Of a stretch of DNA of 64,000 bases, positions 1 through 64,000 are shown piece after piece (position 1 is the first letter of the stretch; each line of letters starts with the position of its first letter). The DNA is from Alphaproteobacteria bacterium. GTDB taxonomy: Bacteria; Pseudomonadota; Alphaproteobacteria; Rickettsiales; SXRF01. Where the stretch lies: contig JANYES010000004.1 in assembly GCA_025362975.1 (NCBI GenBank), positions 1 through 64,000 of the forward strand. Direction: 5' to 3'. Made by a program: the position numbers and the translations under genes. The notes beneath the pieces were generated by a model. The model saw only the letters and a program-made list of their open reading frames with translations. It was not told where the DNA came from and ran no database searches.

Positions 1-262
1 TAAGGGTAAGGGTAAGGGTAAGGGTAAGGGTAAGGGTAAGGGTAAGGGTAAGGGTAAGGGTAAGGGTAAGGGTAAGGGTAAGGGTAAGGGTAAGGGTAAG
101 GGTAAGGGTAAGGGTAAGGGTAAGGGTAAGGCGCTGGGTACGGAGCGGGATACGGGGCTGGGTAAGGTGCCGGATACGGAGCGGGATACGGATATGGGTA
201 AGGTGCCGGATATGGTGCTGGATATGGCGCGGGGTATGGGCGCGGGTACGGCTGTGGCGCGG
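1..262. repeat. TAAGGG hexanucleotide array grading into degenerate repeats, coding on minus strand
   Basis: Positions 1-131 are a perfect TAAGGG array (21 full copies plus five bases). It continues to about 262 as imperfect units such as gggtacgga and ggtaaggtgccggata. Read on the minus strand it is in frame with the pilin-like gene and encodes alternating Pro and Tyr (codons CCT TAC). The degenerate part encodes Pro-Ala-Pro-Tyr. Because the unit is six bases, copy-number change would alter tail length without breaking the frame. The window begins inside the array, so its true length is unknown. Confidence 0.9.
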
Positions 263-1232
263 GCAGTGGATAAGGCGAGGCATCAGGCAGGGAATCGATA
301 ACGGAATCGGGTGGGTGATCCGGCGTCGGCGGTAACGGGGTCGGTGCCGGCATAATCACTTCCGTCCAGCTGAACGACGATCGCAGGTAGTACCGCCCGG
401 AGTCGTCGAAAATATCCAGCGCGTTGGAAGCATTCGCCACCGGCGGATGCAGCGTGAACGAATTGTTGAAAGCCGTAACCCCGGTCGCGTTGCAGTGGCA
501 GTTTATCCATTCGTCGACATTGACACCGTTGGTGAATTTACGCACGCCGCTCGCCTGGAACGCGCCATGCCCATCGGGACCGTAGCTCACCACAAGCGCG
601 ATGGCCGTGCTGGTGCGCAACGATCCGGCACCATCGTAAATTTTGATATTGCCGACATTCGTCGCCATGACCGGATAGGTCTGGAACGCGTTAATGCCAG
701 TGATTTTTTTCGAAACGAAATAATTGAACTGGTTGCCGTACGGATCGAACATGTCCGCATCCTGCAAACCATACGCCGCAAGCGTGCGCACCGGAAGCAC
801 CCCGCCGACCGTGTCGATGCCGTCATCGAAATTCGCTGCCGGCGATCCGCCGACGCATGAGCCCGGGTTAGCTGCTTCAACACCAAACAGCGAATCGACG
901 TCGCGACGTTTCCCACCGTCGCCCGAACACGGCAATCGTGCATTCACTTTCGCGTAAGTCAGCAGTGCGATTTCGATCCGGTCGAGGCGTTTTTGCAATT
1001 CGATGGTTTTGTTACGCCGCGTATCCTGCGTGAGTTTTCCAACGACGGTTCCGCCTAGCACGGACATCACCGCCAGCATCATCGTCACTTCGATGAGGGT
1101 AAATGCACCTTGGGTCGCGCTGTAAGTTGAAACCAATGAAACGCCAATCAACGCCGTCGCCAACTCAAGCAAAGTAAATGCTGCTTTTGTTTTGGCCGCC
1201 TTTGATTTAGATGTGCGTTCCGGCTGGTTCAT
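1..1232 (-). CDS. Prepilin-like secreted protein with Pro-Tyr repeat tail (C-terminus beyond window edge)
   Basis: The frame is open from ATG at 1232 to the window edge, giving 410 codons with no stop. Residues 19-23 read FTLLE and 44-48 read FTLIE; the second is followed by a hydrophobic helix (about 49-65), as in type IV pilins and type II secretion pseudopilins cleaved by prepilin peptidase. A globular part with several Cys follows. From about residue 300 the chain is Pro-rich, and from 320 it becomes Pro-Tyr and Pro-Ala-Pro-Tyr repeats. The last 43 visible residues are pure Pro-Tyr from the hexamer repeat. A TTG at 1136 would give a short leader directly before the second motif, so the start is uncertain. 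No strong ribosome binding site is visible. The pseudopilin class is inferred from the N-terminus only; the tail's role is unknown. Confidence 0.75.
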   Translation of the reverse strand, partial: MNQPERTSKSKAAKTKAAFTLLELATALIGVSLVSTYSATQGAFTLIEVTMMLAVMSVLGGTVVGKLTQDTRRNKTIELQKRLDRIEIALLTYAKVNARLPCSGDGGKRRDVDSLFGVEAANPGSCVGGSPAANFDDGIDTVGGVLPVRTLAAYGLQDADMFDPYGNQFNYFVSKKITGINAFQTYPVMATNVGNIKIYDGAGSLRTSTAIALVVSYGPDGHGAFQASGVRKFTNGVNVDEWINCHCNATGVTAFNNSFTLHPPVANASNALDIFDDSGRYYLRSSFSWTEVIMPAPTPLPPTPDHPPDSVIDSLPDASPYPLPAPQPYPRPYPAPYPAPYPAPYPYPYPAPYPAPYPAPYPAPYPAPYPYPYPYPYPYPYPYPYPYPYPYPYPYPYPYPYPYPYPYPYP

Positions 1233-1332
1233 GCAGCTATTTTGACCCCGAATGGTGCATCTATAATTTTACCTGATTTATCAAGAAGTTTAAAGGGGGA
1301 GTTGTGCAAGGGTAATACGGCCATCATCGTCC

Positions 1333-1361
1333 TTGATATCTGGGTGACAGGGCATTGTCAA
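1333..1361 (-). promoter_or_regulatory. Sigma-70-type promoter for the pilin-like gene
   Basis: The minus strand has TTGACA (1361-1356), a 17-base spacer and TATCAA (1338-1333). This predicts a start near 1326 and a leader of about 95 bases before ATG 1232. The rest of the 1233-1480 gap shows nothing else convincing. Confidence 0.5.
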
Positions 1362-1480
1362 AAGCAAATTTGCAATCTTTTTAAAACGGTTAACAGCAAT
1401 CAACCGTCCCTCTCGCTGTGCCGTGTTTTACCCATGTTTGCCGCTTGACGGAAAAAAAAATTGCGAGGCTGTTTTCTTCT

Positions 1481-1509
1481 TTGCTTGTCAGTCGGTCAAC
1501 GCGTATAAT
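1481..1509 (+). promoter_or_regulatory. Sigma-70-type promoter for the MscS-type channel gene
   Basis: TTGCTT (1481-1486), a 17-base spacer and a perfect TATAAT (1504-1509) lie 33 bases before the ATG at 1542. Confidence 0.6.
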
Positions 1510-1541
1510 CAGGTGCAACCTACCTTCTGGATCATCCACCT

Positions 1542-2897
1542 ATGGCAAGTGCCGCTGAAGCTACCAAAAATATTTCGGAAAAAGCATCCTCCGGTAAGCT
1601 TCCTGACATCGTTAAAAATCCCGAATCGCTCATCCATGCTTCCAAAAAATTCAGTGCCCGGCGCGAAGAATTATTCACCGCGCTGACCAGCAGCGATTTT
1701 TATATCCAGCTGCTTTTTGTAGGCATCGCGCTGGCGATTGCGTGGCTGATGGCGGTGCTCATCCAGCGTCGCGTTAAAACTCATTTCGACAAGCACCCGC
1801 CGAAAAAAATTGACGTTGAATTCATCACCAAGCCACTCAAGCTCCTCGCCCCGCTGCTCGGCATCCTATACTTAAGCGCCGTCAAACCGTTCGCCGATGA
1901 GTTCGCCGCCGAGGGCGACTTAACAGATGCCGTGATCAAACTCTGCAGCGCCTACTTTGTCGCCAAGACTGTCGTGTTGATTATCGAATCGCGCATCGTC
2001 GCGTATTTCGTCGCCTTCGTCATCATGGCAGTTGCTGTGTTGAACGTCACTGGCTTCGCCGCTTTCACCGTCGTGTATTTAAACTCGATGGGTTTCGACA
2101 TCGGACAGTTCCACATTTCGCTACTCGCCCTCTTCCACGGCATTTTCATGCTCGTGGTCGTGTTCTGGATTGCGGGGCTGCTATCGCGCACGCTTGAAAG
2201 CTACCTGCGCCGCAGCTCCAGCTTAAGCTATATGGCCCGCGAATTATCGGTCAAATTTTTCCGTATTTTCGTCTATTTCCTTGCCTTTATGATCACGCTT
2301 TCGGCGCTCGGCGTCGATCTTACGGCATTCGCTGTATTCGGCGGCGCACTGGGTGTGGGTGTCGGTTTAGGCTTGCAGAAAATCACCGCCAACTTCGTCA
2401 GCGGCATCATATTGCTGATGGAAAAATCCATCAAGATCGGCGACCTTATCGAAATCGCAGGCAGTTCCGGCTGGGTCCGCCAGCTCAATATCCGTTATGC
2501 GCTTATCGAAACCGGCGAAGGCAAAGAAATCCTTATCCCGAACGAAGAGCTGATTTCTACCCGCGTAATTAACTGGTCGCACAGCTCCGACGCCGCGCGC
2601 GTCGATATCAAGATCACCGTCGCTTATGAGAGTAATGCCCTCAAAGTCCGCGACATGCTGATCAACACCGCACGCGCCCATCCGCTGTGCCAGAAAAACC
2701 CCGCGCCGAATTGCTGGCTGCGTGAGTTCTCAGATACCGGTCTTCAATTCCTTCTGATCTTCTGGATTCCTGACGTGCATGAGGGCCGCATGGGCCCACA
2801 GAGCGATGTAATGCTGGCGATTTTGGAGCGCTTCCGTAAAGAGGGTATTATCATTCCCGCCGTTGCGCCGACAGTTATAAAATCACCGCTGGTATAA
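1542..2897 (+). CDS. MscS-family mechanosensitive ion channel
   Basis: This is a 451-residue inner-membrane protein. Several hydrophobic segments (about 54-72, 103-120, 140-180, 190-215, 240-265) precede the family signature: a Gly/Ala-rich pore helix near 270-285 (GALGVGVGLGLQKI) and then the MscS beta domain (KSIKIGDLIEI, and IPNEELISTRVINWS near 330). The C-terminal 100 residues match the soluble vestibule domain. MscS-family channels open on membrane tension to release solutes during osmotic downshock. It is longer than E. coli MscS (286 residues) and so closer in size to YbdG/YnaI-type members. The Lys-rich cytosolic N-terminus (1-50) is not a signal peptide. It is monocistronic, with its own promoter just upstream. 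Confidence 0.9.
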   Translation: MASAAEATKNISEKASSGKLPDIVKNPESLIHASKKFSARREELFTALTSSDFYIQLLFVGIALAIAWLMAVLIQRRVKTHFDKHPPKKIDVEFITKPLKLLAPLLGILYLSAVKPFADEFAAEGDLTDAVIKLCSAYFVAKTVVLIIESRIVAYFVAFVIMAVAVLNVTGFAAFTVVYLNSMGFDIGQFHISLLALFHGIFMLVVVFWIAGLLSRTLESYLRRSSSLSYMARELSVKFFRIFVYFLAFMITLSALGVDLTAFAVFGGALGVGVGLGLQKITANFVSGIILLMEKSIKIGDLIEIAGSSGWVRQLNIRYALIETGEGKEILIPNEELISTRVINWSHSSDAARVDIKITVAYESNALKVRDMLINTARAHPLCQKNPAPNCWLREFSDTGLQFLLIFWIPDVHEGRMGPQSDVMLAILERFRKEGIIIPAVAPTVIKSPLV

Positions 2898-2950
2898 CGC
2901 AATCGTCCTCGCCAGCTCCTTTTTGGGGAGCCGAACGGCGCTGGCGGCAA

Positions 2951-3013
2951 TTAATCCAAGTCGACCACATACGCTTCACCCATCGCATTCTGCACAATGA
3001 CATATTTTGCCAT
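2951..3013 (-). CDS. Possible 20-residue small protein
   Basis: The minus-strand frame starts at ATG 3013, encodes MAKYVIVQNAMGEAYVVDLD and stops with TAA. An AAGGAA ribosome binding site lies seven bases before the ATG, better than that of many neighbours. It sits alone in the 264-base gap between the MscS gene and scpA, and the next upstream gene (scpA) is divergent. The peptide is mixed hydrophobic and acidic, with no membrane helix or signal. I recognise no family. It may be chance, but the placement and the binding site argue for translation. Confidence 0.35.
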   Translation of the reverse strand: MAKYVIVQNAMGEAYVVDLD

Positions 3014-3161
3014 GTGTTTTCCTTCGTTTTATGCTAGCTGTTTCTAATATAGCGGTTAAATATTAAGGGCATATCAATATATTCGACGGCTTATCTTGAC
3101 AAGAACCCCCTAAATTTACTAAAAGAATCAAACAGATACGGCACAACAGCTAGGATTAAAA

Positions 3162-5330
3162 ATGAGCGATTTCCCCTCCAAAACCTTATCCGACTGGCAG
3201 AAACTCTCGCAAAAAGACGTAGGCACCGACAAATCCGGCGCTCCCATTCCACTGGAATCGCTCACATGGCAATCGCCCGAAGGCATCGACATCAAACCGC
3301 TTTACACTGCCGCCGACCTCGAAAATCTTGAATTTACCGACACCCTCCCCGGCTTCGCCCCCTTCGTGCGCGGACCGCGCGCCACCATGTACACCGTGCG
3401 CCCGTGGACCGTCCGCCAATACGCGGGCTTCTCCACCGCAGAAGAATCCAACGCATTCTATCGCCGCAACTTAGCCGCTGGGCAGAAAGGCCTCTCGGTC
3501 GCCTTCGATCTCGCCACCCATCGCGGTTACGATTCCGATCATCCGCGCGTTGTCGGAGACGTCGGCAAAGCCGGTGTTGCCATCGACTCCGTCGAAGACA
3601 TGAAAATCCTGTTTGACTCCATTCCGCTCAACGAAATGAGCGTATCCATGACCATGAATGGCGCCGTGCTACCGATTCTGGCGAGCTACATCGTCGCCGG
3701 CCTTGAACAAGGCGTCGAACTGAAAGACCTCTCCGGCACCATCCAGAATGATATTCTCAAAGAATTCATGGTCCGCAACACCTACATCTATCCGCCGGAA
3801 CCGAGCATGCGCATCGTCGCCGACATCATCGAGTTCACCGCGAAAAACATGCCGAAATTTAACTCGATTTCCATCTCCGGCTACCATATGCAGGAAGCTG
3901 GCGCCACCGCCGTGCAGGAACTGGCTTACACCATTGCCGATGGCGAGGAATACGTCAAAGCCGCGCTCAGCAAAGGTTTGAACGTCGACGAATTCGCTCC
4001 TCGCCTGTCATTTTTCTTCGCCATCGGCATGAACTTCTTCATGGAAATCGCCAAACTCCGCGCCGCCCGTCTTCTGTGGGCAAAGACTATGGCCAAATAC
4101 AATCCGAAAAACGCCATGTCCTCGGCGCTGCGCACGCATTGCCAGACCTCGGGCGTCTCGCTCACCGAAAAAGATCCCTACAACAACGTCATCCGCACCA
4201 CAATCGAAGCAATGGCTGCCGTCCTCGGCGGCACACAATCGTTGCATACCAACGCACTCGACGAAGCCATCGCCCTGCCCACTGATTTTTCTGCCCGCAT
4301 CGCACGCAACACGCAATTGATTATCCAGCATGAAAGCAGCGTCACCAAAGTCGTCGACCCGCTCGGCGGCAGCTATTACATCGAATCCCTTACTGACAGC
4401 CTCCTCAAACACGCCGAAGCCCTGATAGCCGAAGCGCAGGAACATGGGGGTATGACCAAAGCCATCGAAGCCGGCATTCCGAAACAGAAAATCGAAGAAT
4501 CCGCCGCCCGCAAACAAGCGCGTCTTGATCGCGTGGACGACGTTGTCGTGGGTGTCAATAAATACACACTCAAGAAAGAAGACCCAATCGAAATTCTCGA
4601 TGTCGACAACGCCAAAGTCCGCGAATCGCAGATCGCCCGCATCGCCAACACTCGTAAAAACCGCGATGAAGCGGCCTGTCAGGCAGCACTCGCCGCTATA
4701 ACCCATGCCGCTGAAACCGGCGGCGGTAACCTGCTCGCACTCGCCGTCGAAGCCGCGAAACTCCGCGCCACTATCGGCGAAATTTCAATGGCAATGGAAA
4801 AAGTCTATGGTCGTTACAATGCTACCGTTCAAACTATCTCAGGAGTTTATGGCGCCGTGTACGATAAAGATGACAGCCTGAAAACCATTCGCGCACACAT
4901 CGACAATTTTGCCAAGAACGAAGGCCGCCGCCCGCGTATGCTCGTCGCTAAAATGGGGCAAGATGGCCATGATCGCGGCGCAAAAGTTATCGCCACCGCG
5001 TTTGCCGACATGGGCTTCGACGTCGATATCGGCTCGCTATTCGCCACACCAGAAGAGGTCGGTAGGCAAGCCATCGAAAACGACGTGCACCTTATCGGCG
5101 TATCCTCGCACGCCGCTGGTCACAAAACCCTCGTGCCGCAACTCATCGCCGCGCTCAAGAGCGCGGGACGCCCTGACATTATGATCGTCTGCGGCGGTGT
5201 TATCCCCGCGCAGGATTACGACTATCTATATAAAGCAGGCGTCGCTGAAATTTTCGGCCCCGGAACGAATATTCCGGTAGCCGCCGAAAAGATCGTCACT
5301 CTTCTCGAACAGAAACGTAAAGTTGCTTGA
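3162..5330 (+). CDS. scpA: Methylmalonyl-CoA mutase, large catalytic subunit
   Basis: At 722 residues this is close to E. coli ScpA (714). It converts (R)-methylmalonyl-CoA to succinyl-CoA using adenosylcobalamin, the last step of propionyl-CoA use. The N-terminal two thirds form the substrate TIM barrel ([20 protein letters not shown] near 67-86, [14 protein letters not shown] near 355). The C-terminal B12-binding domain carries the D-x-H-x-x-G ligand motif ([10 protein letters not shown] near 599-608). A consensus -35 TTGACA at 3096-3101 precedes it but the -10 is poor; AGGA stands before the ATG. The chaperone gene meaB lies 2 kb downstream on the same strand, so a shared transcript is likely. 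No separate small mutase subunit is present, as is usual for the homodimeric form. Confidence 0.97.
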
Positions 5331-5381
5331 GCCTTCTGCCGTACGCTCCCCAAAGCTCTGCATTGAGCATTAAAGCAGCAT

Positions 5382-5550
5382 ATGTCAACGATTCCGAAGT
5401 CCTAACGAAAATTCGGCACCACTGACGCTGGCAACGCAAGAATTTAAACCTCGGGAAACTTCTCCTCGCTGGCACGCGCCTGGCTACGACCGTCTGTACG
5501 ACTATCTCCTCAACTGCGAAGAACCCCTGCTCCAAAAAGGACGCCACTAA
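5382..5550 (+). pseudogene. Frameshifted mini-gene between scpA and the membrane protein gene
   Basis: ATG 5382 opens MSTIPKS and then hits TAA at 5403. Shifting one base, the frame is open to TAA 5548-5550 and encodes a protein-like sequence containing ETSPRWHAPGYDRLYDYLL and ending QKGRH. No good start exists in that second frame. Removing one base between 5385 and 5402 would give a continuous protein of about 55 residues. Its stop overlaps the next start as TAATG, the layout of translationally coupled genes, which argues that this was once a real gene. I do not recognise the family. Confidence 0.45.
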
Positions 5551-5714
5551 TGCGCACCCCCATCAGCATGACCGAAGAGCTCTTCCACATCGCCAAAGAA
5601 CTCGCCGCCGACCCGCTACACGCCCGCCGCGCCAAACGCTTTTCCTTAGACTATCTCGCCATGCTCGGCTACACCGAATAAGAAGCCGCCGAACTGCTAT
5701 TGGGAACCCCATGA
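5550..5714 (+). pseudogene. Mini-gene with in-frame TAA stop
   Basis: ATG 5550 overlaps the previous stop. The frame encodes 43 residues (MRTPISMTEELFHIAKELAA at the start, DYLAMLGYTE at the end) to TAA 5679-5681. Directly after it the same frame continues EAAELLLGTP and ends at TGA 5712-5714, which overlaps the next start as ATGA. The second overlap shows the original gene extended past the TAA, so one nonsense change (for example GAA to TAA) interrupts a protein of about 54 residues. The truncated form may still be made. Family unknown; it seems to be a coupled partner of the genes on either side. Confidence 0.5.
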
Positions 5715-7300
5715 ACGCCCTTTATTTCCTGCTCATTCCGCTCGTCCTCTTCCTGCCATACCCCTTCCTCGATTACGTTTATTTCTGGTCCAACCCCGAC
5801 AGCATTTTCTACATCACCCTCTACACTTCCTTCCGCGATACCCTCTGGAACGGCGAATTCTTCCCTCACTGGATCGCCACTACGAACACCGGTCTCGGCA
5901 GCCTCGTCTTCTATAATTTCTCCCCCATCCCTTACTACATCACCGCCATCCTCACCGCCCCGTTCATGCTCAACGACGAGCAACAATATTTGCTGGGCAT
6001 CTACCTCGCGCAAGTATTCAGCATGTTCGCCATGCACCGCTTCCTGCGCACGCATTACGACAACCGAACCGCGCTCGCCGGTGCCGCGCTCTACACGCTG
6101 GTGCCATATAAATTTATCGACATCTACCAGCATTTCGGCCTCGCCCAGAGCTGGTGCCTAGCCTTTATCCCCCTCTGGCTTCACACCGCCGAGGGCTTCC
6201 CCGCGCGCAGCGGCATCATCGGCTACGCGTTGTTCGCCGCGCTGTGTTTCCATTGCCATCCGCTCACCGCCATCGCCGTCGGCCCGCTCGTCGTCGCCTA
6301 TATTTTACACCTTCATAACTGGCAATGGCGCCCACTGGTAAAACCCATTCTCTACGCTAATTTCCTCGCCTTCGCGCTCATCGCCTCTTACGTCGTCAGC
6401 ATGTTCACCGCCACCGGCTGGGGCAAGCTCGATGAATGGGCCGCCGATAAATTCAACCCGCTGCTCAACCTCTACCACCTCGATGATTTCCTCGGCGCGT
6501 ATTCCTTGCTCATCCTCTGGCTCGTCTACCGCGTGCGTAAACAACTCCTGATGAATTCCATGTATTTCTGGGGTGTCGCGCTCATCTCCTACACCGTCAT
6601 CGCCACCCCGCTTAGCTATCCGTTATGGCGCTACGTATCCGTCATGTCCGTTTTCCAGTTCCCCTATTCACGTTTCCAACCCGCCATGGCCGTCGCCACC
6701 GCCATGCTCGCCACTCGCCTCATCGGCGCGAATAAAAAAGACTTCACCACCGCCGTTGCCGCCGTCTATGTCATGTTTACCATTCTATGCCTCACCCACA
6801 TCGTGATGGTCTACAAACGCCCCAAAGATGTTAGCCAGCTCGTCCACGAAATCGCCATCGAGCACCGCATCATCCCCAACCCCATCCACATGCCCCACTG
6901 GACCAACATCACCCCCAACGAACTCCTGCTAGGCCGTGAGCGCTACAGCAAGCTTCCGCTTGCCGAAGTCAAATCCGGTGCCGCCGATGTCAGCAAAACC
7001 ACTAAAGCCGATGGCGCCGCCTCCTTCACCGCTCACGTGCTTTCCGACGAAACCACGATCGCCGTGGCCCAATTCTACACCCCCGCATGGAAAGCCCAGT
7101 CCGAGCACCACGAACTCGACATCACCCCGACTAACGACGGCATGATTTCCCTCATCCTTCCTAAAGGCGATCACGAAGTCACCCTCGCCGTCACCAAAAC
7201 CCTCATCGAATGTTTCGGCGACGCCATGAGCGTCACTGCCTTCGCCATTCTCTGCCTGCATTACACAAGGCGTCGGGAATCCCTTGCCATCCCCAAGTAA
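5711..7300 (+). CDS. Polytopic membrane protein resembling GT-C / PTPS-related family
   Basis: This 529-residue protein is mostly membrane-embedded, with roughly ten to twelve hydrophobic segments through residue 390, then a soluble domain and a final helix near the C-terminus. Features near the N-terminus (WNGEFFPHW, then GLGSLVFYNFSPIPYYI about 76-91) resemble the lumenal loops of large GT-C-fold membrane proteins such as the PTPS-related or YfhO-like families, which handle lipid-linked sugars. That assignment is by pattern, not by catalytic residues. It starts by overlapping the damaged mini-gene stop (ATGA) and ends 18 bases before meaB, so it appears to be inside the scpA-meaB transcription unit. 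No functional link to methylmalonyl-CoA is evident. Confidence 0.6.
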   Translation: MNALYFLLIPLVLFLPYPFLDYVYFWSNPDSIFYITLYTSFRDTLWNGEFFPHWIATTNTGLGSLVFYNFSPIPYYITAILTAPFMLNDEQQYLLGIYLAQVFSMFAMHRFLRTHYDNRTALAGAALYTLVPYKFIDIYQHFGLAQSWCLAFIPLWLHTAEGFPARSGIIGYALFAALCFHCHPLTAIAVGPLVVAYILHLHNWQWRPLVKPILYANFLAFALIASYVVSMFTATGWGKLDEWAADKFNPLLNLYHLDDFLGAYSLLILWLVYRVRKQLLMNSMYFWGVALISYTVIATPLSYPLWRYVSVMSVFQFPYSRFQPAMAVATAMLATRLIGANKKDFTTAVAAVYVMFTILCLTHIVMVYKRPKDVSQLVHEIAIEHRIIPNPIHMPHWTNITPNELLLGRERYSKLPLAEVKSGAADVSKTTKADGAASFTAHVLSDETTIAVAQFYTPAWKAQSEHHELDITPTNDGMISLILPKGDHEVTLAVTKTLIECFGDAMSVTAFAILCLHYTRRRESLAIPK

Positions 7301-7318
7301 GTATGCTTTCAAAATAAC

Positions 7319-8275
7319 ATGAGCACAGCCCCCACAGACCGCGCGGCCCTAGCCCGCGCCATCACCCTGATTGAGTCCACCCGCGCCGACCACCAGCGCG
7401 AGGCGCAAACCCTGCTCGCCTCACTCCTGCCCAAAACCGGCAACTCCATTCGCATCGGCATCACCGGCGTTCCCGGCGTAGGCAAATCCACCTTCATCGA
7501 AAGCTTCGGACTCTACGTCATTAGCAAGGGCCACAAAGTCGCGGTCCTTGCTGTCGACCCGTCGAGTACCAAAACCGGCGGCTCCATCCTCGGCGATAAA
7601 ACCCGCATGAGCCAGCTATCTCAACACGAATCTGCGTTCATCCGCCCATCGCCCACAGGCGGTTCCCTCGGCGGTGTCGCGCGCCGCACCCGCGAAGCGA
7701 TGCTGCTATGCGAAGCCGCAGGCTATGATGTCATCATCGTAGAAACCGTCGGCGTCGGCCAATCCGAAATCGAAGTTGCCGACATGGCCGACATGTTCTT
7801 GCTGTTATTGCTCCCCGGCAGCGGCGACGAGCTGCAAGGAATCAAAAAAGGCATCGTAGAACTCGCCGACATGATCGTCGTTAACAAAGCCGACGGCGAT
7901 CTCGCGCTGCAAGCCAAACGCGTCCGCGCCGACTATTCCGCAGCACTTCGCATGCTCCACCCCTCCAGCTTCAACTGGCAGCCCAAAGCCGTCACCTGCT
8001 CCGCGCTTGAGCAAAAAGGTATTGACACCGTCTGGAACGAAGTCGCCGAATTCGCCCGCATCATGCGCGACAACGGCGAGCTGGAACAGCGCCGCGCCGA
8101 GCAATCCATCAGCTGGATGTGGAAAGAAATCCGCGAAATGCTGCTGTCGCGCTTCCGCGAAAACCCCAAAGTCTCCGCGCAGATGGAAGCCATGCAGCAA
8201 GCTGTCTTAAGCGGCAGCATGACCCCCACCCAAGCCAGCACGGCACTACTGGACCTCTTCGGCACAGAGGCATGA
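7319..8275 (+). CDS. meaB: Methylmalonyl-CoA mutase-associated GTPase
   Basis: This 318-residue cytosolic G3E-family GTPase protects and reactivates methylmalonyl-CoA mutase and gates adenosylcobalamin loading. Visible motifs are the Walker A GVPGVGKST (50-58), the VDPSS segment with TKTGGSILGDKTRM (switch I region), VETVGVGQSE (Walker B/switch II) and NKADGD (base recognition). The length is typical of MeaB/ArgK. Older databases call this family LAO/AO transport ATPase, but the nearby scpA supports the mutase-chaperone role. Its stop overlaps the next start (ATGA). Confidence 0.96.
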   Translation: MSTAPTDRAALARAITLIESTRADHQREAQTLLASLLPKTGNSIRIGITGVPGVGKSTFIESFGLYVISKGHKVAVLAVDPSSTKTGGSILGDKTRMSQLSQHESAFIRPSPTGGSLGGVARRTREAMLLCEAAGYDVIIVETVGVGQSEIEVADMADMFLLLLLPGSGDELQGIKKGIVELADMIVVNKADGDLALQAKRVRADYSAALRMLHPSSFNWQPKAVTCSALEQKGIDTVWNEVAEFARIMRDNGELEQRRAEQSISWMWKEIREMLLSRFRENPKVSAQMEAMQQAVLSGSMTPTQASTALLDLFGTEA

Positions 8276-9750
8276 CCCGCGACACGAAATATCTCGCGAT
8301 ACTCGGTTTCGCCGTCGCCATCCTCCTCGCCCATATCTGCTATTACTTTCCCTACACCCCCGACGACACCTTCATCAGTATGCGCTATGCCCAGCGCTTA
8401 GTGCAGGGCCACGGCCTCACATGGAACGACGGTGAGTACGTCGAAGGTTACTCCAACCCGCTCTGGGTCCTGCTTAGCGCAGGCTTGAATTACCTCGGGA
8501 TGGCCCTGCTTTACGCCGTACAATCCCTGAGTATCGCCTTCACGCTGCTTACCCTCACTGCCTTCAGCCACTACCGGAAAACCAACAGCGTACCCAACGC
8601 TGCCTTCGCACTATCCATGCTAGTCTACGCGCTCAGCGCCCCCGTCGCCATCTGGGCCGTAGGTGGTTTAGAAATGCCGCTTGTCATGTTCCTCTTCGCA
8701 TGGGTGCTCACAGGTGCCCGCACCTTAAACGAAGCCTCGCGCACCTGTACCGCCGTTAAAACCGGCATCGCCCTCGGCCTCATCTGCCTCACCCGCCCCG
8801 AAGGCCCCGTTTACACCGCCGTCACAGCCATCGCGTTCATCCTCACCGCCGCGCTTCCCTTGAAGCTGCGTGTGCGCACCGCCGCGATCTTCTGCTTCAC
8901 CTCATTCGCATTCTTCTGCGCCCTACTCGCCTTTCGCCACAATTACTACGGCACGTGGGTCCCCAACACCGTCCTTGCCAAAGTCGCGTTCAGCAGCGTG
9001 CGCTTTTTCTCCGGCGTCGAATACGCCGTTAAAGCGATCCTCTCCTTCATCCCCATACTTTGGTTCATCCACCACATGAGCAGCAAAACCCGGCACAACC
9101 GTCACCAATCATTTTTACTCTACGTCGCCATCTTGCTCTCGCTCGCCATCGTCTTCGCCGGCGGCGACTGGCTGCTCGGCTACCGCGCTTTCGTTCCCGT
9201 CATCCCTGTAATCATCCTGCTCCTCATGGAGAGCACCCGCCGCCTCGATCTTGCATCGTCTGCTAAGGTCACAGCGGTTATACTCTGCTTCACCCTCATC
9301 CAGTTCATCGATAAAGACAACTTAAACGCCCGTCTCGGCCGCAGTTGGGTGCCCAATGTCCTCACCCCCATCGCCGAGCAACTACGAAAAGACTACGGTG
9401 ACAAGAACCCCCTCATCGCCGTCTTCACCGCCGGAGCAATTCCCTACTACACACAATTCCCAACCCTTGATGTCTACGGCCTCAACGACACGTACCTCAC
9501 GCAACACCGCCACGAGCAAAAAGATTTCGGCCACGGCATCGTCGGCCATGATTTATTTGATGTGGATTACATAAAAAGCCGCAAGCCGGATTTGCTCGTC
9601 TTTGACATCCCCGGCATCAAATCGCAGTGCGGCTTACGCCCCGGCGAATGCGAAAAACTCTACCCGGATTACGAGCAGGAAATTATCGACATCCCGGGAT
9701 ACGGCGTAAAAATCTGGAAACGGAAAACTAACGCTGCTGCACAGCCTTAA
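8272..9750 (+). CDS. GT-C-type membrane glycosyltransferase-like protein
   Basis: Starting at ATG 8272, which overlaps the meaB stop, gives 492 residues; a longer reading from 8119 would lie inside meaB and is not credible. After a first helix (about 5-22) comes PDDTFISMRYAQRLVQG and then WNDGEYVEGYSNPLW (about 49-63). This paired-aspartate loop and VEGYxNPLW motif are typical of GT-C glycosyltransferases such as AftB-like arabinosyltransferases and ArnT relatives. These use polyprenyl-phosphate sugars on the periplasmic side. About ten membrane segments follow, then a soluble C-terminal domain. Substrate cannot be deduced. The last 23 bases overlap the convergent gene ending at 9728. Confidence 0.7.
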   Translation: MTRDTKYLAILGFAVAILLAHICYYFPYTPDDTFISMRYAQRLVQGHGLTWNDGEYVEGYSNPLWVLLSAGLNYLGMALLYAVQSLSIAFTLLTLTAFSHYRKTNSVPNAAFALSMLVYALSAPVAIWAVGGLEMPLVMFLFAWVLTGARTLNEASRTCTAVKTGIALGLICLTRPEGPVYTAVTAIAFILTAALPLKLRVRTAAIFCFTSFAFFCALLAFRHNYYGTWVPNTVLAKVAFSSVRFFSGVEYAVKAILSFIPILWFIHHMSSKTRHNRHQSFLLYVAILLSLAIVFAGGDWLLGYRAFVPVIPVIILLLMESTRRLDLASSAKVTAVILCFTLIQFIDKDNLNARLGRSWVPNVLTPIAEQLRKDYGDKNPLIAVFTAGAIPYYTQFPTLDVYGLNDTYLTQHRHEQKDFGHGIVGHDLFDVDYIKSRKPDLLVFDIPGIKSQCGLRPGECEKLYPDYEQEIIDIPGYGVKIWKRKTNAAAQP

Positions 9751-10432
9751 CTTCAAGATCAAGCAACACGCGAAAACCCTGTACCGGTGTGAGCAACGGT
9801 TTTAGCTTCGTCACATCGCGCAACTTGCCAGCAATCTTGAAATCTATCATTTCTACAGGAATTGCCACCACATCCACGCCTTTGGCCTGTAGTGGCATAA
9901 AATTTTCAAGAATTTCACCGAGGTAATAAGTAAACATCTGCGGCTGAGCGACCGGATATTGCGTACAGTAAAACTGTTTTCCATCGCGCTCTTCAATATG
10001 CCATTTATTATTGGGGTTCAGGTCATTCAACCGCGACAACACGAACCATTGCTCACGTTCTTCATTTTCTTCCTTCTCGCGTTGGCGAAAAATCGGATAC
10101 CCCATCAATGCGTCATACGCACCTGTTTCTATCCGCTTTAAGTTTTCAATCACAACGGGAATTTCAACATCGCGCACATTGAACGTATACGGAAAATAAT
10201 AATTTGTCTGATTGCGGTGCCTATCCTTAAAAAGCAATCGCGTACTGTCTGGATTAAGAAAATGCGCTAAATCCAGGAACAAACGTTCATGTTCTACCTT
10301 AATACTCTCAAGATGCACTTGCTGCGCCACTTCTTCAGGCATCCGAAAAAGGTAGCGGCTTTTATGCCCATGCACGACATTGCCTTTGCCGAAGATTCGT
10401 TCCAGTTCACAGAATCCCTGACGTTCAGGCAT
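9728..10432 (-). CDS. Conserved-looking protein of unknown function downstream of gyrB
   Basis: This 234-residue soluble protein has no signal peptide or membrane helix. Its ATG lies three bases after the gyrB stop, so it is probably co-transcribed and perhaps translationally coupled with gyrB. The N-terminal third (ERIFGKGNVVHGHKSRYLFR) is basic; the middle is rich in charged and aromatic residues (NYYFPYTFNVRDVEIPVVIE). I recognise no domain. Base composition and codon choice look like the neighbours, so recent transfer is unlikely. Confidence 0.7.
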   Translation of the reverse strand: MPERQGFCELERIFGKGNVVHGHKSRYLFRMPEEVAQQVHLESIKVEHERLFLDLAHFLNPDSTRLLFKDRHRNQTNYYFPYTFNVRDVEIPVVIENLKRIETGAYDALMGYPIFRQREKEENEEREQWFVLSRLNDLNPNNKWHIEERDGKQFYCTQYPVAQPQMFTYYLGEILENFMPLQAKGVDVVAIPVEMIDFKIAGKLRDVTKLKPLLTPVQGFRVLLDLEVKAVQQR

Positions 10433-10435
10433 AGA

Positions 10436-12928
<2,493 letters not shown>

Positions 12929-12933
12929 TCATT

Positions 12934-13287
12934 TTATCCTAAAGCGATTCCTTGTCTTACTTCTTCCTGCTGTTGCGAAACATGCGCTTCATATTCCGGA
13001 TGTCTTTCAAGGAAACGCAGCACCGCTCCACCGAATGCGGTCAGATCCTGCCCCGTAAGCGTAGTCTTCGGCAATTTGATAACCCCGAAATCTTCAGCTT
13101 CAGGATGTTCATAATGCACATACCGGCCACGCGATGAGCCGCCCGAAGCGGCACGATCGAATTTCTTGGTGCGATCTTTGAAGCCGAACGCCTCTAAAAG
13201 GTCACCCGCAGCGCCATACTGGACGCGTTCGATTCTGTTCTCTTTTATATCTGTCAAAAGCTGCTGCACACGATCTTTTTTAGTCAC
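12934..13287 (-). CDS. Small unknown protein between recF and gyrB, weakly HicA-like
   Basis: It has 117 residues and begins at a GTG that overlaps the recF stop, so translation is probably coupled to recF. The segment GDLLEAFGF, then GSSRGRYVHYEHPEAEDFG and IKLPKTTL, recalls the order of HicA mRNA interferase folds (helix, GSHH strand, HPE, basic strand). The key histidine of HicA is not clearly present and no HicB partner adjoins. I therefore leave it as unknown. The gene adds an unusual member to the replication block. Confidence 0.65.
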   Translation of the reverse strand: MTKKDRVQQLLTDIKENRIERVQYGAAGDLLEAFGFKDRTKKFDRAASGGSSRGRYVHYEHPEAEDFGVIKLPKTTLTGQDLTAFGGAVLRFLERHPEYEAHVSQQQEEVRQGIALG

Positions 13288-14455
13288 TGATTACTCTCCC
13301 CCCGTCAACATGGAAATACTGGGCTTTTCCTTCTAATCCAGCGAATAAGCCGGGGTCGGTTCCAGTCATCCATGTTTGCGCCCCAATCTGGCAGATTTCC
13401 TCAAACAACTCAAGCCTTCTTGTGGCATCCAAATGGGATACAACTTCGTCCAGTAAAAGCACCGGAACGACCCCATGCCACTGCGCGCCAGCGCGCGCCT
13501 GCGCCAGTACGATGGACAGCAGCAAAGCCTTCTGTTCTCCGGTCGAACAGAACTGCGCAGCCATCTGTTTTTCAACGTGAATCATATGCATTTCGCTGCG
13601 GTGTATGCCGCTCAGCGTTCGCCCCGCTCCTGCGTCCATCCGGCGCGCATCTTTCAGTACCCCTTTGAAAGCCTCCTCGGCAGCCACCGCCGCCATGCCC
13701 TTTTCGAGCAGGTCTTCGACCGTTCCGCTCACCCGCATATGTGCTTTTGGGAAAGACAGCGGCGAGCTTAAAATCGCATGGTTGATGTGCTCAACAGTGT
13801 GACGCCGCGCCTGCGCAATAGCAGCCCCGGTTTCCGCCATCGTCTGCTCCAGCGCATCCAGCCATGCCCCGTCGGCGTTGCCAGCCAGCAGGCGGTTGCG
13901 CTCGCGCATCGCATAGTCGTATTCGTTGACGCGCGAGGCATGGTCCGGGTCGAAGCTGAACACCAGCCGATCAAGGAATTTCCGGCCCGCCGACGCGCTT
14001 TCCTGAAATAATTGCTCCATCTGCGGCGTGAGCCAGATTATGGCGAAATGCCGCGCCAGCCCTGCCTGCCCGCGCACGGGCTTACCGTCGATGCGCACAA
14101 TCCGCTTATCGGGATTATCGCCCGGTTCCGGGTCGCGCCCGGTGCCGATTTTGACCTCGCCCTGCATGCCATGCACGCTGGCGGCAATCACCCAGTTAGC
14201 ATGGCTATGGCAATTATTGATTTCGGAAAGCTTCGCCCGGCGTAAGCCCCGCCCCGGCGTCAGCAGTGAAATCGCTTCAAGGATATTCGTCTTTCCCGCC
14301 CCGTTATGCCCGGTAAGCACCACCGGTGCAGGTGTTGCTTCCATGCGCGCTGTTTCGTAATTGCGGAAATGGTTCAGCGATAGCGAATGCAGGCTGAGGA
14401 TAGTGTAATCATGCGTGTTTGCCTGTGCAATAAGCGTCCCGGCGTCAGCGGACAT
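13280..14455 (-). CDS. recF: DNA replication and repair protein RecF
   Basis: RecF is an SMC-like ATPase that with RecO and RecR loads RecA at gapped DNA. The Walker A GHNGAGKTN (near residue 52), LxxFRNY-type N-terminus (LSLNHFRNYETARME) and C-terminal LLLDEVVSHLD (signature and Walker B) are all present. ATG 14455 was chosen (391 residues); a GTG at 14467 is an alternative. The start overlaps the 3' end of the preceding 149-residue gene, and the stop overlaps the following GTG start, so the three are coupled. Confidence 0.95.
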   Translation of the reverse strand: MSADAGTLIAQANTHDYTILSLHSLSLNHFRNYETARMEATPAPVVLTGHNGAGKTNILEAISLLTPGRGLRRAKLSEINNCHSHANWVIAASVHGMQGEVKIGTGRDPEPGDNPDKRIVRIDGKPVRGQAGLARHFAIIWLTPQMEQLFQESASAGRKFLDRLVFSFDPDHASRVNEYDYAMRERNRLLAGNADGAWLDALEQTMAETGAAIAQARRHTVEHINHAILSSPLSFPKAHMRVSGTVEDLLEKGMAAVAAEEAFKGVLKDARRMDAGAGRTLSGIHRSEMHMIHVEKQMAAQFCSTGEQKALLLSIVLAQARAGAQWHGVVPVLLLDEVVSHLDATRRLELFEEICQIGAQTWMTGTDPGLFAGLEGKAQYFHVDGGRVISD

Positions 14456-14894
14456 GGTGATTTGCACCCGTGGCGATATGTCGCGCCATGCCCTGCAACA
14501 CCTGGCGAAGTTGCGTCACCGCCACCGTGGTTATCAGCCTTTTGTCTTTAATCTCATGCAATATTTCCGCTTCGGGCATAATGGCTACGTTCTTTGCCGG
14601 TCCTTCAAGATGTGCGTTTTTGAGCACCAATGCCTGCAAATTCTGCAAATGCGCCGGGGTAATCATAGCTTCCACATTGAGCACCAGCGAATCCATCTCG
14701 CATCCCAGTTCGCGTCCTTCCAGCACGTTGGTAATCGCCAACTTCTGCCGATCCATTAAATCGAGCAGTTCTTCATATTTATAGGGAAATTTATACTCAT
14801 CCAGCATCGCATGGATATACACCTGCGCTGCGTTCAACCTATCGACGGTGTGCGATAGCCGTGCGCGGTCAGTAGCCGTGATGTCCATACCCAT
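14445..14894 (-). CDS. Unknown helical protein between dnaN and recF
   Basis: This 149-residue protein is largely predicted helical (LNAAQVYIHAMLDEYKFPYK, then an Ile/Leu/Ala-rich second half). It has no signal peptide, membrane helix or recognisable catalytic motif. It sits 35 bases after dnaN and overlaps recF by 11 bases, which suggests the three form one operon. dnaN and recF are usually adjacent, so an intervening gene is notable. A role in clamp or repair function is suggested only by position. Confidence 0.65.
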   Translation of the reverse strand: MGMDITATDRARLSHTVDRLNAAQVYIHAMLDEYKFPYKYEELLDLMDRQKLAITNVLEGRELGCEMDSLVLNVEAMITPAHLQNLQALVLKNAHLEGPAKNVAIMPEAEILHEIKDKRLITTVAVTQLRQVLQGMARHIATGANHHVR

Positions 14895-14929
14895 CCTTAG
14901 GAAAAATGATTGCGGCTATTGCCCAGCCG

Positions 14930-16099
14930 TCACACGCGCATCGGCATGATGACGTACAGCGCGCCCACGTCCGCGGTATCGCGCACGATAGCTGGCGACG
15001 CCGAATCATTCAGCAGGAACTGCGCCGTGTCGCCTTCGATCTGGCCCATCATGTCGAGCAGGTAGCGAGAGTTGAAGCCCACTTCCACCTTTGCCGACGA
15101 ATAGGTCACGTCGATTTCTTCTGAAGCGGTGCCGAGTTCCGGGCTGCTCGCCGACAGGGTAAGCTTGCCGCCGTCGAGTTGGAATTTAACCGCACGCGAT
15201 TTTTCCGAGCTTATAACCGACACGCGGTCAACGGCGTTCTTGAACATCTTGCAGTCGACTTCCATCAGCTTGTCGTTATTTACCGGAATCACGCGCTCAT
15301 AATCCGGGAAGTTCCCGTCAATGAGCTTCGAAACCAGCACGGCTTTGCCGTACACAAAGCGGATTTTCGTTTCCGACAGCGACACCTGAACGTCGCCTTC
15401 GCCTTCTTCGAGCAGCTTGCGCAGCTCATGAATGGCTTTGCGCGGAATGATAACCCCCGGCATACCATCGGCACCAGCAGGCAACGCAACTTCGATGCGG
15501 GCCAGACGATGACCGTCGGTCGCAACGGCGCGCAACACCTTGCCTTCGCCCGAACCGGACGTGTGCAGGTAGATACCGTTGAGGTAGTAGCGGGTTTCTT
15601 CGGTCGAAATCGCGAAGCTGGGCTTTTCAACCAGTGAAAGGCATTCCGCCGATTTCAGCGTGAAATTATGCGCCAGTTCGCCTTCAGCCATAACCGGGAA
15701 GTCATCCACCGGTAGGCAGGCCAGCGAGAAGCGCGAAGTGCCACTTTTAATGGTCACTTTGGCACCGTCGGCACTGGTAGTGAGTTCCACCTGCGCACCT
15801 TCCGGCAATTTGCGCACGATGTCGTAGAACGTATGCGCAGCCACGGTCATGGAGCCGGGTTTGCTCACTGAAGCGGTGGCTTTTTCAACAATGGCGATGT
15901 CCATATCGGTGGCGGTAAAGGCAACGGTGTCACCTTTCGCGTCGATTTTTACGTTAGAGAGAACCGCGATGGTACCGCGTTTTTCAACGACGGACTGCAC
16001 ATGCCCGAGGCTCTTGATAAGGTTGGAACGTTCGATGGTGAACTGCACGGGGGCTTGCTTCACCGGGGCGATCACTTCAGCTGCACTGCTCTGGGCCAT
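14930..16099 (-). CDS. dnaN: DNA polymerase III sliding clamp (beta subunit)
   Basis: DnaN is the ring-shaped processivity clamp. It has 389 residues, slightly longer than E. coli (366) because of about 20 extra N-terminal residues before the conserved FTIERSNLIKSLGHVQ start of domain 1. Three clamp domains are evident. VATDGHRLARIEVAL (about 180-194) and the C-terminal Y-V-I-M-P-M-R-V, which forms part of the peptide-binding pocket, are conserved. No dnaA is present upstream; the next gene is cfa, and there is a 104-base gap. Confidence 0.97.
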   Translation of the reverse strand: MAQSSAAEVIAPVKQAPVQFTIERSNLIKSLGHVQSVVEKRGTIAVLSNVKIDAKGDTVAFTATDMDIAIVEKATASVSKPGSMTVAAHTFYDIVRKLPEGAQVELTTSADGAKVTIKSGTSRFSLACLPVDDFPVMAEGELAHNFTLKSAECLSLVEKPSFAISTEETRYYLNGIYLHTSGSGEGKVLRAVATDGHRLARIEVALPAGADGMPGVIIPRKAIHELRKLLEEGEGDVQVSLSETKIRFVYGKAVLVSKLIDGNFPDYERVIPVNNDKLMEVDCKMFKNAVDRVSVISSEKSRAVKFQLDGGKLTLSASSPELGTASEEIDVTYSSAKVEVGFNSRYLLDMMGQIEGDTAQFLLNDSASPAIVRDTADVGALYVIMPMRV

Positions 16100-16203
16100 A
16101 TGGACACACTTTCGGAGGGTTGAAATGGTAGATACATGGCCACTATAGCAGCGCCCGCCGCATGTGCAAATAAATTATTAAGACCGGCAGATGACGTTAA
16201 AGA

Positions 16204-17442
16204 TTACGCCGCGAGCTTTAACGCTTCCTGTTTGCGCTCACCATCTACCATATAATCGCGGCAGATCGGCAAAGCGTTAACGTCGTTGGTCAACTGCACC
16301 TGGAACACCATCGTGCTGAGGTAACGGAAATCCATCTCGCAGCTTATGAGGTAGAATTCGAACATGCGGCAGAATTTCTCGTCATAGAGCTTCGCAATCG
16401 CCGCGCGGTTGGCGCGGAAACGCTTCAGCCATTCGCGCAGCGTATAGGCGTAATGCAGACGCAGGATTTCGATATCCGCCATCAGCAGGTCAGTTTTTTC
16501 AATCGACTTCGTCACTTCAGAAAGTGCTGGCGCATAGCCGCCCGGGAAAATGTACTTGCGCAGCCACGGGTTGGTGTTCCCCGGCCCGTCGAGTCTGCCG
16601 ATGCAATGGAACAGCGCCACGCCCTGCGGCTTCAGCAGTGCCTTCACTTTGGTAAACAGCTCAGGATAAAACGCTACGCCCACATGCTCCATCATGCCCA
16701 CCGACACGATACGGTCGAACGTGGTATCCAGCAGGCGGTAATCCTGTTGCAGGAAGCGCACCTTCGATTCCAGCCCGGCATCTTTAACGCGCTGCGTCGC
16801 TTTGCGCGCCTGTTCGCCCGAAAGCGTTACGCCGGTAACCTCCACGCCGTAATTGCGCGCCAGATGCATCGCCATCCCGCCCCAGCCGGAGCCGATATCG
16901 AGCACTTTCATGCCCGGCTTCAGTTGCAGCTTGGCTGCGATATGCTTCAGCTTATCCTGCTGCGCGTGGTCCAGCGAGTTGTTCTCATCCGTAAAATACG
17001 CGCAGGAATAATGCATATCTTTGTCAAGCATCATTTCGTATACCGCATCGGAAATATCGTAATGCGGCGCCACGTTCTTCTGCGCTCGCCCAAGCGGGTT
17101 ATGCTGCAATATACGCTGCGTAATCGGCGACAACTTCTCCGCGATTTTTTCAAACACCGTCGGTTTAGAGACCGAGAAATTAGTCGCCAGCAGCGTCATG
17201 AAATCCTCAAGACTGCCTTCTTCAATCGTAAGCGTGCCGTCCATATAAGCTTCGCCGAGATACAGCTCCGGGTAAAAAAACAGGCGTTTATGCAGTTTGA
17301 CATCATGCAGCTTGATCACGGATTTTGGCGTCTGCCCCACCATACCGTAACTATGGATAATACCTTTGGCATCGATTACAACCAGTTCACCGGATTTTAC
17401 CAGATAATTTAACAACACCGACCAAAGCATAAATATCACCAT
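16204..17442 (-). CDS. cfa: Cyclopropane-fatty-acyl-phospholipid synthase
   Basis: This 412-residue SAM-dependent enzyme adds a methylene bridge to unsaturated acyl chains of membrane phospholipids, usually in stationary or acid stress. The SAM-binding motif VLDIGSGWGGMAMHLAR (near 180) and the family's downstream elements are clear: VGMMEHVG, HCIGRLDGPGNTNPWLRKYI, YIFPGGYAP, and LRLHYAYTLREWLKRF. The N-terminal domain (about 1-120) is the lipid-binding domain. The start could be ATG 17442 or the internal ATG four codons on; neither has a strong binding site. Confidence 0.95.
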   Translation of the reverse strand: MVIFMLWSVLLNYLVKSGELVVIDAKGIIHSYGMVGQTPKSVIKLHDVKLHKRLFFYPELYLGEAYMDGTLTIEEGSLEDFMTLLATNFSVSKPTVFEKIAEKLSPITQRILQHNPLGRAQKNVAPHYDISDAVYEMMLDKDMHYSCAYFTDENNSLDHAQQDKLKHIAAKLQLKPGMKVLDIGSGWGGMAMHLARNYGVEVTGVTLSGEQARKATQRVKDAGLESKVRFLQQDYRLLDTTFDRIVSVGMMEHVGVAFYPELFTKVKALLKPQGVALFHCIGRLDGPGNTNPWLRKYIFPGGYAPALSEVTKSIEKTDLLMADIEILRLHYAYTLREWLKRFRANRAAIAKLYDEKFCRMFEFYLISCEMDFRYLSTMVFQVQLTNDVNALPICRDYMVDGERKQEALKLAA

Positions 17443-17645
17443 TATTCATTGAGATAGGCTATTCCTACACTAGACAACCTTCTTGCGCAACCCACGTATT
17501 ATTAACTTTCGTTAACCATCGAAATATGGTACATTACACATGTTTCGATCCCCCTTGTTGATTTTTTCGAGGTGTGGTTCTACGGGTAACCCCTACTACC
17601 CTCGCAAGACGTACCCTCCCGCGTTAGTGGAGTGAGGTATTTCAG

Positions 17646-18170
17646 ATGAATCTGTTCAACTGGACCCAGAAGTGGTGGATGCGCGTCAGCTTGATCTACG
17701 CCGTGCTCCTCATCCTCTCCCTGTTCGACGTCGGTTCGTTCCGCATCGAGCCCAAGGAGCCGAAAGAGGAGCAGCCGGTCATCACGACCAAGCCCTCCCC
17801 CTACCGCGGCTCGCAAGAGCCCGTGGAAAAGGAGGACCCCGCTTTGACGACCAAGAAGCTCAAGAAGGAGCTGGACGACAAGGCCAAGGGTGAGGAAAAA
17901 GCGAAGTACGAGCGTGAGCTGAAGCTCATGACGCCGTACGAGCAGACCAAGGAACTGAACTCGGCCAAGGAAGCCGAGAACATGCCCGCGGCCGAACGCC
18001 TCGTTAAGCGCGCCCCCCATTTCGTGCGCAAGTACGAAAAGGAGTACATCCCGGAGTGGCTGTACATCGTCTTTCTGGTCGGCTGGGTCGCTAACGGCCT
18101 CGCCATCGTCGACTGGGTCGGCAAGAAGTGCGGTTTCAAGGGCTTCGTGAAGCTCTCCGACCACCACTAA
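17646..18170 (+). CDS. Unknown charged membrane protein with atypical codon use
   Basis: This 174-residue protein has a hydrophobic segment near 12-27, a long highly charged middle (Lys/Glu-rich, about 35-130, likely helical and Pro-containing at its start) and a second hydrophobic segment near 140-160 (PEWLYIVFLVGWVANGLAIV). The middle probably lies on one side of the membrane. A GGAG ribosome binding site precedes the ATG. AAG and GAG dominate for Lys and Glu, whereas neighbours mostly use AAA and GAA, which suggests foreign origin. It is followed by a micro-frame and a strong terminator. I recognise no family; phage or plasmid origin is possible but unproven. Confidence 0.7.
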   Translation: MNLFNWTQKWWMRVSLIYAVLLILSLFDVGSFRIEPKEPKEEQPVITTKPSPYRGSQEPVEKEDPALTTKKLKKELDDKAKGEEKAKYERELKLMTPYEQTKELNSAKEAENMPAAERLVKRAPHFVRKYEKEYIPEWLYIVFLVGWVANGLAIVDWVGKKCGFKGFVKLSDHH

Positions 18171-18200
18171 CAAGAACGTTACCCCCTCAAGGAGTGAGAG

Positions 18201-18248
18201 ATGGAAACGCAGTATAGTGTTCAGCTAAAGAAAGGCTGTCACAATTAA
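18201..18248 (+). CDS. Possible 15-residue leader-like micropeptide
   Basis: ATG 18201 follows an unusually good AAGGAG site with a six-base gap. The frame encodes METQYSVQLKKGCHN and stops at TAA within the start of the terminator stem. It lies 30 bases after the 17646-18170 gene and so on the same transcript. The ribosome binding site is the only evidence that it is translated. Confidence 0.35.
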   Translation: METQYSVQLKKGCHN

Positions 18249-18278
18249 AAGGGGTCGCGCAAGCACCCCTTTTTTTTG
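18247..18278. terminator. Bidirectional intrinsic terminator
   Basis: AAAAGGGGT and ACCCCTTTT form the stem around an eight-base loop, followed by a run of eight T. It ends the plus-strand unit at 17646-18248 and, read on the other strand, could also end the lipoprotein gene that finishes at 18286. Confidence 0.85.
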
Positions 18279-18285
18279 CCCGGAA

Positions 18286-18459
18286 TTACGGCCCGATCGG
18301 TCCCGAAGGCCCCATCGGAGCAACATTGCTGTATCCGCCCGTCGCCGCATCCCACGAAGAACCGCCCGGAGGCGCGCATCCAATTAACATCAACAGCGCT
18401 GCGATCATTAGCAACACAGGTATCAAGGCTATAAGCTGGCGTTCGATTTGTAAGTACAT
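18286..18459 (-). CDS. Small lipoprotein
   Basis: The start is ATG 18459, six bases after a GGAG site; two ATGs upstream (to 18471) are in the same frame. The 57-residue product has a hydrophobic signal ending in the lipobox LIGC, so lipid attachment at that Cys by Lgt/LspA is expected. The mature part of about 33 residues is Gly, Pro and Ser rich with no recognisable domain. Its stop lies a few bases from the shared terminator. Confidence 0.6.
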   Translation of the reverse strand: MYLQIERQLIALIPVLLMIAALLMLIGCAPPGGSSWDAATGGYSNVAPMGPSGPIGP

Positions 18460-18619
18460 TGGCATCTCCATTGGATTTTTTTGTTCTTGTTATGCCAATG
18501 ACTATCTCAAGAAGCGTGCCAACGCGCAGACTAAGGCTGAGAGCGGATTTGTAACATTCTGCATAAAAAATATGCAGCTTTTTTAGGCAAATAGGTTTTT
18601 TTGACTGTTCAGAAACTAA

Positions 18620-19360
18620 TCAGCTTTTCAGCCCAAGCACAGGCTGGTTCGCCGGAATCGGCACCGCATATTTCTTGCGCGCCATTACCGGCTGCTTGAT
18701 CGATGCATACAACTGCTTCTCCGCCTCAATAAGCAACACCCCACCTAAAAATGGGCATAAAAGTTTCCCCACGAATTCAATCTTGCTCGCTACCAGCCAC
18801 AGCAGCCGCGAATGCACCGGCGGAATAAACAGCGCCGAGCCGGTCCGCGTCGGCGTAAACTGTTTCTCACTCACCAGATCACGCAACTGCACAAGCGAAA
18901 ACGGCCTGCCATATCCAAACGGGCTGCGCGACGAGCGCGACCAGAATCCCAGCCGGTTCGGCACAATCGCAAGCATCCGCCCACCCGGCGTCAATACGCG
19001 CCACATCTCTTCCACCATCGTCGACAGCGGCTCGCTATGTTCGAAACAATGCACAAGCAACACGCGGTTCACGCTGTTACCTGCAATCGGCAACTCCGAT
19101 TCATGCGATAAAAAAACCTGATTGTCGGAAGCTGTCGGCCAATGCGCAGCCCCTTGCGCCGCCGGCATGCACACCATGATATGCGAAGAGGTTGCGACGA
19201 ATGATTCCAGATACGGCGACGTATACCCAATCCCTAGCAGCGCATCATTCTTACACTCCGGCCACAACTGCCGAATGCTCGCGCTGATCAGCGTACGCAC
19301 CGAATCGCCGAACGGCGAAGCGTAAAATTGTCGGAGGCTGAGAATATCTGGAGCGAACAT
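18620..19360 (-). CDS. Class I SAM-dependent methyltransferase-like protein
   Basis: This 246-residue protein starts at ATG 19360. A Methyltransf_11-type layout is visible: a weak glycine motif (LLGIGYTSPYLESF), then HCFEHSEPLSTMVEEMWRVL and TPGGRMLAIVPNR (motif III region), as in alphaproteobacterial proteins often found near gloB. The usual acidic glycine-rich SAM motif is degenerate, so activity and substrate are uncertain. It is divergent from slt, and if slt starts at 19428 the two share a 67-base promoter region. Confidence 0.75.
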   Translation of the reverse strand: MFAPDILSLRQFYASPFGDSVRTLISASIRQLWPECKNDALLGIGYTSPYLESFVATSSHIMVCMPAAQGAAHWPTASDNQVFLSHESELPIAGNSVNRVLLVHCFEHSEPLSTMVEEMWRVLTPGGRMLAIVPNRLGFWSRSSRSPFGYGRPFSLVQLRDLVSEKQFTPTRTGSALFIPPVHSRLLWLVASKIEFVGKLLCPFLGGVLLIEAEKQLYASIKQPVMARKKYAVPIPANQPVLGLKS

Positions 19361-19427
19361 TGCACTATTGACTTTACCTGTGATCCTGACACAAAGAATA
19401 ACTCCCAAACGCTTATGGAATCAAGTA

Positions 19428-21377
19428 GTGTTCAGATTATTATTAACCGCCGCCATTTCCCTCCTGCTTAGTGCACCCGCGCAGGCAAAACTGTCCGGCG
19501 ACAGCTTTGAACATGCAATATCTGCCTTCACCTTCGCCGAACGCCGAGACTGGGTTAACGCCATGGGCCACGCCAAAAAAGTCGGCGACAACGCCTTCGT
19601 GAAACTCATCTCGTGGGAATACATGCTCGATAACGATTCGGGCGCCACATTTGAAGAAATTGTCTCTTTTATCGAAAACAATCCCACATGGCCCGAGCAG
19701 AAAAAACTGCACATCCGCGCCGAGATGGCCCTGCACCAAGGCAACACGCCGGATAAGGATGTCATCGAAACCTTCGGCGAGATCACCCCCATCACCGGTG
19801 TCGGCAAAATCGCACTCACTGAAGCATGGAAGCGCAATGGCCTCGCCTCCTCTTCCAAAATCGCCGCCCTCGTCCACGACGCATGGCGCAACGGCGATTT
19901 CGACGAAAAACAGGAAAACAAAATCCTCGACACCTACGGCGACACTCTCACCCGCGAAGACCACATCGCCCGCATCGACCGTTTATTATGGGAAGAGCGT
20001 CAAGCCCCCGCCAGACGCATCCTGAGCCTCGTCCCCGACGGCTACCAGAAACTCTTCAAAGCCCGCATGGCGCTGCTCGACGACAAGCGCCTCGCCATCA
20101 TTACCGTAGCGCAGGTTCCCGCCTCGCTTAAAAACGACCCTGGCCTCACTTTCGACCGCCTTCTCTTCCGCGCCCGCCGCGACGACGACAAGGGCGTGCG
20201 CGAAATGCTGCTTATGGCCCCGGAAAAACCGCCATATCCTGAAAAATGGTGGAAGTACCGCGAATCGCAGGTACGCGTCGCCGTCGACGAAAAGAACTAT
20301 TCCCTCGCCAAAAAACTCCTCGCCAACCACGGTCAGGTCGACGGTTCCGGCCTTGCCGACGCTATCTGGCTTCGCGGCTGGCTCGACTGTGAATTCCTCG
20401 ACCACCCGCGTGACGGCCTGAGTGAATTCCGCGATATGTATGACAAAGTGAAATATCCCGTCAGCAAAGCTCGCGCCGCCTTCTGGGCAGGGCGAGCAGC
20501 CGACAAGGCGGGCGACCGCCCAACCGCCGAAAACTGGTACAAAACCGCTAGCTCCTACCCAACCACCTTCTACGGCCAGATGGGCGCGCTTAAATCTAAA
20601 GGCAATGCGCCGCTCGCCATCCCCCACTCGTCCGACATCAGCGGCGAAGCAAAACGCAGCTTCGAAAACAGCGACTACACCCGCGCCATCAAACTCACGA
20701 TGGACGCTGGTAATTACGACCTCGCACGACGCCTGATCACGCTGGCCGTCGAAAACACCGAAGACATCGCCCAAATCACGCTGGCCACCGAACTCGGCGG
20801 CAAAGGCGGCAAAGCGCATCTAAGCGTCCACGCGGCAAAGAAAGCCCTCCAGCAAAACGTCGTTCTCATCGAAGGCGGCTACCCCACGCCCAAAACCCCA
20901 TCCCCCACCGCCATCGAACGCCCACTGACGCTTGCTATCACCCGTCAGGAAAGCGAGTTCGACCCCAACGCCAAAAGCCCATCCGGGGCGCTGGGCATGA
21001 TGCAGCTCCTGCCGCGCACGGCCAAAGAAGTTGCCCACAAAAACGATGTCCCCTTCGCGCTCGGGCGCCTCGGCGACGCGTCGTATAACATGAACCTCGG
21101 CAGCCTCTATCTAGGCCGCCTCATTAACAGCTATGACGGTTCCTACATTATGGGGATCGCCGCCTATAATGCTGGCCCTGGCAACGTCCGCAACTGGACC
21201 CGAAAATTCGGCACCCCCGGGAATGAGGTCGACAGTGCCATCAACTGGATCGAAAAAATCCCCTTCTACGAAACCCGCAACTACGTCCAGCGCGTGCTTG
21301 AAAACCTGCAAGTCTACCGCGCCATCGAGTCCGATGGCGAACAGCGCCTCGCTTTGGCGGATGATCTAAAACGATAG
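19428..21377 (+). CDS. slt: Soluble lytic murein transglycosylase
   Basis: I chose GTG 19428 because it gives an immediate signal peptide (FRLLLTAAISLLLSAPAQA then Lys); a TTG at 19368 in the same frame is the alternative. The 649-residue product is periplasmic. A long alpha-superhelical region of TPR-like repeats is followed by the C-terminal lysozyme-like SLT domain with the catalytic Glu in ITRQESEFDPNAKSPSGA, then GMMQLLPRTAKEV and AYNAGPGNV. It cleaves peptidoglycan to 1,6-anhydroMurNAc products. Those products are the substrates recycled by AnmK, also encoded in this window. Confidence 0.92.
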   Translation: MFRLLLTAAISLLLSAPAQAKLSGDSFEHAISAFTFAERRDWVNAMGHAKKVGDNAFVKLISWEYMLDNDSGATFEEIVSFIENNPTWPEQKKLHIRAEMALHQGNTPDKDVIETFGEITPITGVGKIALTEAWKRNGLASSSKIAALVHDAWRNGDFDEKQENKILDTYGDTLTREDHIARIDRLLWEERQAPARRILSLVPDGYQKLFKARMALLDDKRLAIITVAQVPASLKNDPGLTFDRLLFRARRDDDKGVREMLLMAPEKPPYPEKWWKYRESQVRVAVDEKNYSLAKKLLANHGQVDGSGLADAIWLRGWLDCEFLDHPRDGLSEFRDMYDKVKYPVSKARAAFWAGRAADKAGDRPTAENWYKTASSYPTTFYGQMGALKSKGNAPLAIPHSSDISGEAKRSFENSDYTRAIKLTMDAGNYDLARRLITLAVENTEDIAQITLATELGGKGGKAHLSVHAAKKALQQNVVLIEGGYPTPKTPSPTAIERPLTLAITRQESEFDPNAKSPSGALGMMQLLPRTAKEVAHKNDVPFALGRLGDASYNMNLGSLYLGRLINSYDGSYIMGIAAYNAGPGNVRNWTRKFGTPGNEVDSAINWIEKIPFYETRNYVQRVLENLQVYRAIESDGEQRLALADDLKR

Positions 21378-21460
21378 TCTGGAAATATTAATTTTTCAGG
21401 GCCGAATTAACCTTTCGTTGCTACAGTAACTTATCGTTATACAGCCACTAAGGAGCACCT

Positions 21461-21703
21461 ATGTCAGCAAGTAAAGTCGAAGAATTACAAACAATTTTTG
21501 ACACAGTTATAGGCTCCGCCGCCATACATGACGATGGAAAGATCGGTTTTCGCGTAAAGGACACCAATGTTGGCATAGGTAATCATCAAATTTCCGCCCG
21601 AACATTAGTAGAAGAAAGCATTCGCGAAAGAGGCATGATGCCAAAGTACGCGACTGATTCCGCCGCACCTGCCCCCCCTAAGCAAAGACCTGTCCGCCGG
21701 TGA
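21461..21703 (+). CDS. Small unknown protein
   Basis: It has 80 residues with a clear AAGGAG site seven bases before ATG 21461. The first 60 residues look compact and mixed alpha/beta; the last 20 are Ala/Pro/Arg rich (APAPPKQRPVRR). There is no signal peptide or helix hairpin. The next small gene starts about 10 bases after its stop, so the two are probably one transcript. Family not recognised. Confidence 0.6.
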   Translation: MSASKVEELQTIFDTVIGSAAIHDDGKIGFRVKDTNVGIGNHQISARTLVEESIRERGMMPKYATDSAAPAPPKQRPVRR

Positions 21704-21713
21704 ATACGTGATC

Positions 21714-21899
21714 ATGACGGATCATATGGATTACCGCAAAGATCAGGATGCCAATCTCAAAATGGCCCGCAAGCTCAATAGCCTAACAGGAAAAGACCTT
21801 AAAAAAGATTCTGCCGAAATAACCTATGGCAAGCTCATCGAGGTGCTGAATGAAGGCATTCAGGTAGAAACCAAGGAAATGCCCACGCACAATCGCTAA
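21714..21899 (+). CDS. Small unknown protein following the 80-residue gene
   Basis: ATG 21714 gives 61 residues (a GTG at 21708 adds two). The product is charged and Lys rich (YRKDQDANLKMARKLNSLTG) and likely helical. It sits directly behind the 21461-21703 gene with a weak binding site, consistent with coupled translation. Function unknown. Confidence 0.5.
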   Translation: MTDHMDYRKDQDANLKMARKLNSLTGKDLKKDSAEITYGKLIEVLNEGIQVETKEMPTHNR

Positions 21900-21908
21900 G
21901 GCGAACGT

Positions 21909-22130
21909 TTAGTGGTAATATCCACCACCGCTGGTGCGGTTACAATTATATAAATCGTCATCCACGCAATTAGTCACCGACGGTGGCGGGATGTACGCAT
22001 TATCGTTTTCGCGGCGGTAATTCTCGCGTGCGATCTTTGCATAGTCCATGCCTTCCCATTCGTTGCTCTGACGCTGACAAGCGGGCAAAATCATCAGTAA
22101 CAGCAGGACTAAAACGCAGGAGCTTTTCAT
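21909..22130 (-). CDS. Small lipoprotein coupled to nhaA
   Basis: ATG 22130 overlaps the nhaA stop (ATGA), so this is the coupled downstream gene; a longer frame from 22169 would lie inside nhaA. The 73-residue product has a classic lipoprotein signal (SSCVLVLLLLMILPAC) with lipobox LPAC. The short mature domain contains two further Cys and ends with GGGYYH. Function unknown; the mature chain is too short for a known enzyme. Confidence 0.65.
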   Translation of the reverse strand: MKSSCVLVLLLLMILPACQRQSNEWEGMDYAKIARENYRRENDNAYIPPPSVTNCVDDDLYNCNRTSGGGYYH

Positions 22131-23221
22131 AATCCGGATTTTGGCTTTTTTGAAGTTAGCGCCATACATATAATACCTGCGGCGGCAGATGCAAGCGAAC
22201 CCGTAAGCACCCCAACCTTCGTAAATGTCATTAACTCGTTCGCCCCATAGGCGAGCGTTCCGATAAACAAGCTCATCGTAAACCCGATACCCGCAATCAG
22301 CGCCACCGCATAAAGCTGCCCCCAGCTTGCGTCGCTCGGCAGTTTAGCCCATCTAAGCTTAATTAAAAGCGCCGCCGAACCAAAAATACCCCATTGTTTT
22401 CCAAAGAATAAACCAAACATCACTCCAAGACTCACCTGATTCGTGAAAGCTGCCATCGTAACATCTTCCAGCCGCACACCGGAATTGGCAAAAACGAATA
22501 GTGGCACAATGCCGTATGTCACCTTCACATGTAGAAAACGGAAAACACGCTTGCCCATTTCAACCGGCATCGCCAGCCCAAGCACTACCCCCGCCACCGT
22601 CGGGCTCACCCCCGCATCCAGCAAAGCCACCCAAAGCGCCGCCCCGGCAAAAACAAACGGCGTTAGCAGCGTCACACGCTTATTGTAAGCCGCAATCAAC
22701 ACGCAGCAAGCCAGCGCAAACACCAGCGACCAGATTTTGATCGCCTCGGAATAAAATACCGCGATAATGCCAATCGCGATCAGATCGTCAAAAACCGCCA
22801 CGCCCAACAGAAAAATCCGCAACCCAACCGGCACCTTCGCGCCGAACATCGACAATACACCCAGCGAAAACACAATATCCGTCGCCGCTGGCACCGCCCA
22901 TCCGCGCATCGCCTCTCCGCCCCAGTTGATATAAGTAAAAATCAGCGCCGGCAGAATCACTCCGCCACACGCCGACACCAGCGGCAGCGCCATTTGCGAA
23001 CGCTTCGACAACGCGCCTTCGCGCATCTCCAGCTTAATCTCAATTCCAATGGCCAAGAAGAAAATTGCAATCAGCCCTTCATTGATCACCAGCCTCGCAT
23101 CATGCCCGTGCAATAACTCGTAATAAGGCGCCACCGGCGAATTCGCCGCCAGCATCGCGAATACGAACATCGCCAGCAGCACAAGGCCGCCAGCCGCTTC
23201 CAACTGCGTAAATTTTTTCAT
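22127..23221 (-). CDS. nhaA: Na+/H+ antiporter NhaA
   Basis: This inner-membrane antiporter of 364 residues (from ATG 23221; four more from 23233) exchanges Na+ or Li+ for protons. About twelve hydrophobic segments are visible. The ion-binding Asp pair lies in GVAVFDDLIAIGIIAVFYS, and the unwound-helix region in PAATDIVFSLGVLSMFG. The N-terminus FTQLEAAGGLVLL is characteristic of the family. It is divergent from gltA across about 140 bases. Confidence 0.96.
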   Translation of the reverse strand: MKKFTQLEAAGGLVLLAMFVFAMLAANSPVAPYYELLHGHDARLVINEGLIAIFFLAIGIEIKLEMREGALSKRSQMALPLVSACGGVILPALIFTYINWGGEAMRGWAVPAATDIVFSLGVLSMFGAKVPVGLRIFLLGVAVFDDLIAIGIIAVFYSEAIKIWSLVFALACCVLIAAYNKRVTLLTPFVFAGAALWVALLDAGVSPTVAGVVLGLAMPVEMGKRVFRFLHVKVTYGIVPLFVFANSGVRLEDVTMAAFTNQVSLGVMFGLFFGKQWGIFGSAALLIKLRWAKLPSDASWGQLYAVALIAGIGFTMSLFIGTLAYGANELMTFTKVGVLTGSLASAAAGIICMALTSKKPKSGL

Positions 23222-23364
23222 GGCGCTGAGCATGCGGAAATGTATCGTTTTGCGATGGCTTTGTCCAAACGGAAGTTTAACGTCGCATCAACACTTTATT
23301 TACTATTTACTATCATATATAACATGTCCTAATTCGCACGTACCACTAACAGGAGAGTCTCCAC

Positions 23365-24684
23365 ATGGCCGCACAAGAAAAAAAGCAAGCCACCACCACC
23401 GATCGCCAGGCCACCTTGACCATTGATGGAAAAACCGTTAATTTCCCAATCTTCGATGGCGTCGAGGGCGCTTCGGTGTTTGACATCAGCAAGCTCTACG
23501 CAGAAACCGGCCACTTCACCTTCGATTCGGGCTTCATGTCCACCGCCTCCTGCGAATCGAAAATCACATACATCGACGGCGACGCGGGCATCCTGCGCTA
23601 TCGCGGTTACGACATCGACCAGCTCGCCGATAACAGCGACTATCTCGAAGTCTCCCACCTGTTGCTCAACGGCGAACTACCCAACGCCAAGCAGAAAACT
23701 GAATTCGTCCGCCGCATCAACAACCACACGATGGTGCACGAACAGCTCCACTTCCTCTTTCGCGGTTTTCCCCGCGCTTCGCACCCAATGGCTGTTATGG
23801 CCGGTGCCGCCGCGTCGCTCGCTGCGTTCTACCATGATTCCCTCGACGTCAACGACGCCGAACAGCGCGAGCTTTCCGCTTTCCGCCTGATCGCCAAAAT
23901 GCCGACGCTGGCTGCCATGGCCTTTAAATATTCCACCGGCCAGCCATTCATCTATCCGCAGAACGAAATGGGCTTCGCCGAAAACTTCCTCAACATGATG
24001 TTCTCGACGCCATGCGAAAAATACAAGGTCAACCCCGTTCTCGCCCGCGCGATGGACAAAATCCTCATCCTTCATGCCGACCACGAGCAGAACGCCTCCA
24101 CCTCGACCGTGCGCATGGCCGGTTCGTCGGGCGCTAATCCGTTTGCCTGCATGAGCGCCGGTATCGCCTCCCTCTGGGGCCCCGCGCATGGCGGTGCTAA
24201 CGAAGCCGTGATCAACATGTTGCGCGAAATCGGCGATGTCAGCAAAATTCCTGAATTCATCACCAAGGTGAAAGACAAAAACTCCAACGTCCGCCTCATG
24301 GGCTTCGGCCACCGCGTCTACAAGAACTACGACCCGCGCGCAAAAGTGCTCCGTTCCACCCTGGAAGAAGTATTGGGCGAACTCGGCCAGATCAACGAGC
24401 CATTGCTCAAAATCGCCATCGAGCTGGAACGCATTGCGCTCTCCGACGAATATTTCGTCTCGCGCAAGCTCTACCCGAACGTCGATTTCTATTCCGGCAT
24501 CATCTACCGCGCGATGGGCATTCCTTCTAAGATGTTCACCGTACTCTTCGCCGTCGCCCGCACCGCAGGCTGGATTGCCCAGTGGAAAGAAATGATGGAC
24601 GATCCAAAAAACAAGATCGCCCGCCCGCGCCAGCTCTTCACCGGCTCGGCCGCACGCGCCTTTGTTCCGCTCGAAAAGCGCTAA
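23365..24684 (+). CDS. gltA: Citrate synthase
   Basis: This hexameric type II citrate synthase of 439 residues condenses acetyl-CoA and oxaloacetate. The catalytic His is in [15 protein letters not shown], a second active-site His in [15 protein letters not shown], and the catalytic Asp lies further on near VDFYSGI. A CAGGAG site precedes ATG 23365. It is monocistronic, with its own terminator immediately after. Confidence 0.97.
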
Positions 24685-24698
24685 CAAACTGCAAAAAT

Positions 24699-24733
24699 GA
24701 AAAGATCCCGGCTAACAACCGGGTTCTTTTTTT
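24699..24733 (+). terminator. Intrinsic terminator of gltA
   Basis: AAGATCCCGG and CCGGGTTCTT flank a seven-base loop, followed by a run of T. It starts 14 bases after the gltA stop. Confidence 0.85.
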
Positions 24734-24754
24734 ACCCTGATTAAACGAAGAGTG

Positions 24755-25261
24755 TTAGCGCCCGAAAGCAGGGCTGCCTACGCGCGAACGCATTGCCGTT
24801 GTGCCTTTTGCTGTCGGCTCAAGGTCCTTCGCCACCTCGTCGAGGCGATACTGAAGTTCCTTGTAGTCAGTGGTATCGATCACCACCGCGCGGGTATGCA
24901 TGTTTTTAACATCGTCCGGCACCGAACCGTCTTTCGGGTCCCATACCGCGATAGTATCGTGCCCCTGACCGAGCACATCAGCGCGGCTAATTTTGATGAA
25001 GCCTTCTGCATCGCCCGGCTTATTCAATTTTTCCGCGAGCATACTCTCCAGCTCATTGCCAACCTCTTCACCCGGTCGTCCCGGATACGGCGTGCCCACG
25101 CGACGCGCGAGAATCACGCGTGTATGCATCGTGTCTGTTTTTTCATCATAGCCCATAGCCTGATGGAATACGCGAACCAAACCCGGCAGGCCGAACATTT
25201 TATATGCGATTTCCTTAACGCTATCGCCGTGCTTACGTGATATTGGTTTTTCTAAAAGCAT
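24755..25261 (-). CDS. Unknown soluble protein
   Basis: It has 168 residues with a GGGG(A) purine run before ATG 25261. There is no signal, membrane helix or repeat. The sequence alternates short predicted strands and helices (HTRVILARRVGTPYPGRPGE, HTRAVVIDTTDYKELQYRL) with two similar HTR(V/A)V motifs about 75 residues apart, hinting at an internal duplication. It stands alone between gltA (convergent) and the small-RNA region. I recognise no family. Confidence 0.65.
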   Translation of the reverse strand: MLLEKPISRKHGDSVKEIAYKMFGLPGLVRVFHQAMGYDEKTDTMHTRVILARRVGTPYPGRPGEEVGNELESMLAEKLNKPGDAEGFIKISRADVLGQGHDTIAVWDPKDGSVPDDVKNMHTRAVVIDTTDYKELQYRLDEVAKDLEPTAKGTTAMRSRVGSPAFGR

Positions 25262-25436
25262 TTTATTCCCCTATTATTATTCTTTTATCGTTCAATAATA
25301 ACAGCATGGGCTTAATGAGAGCTTAAGTTATCCACATGCTCAATCTTTAAGCATGAAATTTGGGGGTTTGCCTAAATAATAGGCATAAAAAATTCTTATA
25401 TCTCAGTAAACTGACGGATTTGCTTAGTTTATTATT

Positions 25437-25452
25437 TGGCATGATTCTGGCT
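25437..25452 (+). promoter_or_regulatory. Sigma-54-type (-24/-12) promoter
   Basis: TGGCATGATTCTGGCT fits the TGGCAYRNNNNTTGCW consensus at all invariant positions (GG at -24, GC at -12, correct ten-base spacing), with one mismatch in the second T of the -12 element. It points rightward into a non-coding stretch that ends in a T-tailed terminator. No activator binding site was identified. Confidence 0.5.
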
Positions 25453-25461
25453 ATAACTATA

Positions 25462-25546
25462 AACGTTTCGGCGTAATTATTTTACGTCTTTGTAAACGTC
25501 CTGCGACTTATAGGGGCTGTGAGTGTTAACTCCGGCCCCCTTTTTT
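25462..25546 (+). ncRNA. Probable small RNA with its own promoter and terminator
   Basis: A transcript from about 25462 would be about 85 nt. ACGTTT near 25463-25468 can pair with AAACGT near 25493-25498, enclosing an inner hairpin CGTAA-TTATT-TTACG; a GC-rich terminator hairpin follows. No plus-strand gene lies upstream after the gltA terminator, 700 bases away, so the T-tailed terminator in this orientation needs its own transcript. No reading frame with a binding site exists inside. Structure and signals are read by eye; expression is inferred. Confidence 0.5.
25513..25546 (+). terminator. Intrinsic terminator on plus strand without an upstream gene
   Basis: GGGGC (25513-25517) and GCCCC (25535-25539) close a 17-base loop followed by six T. 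The T run is only on the plus strand, so it does not serve the minus-strand gene ending at 25545. Confidence 0.7.
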
Positions 25547-26459
25547 ATTTACCGCCCACCCCGCCGTCGCGTACGCCCTGTGTCTGCGTCATCGCCGCCA
25601 CAATCGCCGTCGCCACGAATCGGTTCTGCTTTTCCGACGTGTTCAGCGCCTCCAGCATTTCTCCAGCATCGTGATACGACGGGCGCATTTTCGTAAGCGT
25701 CTGCTTCGTCTTCTCCCAAAGCCTATCCAGCAGTTCCGCCGCAGCCGGACTCAACCGCTCCCAATCCGCCGCCGTGATGTTCAATCCGAACGCTCCTGTC
25801 GCTGGCGTATAAATCGGCTGCCCCCATTCCACTAGAACCTCGCGCGCATGCGGGCGTTTAAAAAATTCCCTCACCACATCCGCGTCATGCAACGATATCT
25901 TGGCCACTGCACCCGCGATCTGCGGCGATGACATCGAAAAATCGATCATCAGCTCTGGCCGTTCATCGCGCAGCAAGGATTTCAACCGGCTTTCATCAAA
26001 GGTAATCATCGCGCGCGGAAACGGCGCTGCCAAATCCTGATTCAACCCAAAATCCGCCATATTCGCCTTCTGCTCACGGAAAAAGCCGCTATCCGCCGCA
26101 GGCTGGAAATGATCACGAAAACGTTCGATATGCTTGCGCGCATCCGGCTCATCCACAACTAAATTTCCCCGCGCCAATTCGCTATCGCCAAACACTACCA
26201 CTTCACGCTCGTCCTTATCGGCCACACGCGATATCTTCACCTGCCTGCGCGTCAGGAACTCAGCAAACTGCTCATGAAGTTTCGGGAATTTTGTTTTGCC
26301 ATCACCGGCTTTTTCAAGGCACTCATCGCTTTCTTTCAGGAGCAGCAACACGAGTGCCGCATCTTTTTCCTGCATCGTACACTTGAAATCCGCAAGATCG
26401 AAATCCATAAACTTATTGATTAGCGTGCTCAGCGTTCCGCGCGCCTGTGTGTTAGGCAT
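25545..26459 (-). CDS. Unknown protein of about 304 residues
   Basis: ATG 26459 overlaps the end of an upstream small frame; a GTG at 26498 would add 13 residues. The protein is soluble and rich in charged residues, with helical segments (DAALVLLLLKESDECLEKAG near the N-terminus) and no signal peptide. A C-terminal region is Leu and Lys rich (AAAELLDRLWEKTKQTL). It contains no motif I can name. It is convergent with the small RNA and lies divergently upstream of xthA. Confidence 0.65.
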   Translation of the reverse strand: MPNTQARGTLSTLINKFMDFDLADFKCTMQEKDAALVLLLLKESDECLEKAGDGKTKFPKLHEQFAEFLTRRQVKISRVADKDEREVVVFGDSELARGNLVVDEPDARKHIERFRDHFQPAADSGFFREQKANMADFGLNQDLAAPFPRAMITFDESRLKSLLRDERPELMIDFSMSSPQIAGAVAKISLHDADVVREFFKRPHAREVLVEWGQPIYTPATGAFGLNITAADWERLSPAAAELLDRLWEKTKQTLTKMRPSYHDAGEMLEALNTSEKQNRFVATAIVAAMTQTQGVRDGGVGGK

Positions 26460-26580
26460 CGTGGCGCCGGGTCCGAAATAGAGGCTGGGAATAGTCACTT
26501 AAGCGCACAAGCCTGTGCTGACACTGCCAAAGCATGGCCATGTCTTTCTGCGCCTGTTCAATAATCTCGTAGCGATTCAT
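26452..26580 (-). CDS. Possible 42-residue protein upstream of and overlapping the next gene
   Basis: ATG 26580 opens MNRYEIIEQAQKDMAMLWQC and runs to TAA 26452, overlapping the ATG at 26459 by eight bases, a coupling-type arrangement. An AAGG lies upstream but a little far. The product is helical at first and basic at the end. It may be a small leader gene of the 304-residue gene, or chance. Confidence 0.35.
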   Translation of the reverse strand: MNRYEIIEQAQKDMAMLWQCQHRLVRLSDYSQPLFRTRRHDA

Positions 26581-26676
26581 AGTCTGGTTAACCTTACAAA
26601 AAAGTATTATATTGCAAAGCTGTTTATAATGGATTATTCCCGTAGTCCAATGAAAAACCTTGATTTATAAGCATTT

Positions 26677-27486
26677 ATGACCATCCGCATCGTCACATGG
26701 AACATTAATTCCGTTCGTTTACGCCTTCCCCTGCTTAAAAAGCTGGTCGAGGAAAAGAACCCCGACATCATCTGTCTGCAGGAAACAAAGGTCGAAGACG
26801 CCTCGTTCCCCCTCGAAGCTCTCACCCAGCTTGGCTTCCCGCACATCTTTTTCAGCGGCCAGAAGGGATATAACGGCATGGCCATCCTCTCCAAACTGCC
26901 CCTCGCTGGCAAAAACACGATGGAAATCGCCCTATCACAGGACAAACGCCATCTTTCCGCCGTTCTCCCAGACGGAACCGAGCTGCATAATTTCTACGTC
27001 CCGGCCGGGGGAGATTTGCCCGACCCCGCGGCCAACCCCTCCTACGATTTCAAGCTCCGCTTCATTGAGCACATGACCGATTGGGCTAAATCATCCACCC
27101 AGTCAAAAGCCAAAATGATCATTGTCGGCGATTTCAACATCGCCCCGCACGAGCACGACGTCTGGTCCCACAAGCAATTACTCAATGTCGTCAGCCACAC
27201 GCCCGCTGAAACCGAGCGCCTGAGCGCCTTGCAATCCAGCCTCAAATGGAATGACGTAGGTCGCCATTTCGTCGACAAACAAGAAAAACTCTACACTTGG
27301 TGGAGCTATCGCAACCGCGACTGGCGCGCATCCAATCGCGGCCGCCGCCTCGACCATATCTGGGTGACGCCGCAACTCACCAGCGCCCTTAAAAACTTTG
27401 ATATCCACACCGATGCCCGCGACTGGAAGGTAGGCGAAGCCGGCCCTTCCGACCATGTACCGGTCATCATAGACATCGCATTATAA
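26677..27486 (+). CDS. xthA: Exodeoxyribonuclease III / AP endonuclease
   Basis: This 269-residue base-excision repair enzyme is of the endonuclease/exonuclease/phosphatase fold. Metal and catalytic motifs are visible: TWNINSVRLRLP (N-terminal Asn), CLQETKV (metal Glu), GDFNIAPHEHDVW (Asp/Asn), WRASNRGRRLDHIW and the C-terminal SDHVPV (catalytic His). It has a TATAAT at 26625-26630 upstream, without a good -35. hisI starts two bases after its stop. Confidence 0.95.
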   Translation: MTIRIVTWNINSVRLRLPLLKKLVEEKNPDIICLQETKVEDASFPLEALTQLGFPHIFFSGQKGYNGMAILSKLPLAGKNTMEIALSQDKRHLSAVLPDGTELHNFYVPAGGDLPDPAANPSYDFKLRFIEHMTDWAKSSTQSKAKMIIVGDFNIAPHEHDVWSHKQLLNVVSHTPAETERLSALQSSLKWNDVGRHFVDKQEKLYTWWSYRNRDWRASNRGRRLDHIWVTPQLTSALKNFDIHTDARDWKVGEAGPSDHVPVIIDIAL

Positions 27487-27488
27487 CT

Positions 27489-27821
27489 ATGAACCTCGAA
27501 GCCCTCCTAAAGCAAGTCACTTTTAACGCTCAGGGCCTCGTTCCGGTCATTGCGCAGCATTTTGAAACTGGCGAAATCCTCATGATGGCATGGATGGACC
27601 GGCAGGCCCTCGAAACCACCCTGACCACCAAAAACGTGCATTACTGGTCCCGGTCCCGAAAGGCTTTATGGCGCAAAGGCGAAACCTCGGGCCATTTCCA
27701 GACACTCAAGGATTTCTACATCGATTGCGACGGCGACACCCTGCTTCTAAAGGTCGACCAGATCGGCCCGGCGTGTCATACCGGACAAAAAACCTGTTTT
27801 TTCAATAAGGTAACATTTTAA
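27489..27821 (+). CDS. hisI: Phosphoribosyl-AMP cyclohydrolase
   Basis: This 110-residue stand-alone HisI, without the fused HisE domain, opens the purine ring of PR-AMP in histidine synthesis (third step). Family motifs are WMDRQALETTL, HYWSRSRKALWRKGETSGH, the metal-binding DCDGDTLLLKVDQ and ACHTGQKTCFF with zinc cysteines. It is two bases from xthA and so probably co-transcribed; no other his gene is in the window. Confidence 0.95.
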   Translation: MNLEALLKQVTFNAQGLVPVIAQHFETGEILMMAWMDRQALETTLTTKNVHYWSRSRKALWRKGETSGHFQTLKDFYIDCDGDTLLLKVDQIGPACHTGQKTCFFNKVTF

Positions 27822-27923
27822 GCGGCGTTAAAAATTTTGTGTTTGTCATCAAAAGTTCATAAGACTTTATATCCTGATTGATGGTAAAATAGCTAAGTAT
27901 AATAACCGCAAAAGTGCAATTGC

Positions 27924-28940
27924 ATGGCTAAAGAAATTGATCTGTTCGCCGATAGCCCGATGAGTAACATCCTCAACTCCGACAACGAGGGTGCGCCTGT
28001 CGATCCGTCTGGTATCACACCGGTTATCGCTGAAGCGCCCATTATGACCGACGCCCGCGTCGGCATCGACGAACCAGGCCGCATCGAAGCGCTGATTAAC
28101 TCCGGCCAGTTCAACACTCCTGAACAAATCGCCGCAGGTTTTGAAAACGGTTCCATCACTCTCGAAGAACTCAGAGCACTCGGCGTGCGCACCCCCGGTG
28201 GCGTCGAAGCCATCCTAGACAATATCGAAAGCGACGAGCTTCGTACTGCCGTGCAGCAACATCTTGCCCAGACGCAGGAACAAACGATTGAAGAGCAGCG
28301 CGCTGCCCAGATCGAAGCCGACAAGATCGAGCACGATAAAGAAGCCGCCAAAGAATTAGAAGAATTTGAAGAACTCGCCGAACGCGAAGAAGAAATGGAA
28401 ATCGCCGAAGACGAGCTTACCCCGATCGCAGAGCTTGAAGCCATCGAATACGGCGCCCATGAACACAAGCACGGTCACGGTGGCAATGAAGAAGGCGGCC
28501 CCGGCCCATCCGGCGTCGGCCCGATGGGACAAGGCGATAATAGCATCGGCGCGGTCAATGAAGCCACCGCCCATCTGGTACATACCAAAAATGCAACCGA
28601 CGGCGCCAAAGACGTCGGCGATGTGCAGGAGGCGATGGCCAAATCATCCGTCGGCACGGACACCGGCACACCGGCGGAAACGCCTAAAGTTGCCGCCAGC
28701 ACCGAACCCGCCGCCGAACCCGAAAAATCTGCCGAACCCGAAAAAGAACACGCCCACCACGCCGGTTTTGGTGTATTGCTCAGTGCCGCTGGCATCAATA
28801 AAGGCGATATGCCCAAATACAATGTGGTAGACATCAGCCCTGCTGGCAAAATCCCTCCCGAGCACGGCGCAGGTCTCACCGCCATCGCTGGCCTGCCAAA
28901 CAAAGGGCCAGCTGCTGGCGTCGGTACTGGCGTAGCCTAA
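27924..28940 (+). CDS. Unknown acidic low-complexity protein
   Basis: It has 338 residues. The N-terminal half contains short helical repeats (PGRIEALINSG, PEQIAAGFENGSITLEELRA). Next comes a Glu-rich coiled-coil-like stretch (about 115-170), then a His/Gly-rich patch (HEHKHGHGGNEEGG) and an Ala/Pro/Glu tail with a short tandem duplication (AEPEK twice). There is no signal peptide or membrane helix. Its disordered, acidic make-up resembles that of the unknown proteins at 44353 and 45590, without clear homology. The leader has TATAAT at 27898-27903 close to the start. Function unknown. Confidence 0.65.
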   Translation: MAKEIDLFADSPMSNILNSDNEGAPVDPSGITPVIAEAPIMTDARVGIDEPGRIEALINSGQFNTPEQIAAGFENGSITLEELRALGVRTPGGVEAILDNIESDELRTAVQQHLAQTQEQTIEEQRAAQIEADKIEHDKEAAKELEEFEELAEREEEMEIAEDELTPIAELEAIEYGAHEHKHGHGGNEEGGPGPSGVGPMGQGDNSIGAVNEATAHLVHTKNATDGAKDVGDVQEAMAKSSVGTDTGTPAETPKVAASTEPAAEPEKSAEPEKEHAHHAGFGVLLSAAGINKGDMPKYNVVDISPAGKIPPEHGAGLTAIAGLPNKGPAAGVGTGVA

Positions 28941-28992
28941 ATTCTTCCCAGAAAGATCTAAATGTCCACGCGCTGAAATGGCGCAGCGCTAA

Positions 28993-31026
28993 TTAGCGCC
29001 CGCCACCCAGCAAGTTTTTCAGGCTCTTCACCGCGTCTTTCGGATTTTTGAGCTGGTCCTTCAGGATCTCGCGGTTATTACGCAACTGTTCTTTCAACTG
29101 CGCCGGATCCTGCAACGCGTTTTGCAACACCGCATTTAAATCCGGCCTGAATTGTGGATGTTCAAGGCTCCCCTCGATCATCACCGGCACCGGCAGGCCC
29201 GCCTTCGTCGTCGAGACGCCCTTGTCATCTTTCGTCGTTTTCGTGAGCTTCGGCACCACATGGTAATTAACCGACCAGGCTGGCAAGCTTACCGTACCCT
29301 GCCCGTTAACCAATAAATCACGCAACTGCCCTACCAGATCCTTATTGGTAATCACGCCCTGCACAATCGTGAACGTCCCGGAAATATCGCTAAACGCCGT
29401 GCTTTTCGATTCGCTCGACATCGAGTTCGCACCCGCAAACGCGGTTCCCACGTTATGCAGCATGTCGTCGATATTGAAATGCTTGATTTCCCCGTTCGAC
29501 AATTTCACTTTACCCGAACCGTCCAGCCCATTGATTAGCGACTGCATGTTCTGCAAATTGCTCTTCAACGCCGCCGATACGCTCGCCGTACCAGTCAGGC
29601 TTTCCACATTCGCCGCATCTTTTAACAGCGGCGCAATGGCCACCGAATTCAGCGCGAAATTCGTATCGAACATCGCCGGAACCAGATTTGCATTCACGTT
29701 CAGCGCAAACGAGCCCGTGCCGTCATATAACACAGCGTTATTAATCCCCGCCGTCATGACACCCTGCTGCACGCGCACATCCAGCTGCGTCTTGCCGATG
29801 GTGAATTTATGGAAATTGATACTGCCCGTTTTAATCGCAATCGTCGCGTTAAACGCTTTCAACACCGATACGTCGATGGGCGCCGTGCTAAACCGGCCTT
29901 CCGCCGCCACGGCATCGTTCACCAGCGTCACGCCCGCATGTTCCGGCGCAGGAAGGAACGGGTTGAAATCCAGCTTATCGCTGGCAAGGCTCAAATCAAC
30001 CGAAGGCCGCGCATCTCCGAAACCTAAGCGCGCCTGCCCCGTCGCGTCAACGCCGTCGAGCGTGAGTTTCAAATTCGGCAGATTGCAATAATTCGTCCCG
30101 CAACGCAGCTCGCTATCTAGTTTCAACGCAAGCTTTGCCGGTGTCGGCAATTTCGTTTTCGGATTGAGCCACAACGCCAGTTCCGCCAGCGACGTAGCCT
30201 TGATGCTCTGGTTGCCGGTAAACGCGCCCTTATCGTAAGCACCTTCCATTTTTACATCGAAAATATCCGTCGAAACACTGGCGTTCAGCTCACCTTTCTG
30301 GTCTTGCAAAAACGATTTCAACGTGCCGAGTCCGGCCTTCACTTTAATCGTCTTGCCATTCCAGTCCGCGCTACCGTCAATCGCCGCCGCCGATGCCAGA
30401 GACTGCACTTCCACATTCGCATTGATATGGCTCACCGTTGTCTGCGGTCCGCAACACCCGCCAGTATACACCACCGTGCCGTTTTCCAGCTTCACATTAT
30501 TGAGCATCAACCCCGCCGGGAGCGACTTGCTCGTTACTACTTTCGGCCTCGGTTGTGCCGGTTGCTCACCCGGTTTCTGCACCGACGGGCGCTTATTCGC
30601 ATCCTCCTGCGGTTCCTGCACGGGAGCCTGTTTCGGCGCCGAAAAATCCCAATTCTTGCGCCCATCTTTATTCGAGCGCAAATTGATCACCGGGTCCTTA
30701 AGGATAAAATCCTTCACAACGATTTCTTTGCTCAGCAGTGGCATCAACGCCACTTCGATATTCAACGCCGACAACGTAATAAACTGCGTTTTCTCATCGA
30801 AACCCGGCGGGTTCGACAGTGTCACCTGCTCGGCTTTTATCCCCGCAACAGGAAACAGTTTGAACGACAACGGCCCACTGATTGTCAGCTTGCGCCCGGT
30901 GGCCGCTTCCACTTTGCTAATCAGCTCCGCCTTATACGTGTCCGCTGAAATAAACATCGGCGCCATCAGCGCTACGATAATCAGCAGCGCCACAAGGCCA
31001 ACCAGTAGCTTTAAAATCTTCTTCAT
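28993..31026 (-). CDS. AsmA-family protein
   Basis: This 677-residue envelope protein has an N-terminal membrane anchor (about 5-27) and the AsmA start AATGRKLTISGPLSFKLFP. That is followed by a long beta-rich periplasmic body (about 45-640) and an Asn/Gln-rich C-terminal tail. AsmA-like proteins are thought to bridge inner and outer membranes for phospholipid transport or outer-membrane assembly. The DUF3971/AsmA_2-like C-terminal segment (NIDDMLHNVGTAFAG region) is present. Its start lies two bases after the aroC stop, so it is in the fabI-SGNH-aroC run. Confidence 0.85.
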   Translation of the reverse strand: MKKILKLLVGLVALLIIVALMAPMFISADTYKAELISKVEAATGRKLTISGPLSFKLFPVAGIKAEQVTLSNPPGFDEKTQFITLSALNIEVALMPLLSKEIVVKDFILKDPVINLRSNKDGRKNWDFSAPKQAPVQEPQEDANKRPSVQKPGEQPAQPRPKVVTSKSLPAGLMLNNVKLENGTVVYTGGCCGPQTTVSHINANVEVQSLASAAAIDGSADWNGKTIKVKAGLGTLKSFLQDQKGELNASVSTDIFDVKMEGAYDKGAFTGNQSIKATSLAELALWLNPKTKLPTPAKLALKLDSELRCGTNYCNLPNLKLTLDGVDATGQARLGFGDARPSVDLSLASDKLDFNPFLPAPEHAGVTLVNDAVAAEGRFSTAPIDVSVLKAFNATIAIKTGSINFHKFTIGKTQLDVRVQQGVMTAGINNAVLYDGTGSFALNVNANLVPAMFDTNFALNSVAIAPLLKDAANVESLTGTASVSAALKSNLQNMQSLINGLDGSGKVKLSNGEIKHFNIDDMLHNVGTAFAGANSMSSESKSTAFSDISGTFTIVQGVITNKDLVGQLRDLLVNGQGTVSLPAWSVNYHVVPKLTKTTKDDKGVSTTKAGLPVPVMIEGSLEHPQFRPDLNAVLQNALQDPAQLKEQLRNNREILKDQLKNPKDAVKSLKNLLGGGR

Positions 31027-31027
31027 G

Positions 31028-32101
31028 TCATTTCCCTTGTTGTGCGCGGTGCATCAGCAAGTGATCTGCCAGCACGCACGCCATCATTGCTTCACCAACC
31101 GGAACAGCGCGAATGCCCACGCATGGATCGTGCCTACCTTTAGTCATAATTGTCGTATTTTTTCCATGTGTATCGATAGTTTCCACCGGGGTTAAAATCG
31201 AACTCGTCGGCTTTACCGCAAAACGCACTACCACCGGTTGCCCCGTTGAAATCCCGCCGAGAATGCCACCCGCATGGTTGCTGAGAAACTGCACCTTGCC
31301 ACCCTTGCCGCGCATCCGATCCGCGTTGTCTTCGCCGTGCAGCGAAGCGGCCGCGAACCCGTCGCCGATCTCCACGCCTTTAACCGCATTGATGCTCATC
31401 ATCGCACCCGCAAGGTCCGCATCCAGTTTCTTATAAATCGGCGCGCCCCAGCCAACGGGGACACCCTCGGCAACCACTTCAATCACCGCGCCCACCGAAG
31501 ACCCGCTCTTGCGCACCGCATCAAGCTGCTCCGCCCAGCGCGCCGCTGCCTCCTTATCAGGACACCAGAACGGATTGCTGCCAACCTGCTTCCAGTTATA
31601 GTTTTCTGGGTCCGCAATATCCTCGCCCATCTGCACCATAGCGCCGCGAATCAGCACCGATTTACCCAGAACCTTGCGCGCAATCGCACCCGCGGCAACC
31701 CGCATCGCCGTCTCGCGCGCCGACGAACGCCCGCCACCGCGATAATCGCGAATGCCGTATTTTTCCATGTAAGTATAGTCGGCGTGCCCGGGGCGGAACT
31801 TGTCTTTGATATCGCCATAATCTTTCGATTTCTGGTCTTCGTTGAAAATCACAAGACTGATCGGTGTTCCGGTCGTCTTGCCTTCAAACACACCGGAAAG
31901 AATCTTTACCGTATCCGTTTCCTTGCGCTGCGTCGTATATTTTGACTGCGCCGGTTTGCGCTTGTCGAGCCACGGCTGGATGTCCGCTTCGCTAAGCGCA
32001 ATATTCGACGGAACCCCGTCAACCACGCACCCAATCGCTTCGCCGTGGCTTTCGCCCCAGGTGGTAAAGCGGAACAAATGTCCGAACGTATTAAAGCTCA
32101 T
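31028..32101 (-). CDS. aroC: Chorismate synthase
   Basis: This 357-residue FMN-dependent enzyme performs the last shikimate-pathway step, EPSP to chorismate. The signature start [20 protein letters not shown], the central [14 protein letters not shown] and [20 protein letters not shown], and the C-terminal [19 protein letters not shown] are all present. It is followed almost without gap by the AsmA-like gene and preceded by the SGNH-hydrolase gene. Confidence 0.98.
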
Positions 32102-32176
32102 GGGGACTCGCGTGCTGGTGAGAAAAAATATCAGGCATTATTAGCTAATCATTCAGCAAATACAAGCAACATCGCG

Positions 32177-32992
32177 TCATTTCGAATGCTGTACCGTTTC
32201 GCGAATCATCGCTGCCGTTGCGGGCGGAATTTGTGATGGCGCAAACGGAATCTGCGTCACATCGCGCTGGCTGAAATGCTTGTAAAACACCAGCGCTGAA
32301 AGATAAGTACCATACATATTCGGGTGCAGAAAATCTTCATACAGTTCGATTTCCGTATGCTCATGCTGCATATTACTCCACGCAACGCCAACATTCACCA
32401 CGCTCGCGCCGATGCTACTGGCGACTAACATCGTATGCACAAACACTCTGCGTCGCAGCGCCAGTTCAGCCCCGTAATGGGGTAGGTTGCGCCCCTCATA
32501 AGAGCCCGATCTTTTCGGCCAAGTAATATACAGCACCGACTCTCCGCCCGCAGTATTTACCAGCTCATCGAACATCGCCGCATATTGCCATGTGTCGCTG
32601 AGTTGCGATTGCGACACCCCCCAGTTGCTGTGTTCTTGCAGCACCACATAATCCCAGTGATTACTGCCGATGACCTGCGCCGCCTTACCTTCGTGCCACA
32701 TTTTTTCCAGCGTCGAACCGCTATGAATCACCGATTGCACATTGAACAGGATTGTGTTGCCTATATCGGCAGAGGCCAGCGCGAGGAACTGGCCGGGCAT
32801 ATCATTAAATCCGGTCAGGCTGTTGCCGATGAATAAGATATTCAGTGTTTTTTGCGCGGGTCCTAGCGTTGTCGAGCTTATAAGCTCGCTCACGCCCCAG
32901 CGTGGTTTGAAGGATAAATCCCCAGCGAATGCCGTTCCATACGCTATTACCAAGCATAACGACAACCACGCTGGCAGGAATTTCCAGCTCAT
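32177..32992 (-). CDS. Secreted SGNH-hydrolase-like protein
   Basis: This 271-residue protein has a signal peptide (SWKFLPAWLSLCLVIAYG, cleaved near AFA-GD). SGNH-type blocks are visible: FIGNSLTGFNDMP (block I, Gly-Asn-Ser-Leu with the likely nucleophile Ser), VVLQEHSN (block III-like) and DFLHPNMYGTYLSALV (Asp-x-x-His of block V). These proteins are esterases or acyl-hydrolases acting on lipids or polysaccharide acyl groups in the envelope. The start overlaps the fabI stop as TAATG, indicating coupled translation. Confidence 0.8.
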   Translation of the reverse strand: MSWKFLPAWLSLCLVIAYGTAFAGDLSFKPRWGVSELISSTTLGPAQKTLNILFIGNSLTGFNDMPGQFLALASADIGNTILFNVQSVIHSGSTLEKMWHEGKAAQVIGSNHWDYVVLQEHSNWGVSQSQLSDTWQYAAMFDELVNTAGGESVLYITWPKRSGSYEGRNLPHYGAELALRRRVFVHTMLVASSIGASVVNVGVAWSNMQHEHTEIELYEDFLHPNMYGTYLSALVFYKHFSQRDVTQIPFAPSQIPPATAAMIRETVQHSK

Positions 32993-33855
32993 TAAACAGT
33001 AGTAATATCCGGGGCGTCTACGCTCTTCATGCCAACGACATGGTAACCCGAATCCACATGCACCACTTCGCCCGTGGTGCCCTGACCCAGCTGCGACAGC
33101 AGATACAGGCCTGCGCCACCCACGTCTTCAATCGTGGTATTACGTTTCAGCGGCGAGTTGTATTCGTTCCACTTGAGGATGTAACGGAAATCGCCGATGC
33201 CCGAAGCCGCAAGCGTCTTTATAGGGCCCGCCGAAATCGCGTTCACGCGGATATTCTGGCCGCCGAGATCGACCGCGAGATAGCGAACGCTGGCTTCCAG
33301 CGCGGCTTTCGCTACACCCATCACGTTATAATGCGGCACCACGCGCTCCGCGCCCAGATAGCTCAGGCTCAGCAGGCTGCCGCCATTCGGCATCAGCTCT
33401 GCTGCGCGGCGCGCGAGCGCTGTAAACGAGTAGCAGGAGATGTTCATCGTCATCAGGAAATTGTCGAGCGTAGTGTCGACATAACGACCTTTAAGTTCGT
33501 TCTTATCCGAATACGCAATCGCGTGAACGATAAAATCAATCGTTCCCCAGTGTGCTTTCAGCTTGTCGAACACTGCGTCCATGCTGGCGACATCGCTGAC
33601 ATCGCACGGCAGCACCACATCCGATTTCAGGCTGGTTGCAAGCGGGCGTACGCGTTTTTCCAGTGCTTCACCCTGATAGGTGAACGCAAGGTCTGCACCC
33701 TGCGCGCTCAGGTATTGCGCAATGCCCCACGCGAGCGATTTATCATTAGCAACGCCCATAATAAGACCGCGTTTGCCGGACATAAGCGTGCCCACGGGAA
33801 TACCACCCGAGTTTCCCCGTGGTTCGCTATTTTCTTTAAGGCTTTCTTTGATCAT
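32992..33855 (-). CDS. fabI: Enoyl-[acyl-carrier-protein] reductase (NADH)
   Basis: FabI reduces trans-2-enoyl-ACP in the last elongation step of type II fatty acid synthesis. From ATG 33855 the product has 287 residues; ATG 33783 (MSGKRG) would give 263, nearer the usual length. The dinucleotide motif GVANDKSLAWGIA and the active-site YNVMGVAKAALEAS (Tyr-x6-Lys arrangement) mark FabI rather than FabG. It follows the 17 kDa antigen gene and is coupled to the SGNH gene. Confidence 0.95.
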   Translation of the reverse strand: MIKESLKENSEPRGNSGGIPVGTLMSGKRGLIMGVANDKSLAWGIAQYLSAQGADLAFTYQGEALEKRVRPLATSLKSDVVLPCDVSDVASMDAVFDKLKAHWGTIDFIVHAIAYSDKNELKGRYVDTTLDNFLMTMNISCYSFTALARRAAELMPNGGSLLSLSYLGAERVVPHYNVMGVAKAALEASVRYLAVDLGGQNIRVNAISAGPIKTLAASGIGDFRYILKWNEYNSPLKRNTTIEDVGGAGLYLLSQLGQGTTGEVVHVDSGYHVVGMKSVDAPDITTV

Positions 33856-33869
33856 CAGGTCAGTCGAAA

Positions 33870-34379
33870 CTACTGCTGCACGATCTGCCAGCTGCCATCC
33901 GGCTGGCGGCAAGCTTTGCCGTAACCGTCCTGTTTACGGCCGCCGACTACGATGGTCTGGCTGTATTCGCGGCAATACTGGCCTTGCGAGTTCTGATAAT
34001 AATTCTGCGGGGTTACAGTGCCGTAGTTGCCCGATTGCGAATTTTTCCAAGGCAGGGACTGGCCCGGCTGAGCGGTTTCAAGAGCATGCTGCGATGCCTG
34101 ATCATACGCCGCGCGATCCGCGTTATCTAGTGATTTTCCGACCGAGTTGCCGAGGTAACCGCCTAGTAGCGCGCCGCCGATAGTGGCTGCGGTTTTGCCC
34201 GCGCCGCCGCCAATTAAGCTACCCAGAACACCACCGCCAACTGCGCCGCCGACCGTGCCGATATCCTGTTTATTGATGCCGCCGCCGTTCATCGCGCCGG
34301 TGCCCGGTGCGCCGCCCTGCTGGCAGCCCGTAAGCATAGTCACAGCAAGAATCGCCGCTATCAATTTTGAATTCTGCAT
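33870..34379 (-). CDS. Rickettsial 17 kDa surface antigen-type lipoprotein
   Basis: From ATG 34379 the product is 169 residues. A lipoprotein signal ends in LTGC. A glycine-zipper region (GTVGGAVGGGVLGSLIGGGA, then GGALLGGYLGNSVGKSL) is followed by the family's C-terminal domain with CREYSQTIVVGGRKQDGYG and ACRQPDGSWQIVQQ. This matches the outer-membrane 17 kDa antigen family of Rickettsiales and other Alphaproteobacteria. The longer frame to 34433 adds a non-signal extension and is unlikely. Confidence 0.9.
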   Translation of the reverse strand: MQNSKLIAAILAVTMLTGCQQGGAPGTGAMNGGGINKQDIGTVGGAVGGGVLGSLIGGGAGKTAATIGGALLGGYLGNSVGKSLDNADRAAYDQASQHALETAQPGQSLPWKNSQSGNYGTVTPQNYYQNSQGQYCREYSQTIVVGGRKQDGYGKACRQPDGSWQIVQQ

Positions 34380-34591
34380 ATCCGTATCCTTTACAATAAG
34401 GTCATTGAATGCCCGCCGGGAATGCGGCGGCAATATATGAGTGAGTCATATATCCCACAAACTTACTCCCTTGGCAACTACCAAGACATGGCTCCGGCGT
34501 TACAATTTTGTAATTATTTTAAGCCGTCGGACCCTTGCCGGACCCGCAGTTTTCCTCTATAATCCATAAAAATTCCATAAAGGAGCAGCCG

Positions 34592-35401
34592 GTGACTGGT
34601 AAAGTCTCACTCGTTGGCGCTGGCCCCGGCGATCCGGGCCTGCTCACGCTAAAAGCGTTGAAAGCGATACAAACTGCCGATGTCGTAGTTTACGACCGGC
34701 TCGTATCCGAGGCCGTGATGGCCCTCTTGCCTCACGGCGTGAGCCGTTTTTTCGTTGGCAAATCCTGCAAGCAAAAAGTTATGCCGCAGGAGGAAATCCA
34801 TGAATTATTGGGCGCTTTAGCGGCAAAAGGCAACAACGTCGTACGTCTTAAAGGCGGCGATCCCTTCTTCTTCGGCCGCGGCGGTGAAGAAGCGCTGTAT
34901 CTCGCTGAGCGCAACATCCATTTCGAAATCATTCCCGGCATCAGCTCAGCGCATGGTTGCGCCGCTTATGCTGGCATCCCGCTCACCCATCGCGGCATGG
35001 CCACCGGCGTGCGCTTCATCACCGGCCACCGCACCGAGTCCGAGGAGAAGGAATCCCCCCTCAACCTCAACTGGCAAAGCCTCGCTGATCCTGACACCAC
35101 CATCGTAGTCTATATGGGCTTGGCAAACCTGACAATTATTGCCCGAAAGCTCATCGAACACGGTCTTCCAGCCAGCCTGCCCGCCGCCTCTATTACCCAA
35201 GGCACCACCCCCTCGCAGCGCGTACACATCGCCACCCTCGAAACCATTGCCAAAGCCACGGAGGATGCGGGTTTCGAGTCCCCCGTGCTGGTAATTATCG
35301 GCCATGTGGCAGCCCTCGGCGGTACGCTGGGATGGTTAACGACAGAAGACCTTGAAAACAATGATATTTCCACGCAAGTCTTCACGAAATTGTCATATTA
35401 A
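34592..35401 (+). CDS. cobA: Uroporphyrinogen-III C-methyltransferase
   Basis: This SAM-dependent enzyme makes precorrin-2, the branch point to siroheme and cobalamin. I chose GTG 34592 because an AGGAG site lies seven bases upstream and the product then begins right at the family start (KVSLVGAGPGDPGLLTL); length is 269. Other motifs are VVYDRLVS, RLKGGDPFFFGRGGEEAL, PGISSAHGCAAYAGIPLTHR and VVYMGLANL. It lacks the CysG oxidase/ferrochelatase domain. Its product pathway could feed B12 to the ScpA mutase in the window, though no other cob genes are here. Confidence 0.95.
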   Translation: MTGKVSLVGAGPGDPGLLTLKALKAIQTADVVVYDRLVSEAVMALLPHGVSRFFVGKSCKQKVMPQEEIHELLGALAAKGNNVVRLKGGDPFFFGRGGEEALYLAERNIHFEIIPGISSAHGCAAYAGIPLTHRGMATGVRFITGHRTESEEKESPLNLNWQSLADPDTTIVVYMGLANLTIIARKLIEHGLPASLPAASITQGTTPSQRVHIATLETIAKATEDAGFESPVLVIIGHVAALGGTLGWLTTEDLENNDISTQVFTKLSY

Positions 35402-35457
35402 TACTATTGAACTGCGCCGACTGCGGGCGTAGACTTAATCTATCAAAACCATAAAAA

Positions 35458-35973
35458 ATGCCGTTTTACATGTCTAGTGCTACTGTAACCACACATGCTA
35501 CTGATACGTCTGCTGAGCGCAGCGAGATCATCCATGATAAGCAAGCTTTGCAGATCAAGCATCAGGTCATGGACAAGATGCGCAAATACTCGATGCTGAC
35601 CAGCATCAGCGATTCCTGCAAATTCGTCGCCGGTCCATTGTTCGGCATCGGCACCACTCTCATGATTTCGGCCCTCACGCTCGCCGCCAGCGCTGCCTTG
35701 ATGCCCATCGCCATCGGCATGCTTGTCGGGGCCGCCGCCATGCTCGCTGGCGGTGTTACCACCGGTTATTTCGCTTCGCGCATGTGGCAGTCCGGCCAGT
35801 TCGACAACTTGGAAATTAACGCTGAATCCACCGCCCGCCATCTCGTGCAGGAATTGAAAACCAGCCGTTCCACCACTGTTGAAGAACACACCCAGAACGT
35901 GCGCGCCGACGGCAAAAAATGGGCTCAGGTCGTAAGCAAAGACCCCAACGCCATCGCGCAGCCAAGCACCTAA
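35458..35973 (+). CDS. Unknown protein with a central hydrophobic hairpin
   Basis: It has 171 residues (ATG 35458, or 35470 four codons later). The N-terminal 65 residues are polar and helical. Residues about 60-110 form two hydrophobic Gly/Ala-rich segments (FGIGTTLMISALTLAASAAL and IAIGMLVGAAAMLAGG), and the C-terminal 60 residues are polar and helical. No signal peptide. This helix-hairpin-in-soluble-protein layout recurs in the proteins at 44353 and 45590. Tail-to-tail overlap of four bases with the oxidase-like gene. Function unknown. Confidence 0.6.
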   Translation: MPFYMSSATVTTHATDTSAERSEIIHDKQALQIKHQVMDKMRKYSMLTSISDSCKFVAGPLFGIGTTLMISALTLAASAALMPIAIGMLVGAAAMLAGGVTTGYFASRMWQSGQFDNLEINAESTARHLVQELKTSRSTTVEEHTQNVRADGKKWAQVVSKDPNAIAQPST

Positions 35974-37301
35974 TTCTTCGCTGACACCGATCGCCACATC
36001 ACGATCACGAACATCAACCCGCCCGCAATCGCAATCACTCCACCAAGCCCCATAAAGCCCATCGCGATTTTCACGCTCATCGGCAACGCCTCAAGCCCTC
36101 CTGGCGTTTTGCGCAACACTCCATACCCGCCCGACCAGGCCAGCCCCGACACATGCAACAACTGCCCCCCGCCCAGAACGAACGGTTGCCAGTACGCCAG
36201 CCGCCACGAACTCACATCGCGATATCCGAATTTAGGCAGGAACAGATACGCCATCCCCATGAACCCAAGCGTCACGCCCACAATCGAACCATGATAATGC
36301 GCCGGAATGACTACATTCTGCCCGCGAATCATTTCCCCAATCGTTCCACCATATAAAAACAACAGCACCGACATCACCAACGCCGACCACAGCGCGCGAT
36401 TCGCACCCTTTCGTTCGCCACGCGATTTCCACAGCGCAGGCACCATGTAGAACATCAGCAGCATCGGCGCGACACCACCAATCATCATCATTTCTTCCGT
36501 AAAGAAATCACGATACTGCACCGAATACACATGGAACATCGCATACACCAGCGGCGCCACCAGCGCGCACGCAAATCCGATGCTGAATAAAATCAGCATT
36601 ACCACGCGCTCAATCCTGAAATCCGGCTTCACCGCCACCATCATCATCATCCAGCACACCAGCAACACCTGGGTATGCAGGAATTGCAACACATGCCCGC
36701 CGCCCCAGAACAGCATGTCGTAATACTGTGTCGCCTCAAAATCGTTCGGCATATCCTTAAACGCTGTCACAAACCCGATAATCGCCACCACGGCGATCAC
36801 CCCGCTCGACATCACCCCAAGCCGCAAAAACGGCCCGAACCCGTCCCATTTCCTCCGTGACGTAAACAGCTTGACCAGCATCAACCCCACGCCGCACAGC
36901 AGCAGCGACAACCCAAGGAAAAACACCGGGCTGGTAATCACCGGAATATAATTGCTCATCAGCGGTTCGCCCTTACCATCCAGCGGCGACGCCGCAATCG
37001 TCAGCGTTCCAAGCGCAAACGACACGAGCGCTGCTTCCTCAAGACAAGGGATTACCGCCACACTCGGCGACGCCAGCAAACTCCAGATCATGCACGCAAT
37101 CGACACAAACCACACCAGCACCGACAAATCCACGTGCACCACCAACGCCGAATGAAACAACGACGCGAACATCGGCACCGCCGCCACGGACGGCGTCCGC
37201 GCAACCACCAGTACCAGTGCGAATAGCCCTGCAATCGCCAGCGCCCCAACACCCAATAATAGCCACCAGCGAGACAGTGATTTCTCTTTAATATTATCCA
37301 T
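35970..37301 (-). CDS. Heme-copper oxidase subunit I-like membrane protein
   Basis: From ATG 37301 the product is 443 residues with about twelve hydrophobic segments. His-containing segments typical of COX1-superfamily proteins are present: FHSALVVHVDLSVLVWF, GGGHVLQFLHTQVLL, VIPAHYHGSIVGVTLGF and GGQLLHVSGLAWSGGYG. The set resembles cbb3- or NorB-like divergent subunits rather than classical CoxA, as the usual W-G-H-P-E-V motif is absent. It lies divergently 46 bases from ctaA. Electron acceptor and partner subunits are unknown; no subunit II gene is nearby. Confidence 0.75.
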   Translation of the reverse strand: MDNIKEKSLSRWWLLLGVGALAIAGLFALVLVVARTPSVAAVPMFASLFHSALVVHVDLSVLVWFVSIACMIWSLLASPSVAVIPCLEEAALVSFALGTLTIAASPLDGKGEPLMSNYIPVITSPVFFLGLSLLLCGVGLMLVKLFTSRRKWDGFGPFLRLGVMSSGVIAVVAIIGFVTAFKDMPNDFEATQYYDMLFWGGGHVLQFLHTQVLLVCWMMMMVAVKPDFRIERVVMLILFSIGFACALVAPLVYAMFHVYSVQYRDFFTEEMMMIGGVAPMLLMFYMVPALWKSRGERKGANRALWSALVMSVLLFLYGGTIGEMIRGQNVVIPAHYHGSIVGVTLGFMGMAYLFLPKFGYRDVSSWRLAYWQPFVLGGGQLLHVSGLAWSGGYGVLRKTPGGLEALPMSVKIAMGFMGLGGVIAIAGGLMFVIVMWRSVSAKN

Positions 37302-37347
37302 GATCTGCTCTATATTTGTGATTATCCCACTTGTATAATAGTGAAGC

Positions 37348-38433
37348 ATGCCCGATTCCATCGAAAAGAATCTCATTCGCCGCGACCGCCCCCTTATCCT
37401 CGGCTGGCTCCTCACCTGCCTCGCGCTGATCGCGTTGATGGTGCTCATCGGCGGTTACACGCGCCTTAGCGGTTCGGGCCTCTCCATCACTCAGTGGAAA
37501 CCCATCCACGGCACACTCCCACCCATGAACGCTGACCAGTGGAACGAAGAATTCACCGCTTACCAGCAATCCCCGCAATACATCAAAGTCAATTCGGGCA
37601 TGACGCTCGATGATTTTAAAACCATCTTCTGGCCCGAATTTATTCATCGCTTATTAGGCCGCGCCATCGGCATGGTCTTCTTCCTTCCGCTCATCATTTT
37701 CGCCGCGCGCAAAAGCATATCCCGCCGCTTCGGCTGGCGCCTTGCCTTCATCTTTGCGCTGGGTGGTATGCAAGGCCTCATCGGCTGGCTAATGGTTAAA
37801 TCCGGACTTCAGGACGACCCGCATGTCAGCCCCATTCGCCTCGCCTTACACCTTTCCGCCGCCTTCGCGTTATTTGCTTTAATTCTATGGGCCGTCTTAG
37901 ATATCAAAGACGAATTGTCACCCCGTCGCATGACGGGATCCGCCTCACCGCGCACAACCACGGACCCCGTCATGCGACGGGGTGACAGCCTGCGGAAATA
38001 TTATCCCGCATGGTTCGCCCTCCTCTGCCTGCAAATCATTATGGGCGCCTTCATGGCTGGCATCCACGGCGGCCTGATCTACAACACATGGCCCCTCATG
38101 GACGGCCAGTTCATCCCCGATGGCCTGCTCGCCACCCACCCGTGGTATGCCAACATCCCCCTCATCCAGCTCATCCATCGCACCCTCGCCATCGCCCTCG
38201 CCGCAACCTACCTGCTGGCATGGTTCCCAGCCCGCAAAATCCTGCCCAAATCCGCGACCGCCCTTGTCCACACCCTACTGCTACAGTTCGCCCTCGGCGT
38301 CACCACATTACTCTACCAAGCCCCCCTCCCTCTAGCGCTCGCCCACCAGATGGCAGGTCTGCTGCTTTTTTGCCTTTCCATCATAGTCTTGCACCGAAGT
38401 TGCGAATCACTCGCAACACTGCAGATTTCCTAG
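37348..38433 (+). CDS. ctaA: Heme A synthase (COX15/CtaA)
   Basis: This 361-residue inner-membrane enzyme oxidises heme O to heme A for aa3-type oxidases. Eight hydrophobic segments and the family motifs are visible: GGYTRLSGSGLSITQWKP, EFIHRLLGRAIGMVF (heme His), VRLALHLSAAF-like IRLALHLSAAF, GGLIYNTWPLMDG, LIHRTLAI and HQMAGLLLF. Between helices, about residues 190-213 are encoded by a 72-base palindromic element that stays in frame and adds a Ser/Thr/Arg/Pro-rich loop. The gene otherwise looks functional. Confidence 0.95.
   Translation: MPDSIEKNLIRRDRPLILGWLLTCLALIALMVLIGGYTRLSGSGLSITQWKPIHGTLPPMNADQWNEEFTAYQQSPQYIKVNSGMTLDDFKTIFWPEFIHRLLGRAIGMVFFLPLIIFAARKSISRRFGWRLAFIFALGGMQGLIGWLMVKSGLQDDPHVSPIRLALHLSAAFALFALILWAVLDIKDELSPRRMTGSASPRTTTDPVMRRGDSLRKYYPAWFALLCLQIIMGAFMAGIHGGLIYNTWPLMDGQFIPDGLLATHPWYANIPLIQLIHRTLAIALAATYLLAWFPARKILPKSATALVHTLLLQFALGVTTLLYQAPLPLALAHQMAGLLLFCLSIIVLHRSCESLATLQIS
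37916..37987. repeat. Palindromic element inserted in frame within ctaA
   Basis: Positions 37916-37942 and 37961-37987 are inverted repeats of 27 bases with one mismatch, around an 18-base loop. The outer ends read TGTCACCCCGTCGCATGACG and its complement. Total length is 72 bases, exactly 24 codons, with no stop in the ctaA frame. The layout matches REP-like or Rickettsia-palindromic-element-like units that can sit inside genes. No second copy was noticed in the window. Confidence 0.9.
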
Positions 38434-38487
38434 ATTACCGCAATAAAATTGCTGTAAAAAATCCATGCATATGTTACAAGAAGTTCC

Positions 38488-39717
38488 ATGATCAATTACG
38501 AGCAGATTTTCCGCCAGAGCATCGAGCGTTTGAAGGATGAAGGCCGTTACCGCGTCTTCAATACCCTCGAGCGCAAGGCTGGCTCGTTCCCTCTCGCAAA
38601 ATCCTACATTACCGGCCGCACTGTCACCGTGTGGTGTTCCAACGATTATCTCGGCATGGGCCAGCACCCGAAAGTCATCACCGCCATGGCCGAAGCCATC
38701 GGCCGCGTCGGCTCCGGCGCCGGCGGCACCCGCAATATCTCCGGCACGCACCACGCCATGGTCGCCCTCGAAGACACCCTCGCCGAATTACACGGCAAAG
38801 AAGCCGCCCTCGTCATGACCTCCGGCTACGTCACGAACGAAGCCGCCCTCAGCACCCTCGGTTCCATGATCCCCGGCTGCATCATCTACTCCGACGAATT
38901 CAACCACGCCTCTATGATCCACGGCATACGCAACAGCAAATGCGAAAAACACGTCTTCCGACATAACGACGTCGCCCATCTGGAACAATTGCTGAAAGCC
39001 TCCGATCCCGCGCGCCCCAAACTCATAGCCTTCGAATCCGTCTATTCGATGGACGGCGATATCTCCCCCATTAAAACCATCTGCGACCTCGCCGATAAAT
39101 ACAACGCCATCACCTATCTTGACGAAGTCCACGCCGTCGGCATGTACGGCGCGCACGGCGCAGGCGTCGCCGAACGCGAAGGCATCATGGATCGCTTTAC
39201 TGTCATTCAAGGCACCTTGGGCAAAGCCTACGGCGTTATGGGTGGCTACATCACCGGCACGCACGCCCTGATCGACATGGTCCGCTCCTACGCCCCCGGC
39301 TTCATCTTCACCACCTCATTACCGCCCGCGCTGACCGCTGGTGCCACCGCCTCCATCCGGCATTTGATGGAAAGCTCCGACGAGCGCACCCGCCAGCAAC
39401 ACAACGTCCGCGTGCTCAACGACATGCTCCACAAAGCTGGCATTCCGGTCATGCCAACCATGTCGCATATCCTGCCCATCCTCGTTGGCGACCCGGTCCT
39501 GTGTAAACAAGCCTCCGACATGCTGATGAACCAGTTCGACATTTACGTCCAGCCCATCAACTTCCCCACCGTCCCGCGCGGCACTGAACGCCTGCGCATC
39601 ACCCCTACGCCATGCCATACGCACGAAATGATGTTCGAACTTACCCGCGCCCTCGTCTGGGTCTTCGAACGCCTTGGAATCAAGGCCGATGTGGAAACCC
39701 TGAAAAAAGCAGCTTAA
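38488..39717 (+). CDS. hemA: 5-aminolevulinate synthase
   Basis: This PLP-dependent enzyme condenses glycine and succinyl-CoA, the C4 route to tetrapyrroles that marks Alphaproteobacteria. It has 409 residues, full length. Motifs include [15 protein letters not shown], the substrate-binding [26 protein letters not shown] (PLP-ring Asp) and [13 protein letters not shown] with the Schiff-base Lys at 246. It follows ctaA by about 54 bases on the same strand, so heme and heme A production are neighbours. Confidence 0.97.
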
Positions 39718-39831
39718 ATTTCAGTCGCTTAAATTTCACCATTAGTTAAAATCCAATCTATTTATTAACTTAGATTAAAGCTCTCCCTACCTATAATGGG
39801 ACGTTCCCTGATTCAACCAACGGAGCGTACA

Positions 39832-40326
39832 ATGGCTAAAAATCAGAAAAATAAAGACGCAGTATCCGACGCTATCGCCAAACTCGCGGCCAAGGAAGGT
39901 GTCGACACTAAAAACCCCGCTGGCCGCTTGCCTGAAAGCGACACGCTCGAGCATTTCGGCATGAAAACCCCGGATGATTACCGCATCCTCGGCGACGCAA
40001 CCATCGTCCAGAATGACCATTTCCGCGACGGGGCTTTGCCGTTCGTGCAGGTGCAACTCAACGGCAACGATGCGCATACCCAAGCACCCGCCGTCTTCAA
40101 CGCCATCGCCAATGCCGCAGCTGAAGCAGGTCTTAGCGTAGGCTCACGTGAAGAAGCACGTTTCCAGAACACCACCATCGCTATCGACCTCGAAGGCAAA
40201 GATCTAGAAGGCAGCCGCAAGCGATTCGCCGAAGCGCTCGAACGTCAGGTTTCCAAGCCCGGCGCCGAAGTCGAAGAACCAGTCGGCCGTCAGGCAGGCA
40301 TTACCGCATCCAAAAACAGGGGATAA
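39832..40326 (+). CDS. Unknown acidic protein
   Basis: ATG 39832 follows a GGAG site; an upstream ATG at 39796 is within the likely -10 element (TATAAT 39792-39797) and was rejected. The 164-residue product is acidic, soluble and Ala rich, with a repeated ED/EG pattern and a central segment VQVQLNGNDAHTQAPAVFNA. No signal or membrane helix. It lies directly upstream of a frameshifted small gene. Family not recognised. Confidence 0.6.
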   Translation: MAKNQKNKDAVSDAIAKLAAKEGVDTKNPAGRLPESDTLEHFGMKTPDDYRILGDATIVQNDHFRDGALPFVQVQLNGNDAHTQAPAVFNAIANAAAEAGLSVGSREEARFQNTTIAIDLEGKDLEGSRKRFAEALERQVSKPGAEVEEPVGRQAGITASKNRG

Positions 40327-40329
40327 ATC

Positions 40330-40613
40330 ATGATCAGAACCGCATTAAACCCAAAGCGAAACCTAAAAAAGTCGAAAACCCAAACCTCCTCTGGCTCGTC
40401 ACCGGCAAACACCTGAAAAAACAGGCATGGTGGTTCGTACAGGTGCAGCCTTTGAAAGAGCCGCTTTTCAAAAAAGCGCTCAAAACGCCCAAACTCGGCC
40501 TCAACGATTACGGCCAGATCGTGGAATCCGGCTACGATGCACGTCCCACCGCAGCAGTCATCGAAGCTCTTTGCAGCCGCGGTTACAGCGTCAACGAATC
40601 GCTCTTCGGCTAA
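40330..40613 (+). pseudogene. Frameshifted small gene after the 39832 gene
   Basis: From ATG 40330 the frame fails after 27 codons. Shifted by one base from about 40336, the frame is open to TAA 40611-40613 and encodes a plausible protein (NRIKPKAKPKKVENPNLLWL, later WWFVQVQPLKEPLFKKAL and SRGYSVNESLFG). One missing A in ATGATCAGAAC near 40334-40337 would restore a 95-residue product from the ATG. It is followed at once by a strong terminator. Either a real lesion or a sequencing error. Confidence 0.5.
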
Positions 40614-40624
40614 TTGCCGCATGT

Positions 40625-40662
40625 AAAAAAAGCCAGTACCCGTTGGGGTGCTGGCTTTTTTT
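40625..40662. terminator. Intrinsic terminator, bidirectional
   Basis: AAAAGCCAGTACCC and GGGGTGCTGGCTTTTTTT form a stem of about ten base pairs with T runs on both strands. It ends the 39832-40613 unit on the plus strand and may stop minus-strand transcripts from 41178. Confidence 0.85.
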
Positions 40663-40980
40663 ATAAACCGACACGCCCTGTTGGGCAGCACCGGCTTGAT
40701 AAATTCTTACTTCTTTGCGTGAGCTGAATTTGCAGTCCGAGGATGTGGCCTTTCAGCTCATTCACCTCCACCTGCAACTCGATGTTTCGAATCGACTTCT
40801 CTCTGGCGAAAGTGTCGTGGATAGGAAGGGCACACCTGCGGCCCTTCTGTTGAGAAGCGTTAATGCAACTGCCTTTAACACCGAGCTGGTTTTTGACCGA
40901 CAGAATCGGCTAGCGGGGAGTTACTGATTTCACATATGTATTAAACGGTTTGCACCGATATAATTGAGAGTGACACAGTG
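40663..40980. other. Gap with no confident gene
   Basis: The plus strand has a 70-codon frame (40715-40927). The minus strand has an open frame from about 40920 to 40671 that reads coiled-coil-like (VEVNELKGHILGLQIQL) but lacks an ATG and a ribosome binding site. Neither is convincing. No RNA gene signature was seen. Confidence 0.4.
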
Positions 40981-41011
40981 CGGACCTTTGGTGTTTTGCA
41001 CCAAAGGTCCG
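40981..41011. other. Perfect 13-bp hairpin downstream of a small membrane gene
   Basis: CGGACCTTTGGTG and its exact complement flank a five-base TTTTG loop. It lies 33 bases after the stop of the minus-strand gene at 41044. There is no T run on the minus strand, so it is not a standard intrinsic terminator; it may stabilise the transcript end or be a protein-binding or mobile palindrome. Confidence 0.7.
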
Positions 41012-41043
41012 TAGGAAGCGTGTCATACCTCCTATATATCGGG

Positions 41044-41178
41044 TTACTTCTGGGTCGCCTTGATTTCGGCTTCCTTCTTCTGCTTCTCCTCTTCCCCCGT
41101 GATGGAGGCGTGGATGACGCAGATGAGGAAGCAGATCCCGGCGACGCACAGCAGAACCTTGATGGCCTTGTCTTTCAT
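41044..41178 (-). CDS. Small single-helix membrane protein, atypical codon use
   Basis: ATG 41178 follows a GGAG site nine bases upstream. The 44-residue product has a basic N-terminus (MKDKAIK), a Cys-containing hydrophobic helix (VLLCVAGICFLICVIHASI) and a Lys/Glu-rich tail. Almost all Lys codons are AAG, unlike neighbouring genes but like the 17646-18170 gene, suggesting a common foreign origin. The layout recalls small phage or toxin membrane peptides, but nothing specific supports that. Confidence 0.55.
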   Translation of the reverse strand: MKDKAIKVLLCVAGICFLICVIHASITGEEEKQKKEAEIKATQK

Positions 41179-41461
41179 GACAAGTGCTCCGGTGACGCGT
41201 GCGAACCTTAGCGAAGTGCTTTGGCTCGGGGTGGATTGTCAATTCACCCTTAAAGTCTTTTGACTATCTATCCGAAACACCCGGAAATCCGAGTGGTAGA
41301 TTGCCCAAAAAAAGAACAATACGAATCCCATATTTATAACATAACCAGTAAAAACCGACCGTTACATGATCGTGACAAGCCTTATATTCATTGTGACAGG
41401 TCGTTTACCTATTGATTAAATAACGATTTTATATAAAATCATCGCCACGCAGGAAGTCGCG

Positions 41462-41642
41462 ATGGTCGGCGAAACAAAAAGTGAATTCCGATCAGATTCC
41501 CGCCGCAAGCGATGATGGCAAACGCACCGAAGCGGGCCTCAGCGAATTCCGCAAACTCTACGAACAGTGGAAACAAGCCGCCTCCACACATAAAACCGGC
41601 TGGGTCGGGGGCAACAGGCCACTCCACCGTCATGACTTGTAA
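41462..41642 (+). pseudogene. Small gene frameshifted in an A run, overlapping anmK end
   Basis: ATG 41462 has a good GGAAG binding site but its frame stops after 17 codons. One base on, the frame is open to TAA 41640-41642 and encodes a convincing peptide (SDQIPAASDDGKRTEAGLSE, then FRKLYEQWKQAASTHKTGWV). Removing one A from the five-A run at 41476-41480 would fuse them into about 59 residues. A GTG at 41481 could also start a 53-residue product without any lesion. Tail-to-tail overlap of 13 bases with anmK. Family unknown. Confidence 0.45.
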
Positions 41643-42733
41643 TGCGCCCCACCCGTCACCGCGCGGGCCGCCCCCGTCGTCGTCGGTACCGATAATGCCA
41701 GCCCTTTAAGCGATCGCACCGCCAAAAACGCAAACGCTTGCGCCTCCATCGCGTCGCTCTGCCAGCCGATCTTATCTGCCATCGTAACGCGCGGAAAATG
41801 CTTCGCTAAGGCCTTCATCAACTCGGGATTATGCCCCCCGCCGCCGCACACGATGCACTGCTTCGCCGGTGTCGGAAAATGCTCCGCCGCCAACCCAATC
41901 GTCGCCGCCGTAAATTCCGTCAGCGTCGCCGCCCCGTCCTGCGCCGACAATCCATCCAAAGCCTCAATCGAAAAATGATTCCTATCCAGCGATTTCGGCG
42001 GCACCAGCTTAAAATACGGGTCACCCAGCAGCGTATCCAGCAAAGCCTTATCCACCTTCCCCGCCGCAGCCAGCTTGCCATTCACATCGCAATCCCGCCC
42101 GGTATGTTTCAAAGCCCATTCATTCAACAACACATTCCCCGGACCCGTATCAAACGCCAGAATATCCAAATCCAGCAACGTATCACTTGCACTCTCCGAA
42201 CGCCCAATCCACGTCACATTCGCACTCCCGCCGATATTCACCATTACTACCGGCAGCTCCATCGTCTTCGCCAGCGCCGCATGAAACAACGGCACTAGCG
42301 GCGCGCCCTGCCCGCCAGCCGCCACATCGCGCCTGCGGAAATCGCACACCACATCAATCCCGGTCTTCTCCGCCAGCAACGCCCCGTCGCCAATCTGCCA
42401 CGTCATCCGCTCCGCCGGCCGATGCGCCACCGTCTGCCCATGAAACCCAACCACATGCACGTCCTTCGCGGCGATATTCGCCTGCTTAAGCAATTTCTTC
42501 ACCGCATCGATATGTCGTATAGTCAGCCCATGCTCCATCTTCAGCAAATCCCCACGTCCATACACGGCCTCGCGCAGCTGCGTGCGGAACCCATCGTCAT
42601 ACGCCGTCGTGTGCGATTCCCCGAACGCTTCCACCGTCTCCCCGTCTGTTTTGATCAACGCCGCGTCGATGCCATCCAGCGAGGTTCCGCTCATCAATCC
42701 CAGCGCCCAAACGGCGGTATTTTCTTTACGCAT
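41630..42733 (-). CDS. anmK: Anhydro-N-acetylmuramic acid kinase
   Basis: AnmK phosphorylates and opens 1,6-anhydroMurNAc released by lytic transglycosylases, returning it to wall precursor metabolism. The 367-residue protein has the ASKHA-fold kinase motifs GLMSGTSLDGIDAAL (N-terminal phosphate loop), VVGFHGQTVAHRP, FDTGPGNVLLNEW and VCGGGGHNPELM. The substrate links it to slt at 19428. Confidence 0.95.
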   Translation of the reverse strand: MRKENTAVWALGLMSGTSLDGIDAALIKTDGETVEAFGESHTTAYDDGFRTQLREAVYGRGDLLKMEHGLTIRHIDAVKKLLKQANIAAKDVHVVGFHGQTVAHRPAERMTWQIGDGALLAEKTGIDVVCDFRRRDVAAGGQGAPLVPLFHAALAKTMELPVVMVNIGGSANVTWIGRSESASDTLLDLDILAFDTGPGNVLLNEWALKHTGRDCDVNGKLAAAGKVDKALLDTLLGDPYFKLVPPKSLDRNHFSIEALDGLSAQDGAATLTEFTAATIGLAAEHFPTPAKQCIVCGGGGHNPELMKALAKHFPRVTMADKIGWQSDAMEAQAFAFLAVRSLKGLALSVPTTTGAARAVTGGAHYKS

Positions 42734-42810
42734 TGTGAATCCTGACTTGTTTAATAAGAACTTAACCTATAAATATTACTAATATACAAATACACTAAGA
42801 AAGACCAGCC

Positions 42811-44244
42811 ATGACGACGACGTACAAATCAGAATTCATGCGTGTAATGCAAGAGCGTGGTTTTATCCACCAATGCACCGACGCCGCCGCCCTCGACAAG
42901 CGCTTAGAAAAAGACCGTACAGTCGCCTATATCGGCTTCGACTGCACCGCCCCAAGCCTTCACGTCGGCAGCCTCATCCAGATTATGGCCCTTCGCTGGC
43001 TGCAAAAAACCGGCCATCGCCCCCTCGTCCTCATGGGCGGCGGCACCACCAAAGTCGGTGACCCCTCCGGCAAAGACGAATCCCGCAAAGTCCTGAGCGG
43101 CGAAGACATCAAAAAAAACCTGGAAGCCATCAAAGACATCTTCGGCCACTTCCTCACCTTCGGCACGGGTGCTACCGACGCCATGATGCTCAACAATGCC
43201 GATTGGCTCGACAAGCTCAACTACATCGATTTCCTGCGCGACTATGGCCGCTATTTCTCCGTCAACCGCATGCTGACGCAAGATAGCGTCAAGATGCGTT
43301 TAGAGCGCGAACAAAACCTCAGCTTGCTAGAATTCAACTACATGATCCTGCAAGCCTACGACTTCGTCGAGCTAAGCCAGCGCTACGGTTGCACGCTGCA
43401 AATCGGCGGTTCCGACCAGTGGGGCAACATCATCATGGGCATCGACCTGCAACGCCGCAGCGATTCCGAAAAACGTTTCCAGCCGCTCGACATCAGCAAA
43501 ATCGGCGGCGCGCAAGTCTCCGCCGCCTCGGGCAACACCCCCAAAATCGTCGAAGTCCAACCCATGATCCAGTCCAAGCGCACCGACGCCTCCGACTACA
43601 CCCCTGAAGCCTTCATGAACTACCTCAACAAAGGCGACAGCAAAGACCTCTTCGGCCTCACCACCCCGCTGCTGACAACCAACGCGGGCGCCAAAATGGG
43701 CAAAACCGCCAACGGTGCCATCTGGCTCAACAAAGACATGCTCTCGGCTTACGACTACTGGCAGTTCTGGCGCAACACCGAAGATGCCGACGTCGGCCGC
43801 TACCTGCGCCTCTTCACCGAAATGCCCCTCAAGGAAATCGAAAAGCTCGAAGCCCTTAAAGGCGCTGAAATCAATGAAGCCAAAAAAATCCTCGCCAACG
43901 AAGCCACCAAGCTTTGCCACGGCGACCGCGCCGCCAAACAAGCCGCTGAAACCGCCAAGAAAACTTTCGAAGAAGGCGCCATCAGCGTCGATTTACCCAC
44001 CTTCAGCATCGCCGCTGGCGAAATGGGCAAAGGCATCGCCGCCTACGAATTACTGCGCCTGGCGGGCATGGCCGATTCCGGCAGCGAAGCCCGCCGTCTC
44101 ATCCGCGGCGGTGGCGCCCGTGTCAACGACCGCAAAATCGAGGACGAAAATGAGCTGATCGGACAAGTTTTCTTCGATGAAAACCAGACCCTTAAACTAT
44201 CTGCCGGTCGCAAAAAACACATGCTTGTCAAGCTCACCAAGTAA
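42811..44244 (+). CDS. tyrS: Tyrosyl-tRNA synthetase
   Basis: This class I synthetase of 477 residues is longer than E. coli TyrS (424). The HIGH-like loop is in [11 protein letters not shown]. The tyrosine-binding segment with [20 protein letters not shown] and QWGNI is present, and the KMSKS loop reads KMGKT (295-299), a tolerated variant in this family. The C-terminal S4 RNA-binding domain ([26 protein letters not shown]) is intact. It is convergent with nothing and preceded by about 75 bases. Confidence 0.97.
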
Positions 44245-44277
44245 GGCGTTGGCCCCGCTTAGTTTTCCCCTTGTAAC

Positions 44278-44316
44278 AAAAGCTTAACTTGAATCCGTGT
44301 ACACTGGCAGTCTATC
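44278..44316 (+). promoter_or_regulatory. Promoter region with AAAAGCTTAACTTG motif, upstream of the 329-residue unknown gene
   Basis: AAAAGCTTAACTTG at 44278-44291 is repeated exactly at 45504-45517 before the next unknown gene. A -35-like TTGAAT (44289-44294) and a -10-like TCTATC (44311-44316) sit at the same relative places as in the second copy. The motif may be a regulator site overlapping the -35. Confidence 0.4.
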
Positions 44317-44352
44317 CTGTAATCTAGGATAAACCAAGTTTTTCACGAGAAT

Positions 44353-45342
44353 ATGCCACCCACAGTTCCAACAAGCGAAGTCACTATCCCACCGAATCCG
44401 CCCGGCATGCCCGGCGCCGGACCGGCGCTGAACGACCTGTGGCACCAACGCAACATGGACGATGTACGCCAGCAGGCGCAAGATCGTGCCGCCGCTTATC
44501 TCGAGCGTGGCCGCGCCTACTTCGTCAAAACCGTTGAAACCGCCGCTGCCCGCAACCCTGAGATCAAGCCGGAAATCTTCCAGGCCATCGTCACTGAAAA
44601 CAACCGCCTCCACGAAGCCCTCGTTGCCGAGCAGGTTCAGGCCTATCAGGACTCCCCGACCCCGGGCATGCTGCAACAGAACATCAACACCATCAAAACC
44701 AAATACGCCACCCTGCTTCGCGACAAGATCTATAAGGATTACGGCGACGAAGGCAACGCGGCCCTCAGCGCCGTCAGCAAGGAAATGCGCGGTGAAAGCG
44801 TCTTCGCCGGTCCGGTAAAAATGCTCTACAACAGCGAAAACGGCGGCCTCCAGTGGGGCGGCGTTCTCAGTGGCGTCAGCGCAGCCCTTCTTGGTTATAA
44901 CCTCACAGGCGGCATGGGCGGCATCATGCAGATCCTCGCCACCGTCGCTATCGGCGCAGCTGGCGCTTACATTGGCCATAAAGTCATCGACGGCACGCCG
45001 GAACCCCTGAAATTACCAGATTTCGACAGCGCCTCAAAAGACCCTGTCGCCCCCGCGCGCGACCGCGTCCGCGAAGTATCCGACGACGGCGTAGTCACCA
45101 CCGCCGCGCGGGATGCCGCTACTCCCGCTCCAACCTCCGACAAACCCGCTGAAGTCGCCACCCGGCCCACCCCGGCTGCCGCTACCACCGCCCAGCCCGA
45201 TTTCGGCAAAATCCTCGCCGACGCCAGCAAAGATCCGAAACCAGCCACCGACACCCTCGCCGACGCCCGCACGATGGGTCTTCGCAACGAAAAGCGTCTC
45301 GCCGCTCCTACCAACGGCATTATTAATGCCCCTGTGCGCTAG
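44353..45342 (+). CDS. Unknown protein with hydrophobic hairpin and Pro/Ala-rich ends
   Basis: It has 329 residues. The Pro-rich N-terminus (PTVPTSEVTIPPNPPGMPGA) is followed by a charged helical region (about 30-160). A hydrophobic Gly/Ala-rich segment (about 175-215, GVLSGVSAALLGYNL then GIMQILATVAIGAAGAYIG) comes next, then a Thr/Ala/Pro-rich disordered tail. There is no signal peptide. Layout resembles the next gene. Such soluble proteins with a buried membrane hairpin include secreted effectors and membrane-remodelling proteins, but nothing specific is recognised here. Confidence 0.65.
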   Translation: MPPTVPTSEVTIPPNPPGMPGAGPALNDLWHQRNMDDVRQQAQDRAAAYLERGRAYFVKTVETAAARNPEIKPEIFQAIVTENNRLHEALVAEQVQAYQDSPTPGMLQQNINTIKTKYATLLRDKIYKDYGDEGNAALSAVSKEMRGESVFAGPVKMLYNSENGGLQWGGVLSGVSAALLGYNLTGGMGGIMQILATVAIGAAGAYIGHKVIDGTPEPLKLPDFDSASKDPVAPARDRVREVSDDGVVTTAARDAATPAPTSDKPAEVATRPTPAAATTAQPDFGKILADASKDPKPATDTLADARTMGLRNEKRLAAPTNGIINAPVR

Positions 45343-45503
45343 CCGTCAGACACATTAACTATTTCCCCCAATAATAATTGTATTTACCTTATTTTCATAA
45401 GGTTATGCTTATTATGGCTCTTGGAAAAATCCAATTATGACAGGATTTGTGACAGTTCGATGACAAAAGACCGCTTCTAACGCACCAATTAACCATGCGT
45501 AAT

Positions 45504-45542
45504 AAAAGCTTAACTTGTTATGGACAGCCCCTGTGGAATAAT
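45504..45542 (+). promoter_or_regulatory. Second copy of AAAAGCTTAACTTG with -10, upstream of the 477-residue unknown gene
   Basis: AAAAGCTTAACTTG (45504-45517) overlaps a -35-like TTGTTA (45515-45520); after 16 bases comes AATAAT (45537-45542). The match to 44278-44291 is exact over 14 bases while the flanks differ. The gene starts 48 bases further on. Confidence 0.45.
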
Positions 45543-45589
45543 GTGATGAAGTAGTAATAACAGAATCAGCCTTTTATAAGGATTAGTAT

Positions 45590-47023
45590 ATGGCTAGCGT
45601 TTTTGAAGATCGTTTCAACCAATACAAAGGTGCCGTTGTCGCCCAGTTCGACAAAATCACCAAAGGTGTTGATGGCGCCAAAAAGAAGCCTGTTCTGGAT
45701 GCGTACACCGCATACCTTAACCTCCCGGAAAACGCCGCCAAGGAAAATGAAAAATCCAAAGCGAAGTCCTTCGCCGAATGGCTGAAAACCGAACCGACCG
45801 GCACTGTCGCCGCTGCCACAGCAGGCCTCGACCCAGCCGCTCAGGACGTCCTCATCCACGACGTCGACGCCGACAAGAAAATGTCCGAAGCGTTCGAAAC
45901 CTTCTCTAAAGACGCCCGCGATGTCGCAAGCGGTATTGGCGGATGGCTCGGCAAGAACTGGCCTATGCTTGCCGCCATCGTCGTTCCGCTCCTCGCCGGT
46001 AACTTCCTCGACCTCGGAACCTTGCCGATGATCGGCGTTGGTATCGCCAGCGTCGTCGCCGCCGCAGCCTTCAGCGATGACGACAGCATGCTCGGTCAGG
46101 CCAAGAATTACGTCATGACCGCTATCGGCTTCAAGAAAGCCCCCACCCCTGCGGGCCCCGGCACCGAAACGGCCCCGCCGACCCCACCGAAAGAAAAGGC
46201 GTTCGAAGTAATACCGTACGGCCTCGATAAAGGCGTTGCCATCAGCTATAGCACCTTTGATGTCGACGGCAAAACCTACAACGTCACCCTCGAAGGCAAA
46301 ATGGACGGTGCTGGTATCGCTGGCGGTCCGGGCGCAGTCTCCTTCACACAGATGGTGCTGCATGATAAAGACAACAAAGTCATCGGCGCACCAAAAAAGG
46401 TCGACATTAAAGGCACCGTTTTGGTAGATGGCGCACCTCCGGTTGCAAAAATTGTTATGGCCCCCGATCAAGCAAAGATTGACCTGTTCAAAACGGACGT
46501 TGAAAATCTTGCCCGCGCCGCAAAGCATGCGGTGGGTGTAGAAGAACTCAAAGTAGGCAAGTTCACCATAAAATCCGAAGCGGTCGCTCTTACTGACCCG
46601 GCTGCTGAAACGGCCCCTGTCACCTTCACTGTCACCTCGGCCACTTCGCCTGACGCCACCCGCACCTTCAAGGGCACGCTCAGCAAAACCGGCGAACTGA
46701 AAGTCACCGACATTCAGGTCAACACCCAGGACGGTAAATCTAAGTTCGAGCCGCTCGCCAAGCCCATGACCTTCGCAAGCGTAGGCAAACCGATGGTTGC
46801 CATTGGCGCAGCCGCTGGCGCTGTCCCAGCTTCCACGCTACAGATTGATGAAGTTGAGCTCGCCAAGGCTACTGCCATCGTGGCAATGCCCGCAGACGCT
46901 GTGAAATTCACCGACTTCGTAGTTGGTTCGGCTCCGAAGGTACCGATGGTAGATGGTGCAAGCCTCAACAAGCCGATCACTCCGGTTGTTACCGGCGCTG
47001 GCCCAGGCGCTCAAGGCCGATAA
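45590..47023 (+). CDS. Unknown large protein with hydrophobic hairpin
   Basis: It has 477 residues and an AAGGA site about nine bases before ATG 45590. Residues 1-115 are charged and helical. About 120-165 are hydrophobic (NWPMLAAIVVPLLAGNFLDL, then GIASVVAAAAFS). A Pro-rich linker follows (PTPAGPGTETAPPTPP), then a predominantly beta C-terminal region (about 205-477) with repeated short strands (FDVDGKTYNVTLEG, KGTLSKTGELKV). No signal peptide. It ends 17 bases before a strong terminator. Function unknown; it shares promoter motif and general layout with the gene before it. Confidence 0.65.
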   Translation: MASVFEDRFNQYKGAVVAQFDKITKGVDGAKKKPVLDAYTAYLNLPENAAKENEKSKAKSFAEWLKTEPTGTVAAATAGLDPAAQDVLIHDVDADKKMSEAFETFSKDARDVASGIGGWLGKNWPMLAAIVVPLLAGNFLDLGTLPMIGVGIASVVAAAAFSDDDSMLGQAKNYVMTAIGFKKAPTPAGPGTETAPPTPPKEKAFEVIPYGLDKGVAISYSTFDVDGKTYNVTLEGKMDGAGIAGGPGAVSFTQMVLHDKDNKVIGAPKKVDIKGTVLVDGAPPVAKIVMAPDQAKIDLFKTDVENLARAAKHAVGVEELKVGKFTIKSEAVALTDPAAETAPVTFTVTSATSPDATRTFKGTLSKTGELKVTDIQVNTQDGKSKFEPLAKPMTFASVGKPMVAIGAAAGAVPASTLQIDEVELAKATAIVAMPADAVKFTDFVVGSAPKVPMVDGASLNKPITPVVTGAGPGAQGR

Positions 47024-47040
47024 TAAATTTTATTCAATCA

Positions 47041-47073
47041 AAAACGCCCTGCCCCACCGCAGGGCGTTTTTTT
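47041..47073 (+). terminator. Intrinsic terminator after the 477-residue unknown gene
   Basis: AACGCCCTGC and GCAGGGCGTT enclose a six-base loop and are followed by seven T. Confidence 0.9.
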
Positions 47074-47152
47074 GCTTTAGACGCATTTTAATCGGTTTTT
47101 AGCATAATTACATATTAACACATTGTATTACTGTGTCTTTTTTTCATACCCT

Positions 47153-47181
47153 TTGACATTTTATATCGTTTATACTATGTA
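47153..47181 (+). promoter_or_regulatory. Sigma-70-type promoter of the S24-like repressor gene
   Basis: TTGACA (47153-47158), 17-base spacer, TATGTA (47176-47181), with an AT-rich, partly alternating TA tract around the -10 that could hold operator half-sites. The start codon is 32 bases further. Confidence 0.6.
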
Positions 47182-47213
47182 TATATAGTGAACCTCATTT
47201 GTTGATTAGCTAC

Positions 47214-47885
47214 ATGTCCGCCATCAGAACCAAAAGCCTTTCTCCCAAAGGCAACTTCATCGGCCAGCGCCTCAAATATGAAATGAAATCGCGCGGCATC
47301 AGCTCCGCCGAACTGGCCAAACAGACCGACGTCAAAACGTCCTTCATCTACGATGTAATCAGCGGCAAATCCAGCAACCCGTCCACGGTCAAACTCGCGC
47401 GCGTCGCCGAGGGTTTAGGCATCTCGCTCGCCAGTCTAATCGCCCCCGAAGACCGCATGGAAAACGCACCCGCCAACAAAGCGCAATCCAGCGATTACGT
47501 TATCGTTCCCTATCTGTCGATGTCCGACGCCCCGCCGCAATCGGGCCAGCCGCAGTGTTTTCTTTTCTCATGGATCAGCAAAACTCTCGGCTCAAACGTC
47601 GACGATGTCCGCGTTTTTACCGTTGGAGGCGACAACATGGAACCAACCTTGCACCACAACGACATTATTCTCGTCGACACAGCAAAGAATAACCCCACAC
47701 AGCAAGGCATCTACGTGTTATATGACGGATACGGGTTGTCGGTCAAACGCGTCGAACGAGTGATGAACACCTCGTCCCCACGAATTCGCATCGTCTCCGA
47801 CAACCCGCAATATTCGATCTATGAAAGCTCGCCAGCCGACGCAGGCATCATTGGCCGTGTCGTCTGGTTTTCGCGCGGCATATAA
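47214..47885 (+). CDS. XRE-family repressor with S24 peptidase-like domain lacking the catalytic serine
   Basis: From ATG 47214 (an in-frame TTG at 47199 also exists) the protein has 223 residues. Residues about 15-75 form an XRE helix-turn-helix (SSAELAKQTDVKTSFIYDVI). About 95-223 are the LexA/CI C-terminal fold with VFTVGGDNMEPTLHHNDIIL. In active S24 domains this motif is G-D-S-M; here Asn141 replaces the nucleophile Ser, while the general-base Lys (SVKRVE, Lys178) remains. Self-cleavage is therefore unlikely, though dimerisation could persist. It may be a prophage-type repressor turned host regulator. Confidence 0.8.
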   Translation: MSAIRTKSLSPKGNFIGQRLKYEMKSRGISSAELAKQTDVKTSFIYDVISGKSSNPSTVKLARVAEGLGISLASLIAPEDRMENAPANKAQSSDYVIVPYLSMSDAPPQSGQPQCFLFSWISKTLGSNVDDVRVFTVGGDNMEPTLHHNDIILVDTAKNNPTQQGIYVLYDGYGLSVKRVERVMNTSSPRIRIVSDNPQYSIYESSPADAGIIGRVVWFSRGI

Positions 47886-49234
47886 CTTTTCGCTTCGAAC
47901 TCATCCATTTTGCGATAAAGCGTTGAGCGTCCAATCCCTAAATTGCGCGCTGCTTTGGTCATGCAGCCGCCGGAATGTTTCAGCGCAAACTTGATAGCCT
48001 CCTCTTCAATCGAACGCAGCTTTTTAATCTGTCCCTTCCGATCTAAGAAGTTAGGCGCATCGACGCGGCTAAGTGCATAATTCACTGGCTCAAGCTGTTG
48101 AATCAACCGCAGCGTCGCCGCATCCAGCTGTTCCTGCTGCGCCAATAACACCGCCCGCGACAGCAGATTCCCCATCTGGCGGATGTTGCCCGGCCACGGA
48201 TGATTTTCCAGCATAGCCACCGCATCATAGGCAAGAATTCTCGGGAATTTATTTTCCGAAGATGCGAACTAGCTCATGAAATTCTCCGCCAGCACTTTGA
48301 TATCCTGCTTGCGCTCGCGCAGCGGCGGCAACGGCACACGGATTTTGCGCAACCTGTCATACAGCCCTTGGCTGAAATGCCCATGCTGCAAAATCGTATC
48401 CGTGTTTTTGCTATTGCTGCAAATAATGCGCGCCTGCAATTCATTATGATTGATCAGCTCTAGAATCCTGTGCTGCAGCTGCATCGGCATATTGGTGATT
48501 TCACGGAGATAAATCGTTCCATGCCCGGCCTCACGCAACCGCCCCAATTTGGTAGAGCCGGGCTTGGTGCTATCAGATGAACCGAACAATAGCGCTTCGC
48601 CGCCATTTTCCTGCAAACGTTCACAGTTGATGCTGATAAACGGTTTGCCCGCACGATCGCTGCTGCCATGAATCGCCCGCGCCATCACTTCGCGCCCCGT
48701 CCCATGTTCACCGTCAATCCACACTGGGAAGCTACATCCCGCCGCCATTTTTCCCATCGACATCGCAGAAGCAAATACTTTGTTCTGCCCCACGAGATCG
48801 TTGAAATTCATTGCGCCTGTATACTTGCGTTCCAACCGCGAAATCGAATTATTCATGTGCTGTATTTTGAGCACATTCTGAATCGTCAGGCGGATACGCT
48901 CCATGCTCGTCGGCTTGGAAATAAAATCCGTAGCCCCGGCATCAATGGCAGGAATCATCAACTCTTCCTGACCATATTGGGTCACCACCACAATCGGCAA
49001 TTGCGGCTTAAACGCCTTTGCCTGGCGGATAATCTTCATCATCCCTTCTATATTATTCGTCAAATCAATCATGATCAGGTCAGGTTGCGGCTGGTTGACC
49101 GAAGTGATCCAGCCAATCCCATAATCGACCGTATCTGAGATAATCGTACGATAGCCCAGACGCTGGCTGACGACCTGAGAGACTGCATGTGGTTGAATTG
49201 GTTGATCGTCGAACATTAGAATGGTATAGCTCAT
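47819..49234 (-). pseudogene. NtrC-like response regulator with degenerate AAA+ domain and in-frame amber
   Basis: Residues 1-120 are a receiver domain (acidic Asp9/Asp10, phospho-acceptor Asp57 in IMIDLTN, Lys107). The following AAA+ domain is degraded. Walker A reads GEHGTGRE with Arg in place of Lys (175-182), the Walker B region reads TIYLREI instead of LDEI, and the sigma-54-contacting GAFTGA loop is missing. TAG at 48269-48271 then stops the frame. The same frame resumes (WPGNIRQMGNLLSRAVLL, and a C-terminal Fis-type helix-turn-helix AARNLGIGRSTLYRKMDEF) to a stop at 47819. So the DNA-binding part is cut from the receiver unless the amber is read through. Confidence 0.8.
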
Positions 49235-49373
49235 AAGCATTTTCCCCGTTAACATTATGCAACTTGCAGTATATGTAATTTATATAATTACACAACCAAT
49301 AAAGTGTGCTGGATGTCTTTTTATGGCATTCGCCCTTCCGAGTGTGACATTTTGACTTCAGCCTCCGTACTCC

Positions 49374-49401
49374 TTGTTCCATAGGTGTTTTATGCTATCA
49401 T
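49374..49401 (+). promoter_or_regulatory. Sigma-70-type promoter before the 193-residue gene
   Basis: TTGTTC (49374-49379), a 16-base spacer and TATCAT (49396-49401). The gene starts 32 bases further. The gap from 49256 holds no other clear feature besides the divergent start of the response regulator. Confidence 0.45.
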
Positions 49402-49432
49402 AGGGCATACACACCGAGGGAAACTGCCACGT

Positions 49433-50014
49433 ATGATCTGGTTACGCCTGCTTTTCTTAATCACCGCGCTGGTGGCCACATCCGGTTACCGCTTCCGCTG
49501 CTATTTTGCCTGCACCGACCAGACCAGCACTCAGAACGATTACGTCGAACAACGCGACAAATGCCGCGAATATGCACAACTCAAAGTTGATATGTCCATG
49601 CGCGAAGCTGGCGGCAATATCGACGACCGCAACCGCAAAAGCAGCCTCGTTTCACTGTTCAGCCAATGTATGGGCAATAACGGCTGGACCGTGCCAGATG
49701 GCAAAGGCGACGGTTCCAAAAAAGTCGAAGCCCCGCCGCCTGCCGCTGCCGCTCCGGCTGCGCTCTCCTCGCAAGCCGTGGCTCCGCCGCCTGTCGCCGT
49801 CACCAAAGCTGAAGAAAAATCACTCATGACCCGCAACTCAGAGTGCGCCTTCGCCCGCCACTCCGCGTCGGTCTCAAGCTTAGCCGCCACTCGCGCCCAA
49901 GCCTGCGACCTTGAATGCGAACACGCGCTGCGCGCCGCCCCCGGCGCCCCGCGCCCCGCGTCCTGCCCGCCCGATCTTTCCTCCCGTCTTTCTATCGGCA
50001 ACGACAAGCAATGA
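49433..50014 (+). CDS. Unknown exported or membrane-anchored Cys-containing protein
   Basis: ATG 49433 gives 193 residues; a frame from 49385 has no N-terminal signal. Residues 3-20 form a hydrophobic signal or anchor (IWLRLLFLITALVATSGY). The rest contains several Cys (RCYFACTD, SQCMGNNGW, QACDLECEH) and a Pro/Ala-rich linker (about 100-130), which fits an oxidised periplasmic protein. It overlaps queD by four bases (ATGA). Family unknown. Confidence 0.6.
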   Translation: MIWLRLLFLITALVATSGYRFRCYFACTDQTSTQNDYVEQRDKCREYAQLKVDMSMREAGGNIDDRNRKSSLVSLFSQCMGNNGWTVPDGKGDGSKKVEAPPPAAAAPAALSSQAVAPPPVAVTKAEEKSLMTRNSECAFARHSASVSSLAATRAQACDLECEHALRAAPGAPRPASCPPDLSSRLSIGNDKQ

Positions 50015-50439
50015 AACCTATCACCTGCACAAGGCGTCTTGAATTCGACTCCGCCCACCGCGTCATGGGCCACGAAGGCAAATGCAAAAACCTGCACGGC
50101 CATCGCTACGTGGTCGAAGCCACCTTCGCCGCAAAATCGCTGGATACTCTCGGCCGCGTCGTCGATTTTGGCGTCATAAAAGACGTCCTCGGCGGCTGGC
50201 TGGATTCCAACTGGGACCACACTACCATCCTCTTCGATCAGGACAAACCCCTCGGCAAATCCATCGCCGACCACACCGGCCAAACCATTTTTTACCTGCC
50301 AACAAACCCCACCGCCGAAAACATGGCCGAGTATCTAATGCATACCGTCTGTGCTGAATTATTCGCGGGCCAGCCTATCGAATGCGTGCGCATCCGCCTC
50401 AATGAAACCCCGAATTGCTACGCTGAAGTAGAAATCTAG
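50011..50439 (+). CDS. queD: 6-carboxytetrahydropterin synthase / PTPS-family enzyme
   Basis: It has 142 residues from ATG 50011. The zinc-binding His set (FDSAHRVMGHEGKCKNLHGH) and catalytic Cys lie in that block. WDHTTILF and TAENMAEYLMHTV and the C-terminal ETPNCYAEVEI (Glu) follow. In bacteria this enzyme makes the 6-carboxy-tetrahydropterin precursor of queuosine; a minor alternative is a pterin role. No other que genes are in the window. Its stop abuts the convergent gene with a four-base overlap. Confidence 0.92.
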   Translation: MKPITCTRRLEFDSAHRVMGHEGKCKNLHGHRYVVEATFAAKSLDTLGRVVDFGVIKDVLGGWLDSNWDHTTILFDQDKPLGKSIADHTGQTIFYLPTNPTAENMAEYLMHTVCAELFAGQPIECVRIRLNETPNCYAEVEI

Positions 50440-51059
50440 CGCTGCGCTGACATCGCCGCCGCCATCGCATTTAGCTCCGCGGCAAATGGCTTGAAATCCT
50501 GCAACGCCGCATCGATGCGCACGCGCAGTTTTTCATCTTCGATAAACAGGTGATCGTACTGGTTATCCGCCAGCAACAGCACCGCTTCAATCCGCAGTGG
50601 CGTCGCTTTATTTTTAGTCCATTCGTCAATCGCGACATTGCCCACGGCAAGACCGTCTTTATCCCCCATCGCCATCATGTCTTTTTTCGCTTGCATGAGA
50701 AACGTGATCGAGTCCGTCAGGTATTCGCGGAACGCGTCGAGATCGTTATTCGGGTTCTTGCGGCTTTTTTTCTGCATAAGGTATTTCGCATAATCCATAA
50801 ACGTGTCTTTGTGCTTCTCAATATATTCCCCAAGCTGCACCTTCAGCGCACGTTTGGCCACTTCGCGCAGTTCATCTTCCTGCCCGTGCACTACCTGCCC
50901 GTGGATATAATTCACCGCCGCACCCAGCTTAGCCCGCTTATTCTCTTCCGGCGGGCGCTCGTAGAATCCTTTAAAATCCCATCCCTGCTGATTGGGATTG
51001 CCGAGTTGCGGGCGCATCCTGTCGCGGAAACGCGCCTTTTCCACATCTTCATTTTCCAT
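50436..51059 (-). CDS. Unknown helical protein
   Basis: It has 207 residues, highly charged and helical throughout (KQ-, E- and A-rich; HGQEDELREVAKRALKVQLG), with no signal, membrane helix or known motif. The N-terminus (ENEDVEKARFRDRMRPQLGN) is strongly charged. It stands alone, with about 100 bases to pdxH, in which I see nothing. Function unknown. Confidence 0.65.
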   Translation of the reverse strand: MENEDVEKARFRDRMRPQLGNPNQQGWDFKGFYERPPEENKRAKLGAAVNYIHGQVVHGQEDELREVAKRALKVQLGEYIEKHKDTFMDYAKYLMQKKSRKNPNNDLDAFREYLTDSITFLMQAKKDMMAMGDKDGLAVGNVAIDEWTKNKATPLRIEAVLLLADNQYDHLFIEDEKLRVRIDAALQDFKPFAAELNAMAAAMSAQR

Positions 51060-51160
51060 GATTTTCCCCGTATTTATTTACGTTAATAAAATAGCAAGTA
51101 CCGCGCTTCAAGCAACGCTTTTATCAACAAAATTAAGTAGGAAAAATAGCATCTTACAAT

Positions 51161-51739
51161 TTAAGGATACAGCTTATGCACGTTCCAGCCGCCATCGACA
51201 TACGTGTAGACGTTGCGATCATGCAAACGGAAGTCGCTTTGCTCCCAGAACTCAATCACATCCGGCTCCACGCGCCAGCCCGACCAATGCGGCGGGCGCG
51301 GCACCGTCTTGCCCTCAAAGCGCTGTGTCGCATCCGCCACCGCCCCCATCAATTCCTCGCGGCTGGCAAGCTCACCGGACTGCTTCGAAGCCCACGCGCC
51401 GATCTGGCTTTCGCGCACTCGGCTTGCGAAATACTCATCCGCCTCCACCGCGCTCACTTGCTCGACACCCCCCTCAATCCGCACCTGCCGCTCCAGCGCC
51501 ATCCACCAGAAACACAGCGCCACATTCGGGTTGCGTTTAATCTCGCCACTCTTACGGCTATCGAAATTCGTATAAAACACGAACCCGCGATCATCGTGCT
51601 CCTTCAACAAGACAATGCGCGCCGATGGCATTCCATCCGGGGTCGCCGTCGCCAGCGTCATCGCCGTCGGCTCCGTAATCGCGCTGGTATTTTTCGCCAG
51701 CTCCATCCACTCGGAGAATTTTGCAATCGGGTCCATCAT
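51161..51739 (-). CDS. pdxH: Pyridoxamine 5'-phosphate oxidase
   Basis: This 192-residue FMN enzyme makes pyridoxal 5'-phosphate from pyridoxine or pyridoxamine phosphate. Family motifs are MTLATATPDGMPSARIVLLK, GFVFYTNFDSRKSGEIKRNP, VALCFWWMALERQVRIEG, and the C-terminal WSGWRVEPDVIEFWEQ with FRLHDR. Its ATG overlaps the astA stop (ATGATGG), so the two are coupled. PLP made here serves the aminotransferase and decarboxylase encoded just upstream. Confidence 0.96.
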   Translation of the reverse strand: MMDPIAKFSEWMELAKNTSAITEPTAMTLATATPDGMPSARIVLLKEHDDRGFVFYTNFDSRKSGEIKRNPNVALCFWWMALERQVRIEGGVEQVSAVEADEYFASRVRESQIGAWASKQSGELASREELMGAVADATQRFEGKTVPRPPHWSGWRVEPDVIEFWEQSDFRLHDRNVYTYVDGGWNVHKLYP

Positions 51740-52749
51740 TGATCAAAATAGCGCACCTGCGCTCCTTTCTGAATACCCAGCGCATCCGCCGTTTCCGCAT
51801 TAATCACAATCCCATCCCTGCGCTTTTCAAACCCCGCATACGCCACGCGAAAATCCGGCAGAGATGTTGTCGACACCATGAAACGATCGTTTTGCGACAC
51901 CTCCGCAATCTCCACCACTTCCGCTCGCCGGCTCTTGCGCACCGTGCGCAGGAATGCGCGTTCGCCCTGCATCGTAGGCCCCGCGTCGAACACGTCGATA
52001 TACCCCTGGAACCGGAAACCTTCCTTCTCCAGCAGATTCATCGCCGGACGCGACGCTTCCAGCGGCACACCGATCACCTCGCGCGCGCGCTCATCCAGCA
52101 GATTCACGTAAATCGGATATTTCGGCATCAAATCGCTGATAAATTGCCCGCCCTGCGTAGCATGGATAAAATCTGCGCGCTTAAATTCCATCTGGAAAAA
52201 CTCCTGCGCCAGCGTGTTATAAAACGGCGAGTCGCCCTTTTCGTCCTGCACCCCGCGAATTTCCGAAATCACGATATCCGAAAACAGCTCCGGCAATTCC
52301 GCCAGCATCATATAACGACTACGCGAAAGAAACTTCCCAATCCCGTCGCGCCGATATTGGGGCAACAGGAACAACGACCCGATCTCCGTCGCCCCCGTGT
52401 AATCATTCACCATGTGCAATACGCGCTGATACGAATACACATCCAGCTCGCTGGATGCCTGCACAATGGTCGACAGCTTATATGAATAAAACGGATGTTT
52501 CAGTCCTACATGCGCCACAATCCCGGACGTGCCGACAAGTTTTTTCGTGTCCGTATCCACCAGCACAAACAAAAATGCATCCTCATGTTTACCTTCCGGC
52601 TTTCCGTTGCAGCTATTGACCGATCGCTCAATCTTGCGATGCAACACCGCTGTATCCGGCGGCAGCGACGTCATGCCAATCCCCGCCTCCTTGGCGAGCG
52701 CAAGGATTTCATCATGATCGGAAAGCGTCACAGGGCGCACAAGCATCAT
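51736..52749 (-). CDS. astA: Arginine N-succinyltransferase
   Basis: This 337-residue GNAT-fold enzyme starts the arginine succinyltransferase (AST) catabolic route. Recognisable segments are VRPVTLSDHDEILALAKEAG with GMTSLPPD, SELCTLFL-like TEIGSLFLLPQYRRDGIGKF, and ISEIRGVQDEKGDSPFYNTL followed by FFQMEFKRAD and PKYPIYVNLL. Full length. Other AST genes (astB, astD, astE) are absent from the window, so a second role, for example ornithine or arginine acylation, is possible. Confidence 0.92.
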   Translation of the reverse strand: MMLVRPVTLSDHDEILALAKEAGIGMTSLPPDTAVLHRKIERSVNSCNGKPEGKHEDAFLFVLVDTDTKKLVGTSGIVAHVGLKHPFYSYKLSTIVQASSELDVYSYQRVLHMVNDYTGATEIGSLFLLPQYRRDGIGKFLSRSRYMMLAELPELFSDIVISEIRGVQDEKGDSPFYNTLAQEFFQMEFKRADFIHATQGGQFISDLMPKYPIYVNLLDERAREVIGVPLEASRPAMNLLEKEGFRFQGYIDVFDAGPTMQGERAFLRTVRKSRRAEVVEIAEVSQNDRFMVSTTSLPDFRVAYAGFEKRRDGIVINAETADALGIQKGAQVRYFDQ

Positions 52750-52817
52750 AAAAAATAAAACTTTCAGTAGCTTATTGTTTAGGTAATTCTACAATATTCT
52801 CCCCGCCGCTCGCCGCC

Positions 52818-54098
52818 TTAAGCCGAAGGCTGCAAAAACACCGCCAGCGCCTTATTAAGGCGTGCGATACCTTCCTTCATTTCTTTCTCGGTAATCGACA
52901 ATGGCGGTAAAAAACGCATCACATTAGGCCCGGCCTGTAGCACCAGCACGCCATTTTTACGGCACAACTCACTGATGTCGCCCGCCTTGTCCCTCCACTG
53001 CGGCGCAAGCTCCGCGCCGATCATCAAACCGCGCCCACGTACATCGACGAACAGGCCATGCTCTTTCTGGATTTTCTTGAGCGCATCCACCAGTTGCTTA
53101 CCACGATCGCGTACATTCTTTACCACCGGCGGTGACTGAATTTTTTTCAGCACCACACGAGCCACTGCACAAGCCAACGGATTGCCGCCAAACGTAGAGC
53201 CGTGGCTACCGAACTGGAAAGTATTTTCCGCGCGTTCTCCCACCAGCATCGCGCCAATCGGCATCCCGCCGCCAAGGGCTTTGGCGATAGTGACAACGTC
53301 CGGTTTTACGCCCGGTTCGTTGAAATGCGAGAAGAGTTTGCCTGTACGCATCATACCGCATTGAACCTGATCGAGCATAAGCAGCGCGTCATGCTTGTGG
53401 CAAAGCTCTTGCAAGTGTTTCAGGAATCCCGGCTTCACCGGCGTAATCCCACCTTCCCCCTGCACCACTTCAATCATCACCGCGCAGGTATTCTTATCCA
53501 CCATCTTTGCAATCGCGTCGAAATCGTTGAACTGGCAATATAGGAAGCCCGGCGGCAGCGGTTCAAAGCCGTGATGGTATTTCGGCTGCGCCGTCGCAGT
53601 CACAGTCGCCAACGTGCGCCCGTGGAACGAGCCAGTAAACGTAATAATGTTGCGTCCTTCTGGCGGACGCCCTTTATCCGCTGCATATTTACGCGCGAGC
53701 TTAATTGCCGCTTCGTTGGCTTCAGCACCGGAGTTGGTGATAAAAACGCGCTTGGCGAATTTAGAAGATTTCACCAGCTCTTCAGCCAGCTTCACGGGCG
53801 GTTCCGTATAAAAAATATTCGACGTATGCCAGATTTTTTTTGCCTGATCGGTCAGCGCCTTCAGGGTATCTTTATTATGATGCCCCAGCGCCGACACCGC
53901 GATGCCCGCACCCAGATCGACATAATCATTGCCATCCAGGTCCCACACCATCGAGCCCTTGCCGCGATCCAGAATCATCTCACGCGGCTTGTAAGCATGC
54001 GTATAAAATTTCTTGCCCGTGTCGATCAGCTTTTTGCTTGCCGCCTTAAGCGGTTTACGGGCGACGGTTTTAGCGGTCTTGGATGCGGATTTTTTCAT
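52818..54098 (-). CDS. argD: Acetylornithine/succinylornithine aminotransferase
   Basis: This class III PLP aminotransferase of 426 residues has a Lys/Ala-rich N-terminal extension (residues 1-35) before the usual start. The catalytic domain shows VWDLDGNDYVDLGAGIAVSA, NSGAEANEAAIKLARKYA, FTGSFHGRTLATVT, LMLDQVQCGMMRTG and VTIAKALGGGMPIG with the PLP Lys. ArgD and AstC are close homologues. The adjacent astA favours the catabolic succinylornithine role, so gene symbol astC is an equal candidate. Confidence 0.88.
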   Translation of the reverse strand: MKKSASKTAKTVARKPLKAASKKLIDTGKKFYTHAYKPREMILDRGKGSMVWDLDGNDYVDLGAGIAVSALGHHNKDTLKALTDQAKKIWHTSNIFYTEPPVKLAEELVKSSKFAKRVFITNSGAEANEAAIKLARKYAADKGRPPEGRNIITFTGSFHGRTLATVTATAQPKYHHGFEPLPPGFLYCQFNDFDAIAKMVDKNTCAVMIEVVQGEGGITPVKPGFLKHLQELCHKHDALLMLDQVQCGMMRTGKLFSHFNEPGVKPDVVTIAKALGGGMPIGAMLVGERAENTFQFGSHGSTFGGNPLACAVARVVLKKIQSPPVVKNVRDRGKQLVDALKKIQKEHGLFVDVRGRGLMIGAELAPQWRDKAGDISELCRKNGVLVLQAGPNVMRFLPPLSITEKEMKEGIARLNKALAVFLQPSA

Positions 54099-54170
54099 TG
54101 GAAACGTCCTGTTTATTATTCCCCACCAGCATAACGCTACCGCAACTGCGTTGCCATAACAAAATGTAAC

Positions 54171-54875
54171 CTATCGCTTTTTTCCTGGCTCGTCTTTGCC
54201 CTTGTCTTTTTTCAGGCCATCTTGATATTTTTTCTCACCCTTGGGTGGCGCTTCCATTTTTGCCTTCGCGGGCACGGTATCTTTCTCCTCTGGCTTTTCC
54301 TTACTGCTACCGCCAAGCGCAATCGCCGTCACCACGCCCGCCGCACCCAGCAATCCCATTGTCGGCAAAATCCAACCCTTGCTCGAAAGCGGCTGCGGAC
54401 ATTTACGGATCGTCAGCGCTTCATCGCCCTTTTCAAAATCCAACTCCTTGTCCGCCACCGGTTGCTGCGGCGGCGCGGGCGGGCGATAGTTCGGCGCCGG
54501 TGGCGCCACATGCGTCGGCGGCACATACAGCAGCGGCGGATTGACCCACGGCAACGCCATATGCTGCGTTTCCATCCACTCCATCGAAGGCCGTACCGTT
54601 GCCGGGCGGTTCAGCATTTTAAACACCACCTCGAGCTGCTCGTTATTCAACCGGTCCATCGCCAGCGCCACCGGCGAACCCGCATGCGGCGGCAATTGCC
54701 GGTTTTCATAAATCAGGACGAACGCCCCCAGCTCCGCCAAGCTTTCCTTGCGATTCAGATCAAACTTCCCAAGGAATTCCCAATATCGTTTCACCACCGC
54801 GTCATGCGGTGCTTCCGCCGTCAACTGGAGCAGTTGGTAAGCCCCGACCTTGCGTCTCGAATTATTCTGTTTCAT
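54171..54875 (-). CDS. Unknown protein with Pro-rich linker and one membrane helix
   Basis: It has 234 residues. The first 95 are compact and helical (YQLLQLTAEAPHDAVVKRYW, then ALAMDRLNNEQLEVVFKMLN). A Pro-rich linker follows (about 112-145, PPTHVAPPAPNYRPPAPPQQ). A hydrophobic helix lies near 168-188 (WILPTMGLLGAAGVVTAIAL), and the tail is extremely Lys/Glu rich. This might be a membrane-anchored adaptor. It sits between argD and a terminator, on the same strand as argD, but no link is evident. Confidence 0.6.
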   Translation of the reverse strand: MKQNNSRRKVGAYQLLQLTAEAPHDAVVKRYWEFLGKFDLNRKESLAELGAFVLIYENRQLPPHAGSPVALAMDRLNNEQLEVVFKMLNRPATVRPSMEWMETQHMALPWVNPPLLYVPPTHVAPPAPNYRPPAPPQQPVADKELDFEKGDEALTIRKCPQPLSSKGWILPTMGLLGAAGVVTAIALGGSSKEKPEEKDTVPAKAKMEAPPKGEKKYQDGLKKDKGKDEPGKKR

Positions 54876-54888
54876 TCCATCCCATCAT

Positions 54889-54930
54889 AAAAAATGCCAG
54901 CCCCACCTCAGCAGGGCTGGCATTATTTTA
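54889..54930 (-). terminator. Intrinsic terminator of the deoxyhypusine-synthase-like gene
   Basis: On the minus strand AATGCCAGCCC and GGGCTGGCATT form a stem around a ten-base loop, followed by a T run, 28 bases after the stop at 54958. Confidence 0.85.
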
Positions 54931-54957
54931 CGCTAGTCGCCTTAAGCCACCGTTAAA

Positions 54958-56013
54958 TTAAGCGAACAGCTTGGCAAAGCTGCGTTTAGCGCGCTTTTTC
55001 CAGTGACCGCGATGATACGCGTCAGACGCCAGCAGCGGCAATACGCTACCCGCTTCCGCATACACCATCTGCTCATAAGCCGTATCGACCTTACCCCACG
55101 AGCACGCTTCCTTTAACGTTGACGAGGAGCAAGCGCCATCGCGCGAGTCAGCCACGGTAATTTGCACCGCGTATTTATGCATCTCAGCTTCTTTGCCAAG
55201 AATTTCCGCGCACACAACCGTGTCCTGCGTGAAGTTCTTTGGAACGCCGCCACCAATCATCAGCAAGCCCGTCGTGCCAGCCTTGATCTTGATGTCGGTC
55301 AGTTCGCGGAAGTCCGCAATCGAATCGATCGTGAGGTACGGCTTTTTCTCTTTCATGCGCTTAACCTGATGCACCACGAGGCCGAAACCAGCGGAAGAAT
55401 CGGTGAAGGCCGGGCAGAAAATCGGCACGTCATGTTCATAAGCCAACTGCACCAGCGAATCTTTTTTCTTTGAATTCTTGGTCAGCCATTTACCCATTTC
55501 CTTGATATATTCGCGGCTGGAATACGGGCGCGGTTTCAGCGAATCAGTAATTTTACCGATAGTATGATCGCATGCCTGCAACTGTTCTTCGTCGATATAG
55601 GTATCGTAAATGCGGTCGATATAATTATCGCGCAGGAGTTTGTCATCGATGAATGGCGTACCCTGATAATGCTTGTAGCCAAGCGCTTCAAAGAAATCCA
55701 TGTCCACAACCGTAGCGCCAGTCGCCACAATCGCATCCACCATGTTAAAGCGTATCAAATCCGCATACAGCTTCATACAACCGCCAGCGGAAGTCGAGCC
55801 CGCGATGGTCAGGATGATCGAACATTTTTTGTCCGCCAGCATCATGTTATAAATTTCCGCCGCTTTGCCAAGATCGCGCGAGGTGAACGACATGTTCACC
55901 ATCTGGTCGATAATCGGGCGCGCGTCGAACGACGTGATGTCGATATGCTTCACCGGTTTGGACAGGAGCTGGGCCTTCGGGCTTTTAGCTTTCTTAGCAG
56001 TCGCTGCTTTCAT
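54958..56013 (-). CDS. Deoxyhypusine-synthase-family protein, possible homospermidine synthase
   Basis: The 351-residue protein starts with a Lys/Ala-rich stretch (1-25) and then the DHS fold: FTSRDLGKAAEIYNMMLADK, CSIILTIAGSTSAGG, VDAIVATGATVVDMDF, CPAFTDSSAGFGLVV, LMIGGGVPKNF and the catalytic Lys in KEACSWGKVD near 315. In eukaryotes DHS modifies eIF5A with an aminobutyl group from spermidine. Bacteria lack eIF5A, and several bacterial DHS-like proteins act on polyamines instead. The neighbouring ornithine decarboxylase gene supports a polyamine substrate. Function is inferred. Confidence 0.85.
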   Translation of the reverse strand: MKAATAKKAKSPKAQLLSKPVKHIDITSFDARPIIDQMVNMSFTSRDLGKAAEIYNMMLADKKCSIILTIAGSTSAGGCMKLYADLIRFNMVDAIVATGATVVDMDFFEALGYKHYQGTPFIDDKLLRDNYIDRIYDTYIDEEQLQACDHTIGKITDSLKPRPYSSREYIKEMGKWLTKNSKKKDSLVQLAYEHDVPIFCPAFTDSSAGFGLVVHQVKRMKEKKPYLTIDSIADFRELTDIKIKAGTTGLLMIGGGVPKNFTQDTVVCAEILGKEAEMHKYAVQITVADSRDGACSSSTLKEACSWGKVDTAYEQMVYAEAGSVLPLLASDAYHRGHWKKRAKRSFAKLFA

Positions 56014-56043
56014 TTTTTATTCCTTCTGATCAATGGAAAATAC

Positions 56044-56080
56044 AAAAAAATCCCCTGACAGCCTCGCCGTCAGGGGATCC
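56044..56080 (-). terminator. Intrinsic terminator of the decarboxylase gene
   Basis: On the minus strand GATCCCCTGAC and GTCAGGGGATT enclose a nine-base loop and are followed by seven T, 14 bases after the stop at 56094. Confidence 0.85.
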
Positions 56081-56093
56081 TATACCATAGGTT

Positions 56094-57383
56094 TTAGTTC
56101 ACGCCAAGCATGGACAGCAGCGGCTTATCAGCCACTTCCACCACGGTATCCGACTGGAAACCGTTGAAATTGGTGCGCATGGTCATGCCATACGAGCCGA
56201 GCTGGCCGATTTCGATCCAATCGCCTTCCTTAATGTCTTCGGGCAGGTGGAACGGACCTTTCATGGCGTCAAGGCTGTCGCAAGTCGGGCCGAAGAACGT
56301 AAATTCCGCGAGCTTATCCGACAAGCTACCCTGAGGACGGATGGCTTTCACCGGAAATACGAACCCCGGGAAACCAGCGTCGAACAGGCTGCCATAGGTG
56401 CCTTCGTTGAGGTACAAAGCGTTGCCCTTGCGCAGCTCAACGCGAGCGACGGTCGAGCCGCCTTCCGCCACGAGCACACGCCCCGGTTCGCACAGCACTT
56501 CGCATTCCGCGAACGCCGCATGAGCCTTCAGGCCACGTTTGATGGTTTTGAAATACTGCGTCAGCTGCGGCGGCAGCATGCCCGGGTAGATGGACGGGAA
56601 CCCGCCACCGATATCGAGCACATCAATCGCCACGCCGCTGTCAGCCAGCAGTTTCGCAACCGTTTCCATCGCACGCACATACGCTTCCGGGTCCATGCAC
56701 TGCGAACCGACATGGAAGCACACGCCGAGTTTCTTGCTCACCTTGCGGGCGGCAAGCAGCAGCGATGCGGCTTCTTCAACGTCAACGCCAAACTTGCCAG
56801 AAAGGCTGTAAGCGGCATCTTTGTTAGAAATCGCCAAACGGATATAAAGATTCAGGTCGTTCGGCTCATTCGTCACTTCGAGGATTTTCGCCAGTTCTTC
56901 ATGCGAATCAAGCGAGTAATCGCGTACGCCGTATTCGAAATACGAACGCGAAATCGCCTCGCGGCTTTTCACCGGATGCATGAAATACAGGCGTACATCA
57001 GGAGAAACACCATGCGCAAGCTTCACTTCTGCCAGCGATGCCACATCGAAACGCTTAATTCCTGCCTGCGCCAGCCAACGGATTACTCGCGTGTCCGGGT
57101 TGGTTTTTACCGCGTACAACACGTCGCCGGGAAACGATTTCAGGAATTTGCGGGCCATATTGCTAATCGTCAACGGACGAAGGCAATAGACAGGCAACTC
57201 AGGGCGCAGGTCATGCACCATGGCGTCAACTGAAAGGTAAGTCGGCGTGCGGGAGTGTTCCGACTGTCCGGGGACAAGCGTCATCCTGGGTATTACAGGG
57301 CTTTTAGTGAGGGGGGTGACGTTGATGCGTCGTGCCGGTTTCGGTAGGCTGCGGCCGGGAGGCTCGCTATGGGTGCTTTTCAT
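56094..57383 (-). CDS. Ornithine-decarboxylase-like PLP enzyme (fold type III)
   Basis: This 429-residue enzyme belongs to the eukaryotic-type ODC/DAPDC/ADC family. The PLP Lys is in DVLYAVKTNPD (Lys93). HVGSQCMDP, VLDIGGGFPSIYP, VLCEPGRVLVAEGGS and the C-terminal FGPTCDSLDA with the ODC active-site Cys follow. Ornithine is the most likely substrate, giving putrescine. The N-terminal 40 residues are an extension without motif. A GAAGGA-like binding site is somewhat distant. It forms a putative polyamine pair with the DHS-like gene downstream, although a terminator lies between them. Confidence 0.88.
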   Translation of the reverse strand: MKSTHSEPPGRSLPKPARRINVTPLTKSPVIPRMTLVPGQSEHSRTPTYLSVDAMVHDLRPELPVYCLRPLTISNMARKFLKSFPGDVLYAVKTNPDTRVIRWLAQAGIKRFDVASLAEVKLAHGVSPDVRLYFMHPVKSREAISRSYFEYGVRDYSLDSHEELAKILEVTNEPNDLNLYIRLAISNKDAAYSLSGKFGVDVEEAASLLLAARKVSKKLGVCFHVGSQCMDPEAYVRAMETVAKLLADSGVAIDVLDIGGGFPSIYPGMLPPQLTQYFKTIKRGLKAHAAFAECEVLCEPGRVLVAEGGSTVARVELRKGNALYLNEGTYGSLFDAGFPGFVFPVKAIRPQGSLSDKLAEFTFFGPTCDSLDAMKGPFHLPEDIKEGDWIEIGQLGSYGMTMRTNFNGFQSDTVVEVADKPLLSMLGVN

Positions 57384-59235
<1,852 letters not shown>

Positions 59236-59236
59236 C

Positions 59237-59920
59237 ATGCCGTTATCGTTTCGCGCCTGCCTCGCCGCTGCGATCGTCGCACTCCTGCCCTTGCCCGCAA
59301 TGGCAGCCAAATCACAGGCCGAGCTGCTAAAAGCCGACCAGCAACTCGTCGTCACCACGGCAACATCCATGCCCGCGCTGCTAAGCGAATTCGATACGCT
59401 CTCCAAAGAAGGCAAATTTAAAGGCTTTGCCATCGGAATGACCAGCCAGATGTCGGGCGGCAAATCCAGCATCCATAGCGGCTTCATCAATGACCAGCGC
59501 ATCGTCCTCAAGCATTAATATATCATAGAGCTAAAGAAGAACCGTTATTACGACGTCCGCTACAAAGACGACATCCCGCCCAACAACCTCATCTTCGTGC
59601 TGGCGCATTTGACCTACCATCTGCAAAATCCGGTAAACCCGGCCGACGCCAACTCTCCCGCCGCCTTCTCCAAAATGGCGCTGGAAGCCGAAGCAAAAGC
59701 TTTCATCTCCGCATGGAACGTCACCCTTTTAGATGCCGAAGCCCACAATAAAGGCAGGGATTTATCCGGTCGTCAGATCGCGCAACTTTTCATGAACCTG
59801 CGCTACCGTTTCGCCTACAAAGGCGTCCACTGGGAAAACGACGGCACGCTCGAAGCCAGGGATAATGTCGACACCATCGTTAAAACACTGGGAAAATCTC
59901 CCGTCGCTGATCTGGAATAG
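59237..59920 (+). pseudogene. Secreted protein gene interrupted by an in-frame TAA
   Basis: ATG 59237 starts two bases after guaB. A signal peptide (SFRACLAAAIVALLPLPAMA, cleaved before AKSQAE) and 70 more residues run to TAA 59516-59518. Without a shift, the frame continues YIIELKKNRYYDVRYKDD and then LIFVLAHLTYHLQNPVNPAD, and ends at 59920. The two halves look like one protein of about 226 residues with one nonsense change (for example TAC to TAA). The N-terminal fragment alone is 93 residues. Family not named with confidence; periplasmic location is expected. Confidence 0.65.
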
Positions 59921-60023
59921 GCTGTAATACAGTGATTTTAGGCATTTAACCAAACCGTAACACTGTCCTGTCATAATATAAGGTATAACTATCCTATATT
60001 AAACAAATAAACAGGAGTGTCGC

Positions 60024-60548
60024 ATGCCACGTAAAATGGATCCTAACAATACCTCGTTCCGTGACAGCGTAGTCGTCCTTCTCCAGCAGCCCATCCAAGC
60101 ACTCGATACTATGATGGGCCCTGCAAGCACCTATCAGGCATTAAGCCTCATAGCCGAGGAATTCCACGCGGTTGGCGCCTCATCACAAGATGATTATCGT
60201 ATCGAAAATCTGAAGTTCAAACTACAAGCTGCTAATGAAGCCGCGCTGAAAACTGTCGGCTGGGCCAAAGCACCTCAGGATAAAGATTTGGAAGCCATCG
60301 TCGGCCCTGCTAATCAATACACGCAGCAAGTTGTCGAAGGCATCCCCAAACTTCTCAAGGACGCGCGCGAGCTTATGCCGCTACTCAAAGTCGATTGCGC
60401 CCCCGGCAATGAAGAATACGTGGCCGAAAGGCGCGCCAAACTCACCGCTGCCATCGGTGAAATTGAGCAGCATTTTAAAGATACCGTCGACAAAACCTTT
60501 GAAAACAAGCGTGCCGAGCAAGGCCATGTTGGCGGAGCCTACCTCTAA
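60024..60548 (+). CDS. Unknown helical protein, first of a pair
   Basis: It has 174 residues and a CAGGAG site nine bases before ATG 60024. The sequence is soluble and helical (RDSVVVLLQQPIQALDTMMG, then LKFKLQAANEAALKTVGWAK). It has no signal or metal motif. A likely promoter element TATAAT-like CATAATATAAG lies at 59973-59985. Stop and next start are separated by three bases, so the two unknown genes form one operon. Confidence 0.6.
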   Translation: MPRKMDPNNTSFRDSVVVLLQQPIQALDTMMGPASTYQALSLIAEEFHAVGASSQDDYRIENLKFKLQAANEAALKTVGWAKAPQDKDLEAIVGPANQYTQQVVEGIPKLLKDARELMPLLKVDCAPGNEEYVAERRAKLTAAIGEIEQHFKDTVDKTFENKRAEQGHVGGAYL

Positions 60549-60551
60549 TCA

Positions 60552-61199
60552 ATGTTCGTACGCCCCGCGCTGGAGTTTCAGCTAGCCCACGGACTGACCG
60601 ATATTGGCACCGATTACGTATTGCCTGTGCGCTGGCCCTCCGCCGAAGCTATTGAAACCCACTTGGAAAAATGGGGCGATCTGGCAAAAGAATTCTTGCA
60701 TCCGCTGGAAATACTGCTCCCCAGTAAGTGGCGCAACAAAAGCGCTGAAAAAGAAGTTCTCACGGACCTCAACACAATCCTCGATGAACTGATACAGCTC
60801 AATCCAGAACTAAAGTCAGTCGATTATGACCGCACGAAATTCGCCGAAGTCTGGCCTGTACTCCAAGGCGTCGCCTCCGGCTTCAACACGGACGATATCA
60901 ATTATTTCTTAGAAATACGCATACGTAATAAAACCAGCGAAGGCCACGAAATTGAACGCAGCAGCGCAAAAAATAAAATCTACGCCAAAATTCTTCTCGT
61001 CTATCCCGCCGAACACCATCAGCACCTGCAAGATCACTTCATCGACCACATGAATTGGATTGCCTCACCGCAAACCGTGCAAAATGTTCAAACCCAGCTT
61101 GATGAAAAAATCCGCGCCCTTGAAGACGCTGCACAAACCTCCGCCGTCGACTACGTCACCGCCCGGCGCGAAGGCGCATCCCGAAACCGCACCCTATAA
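60552..61199 (+). CDS. Unknown helical protein, second of a pair
   Basis: It has 215 residues, soluble, with mixed helical segments (DLNTILDELIQLNPELKS) and an Arg/Ala-rich C-terminus. There is no recognisable motif. It starts three bases after the 60024 gene and ends about 60 bases before the methyltransferase gene. Both proteins of the pair look native in codon use. Function unknown. Confidence 0.6.
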   Translation: MFVRPALEFQLAHGLTDIGTDYVLPVRWPSAEAIETHLEKWGDLAKEFLHPLEILLPSKWRNKSAEKEVLTDLNTILDELIQLNPELKSVDYDRTKFAEVWPVLQGVASGFNTDDINYFLEIRIRNKTSEGHEIERSSAKNKIYAKILLVYPAEHHQHLQDHFIDHMNWIASPQTVQNVQTQLDEKIRALEDAAQTSAVDYVTARREGASRNRTL

Positions 61200-61260
61200 T
61201 ATTGCCAAACCCGCATACCCTGCTAGCATCAGCCACTTGAACCACCACCACCGAGCCACC

Positions 61261-61872
61261 ATGATAGACCGCGACCTCCCCATAACTCCCAACTGGCCAC
61301 GCTACCTCGCCCGCGTTATCTCACTCCCCACCCCTGACCAAACCTCAGAATTCCTAACCCATTTCGAAGGCCGCGAGTCCCTCCATCTCCTTGATTTCGG
61401 CTGCGGCAACGGCCAGTGGGGCGCTGCCTTCCACCGTGACCGCGAAGCTCACCACATCGGCCCCATCACCGTCGACGTCGCCGACAAGCACCTCGATCAG
61501 GCTCGCCACATAAGCCCCGACTGGACCGGCAAGCAATTTCACGACGACTTTACCAATATCCCTCTGGAACCCAACCACTACGACGGCATCATGTCCCGTT
61601 ACTCTATCATGTTCCAGCCCATCGAAGCCTTCCAATCCAGCCTCAACAACTGCGCTAACGCCTTAAAAACCGGCGGTATTATCTATTTCACCGTCGCCCG
61701 CCACACCGGCGCTGCCCGCGACAAAAATATCACCCGCATGAGCCGCGAAGAAATCGCCCAGTCCCTCACAACCGCTGGCCTGAAGCCACTTTCCGTTACC
61801 CTGGACAAAACCGCCACTATCGGCCCCGATCACCGAAAAATCTCCACCTACCATATTTACGCCACCAAATAA
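61261..61872 (+). CDS. Class I SAM-dependent methyltransferase
   Basis: From ATG 61261 the protein has 203 residues. The SAM-binding motif LHLLDFGCGNGQWGAAFHRD (near 36-55) is clear, followed by TVDVADKHLDQAR (motif II Asp), MSRYSIMFQP and TGGIIYFTVARHTG (motif III/IV). The substrate is unknown; it resembles small Methyltransf_11/25 proteins. A reading from 61060 would include the end of the preceding gene and was rejected. Confidence 0.85.
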   Translation: MIDRDLPITPNWPRYLARVISLPTPDQTSEFLTHFEGRESLHLLDFGCGNGQWGAAFHRDREAHHIGPITVDVADKHLDQARHISPDWTGKQFHDDFTNIPLEPNHYDGIMSRYSIMFQPIEAFQSSLNNCANALKTGGIIYFTVARHTGAARDKNITRMSREEIAQSLTTAGLKPLSVTLDKTATIGPDHRKISTYHIYATK

Positions 61873-61964
61873 CGAACTTAGTTGCCTTTTAGCCTCCCGG
61901 GTTTTAAGGTGCGCCATGCCGATTCCCCGGCCGCGAAAATGAATTGACGAACAAAGGCTTCCCC

Positions 61965-63299
61965 ATGACTCCCGGCGCGCGCATACAGGCAGCAATCGAC
62001 CTCGTAGACCAGATCCTCATGTCATGGCAGTCGCAAAAGCGCATCCCCGCCGACAAGCTTCTCGAAAACTATTTCAAATCCCACCGCTATGTCGGCTCCA
62101 AAGACCGCGGCTCCATCAGCGAGCTCGTCTACTGGGTGCTGCGCCACAAAGCTGCGCTTGAATGGTGGCTGGACCGCCTCAACCAGCGCATGCATGGCCG
62201 CTGCTACGTCTTCGCCGCCGTCGTCCTTCGCAAGGAATATAATCCCACCTCCATCCTAAGCATCCCCAAAGACAGCCAGTTCTCTCCACCCCCGTTCGAC
62301 GAATACGAAACCAAAATGATCGCCGAGCTGACACGCCACGACATAGAACACCCCGAGATGCCCGACCATGTCCGCCTCAACTACCCCGAGTGGATGGACG
62401 CCCGCCTCCACGAATCTTTCCCCACTGAATTCGACGAAGAACTCCGCGCCCTCAACGAACAAGCCACCACCGACCTTCGCGTCAACACGCTAAAGACCAC
62501 ACGCGAAGATCTCCTCGCCGCACTAAAAGAAGAAGGCTTCGAATGCAAGCCCACCGAAATGTCCGGCGTCGGCATCCGCCTCGACAAGCGCGGCCCCATC
62601 TTTACATCCGCCACCTTTAAAAAAGGCCATTTCGAAGTGCAGGACGAAGGCTCGCAAACTGTCGCACAGCTAGTGCAAGCCGAACCCGGCATGCGCATCA
62701 TCGACTTCTGCGCCGGTGCCGGCGGCAAAACCCTCGCCATCGCCGCCGCCATGAAAAACAAAGGCCGCATCCTCGCGTGGGATACATCCGAGAAACGTTT
62801 GCTGCAAATCGCCCCGCGCATTCGCCGCGCCGGTGTCGACAACATCCAGACCCACGTCATTACGTCTGAAAATGACGCCTTCATCAAGCGCCACAAAGCA
62901 ACCGCCGACCGCGTTTTAGTCGACGCGCCGTGCAGCGGCAGCGGAACATGGCGTCGCAATCCGGATCTGAAATGGCGCTTCACCGACACCGATCTCGCTG
63001 AAGTAACCGCGCTGCAAAAAAATATTTTAGCTAGTGCGTCGCGACTCGTAAAAGTCGGCGGACGCCTGATTTACGCGACATGCTCCATCCTGAACGATGA
63101 GAATGAGCGCCAAGTAGATGAATTGTTAAAACTTGGAAATAATTTCAAGGTTGTTTGTGCGGAAAAAATGTGGGATAAAAAGGGCGCGCAAGAGGAGACA
63201 TCGAATTCTAATGATGGTGTTTCATTCTTCGCAACAACACCACATCAAGATGGTGTCGACGGTTTTTTTGCAGCTGTCCTTGAACGGGTGAGGGACTAA
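61965..63299 (+). CDS. rsmB: RsmB-type 16S rRNA (cytosine-C5) methyltransferase
   Basis: It has 444 residues from ATG 61965; a TTG at 61944 is in frame. The N-terminal NusB-like helical domain (RIQAAIDLVDQILMSWQSQK) is followed by the Fmu/NSUN catalytic domain with FCAGAGGKTLAIAAAM (SAM site), RVLVDAPCSGSGTWRRNPDL (Pro-Cys motif IV) and LIYATCSILNDENE (catalytic Thr-Cys motif VI). This family makes m5C in rRNA. It is complete, with the M23 gene starting 73 bases downstream. Confidence 0.93.
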   Translation: MTPGARIQAAIDLVDQILMSWQSQKRIPADKLLENYFKSHRYVGSKDRGSISELVYWVLRHKAALEWWLDRLNQRMHGRCYVFAAVVLRKEYNPTSILSIPKDSQFSPPPFDEYETKMIAELTRHDIEHPEMPDHVRLNYPEWMDARLHESFPTEFDEELRALNEQATTDLRVNTLKTTREDLLAALKEEGFECKPTEMSGVGIRLDKRGPIFTSATFKKGHFEVQDEGSQTVAQLVQAEPGMRIIDFCAGAGGKTLAIAAAMKNKGRILAWDTSEKRLLQIAPRIRRAGVDNIQTHVITSENDAFIKRHKATADRVLVDAPCSGSGTWRRNPDLKWRFTDTDLAEVTALQKNILASASRLVKVGGRLIYATCSILNDENERQVDELLKLGNNFKVVCAEKMWDKKGAQEETSNSNDGVSFFATTPHQDGVDGFFAAVLERVRD

Positions 63300-63372
63300 A
63301 TAGACACTGATTGTAAGCTCACGTTGCATGCGAGCTTAGAAGCGGTGCCTTAAATGAGGAGATTATTATAAG

Positions 63373-64000
63373 ATGAAGTCATTCATCACTAAGGTATCCA
63401 ATTTTTTCGCACGTTGGTTTCATAAACGAAACATCATCATCGTCTCCGAACGAAAAGTAAAACACATCCCCATCGGCGGGCCGTTGCAATTCGCAGCACT
63501 GCTGCTCCTCACTGGAGCCATTTCATGGGCATCGTATTCCACCGGCAGCTATATCGCCGCCCGTTCCGCGCTCAAGGAACAAGGTCAGGCATTGCGCTCG
63601 GTCACCAACGCGCATATCGAAACCAGCTTCAGCAATGTTTATCAGGCGAACGTCCGCAACAAGGCAATCGCCGATGTAGGCGTCGGCCCATATAAGAAGA
63701 ACAACCCGAGCGTCAATGTCGAAGGCCCCGTAGCGGCGCTTTCCGCTTTAGATAACGCCAAGCTCGTCGCCCGCATCACACTTCTTGAAGGCAAAGTGAT
63801 CGAGCTGAAAAACACCAACGAAGCCATCGTCCAACGCGTTCAGGATAAAACCGCTGGCAAACTTGAAGATCTTGAAAGCATCATCAAGCACACCGGCCTG
63901 AACATGAGCGAACTCAAGCGCGAATATATGGACGAGAACCACGCTAAAAACAAAAGCGCCCATCCTTCCGAAGGTGGCCCGTACATCCCGGTTGACACCA
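63373..64000 (+). CDS. M23-family metallopeptidase, N-terminal part (cut by window edge)
   Basis: ATG 63373 follows GAGGAG (spacing slightly long) and the frame is open to the window end, giving 209 visible residues. A basic cytosolic start, a transmembrane helix (about 38-58, LQFAALLLLTGAISWASYST) and a coiled-coil-like periplasmic region (DNAKLVARITLLEGKVIEL) are followed by EGGPYIPVDT. This is the layout of alphaproteobacterial membrane-anchored M23 peptidoglycan peptidases with a DUF5930-type N-terminal domain. The catalytic domain would lie past the edge, so the call is provisional. A 7-bp hairpin near 63316-63338 precedes it. Confidence 0.7.
   Translation, partial: MKSFITKVSNFFARWFHKRNIIIVSERKVKHIPIGGPLQFAALLLLTGAISWASYSTGSYIAARSALKEQGQALRSVTNAHIETSFSNVYQANVRNKAIADVGVGPYKKNNPSVNVEGPVAALSALDNAKLVARITLLEGKVIELKNTNEAIVQRVQDKTAGKLEDLESIIKHTGLNMSELKREYMDENHAKNKSAHPSEGGPYIPVDT

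Follow-up and report, generated by a model that had tools for sequence, protein, structure and literature searches.

A palindromic element resembling CGTC-type REP dimers lies in frame within the heme A synthase gene of a Rickettsiales bacterium

The heme A synthase gene (ctaA) of an alphaproteobacterium of the order Rickettsiales contains a 72-bp palindrome. By its arms, the palindrome fits a head-to-head dimer of CGTC-tagged REP units, with family 1 of that superfamily as the nearest relative. It is very probably a selfish, non-autonomous, REPIN-like element which landed in ctaA and was tolerated in a variable linker of the protein. Fold-back inserts are also found in the ctaA linker of related genomes, which suggests a recurrent landing site for hairpin inserts, a modestly new pattern. 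The window is the whole stretch of DNA analysed, 64,000 nucleotides long. Its relevant features are as follows.

37348..38433, plus strand: ctaA, heme A synthase of 361 aa, which carries the insertion (Pfam COX15-CtaA, E 2.8e-100)
37911..37915, plus strand: possible left outer extension, CGAAT; AAT stands before the tag in 8/48 units
37916..37987, plus strand: 72-bp dimer fitting head-to-head CGTC-type REP units, REPIN-like, covering residues 190-213, LSPRRMTGSASPRTTTDPVMRRGD; recognised by its inverted repeat, its copies in the genome and its lack in relatives
37916..37942, plus strand: left REP unit, TGTC-ACCCCGTC-GCAT-GACGGGAT-CCG, 26/27 to the consensus
37943..37960: 18-nt spacer, similar by eye to those of certain other dimers in this genome
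37961..37987, minus strand: right REP unit, TGTC-ACCCCGTC-GCAT-GACGGGGT-CCG, 27/27 to the consensus
37988..37992, minus strand: possible right outer extension, CAGGC on that strand; GGC stands before the tag in 7/48 units

The original prediction was of a stop-free, 24-codon insertion in an inter-helix loop of a heme A synthase that must stay functional; the insertion is borne out. The COX15-CtaA match spans residues 20-343 of the ORF product. The reading frame is uninterrupted by a stop across the palindrome, which starts at the second base of codon 190 and ends at the first of codon 214. His100, His168, His277 and His333, which presumably bind heme, are invariant in an alignment of 29 proteins. 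Judged from its sequence, the insert-bearing ctaA thus keeps an open frame and its conserved residues, and the enzyme is probably still functional. In an AlphaFold model of the protein (mean pLDDT 86.4), a helix covers residues 162-190, confidence is lower over residues 191-210 (block values of 73 and 57), and the chain is helical again from residue 207. The helices are undisturbed, and the model places the insert in the variable linker from helix 4 to helix 5, between the two four-helix halves; we take this linker to face the cytoplasm. A fold search with the model returns only heme A synthases (8aw5 and 6a2j) below E 0.001. Searching PDB sequences with this one protein as query gives no match at E 0.001, and the score of the protein against the NCBIfam alphaproteobacterial CtaA equivalog is 284.6, below the cut-off of 550.

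The palindrome exceeds chance. Its two arms, at exactly the predicted coordinates, are 27 nt each and 96% complementary. A 91-nt RNA segment around it folds at -55 kcal/mol (shuffled sequences: mean -28.2, sd 3.6, n=200, none as low). The arm pattern, with at most 3 mismatches, matches twice in the window, at the arms themselves (shuffles: mean 0.00, n=100). Each arm is also a small hairpin in its own right: TGTC, a stem of ACCCCGTC and GACGGGGT, a GCAT loop and a CCG tail. The ctaA copy is open in two of six frames; the peptide that it encodes is short and polar, with many R, T, P and S residues. An Rfam scan of the window at gathering scores gives no match.

The arm recurs elsewhere in the 3.26-Mb genome, so that one of the two conditions named as refuting the original prediction does not hold. 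BLAST of the element against both strands gives 74 matches with E no higher than 10; after two 26.5-bit matches are dropped, these merge to 35 places, ctaA included. Around these places, 52 units reach at least 18/27 against one of two consensus forms. Many are paired head-to-head, frequently with one degenerate partner, while other places hold apparent single units. Pairing was assessed in 35 units picked by hand from the 52; duplicates and the most degenerate or shifted units were omitted, so the figure of 91.8% of 280 stem cells paired in the 8-bp stem (loop of 4 nt) is inflated. The consensus tag of the picked units is TGTC and the consensus tail is CCG. Two-sided changes occur at six of the eight stem pairs; for either of the two inner pairs, 7/35 units show them. 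The covariation score of the stem is 0.283, against 0.182 in shuffles (0/500 as high) and at most 0.144 with slid partners. A-T is commonest at stem position one (27/35) and C-G at position two (30/35). This genome also has a CGTC-type unit that belongs to a different sequence class, CGTCATCCCCGCGAAGGCGGGGATCCA (C16:129975-130001).

Conservation may extend beyond the arms by a few bases (CGAAT...GCCTG, about 37911-37992). AAC also precedes the tag (6/48 units), and the tail probabilities on background composition are 2e-5 for AAT, 3e-10 for GGC and 3e-5 for AAC. This excess suggests that the true element could be about 82 bp long and have ends of at least two kinds. Fourteen head-to-head dimers were measured, that of ctaA included. 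The dimer length is divisible by three in 7/14; among the 84 frame choices, 12 combine a divisible length with an open frame.

Compared with ORFs of at least 100 aa, the 34 other places yield no clear insertion into a gene. Eight lie wholly inside such ORFs (ten ORFs, all scanned with Pfam). Eight of the ten have no Pfam domain, and in the other two, an M20 peptidase and a phage capsid protein, the repeat precedes the domain on its N-terminal side, in what by eye resembles sequence ahead of the true start. With only such cases elsewhere, ctaA stands alone in its genome as a clear intragenic case. The dimer at C28:27391-27456 is immediately upstream of the phage capsid gene; the element thus also occurs in a prophage-like stretch.

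The distribution of the element in the order is patchy. A search of 37 genomes of the order finds it at E 0.01 in nine, the present one included. The two same-genus genomes, G001 and G002, have no match at E 0.01. Units near those described here are found in two other families of the order, in G035 (16 matches at E 0.01) and G033 (7 matches).

Alignment of CtaA with its relatives, suggested in the original prediction, places the insertion in this genome and not in its neighbours: it is missing at this position in the ctaA genes of G001 and G002. The second refuting condition, a loop common to all related CtaA proteins, thus does not hold either. A wider survey covered 80 distinct ctaA genes (81 loci, of which L179 repeats L050) from 141 genomes of the order with a match; it leaves out 61 of the 141, many of them from families f12 and f20. 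Forty loci were fetched by hand, 12 of them chosen for a match split near the linker, a possible bias in favour of inserts; none of these 12 is on the insert list. About 12 of the 80 genes have fold-back inserts in the linker. Seven of the 80 are found by a strict inverted-repeat scan (L031, L036, L037, L045, L047, L167 and L187), which finds none in the gene core and two in upstream extensions. Five more are insert-like by length, motif or partial repeat but are below the threshold (L040, L043, L169, L173 and L217). The comparison set from outside the order numbers 168 genes, comprising the 80 best matches (many from Rhizobiales) and 88 genes of a class sample, 60 of which were fetched roughly by rank. 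The strict scan finds none in the linker and one in the core in the former, and none in the linker in the latter. The difference (7/80 versus 0/168) has a Fisher P of 3e-4 with relatedness ignored.

The inserts are of more than one type. By eye, L031, L036, L045 and L187 are CGTC-like dimers, as is L040 with a bulged stem; L169 and L217 are single CGTC-like units. A second fold-back type, with arms made of tandem words of about 7 nt, is found in L037 (G008), L043 (G015), L047 (G036) and L167 (G061), and the type of L173 is unclear. In G094 the linker is 81 nt longer than in five near relatives, the single case with close empty sites. When the linker is left out of the ctaA tree, the 12 insert-bearing rows are scattered and need 11 changes, or 5 if only starred branches are believed; 232/500 shuffles give an equally low count. 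If a genome is assumed to hold 10 intragenic inserts, 0.5 ctaA inserts are expected in 80 genomes, and 1.0 if it holds 20 (relatedness ignored). Three further loci should be noted. Besides its linker insert, G036 bears a CGTC-1-like dimer at the ctaA start or immediately ahead of it. The ctaA of G080 (L216) is broken across two reading frames, by a frameshift or an assembly error. Outside the order, G226 (L314) has an 82-residue linker with SLSPTGERVGVRG, below threshold in the strict scan; this sequence presumably resembles another widespread hairpin repeat.

Recurrence of the linker inserts in their own genomes was judged from match counts at E 1e-4, with the insert's own place and both strands included; in some genomes a part of the candidates was scored. 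The counts are 70 in G005, 39 in G006, 18 in G020, 56 in G097, 23 in G130, 2 in G094, 28 in G008, 9 in G036, 5 in G015, 3 in G061 and 1 in G124. The joined queries share motifs, so the matching segment was inspected among the matches listed. In G006, G097, G020, G008 and G036 nearly all listed matches are to the own or a very similar segment, and in G005 they are to the own and to a G006-type segment. Among the matches listed, G015 has three other places of its own type and one cross-match, G061 has two partial ones, and G124 has only itself. Recurrence is thus clear in the present genome, G005, G006, G020, G097, G008 and G036, and weaker in G015 and G061. It is not shown, among the matches listed, for the inserts of G130, G094 and G124. 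In G130 all but two of the listed matches are to the G097-type segment, the exceptions being the own place and one more, so that the G130 insert itself hardly recurs. Of the two G094 matches, the second is absent among those listed.

Elements in several of these genomes are also found inside other genes. The survey covered 63 further places, which are the top of the match lists and not a random sample, and pre-start cases were excluded by eye. At 12 of the 63, the insert is in frame, lies 20 or more residues within an ORF that carries a Pfam domain, and does not have the look of a pre-start extension. Four of 21 places in G006 are of this kind: Lnt, QueA, a CCA-adding enzyme and a class I tRNA synthetase whose domains are IleRS-like (L223, L236, L240 and L241). 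So are two of nine in G020 (GTP cyclohydrolase II and TruB; L262 and L267) and six of 12 in G008: a 2-oxoacid dehydrogenase E2, UvrA, a HAD phosphatase, an amidase, Ddl and a transketolase (L271, L272, L275, L278, L279 and L280). None of 21 places in G097 is intragenic by the same criterion. Several of the inserts are between domains; in the amidase, the HAD phosphatase and GTP cyclohydrolase II a recognised domain is present on one side only. Intragenic copies are thus common in other genomes of the order, and ctaA appears as one tolerant site among others.

RAYT transposases, which accompany REPINs, belong to the Y1 class, the sole class searched for here. Y1_Tnp (PF01797) has no match in the present genome at E 0.001, and mobilisation by a RAYT of this genome is rejected on this ground; as the genome is 98% complete, the absence is likely rather than certain. 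Y1_Tnp was also not found in G005, G006 and G020, which bear other CGTC-type ctaA inserts. It is present in 5/37 genomes searched among the relatives, including G008 and G015, whose ctaA inserts are of the 7-nt-word type. One 2.0-Mb genome of the order, G026, has 87 Y1_Tnp matches of mostly equal score, an IS200-like expansion.

The favoured origin is that of a selfish element. The dimer would have been mobilised whole, in its folded form, with an enzyme acting in trans to copy it. This enzyme would not be a Y1/RAYT of the present genome, but either a transposase since lost or a different enzyme. The copy in ctaA may have persisted because it is 72 bp long and has an open frame, and its short polar peptide would be harmless in the linker. 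The filter would be the tolerance of a flexible polar loop, with insertions elsewhere in genes mostly purged. The linker would take up fold-back elements repeatedly in related genomes because extra residues are tolerated there.

The hairpin could instead be retained for a function in ctaA, such as tuning of the ctaA mRNA or slowing of the ribosome as it passes from one four-helix half to the other. A very stable hairpin is placed between the halves of CtaA, fold-back inserts occur repeatedly at this linker in the order, and both arms of the ctaA copy are near consensus. However, the 68 insert-free ctaA genes of the order have a mean z of +0.22 with none below -1.5, positive z values are also found in 4 of 12 insert-bearing genes in the segment used for folding, and the inserts are scattered on the ctaA tree and not conserved. 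In genes from outside the order, mRNA structure at the linker is mildly shifted (mean z -0.62, 16/80 below -1.5), for which composition is the only explanation offered. A generally needed hairpin is rejected, as the insert-free orthologues in the order lack extra structure. A translational role is possible but not supported, and a retained function is improbable. Equally improbable is a reading in which the linker is a truly preferred target of several unrelated fold-back families, moved by a non-Y1 activity, and the retained hairpin helps to pace membrane insertion of the halves.

An RPE-1-type palindromic element of coding genes, dispersed in the form of protein-coding inserts, is more doubtful still. 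The ctaA insert is in frame, stop-free and in a loop, and the related genomes have intragenic copies of their own elements at the 12 places described above. Against this, the 34 other places in the present genome include no clear insertion into a gene, and half of the 14 measured dimers have a length that is not a multiple of three. RPE-1 copies are chiefly in frame within protein genes, a habit that this genome does not share; the reading is set aside, as the extragenic copies largely refute it. Template switching can create palindromes, but a decayed ctaA or an artefact of assembly or local template switching is the least credible origin, given the intact frame, the retained invariant residues and the 35 places at which the arms are found.

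The findings bear on two wider questions. The available text of PMC3733652 does not settle which agent moves CGTC-type REPs, and 35 places in a genome where no Y1 transposase is detected sharpen the question. Whether shared RPE insertion sites are hotspots or mark one old, diverged insert is weighed, and left undecided, in the available text of PMC3767692, a paper on R. japonica. Different element types on scattered ctaA branches, beside insert-free sisters, favour a hotspot, most simply one of tolerance. The CtaA linker is also a natural series of loop-insertion experiments in a membrane enzyme. No description of a palindromic insert in ctaA, or of ctaA as a recurrent landing site, was found among the papers listed on ctaA and heme A synthase, REPINs and RPEs, and intragenic palindromes with arms of heptamer words have no clear match among the papers listed.

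Several known families resemble the ctaA element. CGTC-tagged REPs have a CGTC or TGTC tag and a 3-nt tail, with an 8-bp stem and a 4-nt loop in family 1; they are mainly head-to-head dimers, are found mostly in alphaproteobacteria, and include some intragenic copies (Di Nocera et al. 2013, PMC3733652, as far as its text was available). The tag, the lengths of stem, loop and tail, and the dimer layout are common to CGTC-1 and the present element. The original prediction did not recognise the sequence; it is indeed a repeated palindromic element, but one that fits this published superfamily. There are differences from CGTC-1. Its first and second stem positions are described as "almost invariably" A/T, a tendency, whereas the second is mostly C-G here, and its tail is mostly CCA and not CCG (PMC3733652). 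The genes named as hosts in the text of PMC3733652 do not include ctaA; the full gene list is in its supplement. CGTC-tagged REPs are described there as having no dedicated transposase; the present genome has no detected Y1_Tnp. REPINs are inverted REP doublets which form a single hairpin (Bertels and Rainey 2011, PMC3116915, in its available text). The ctaA dimer matches this layout and the single hairpin, but the REPIN tag is GTAG and not TGTC, and REPINs are accompanied by a RAYT, of which none was found here.

CGTC-1 is equated with RPE-6 of Rickettsia and with dRS3 in the available text of PMC3733652. The predicted parallel with Rickettsia palindromic elements therefore stands at the level of the superfamily, whereas the habit of inserting in coding genes is absent from the present genome: its copies are nearly all extragenic, unlike those of RPE-4, RPE-6 and RPE-7. 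The ctaA gene is not among the RPE hosts in the listed part of PMC3767692. Insertion in genes is nevertheless common to the ctaA element and RPE-4, RPE-6 and RPE-7 (PMC3767692, PMC3733652). Among the RPE hosts recorded in the available part of PMC3767692 are QueA (tRNA ribosyltransferase-isomerase) and isoleucyl-tRNA synthetase, and in G006 QueA and the IleRS-like synthetase are insert-bearing too.
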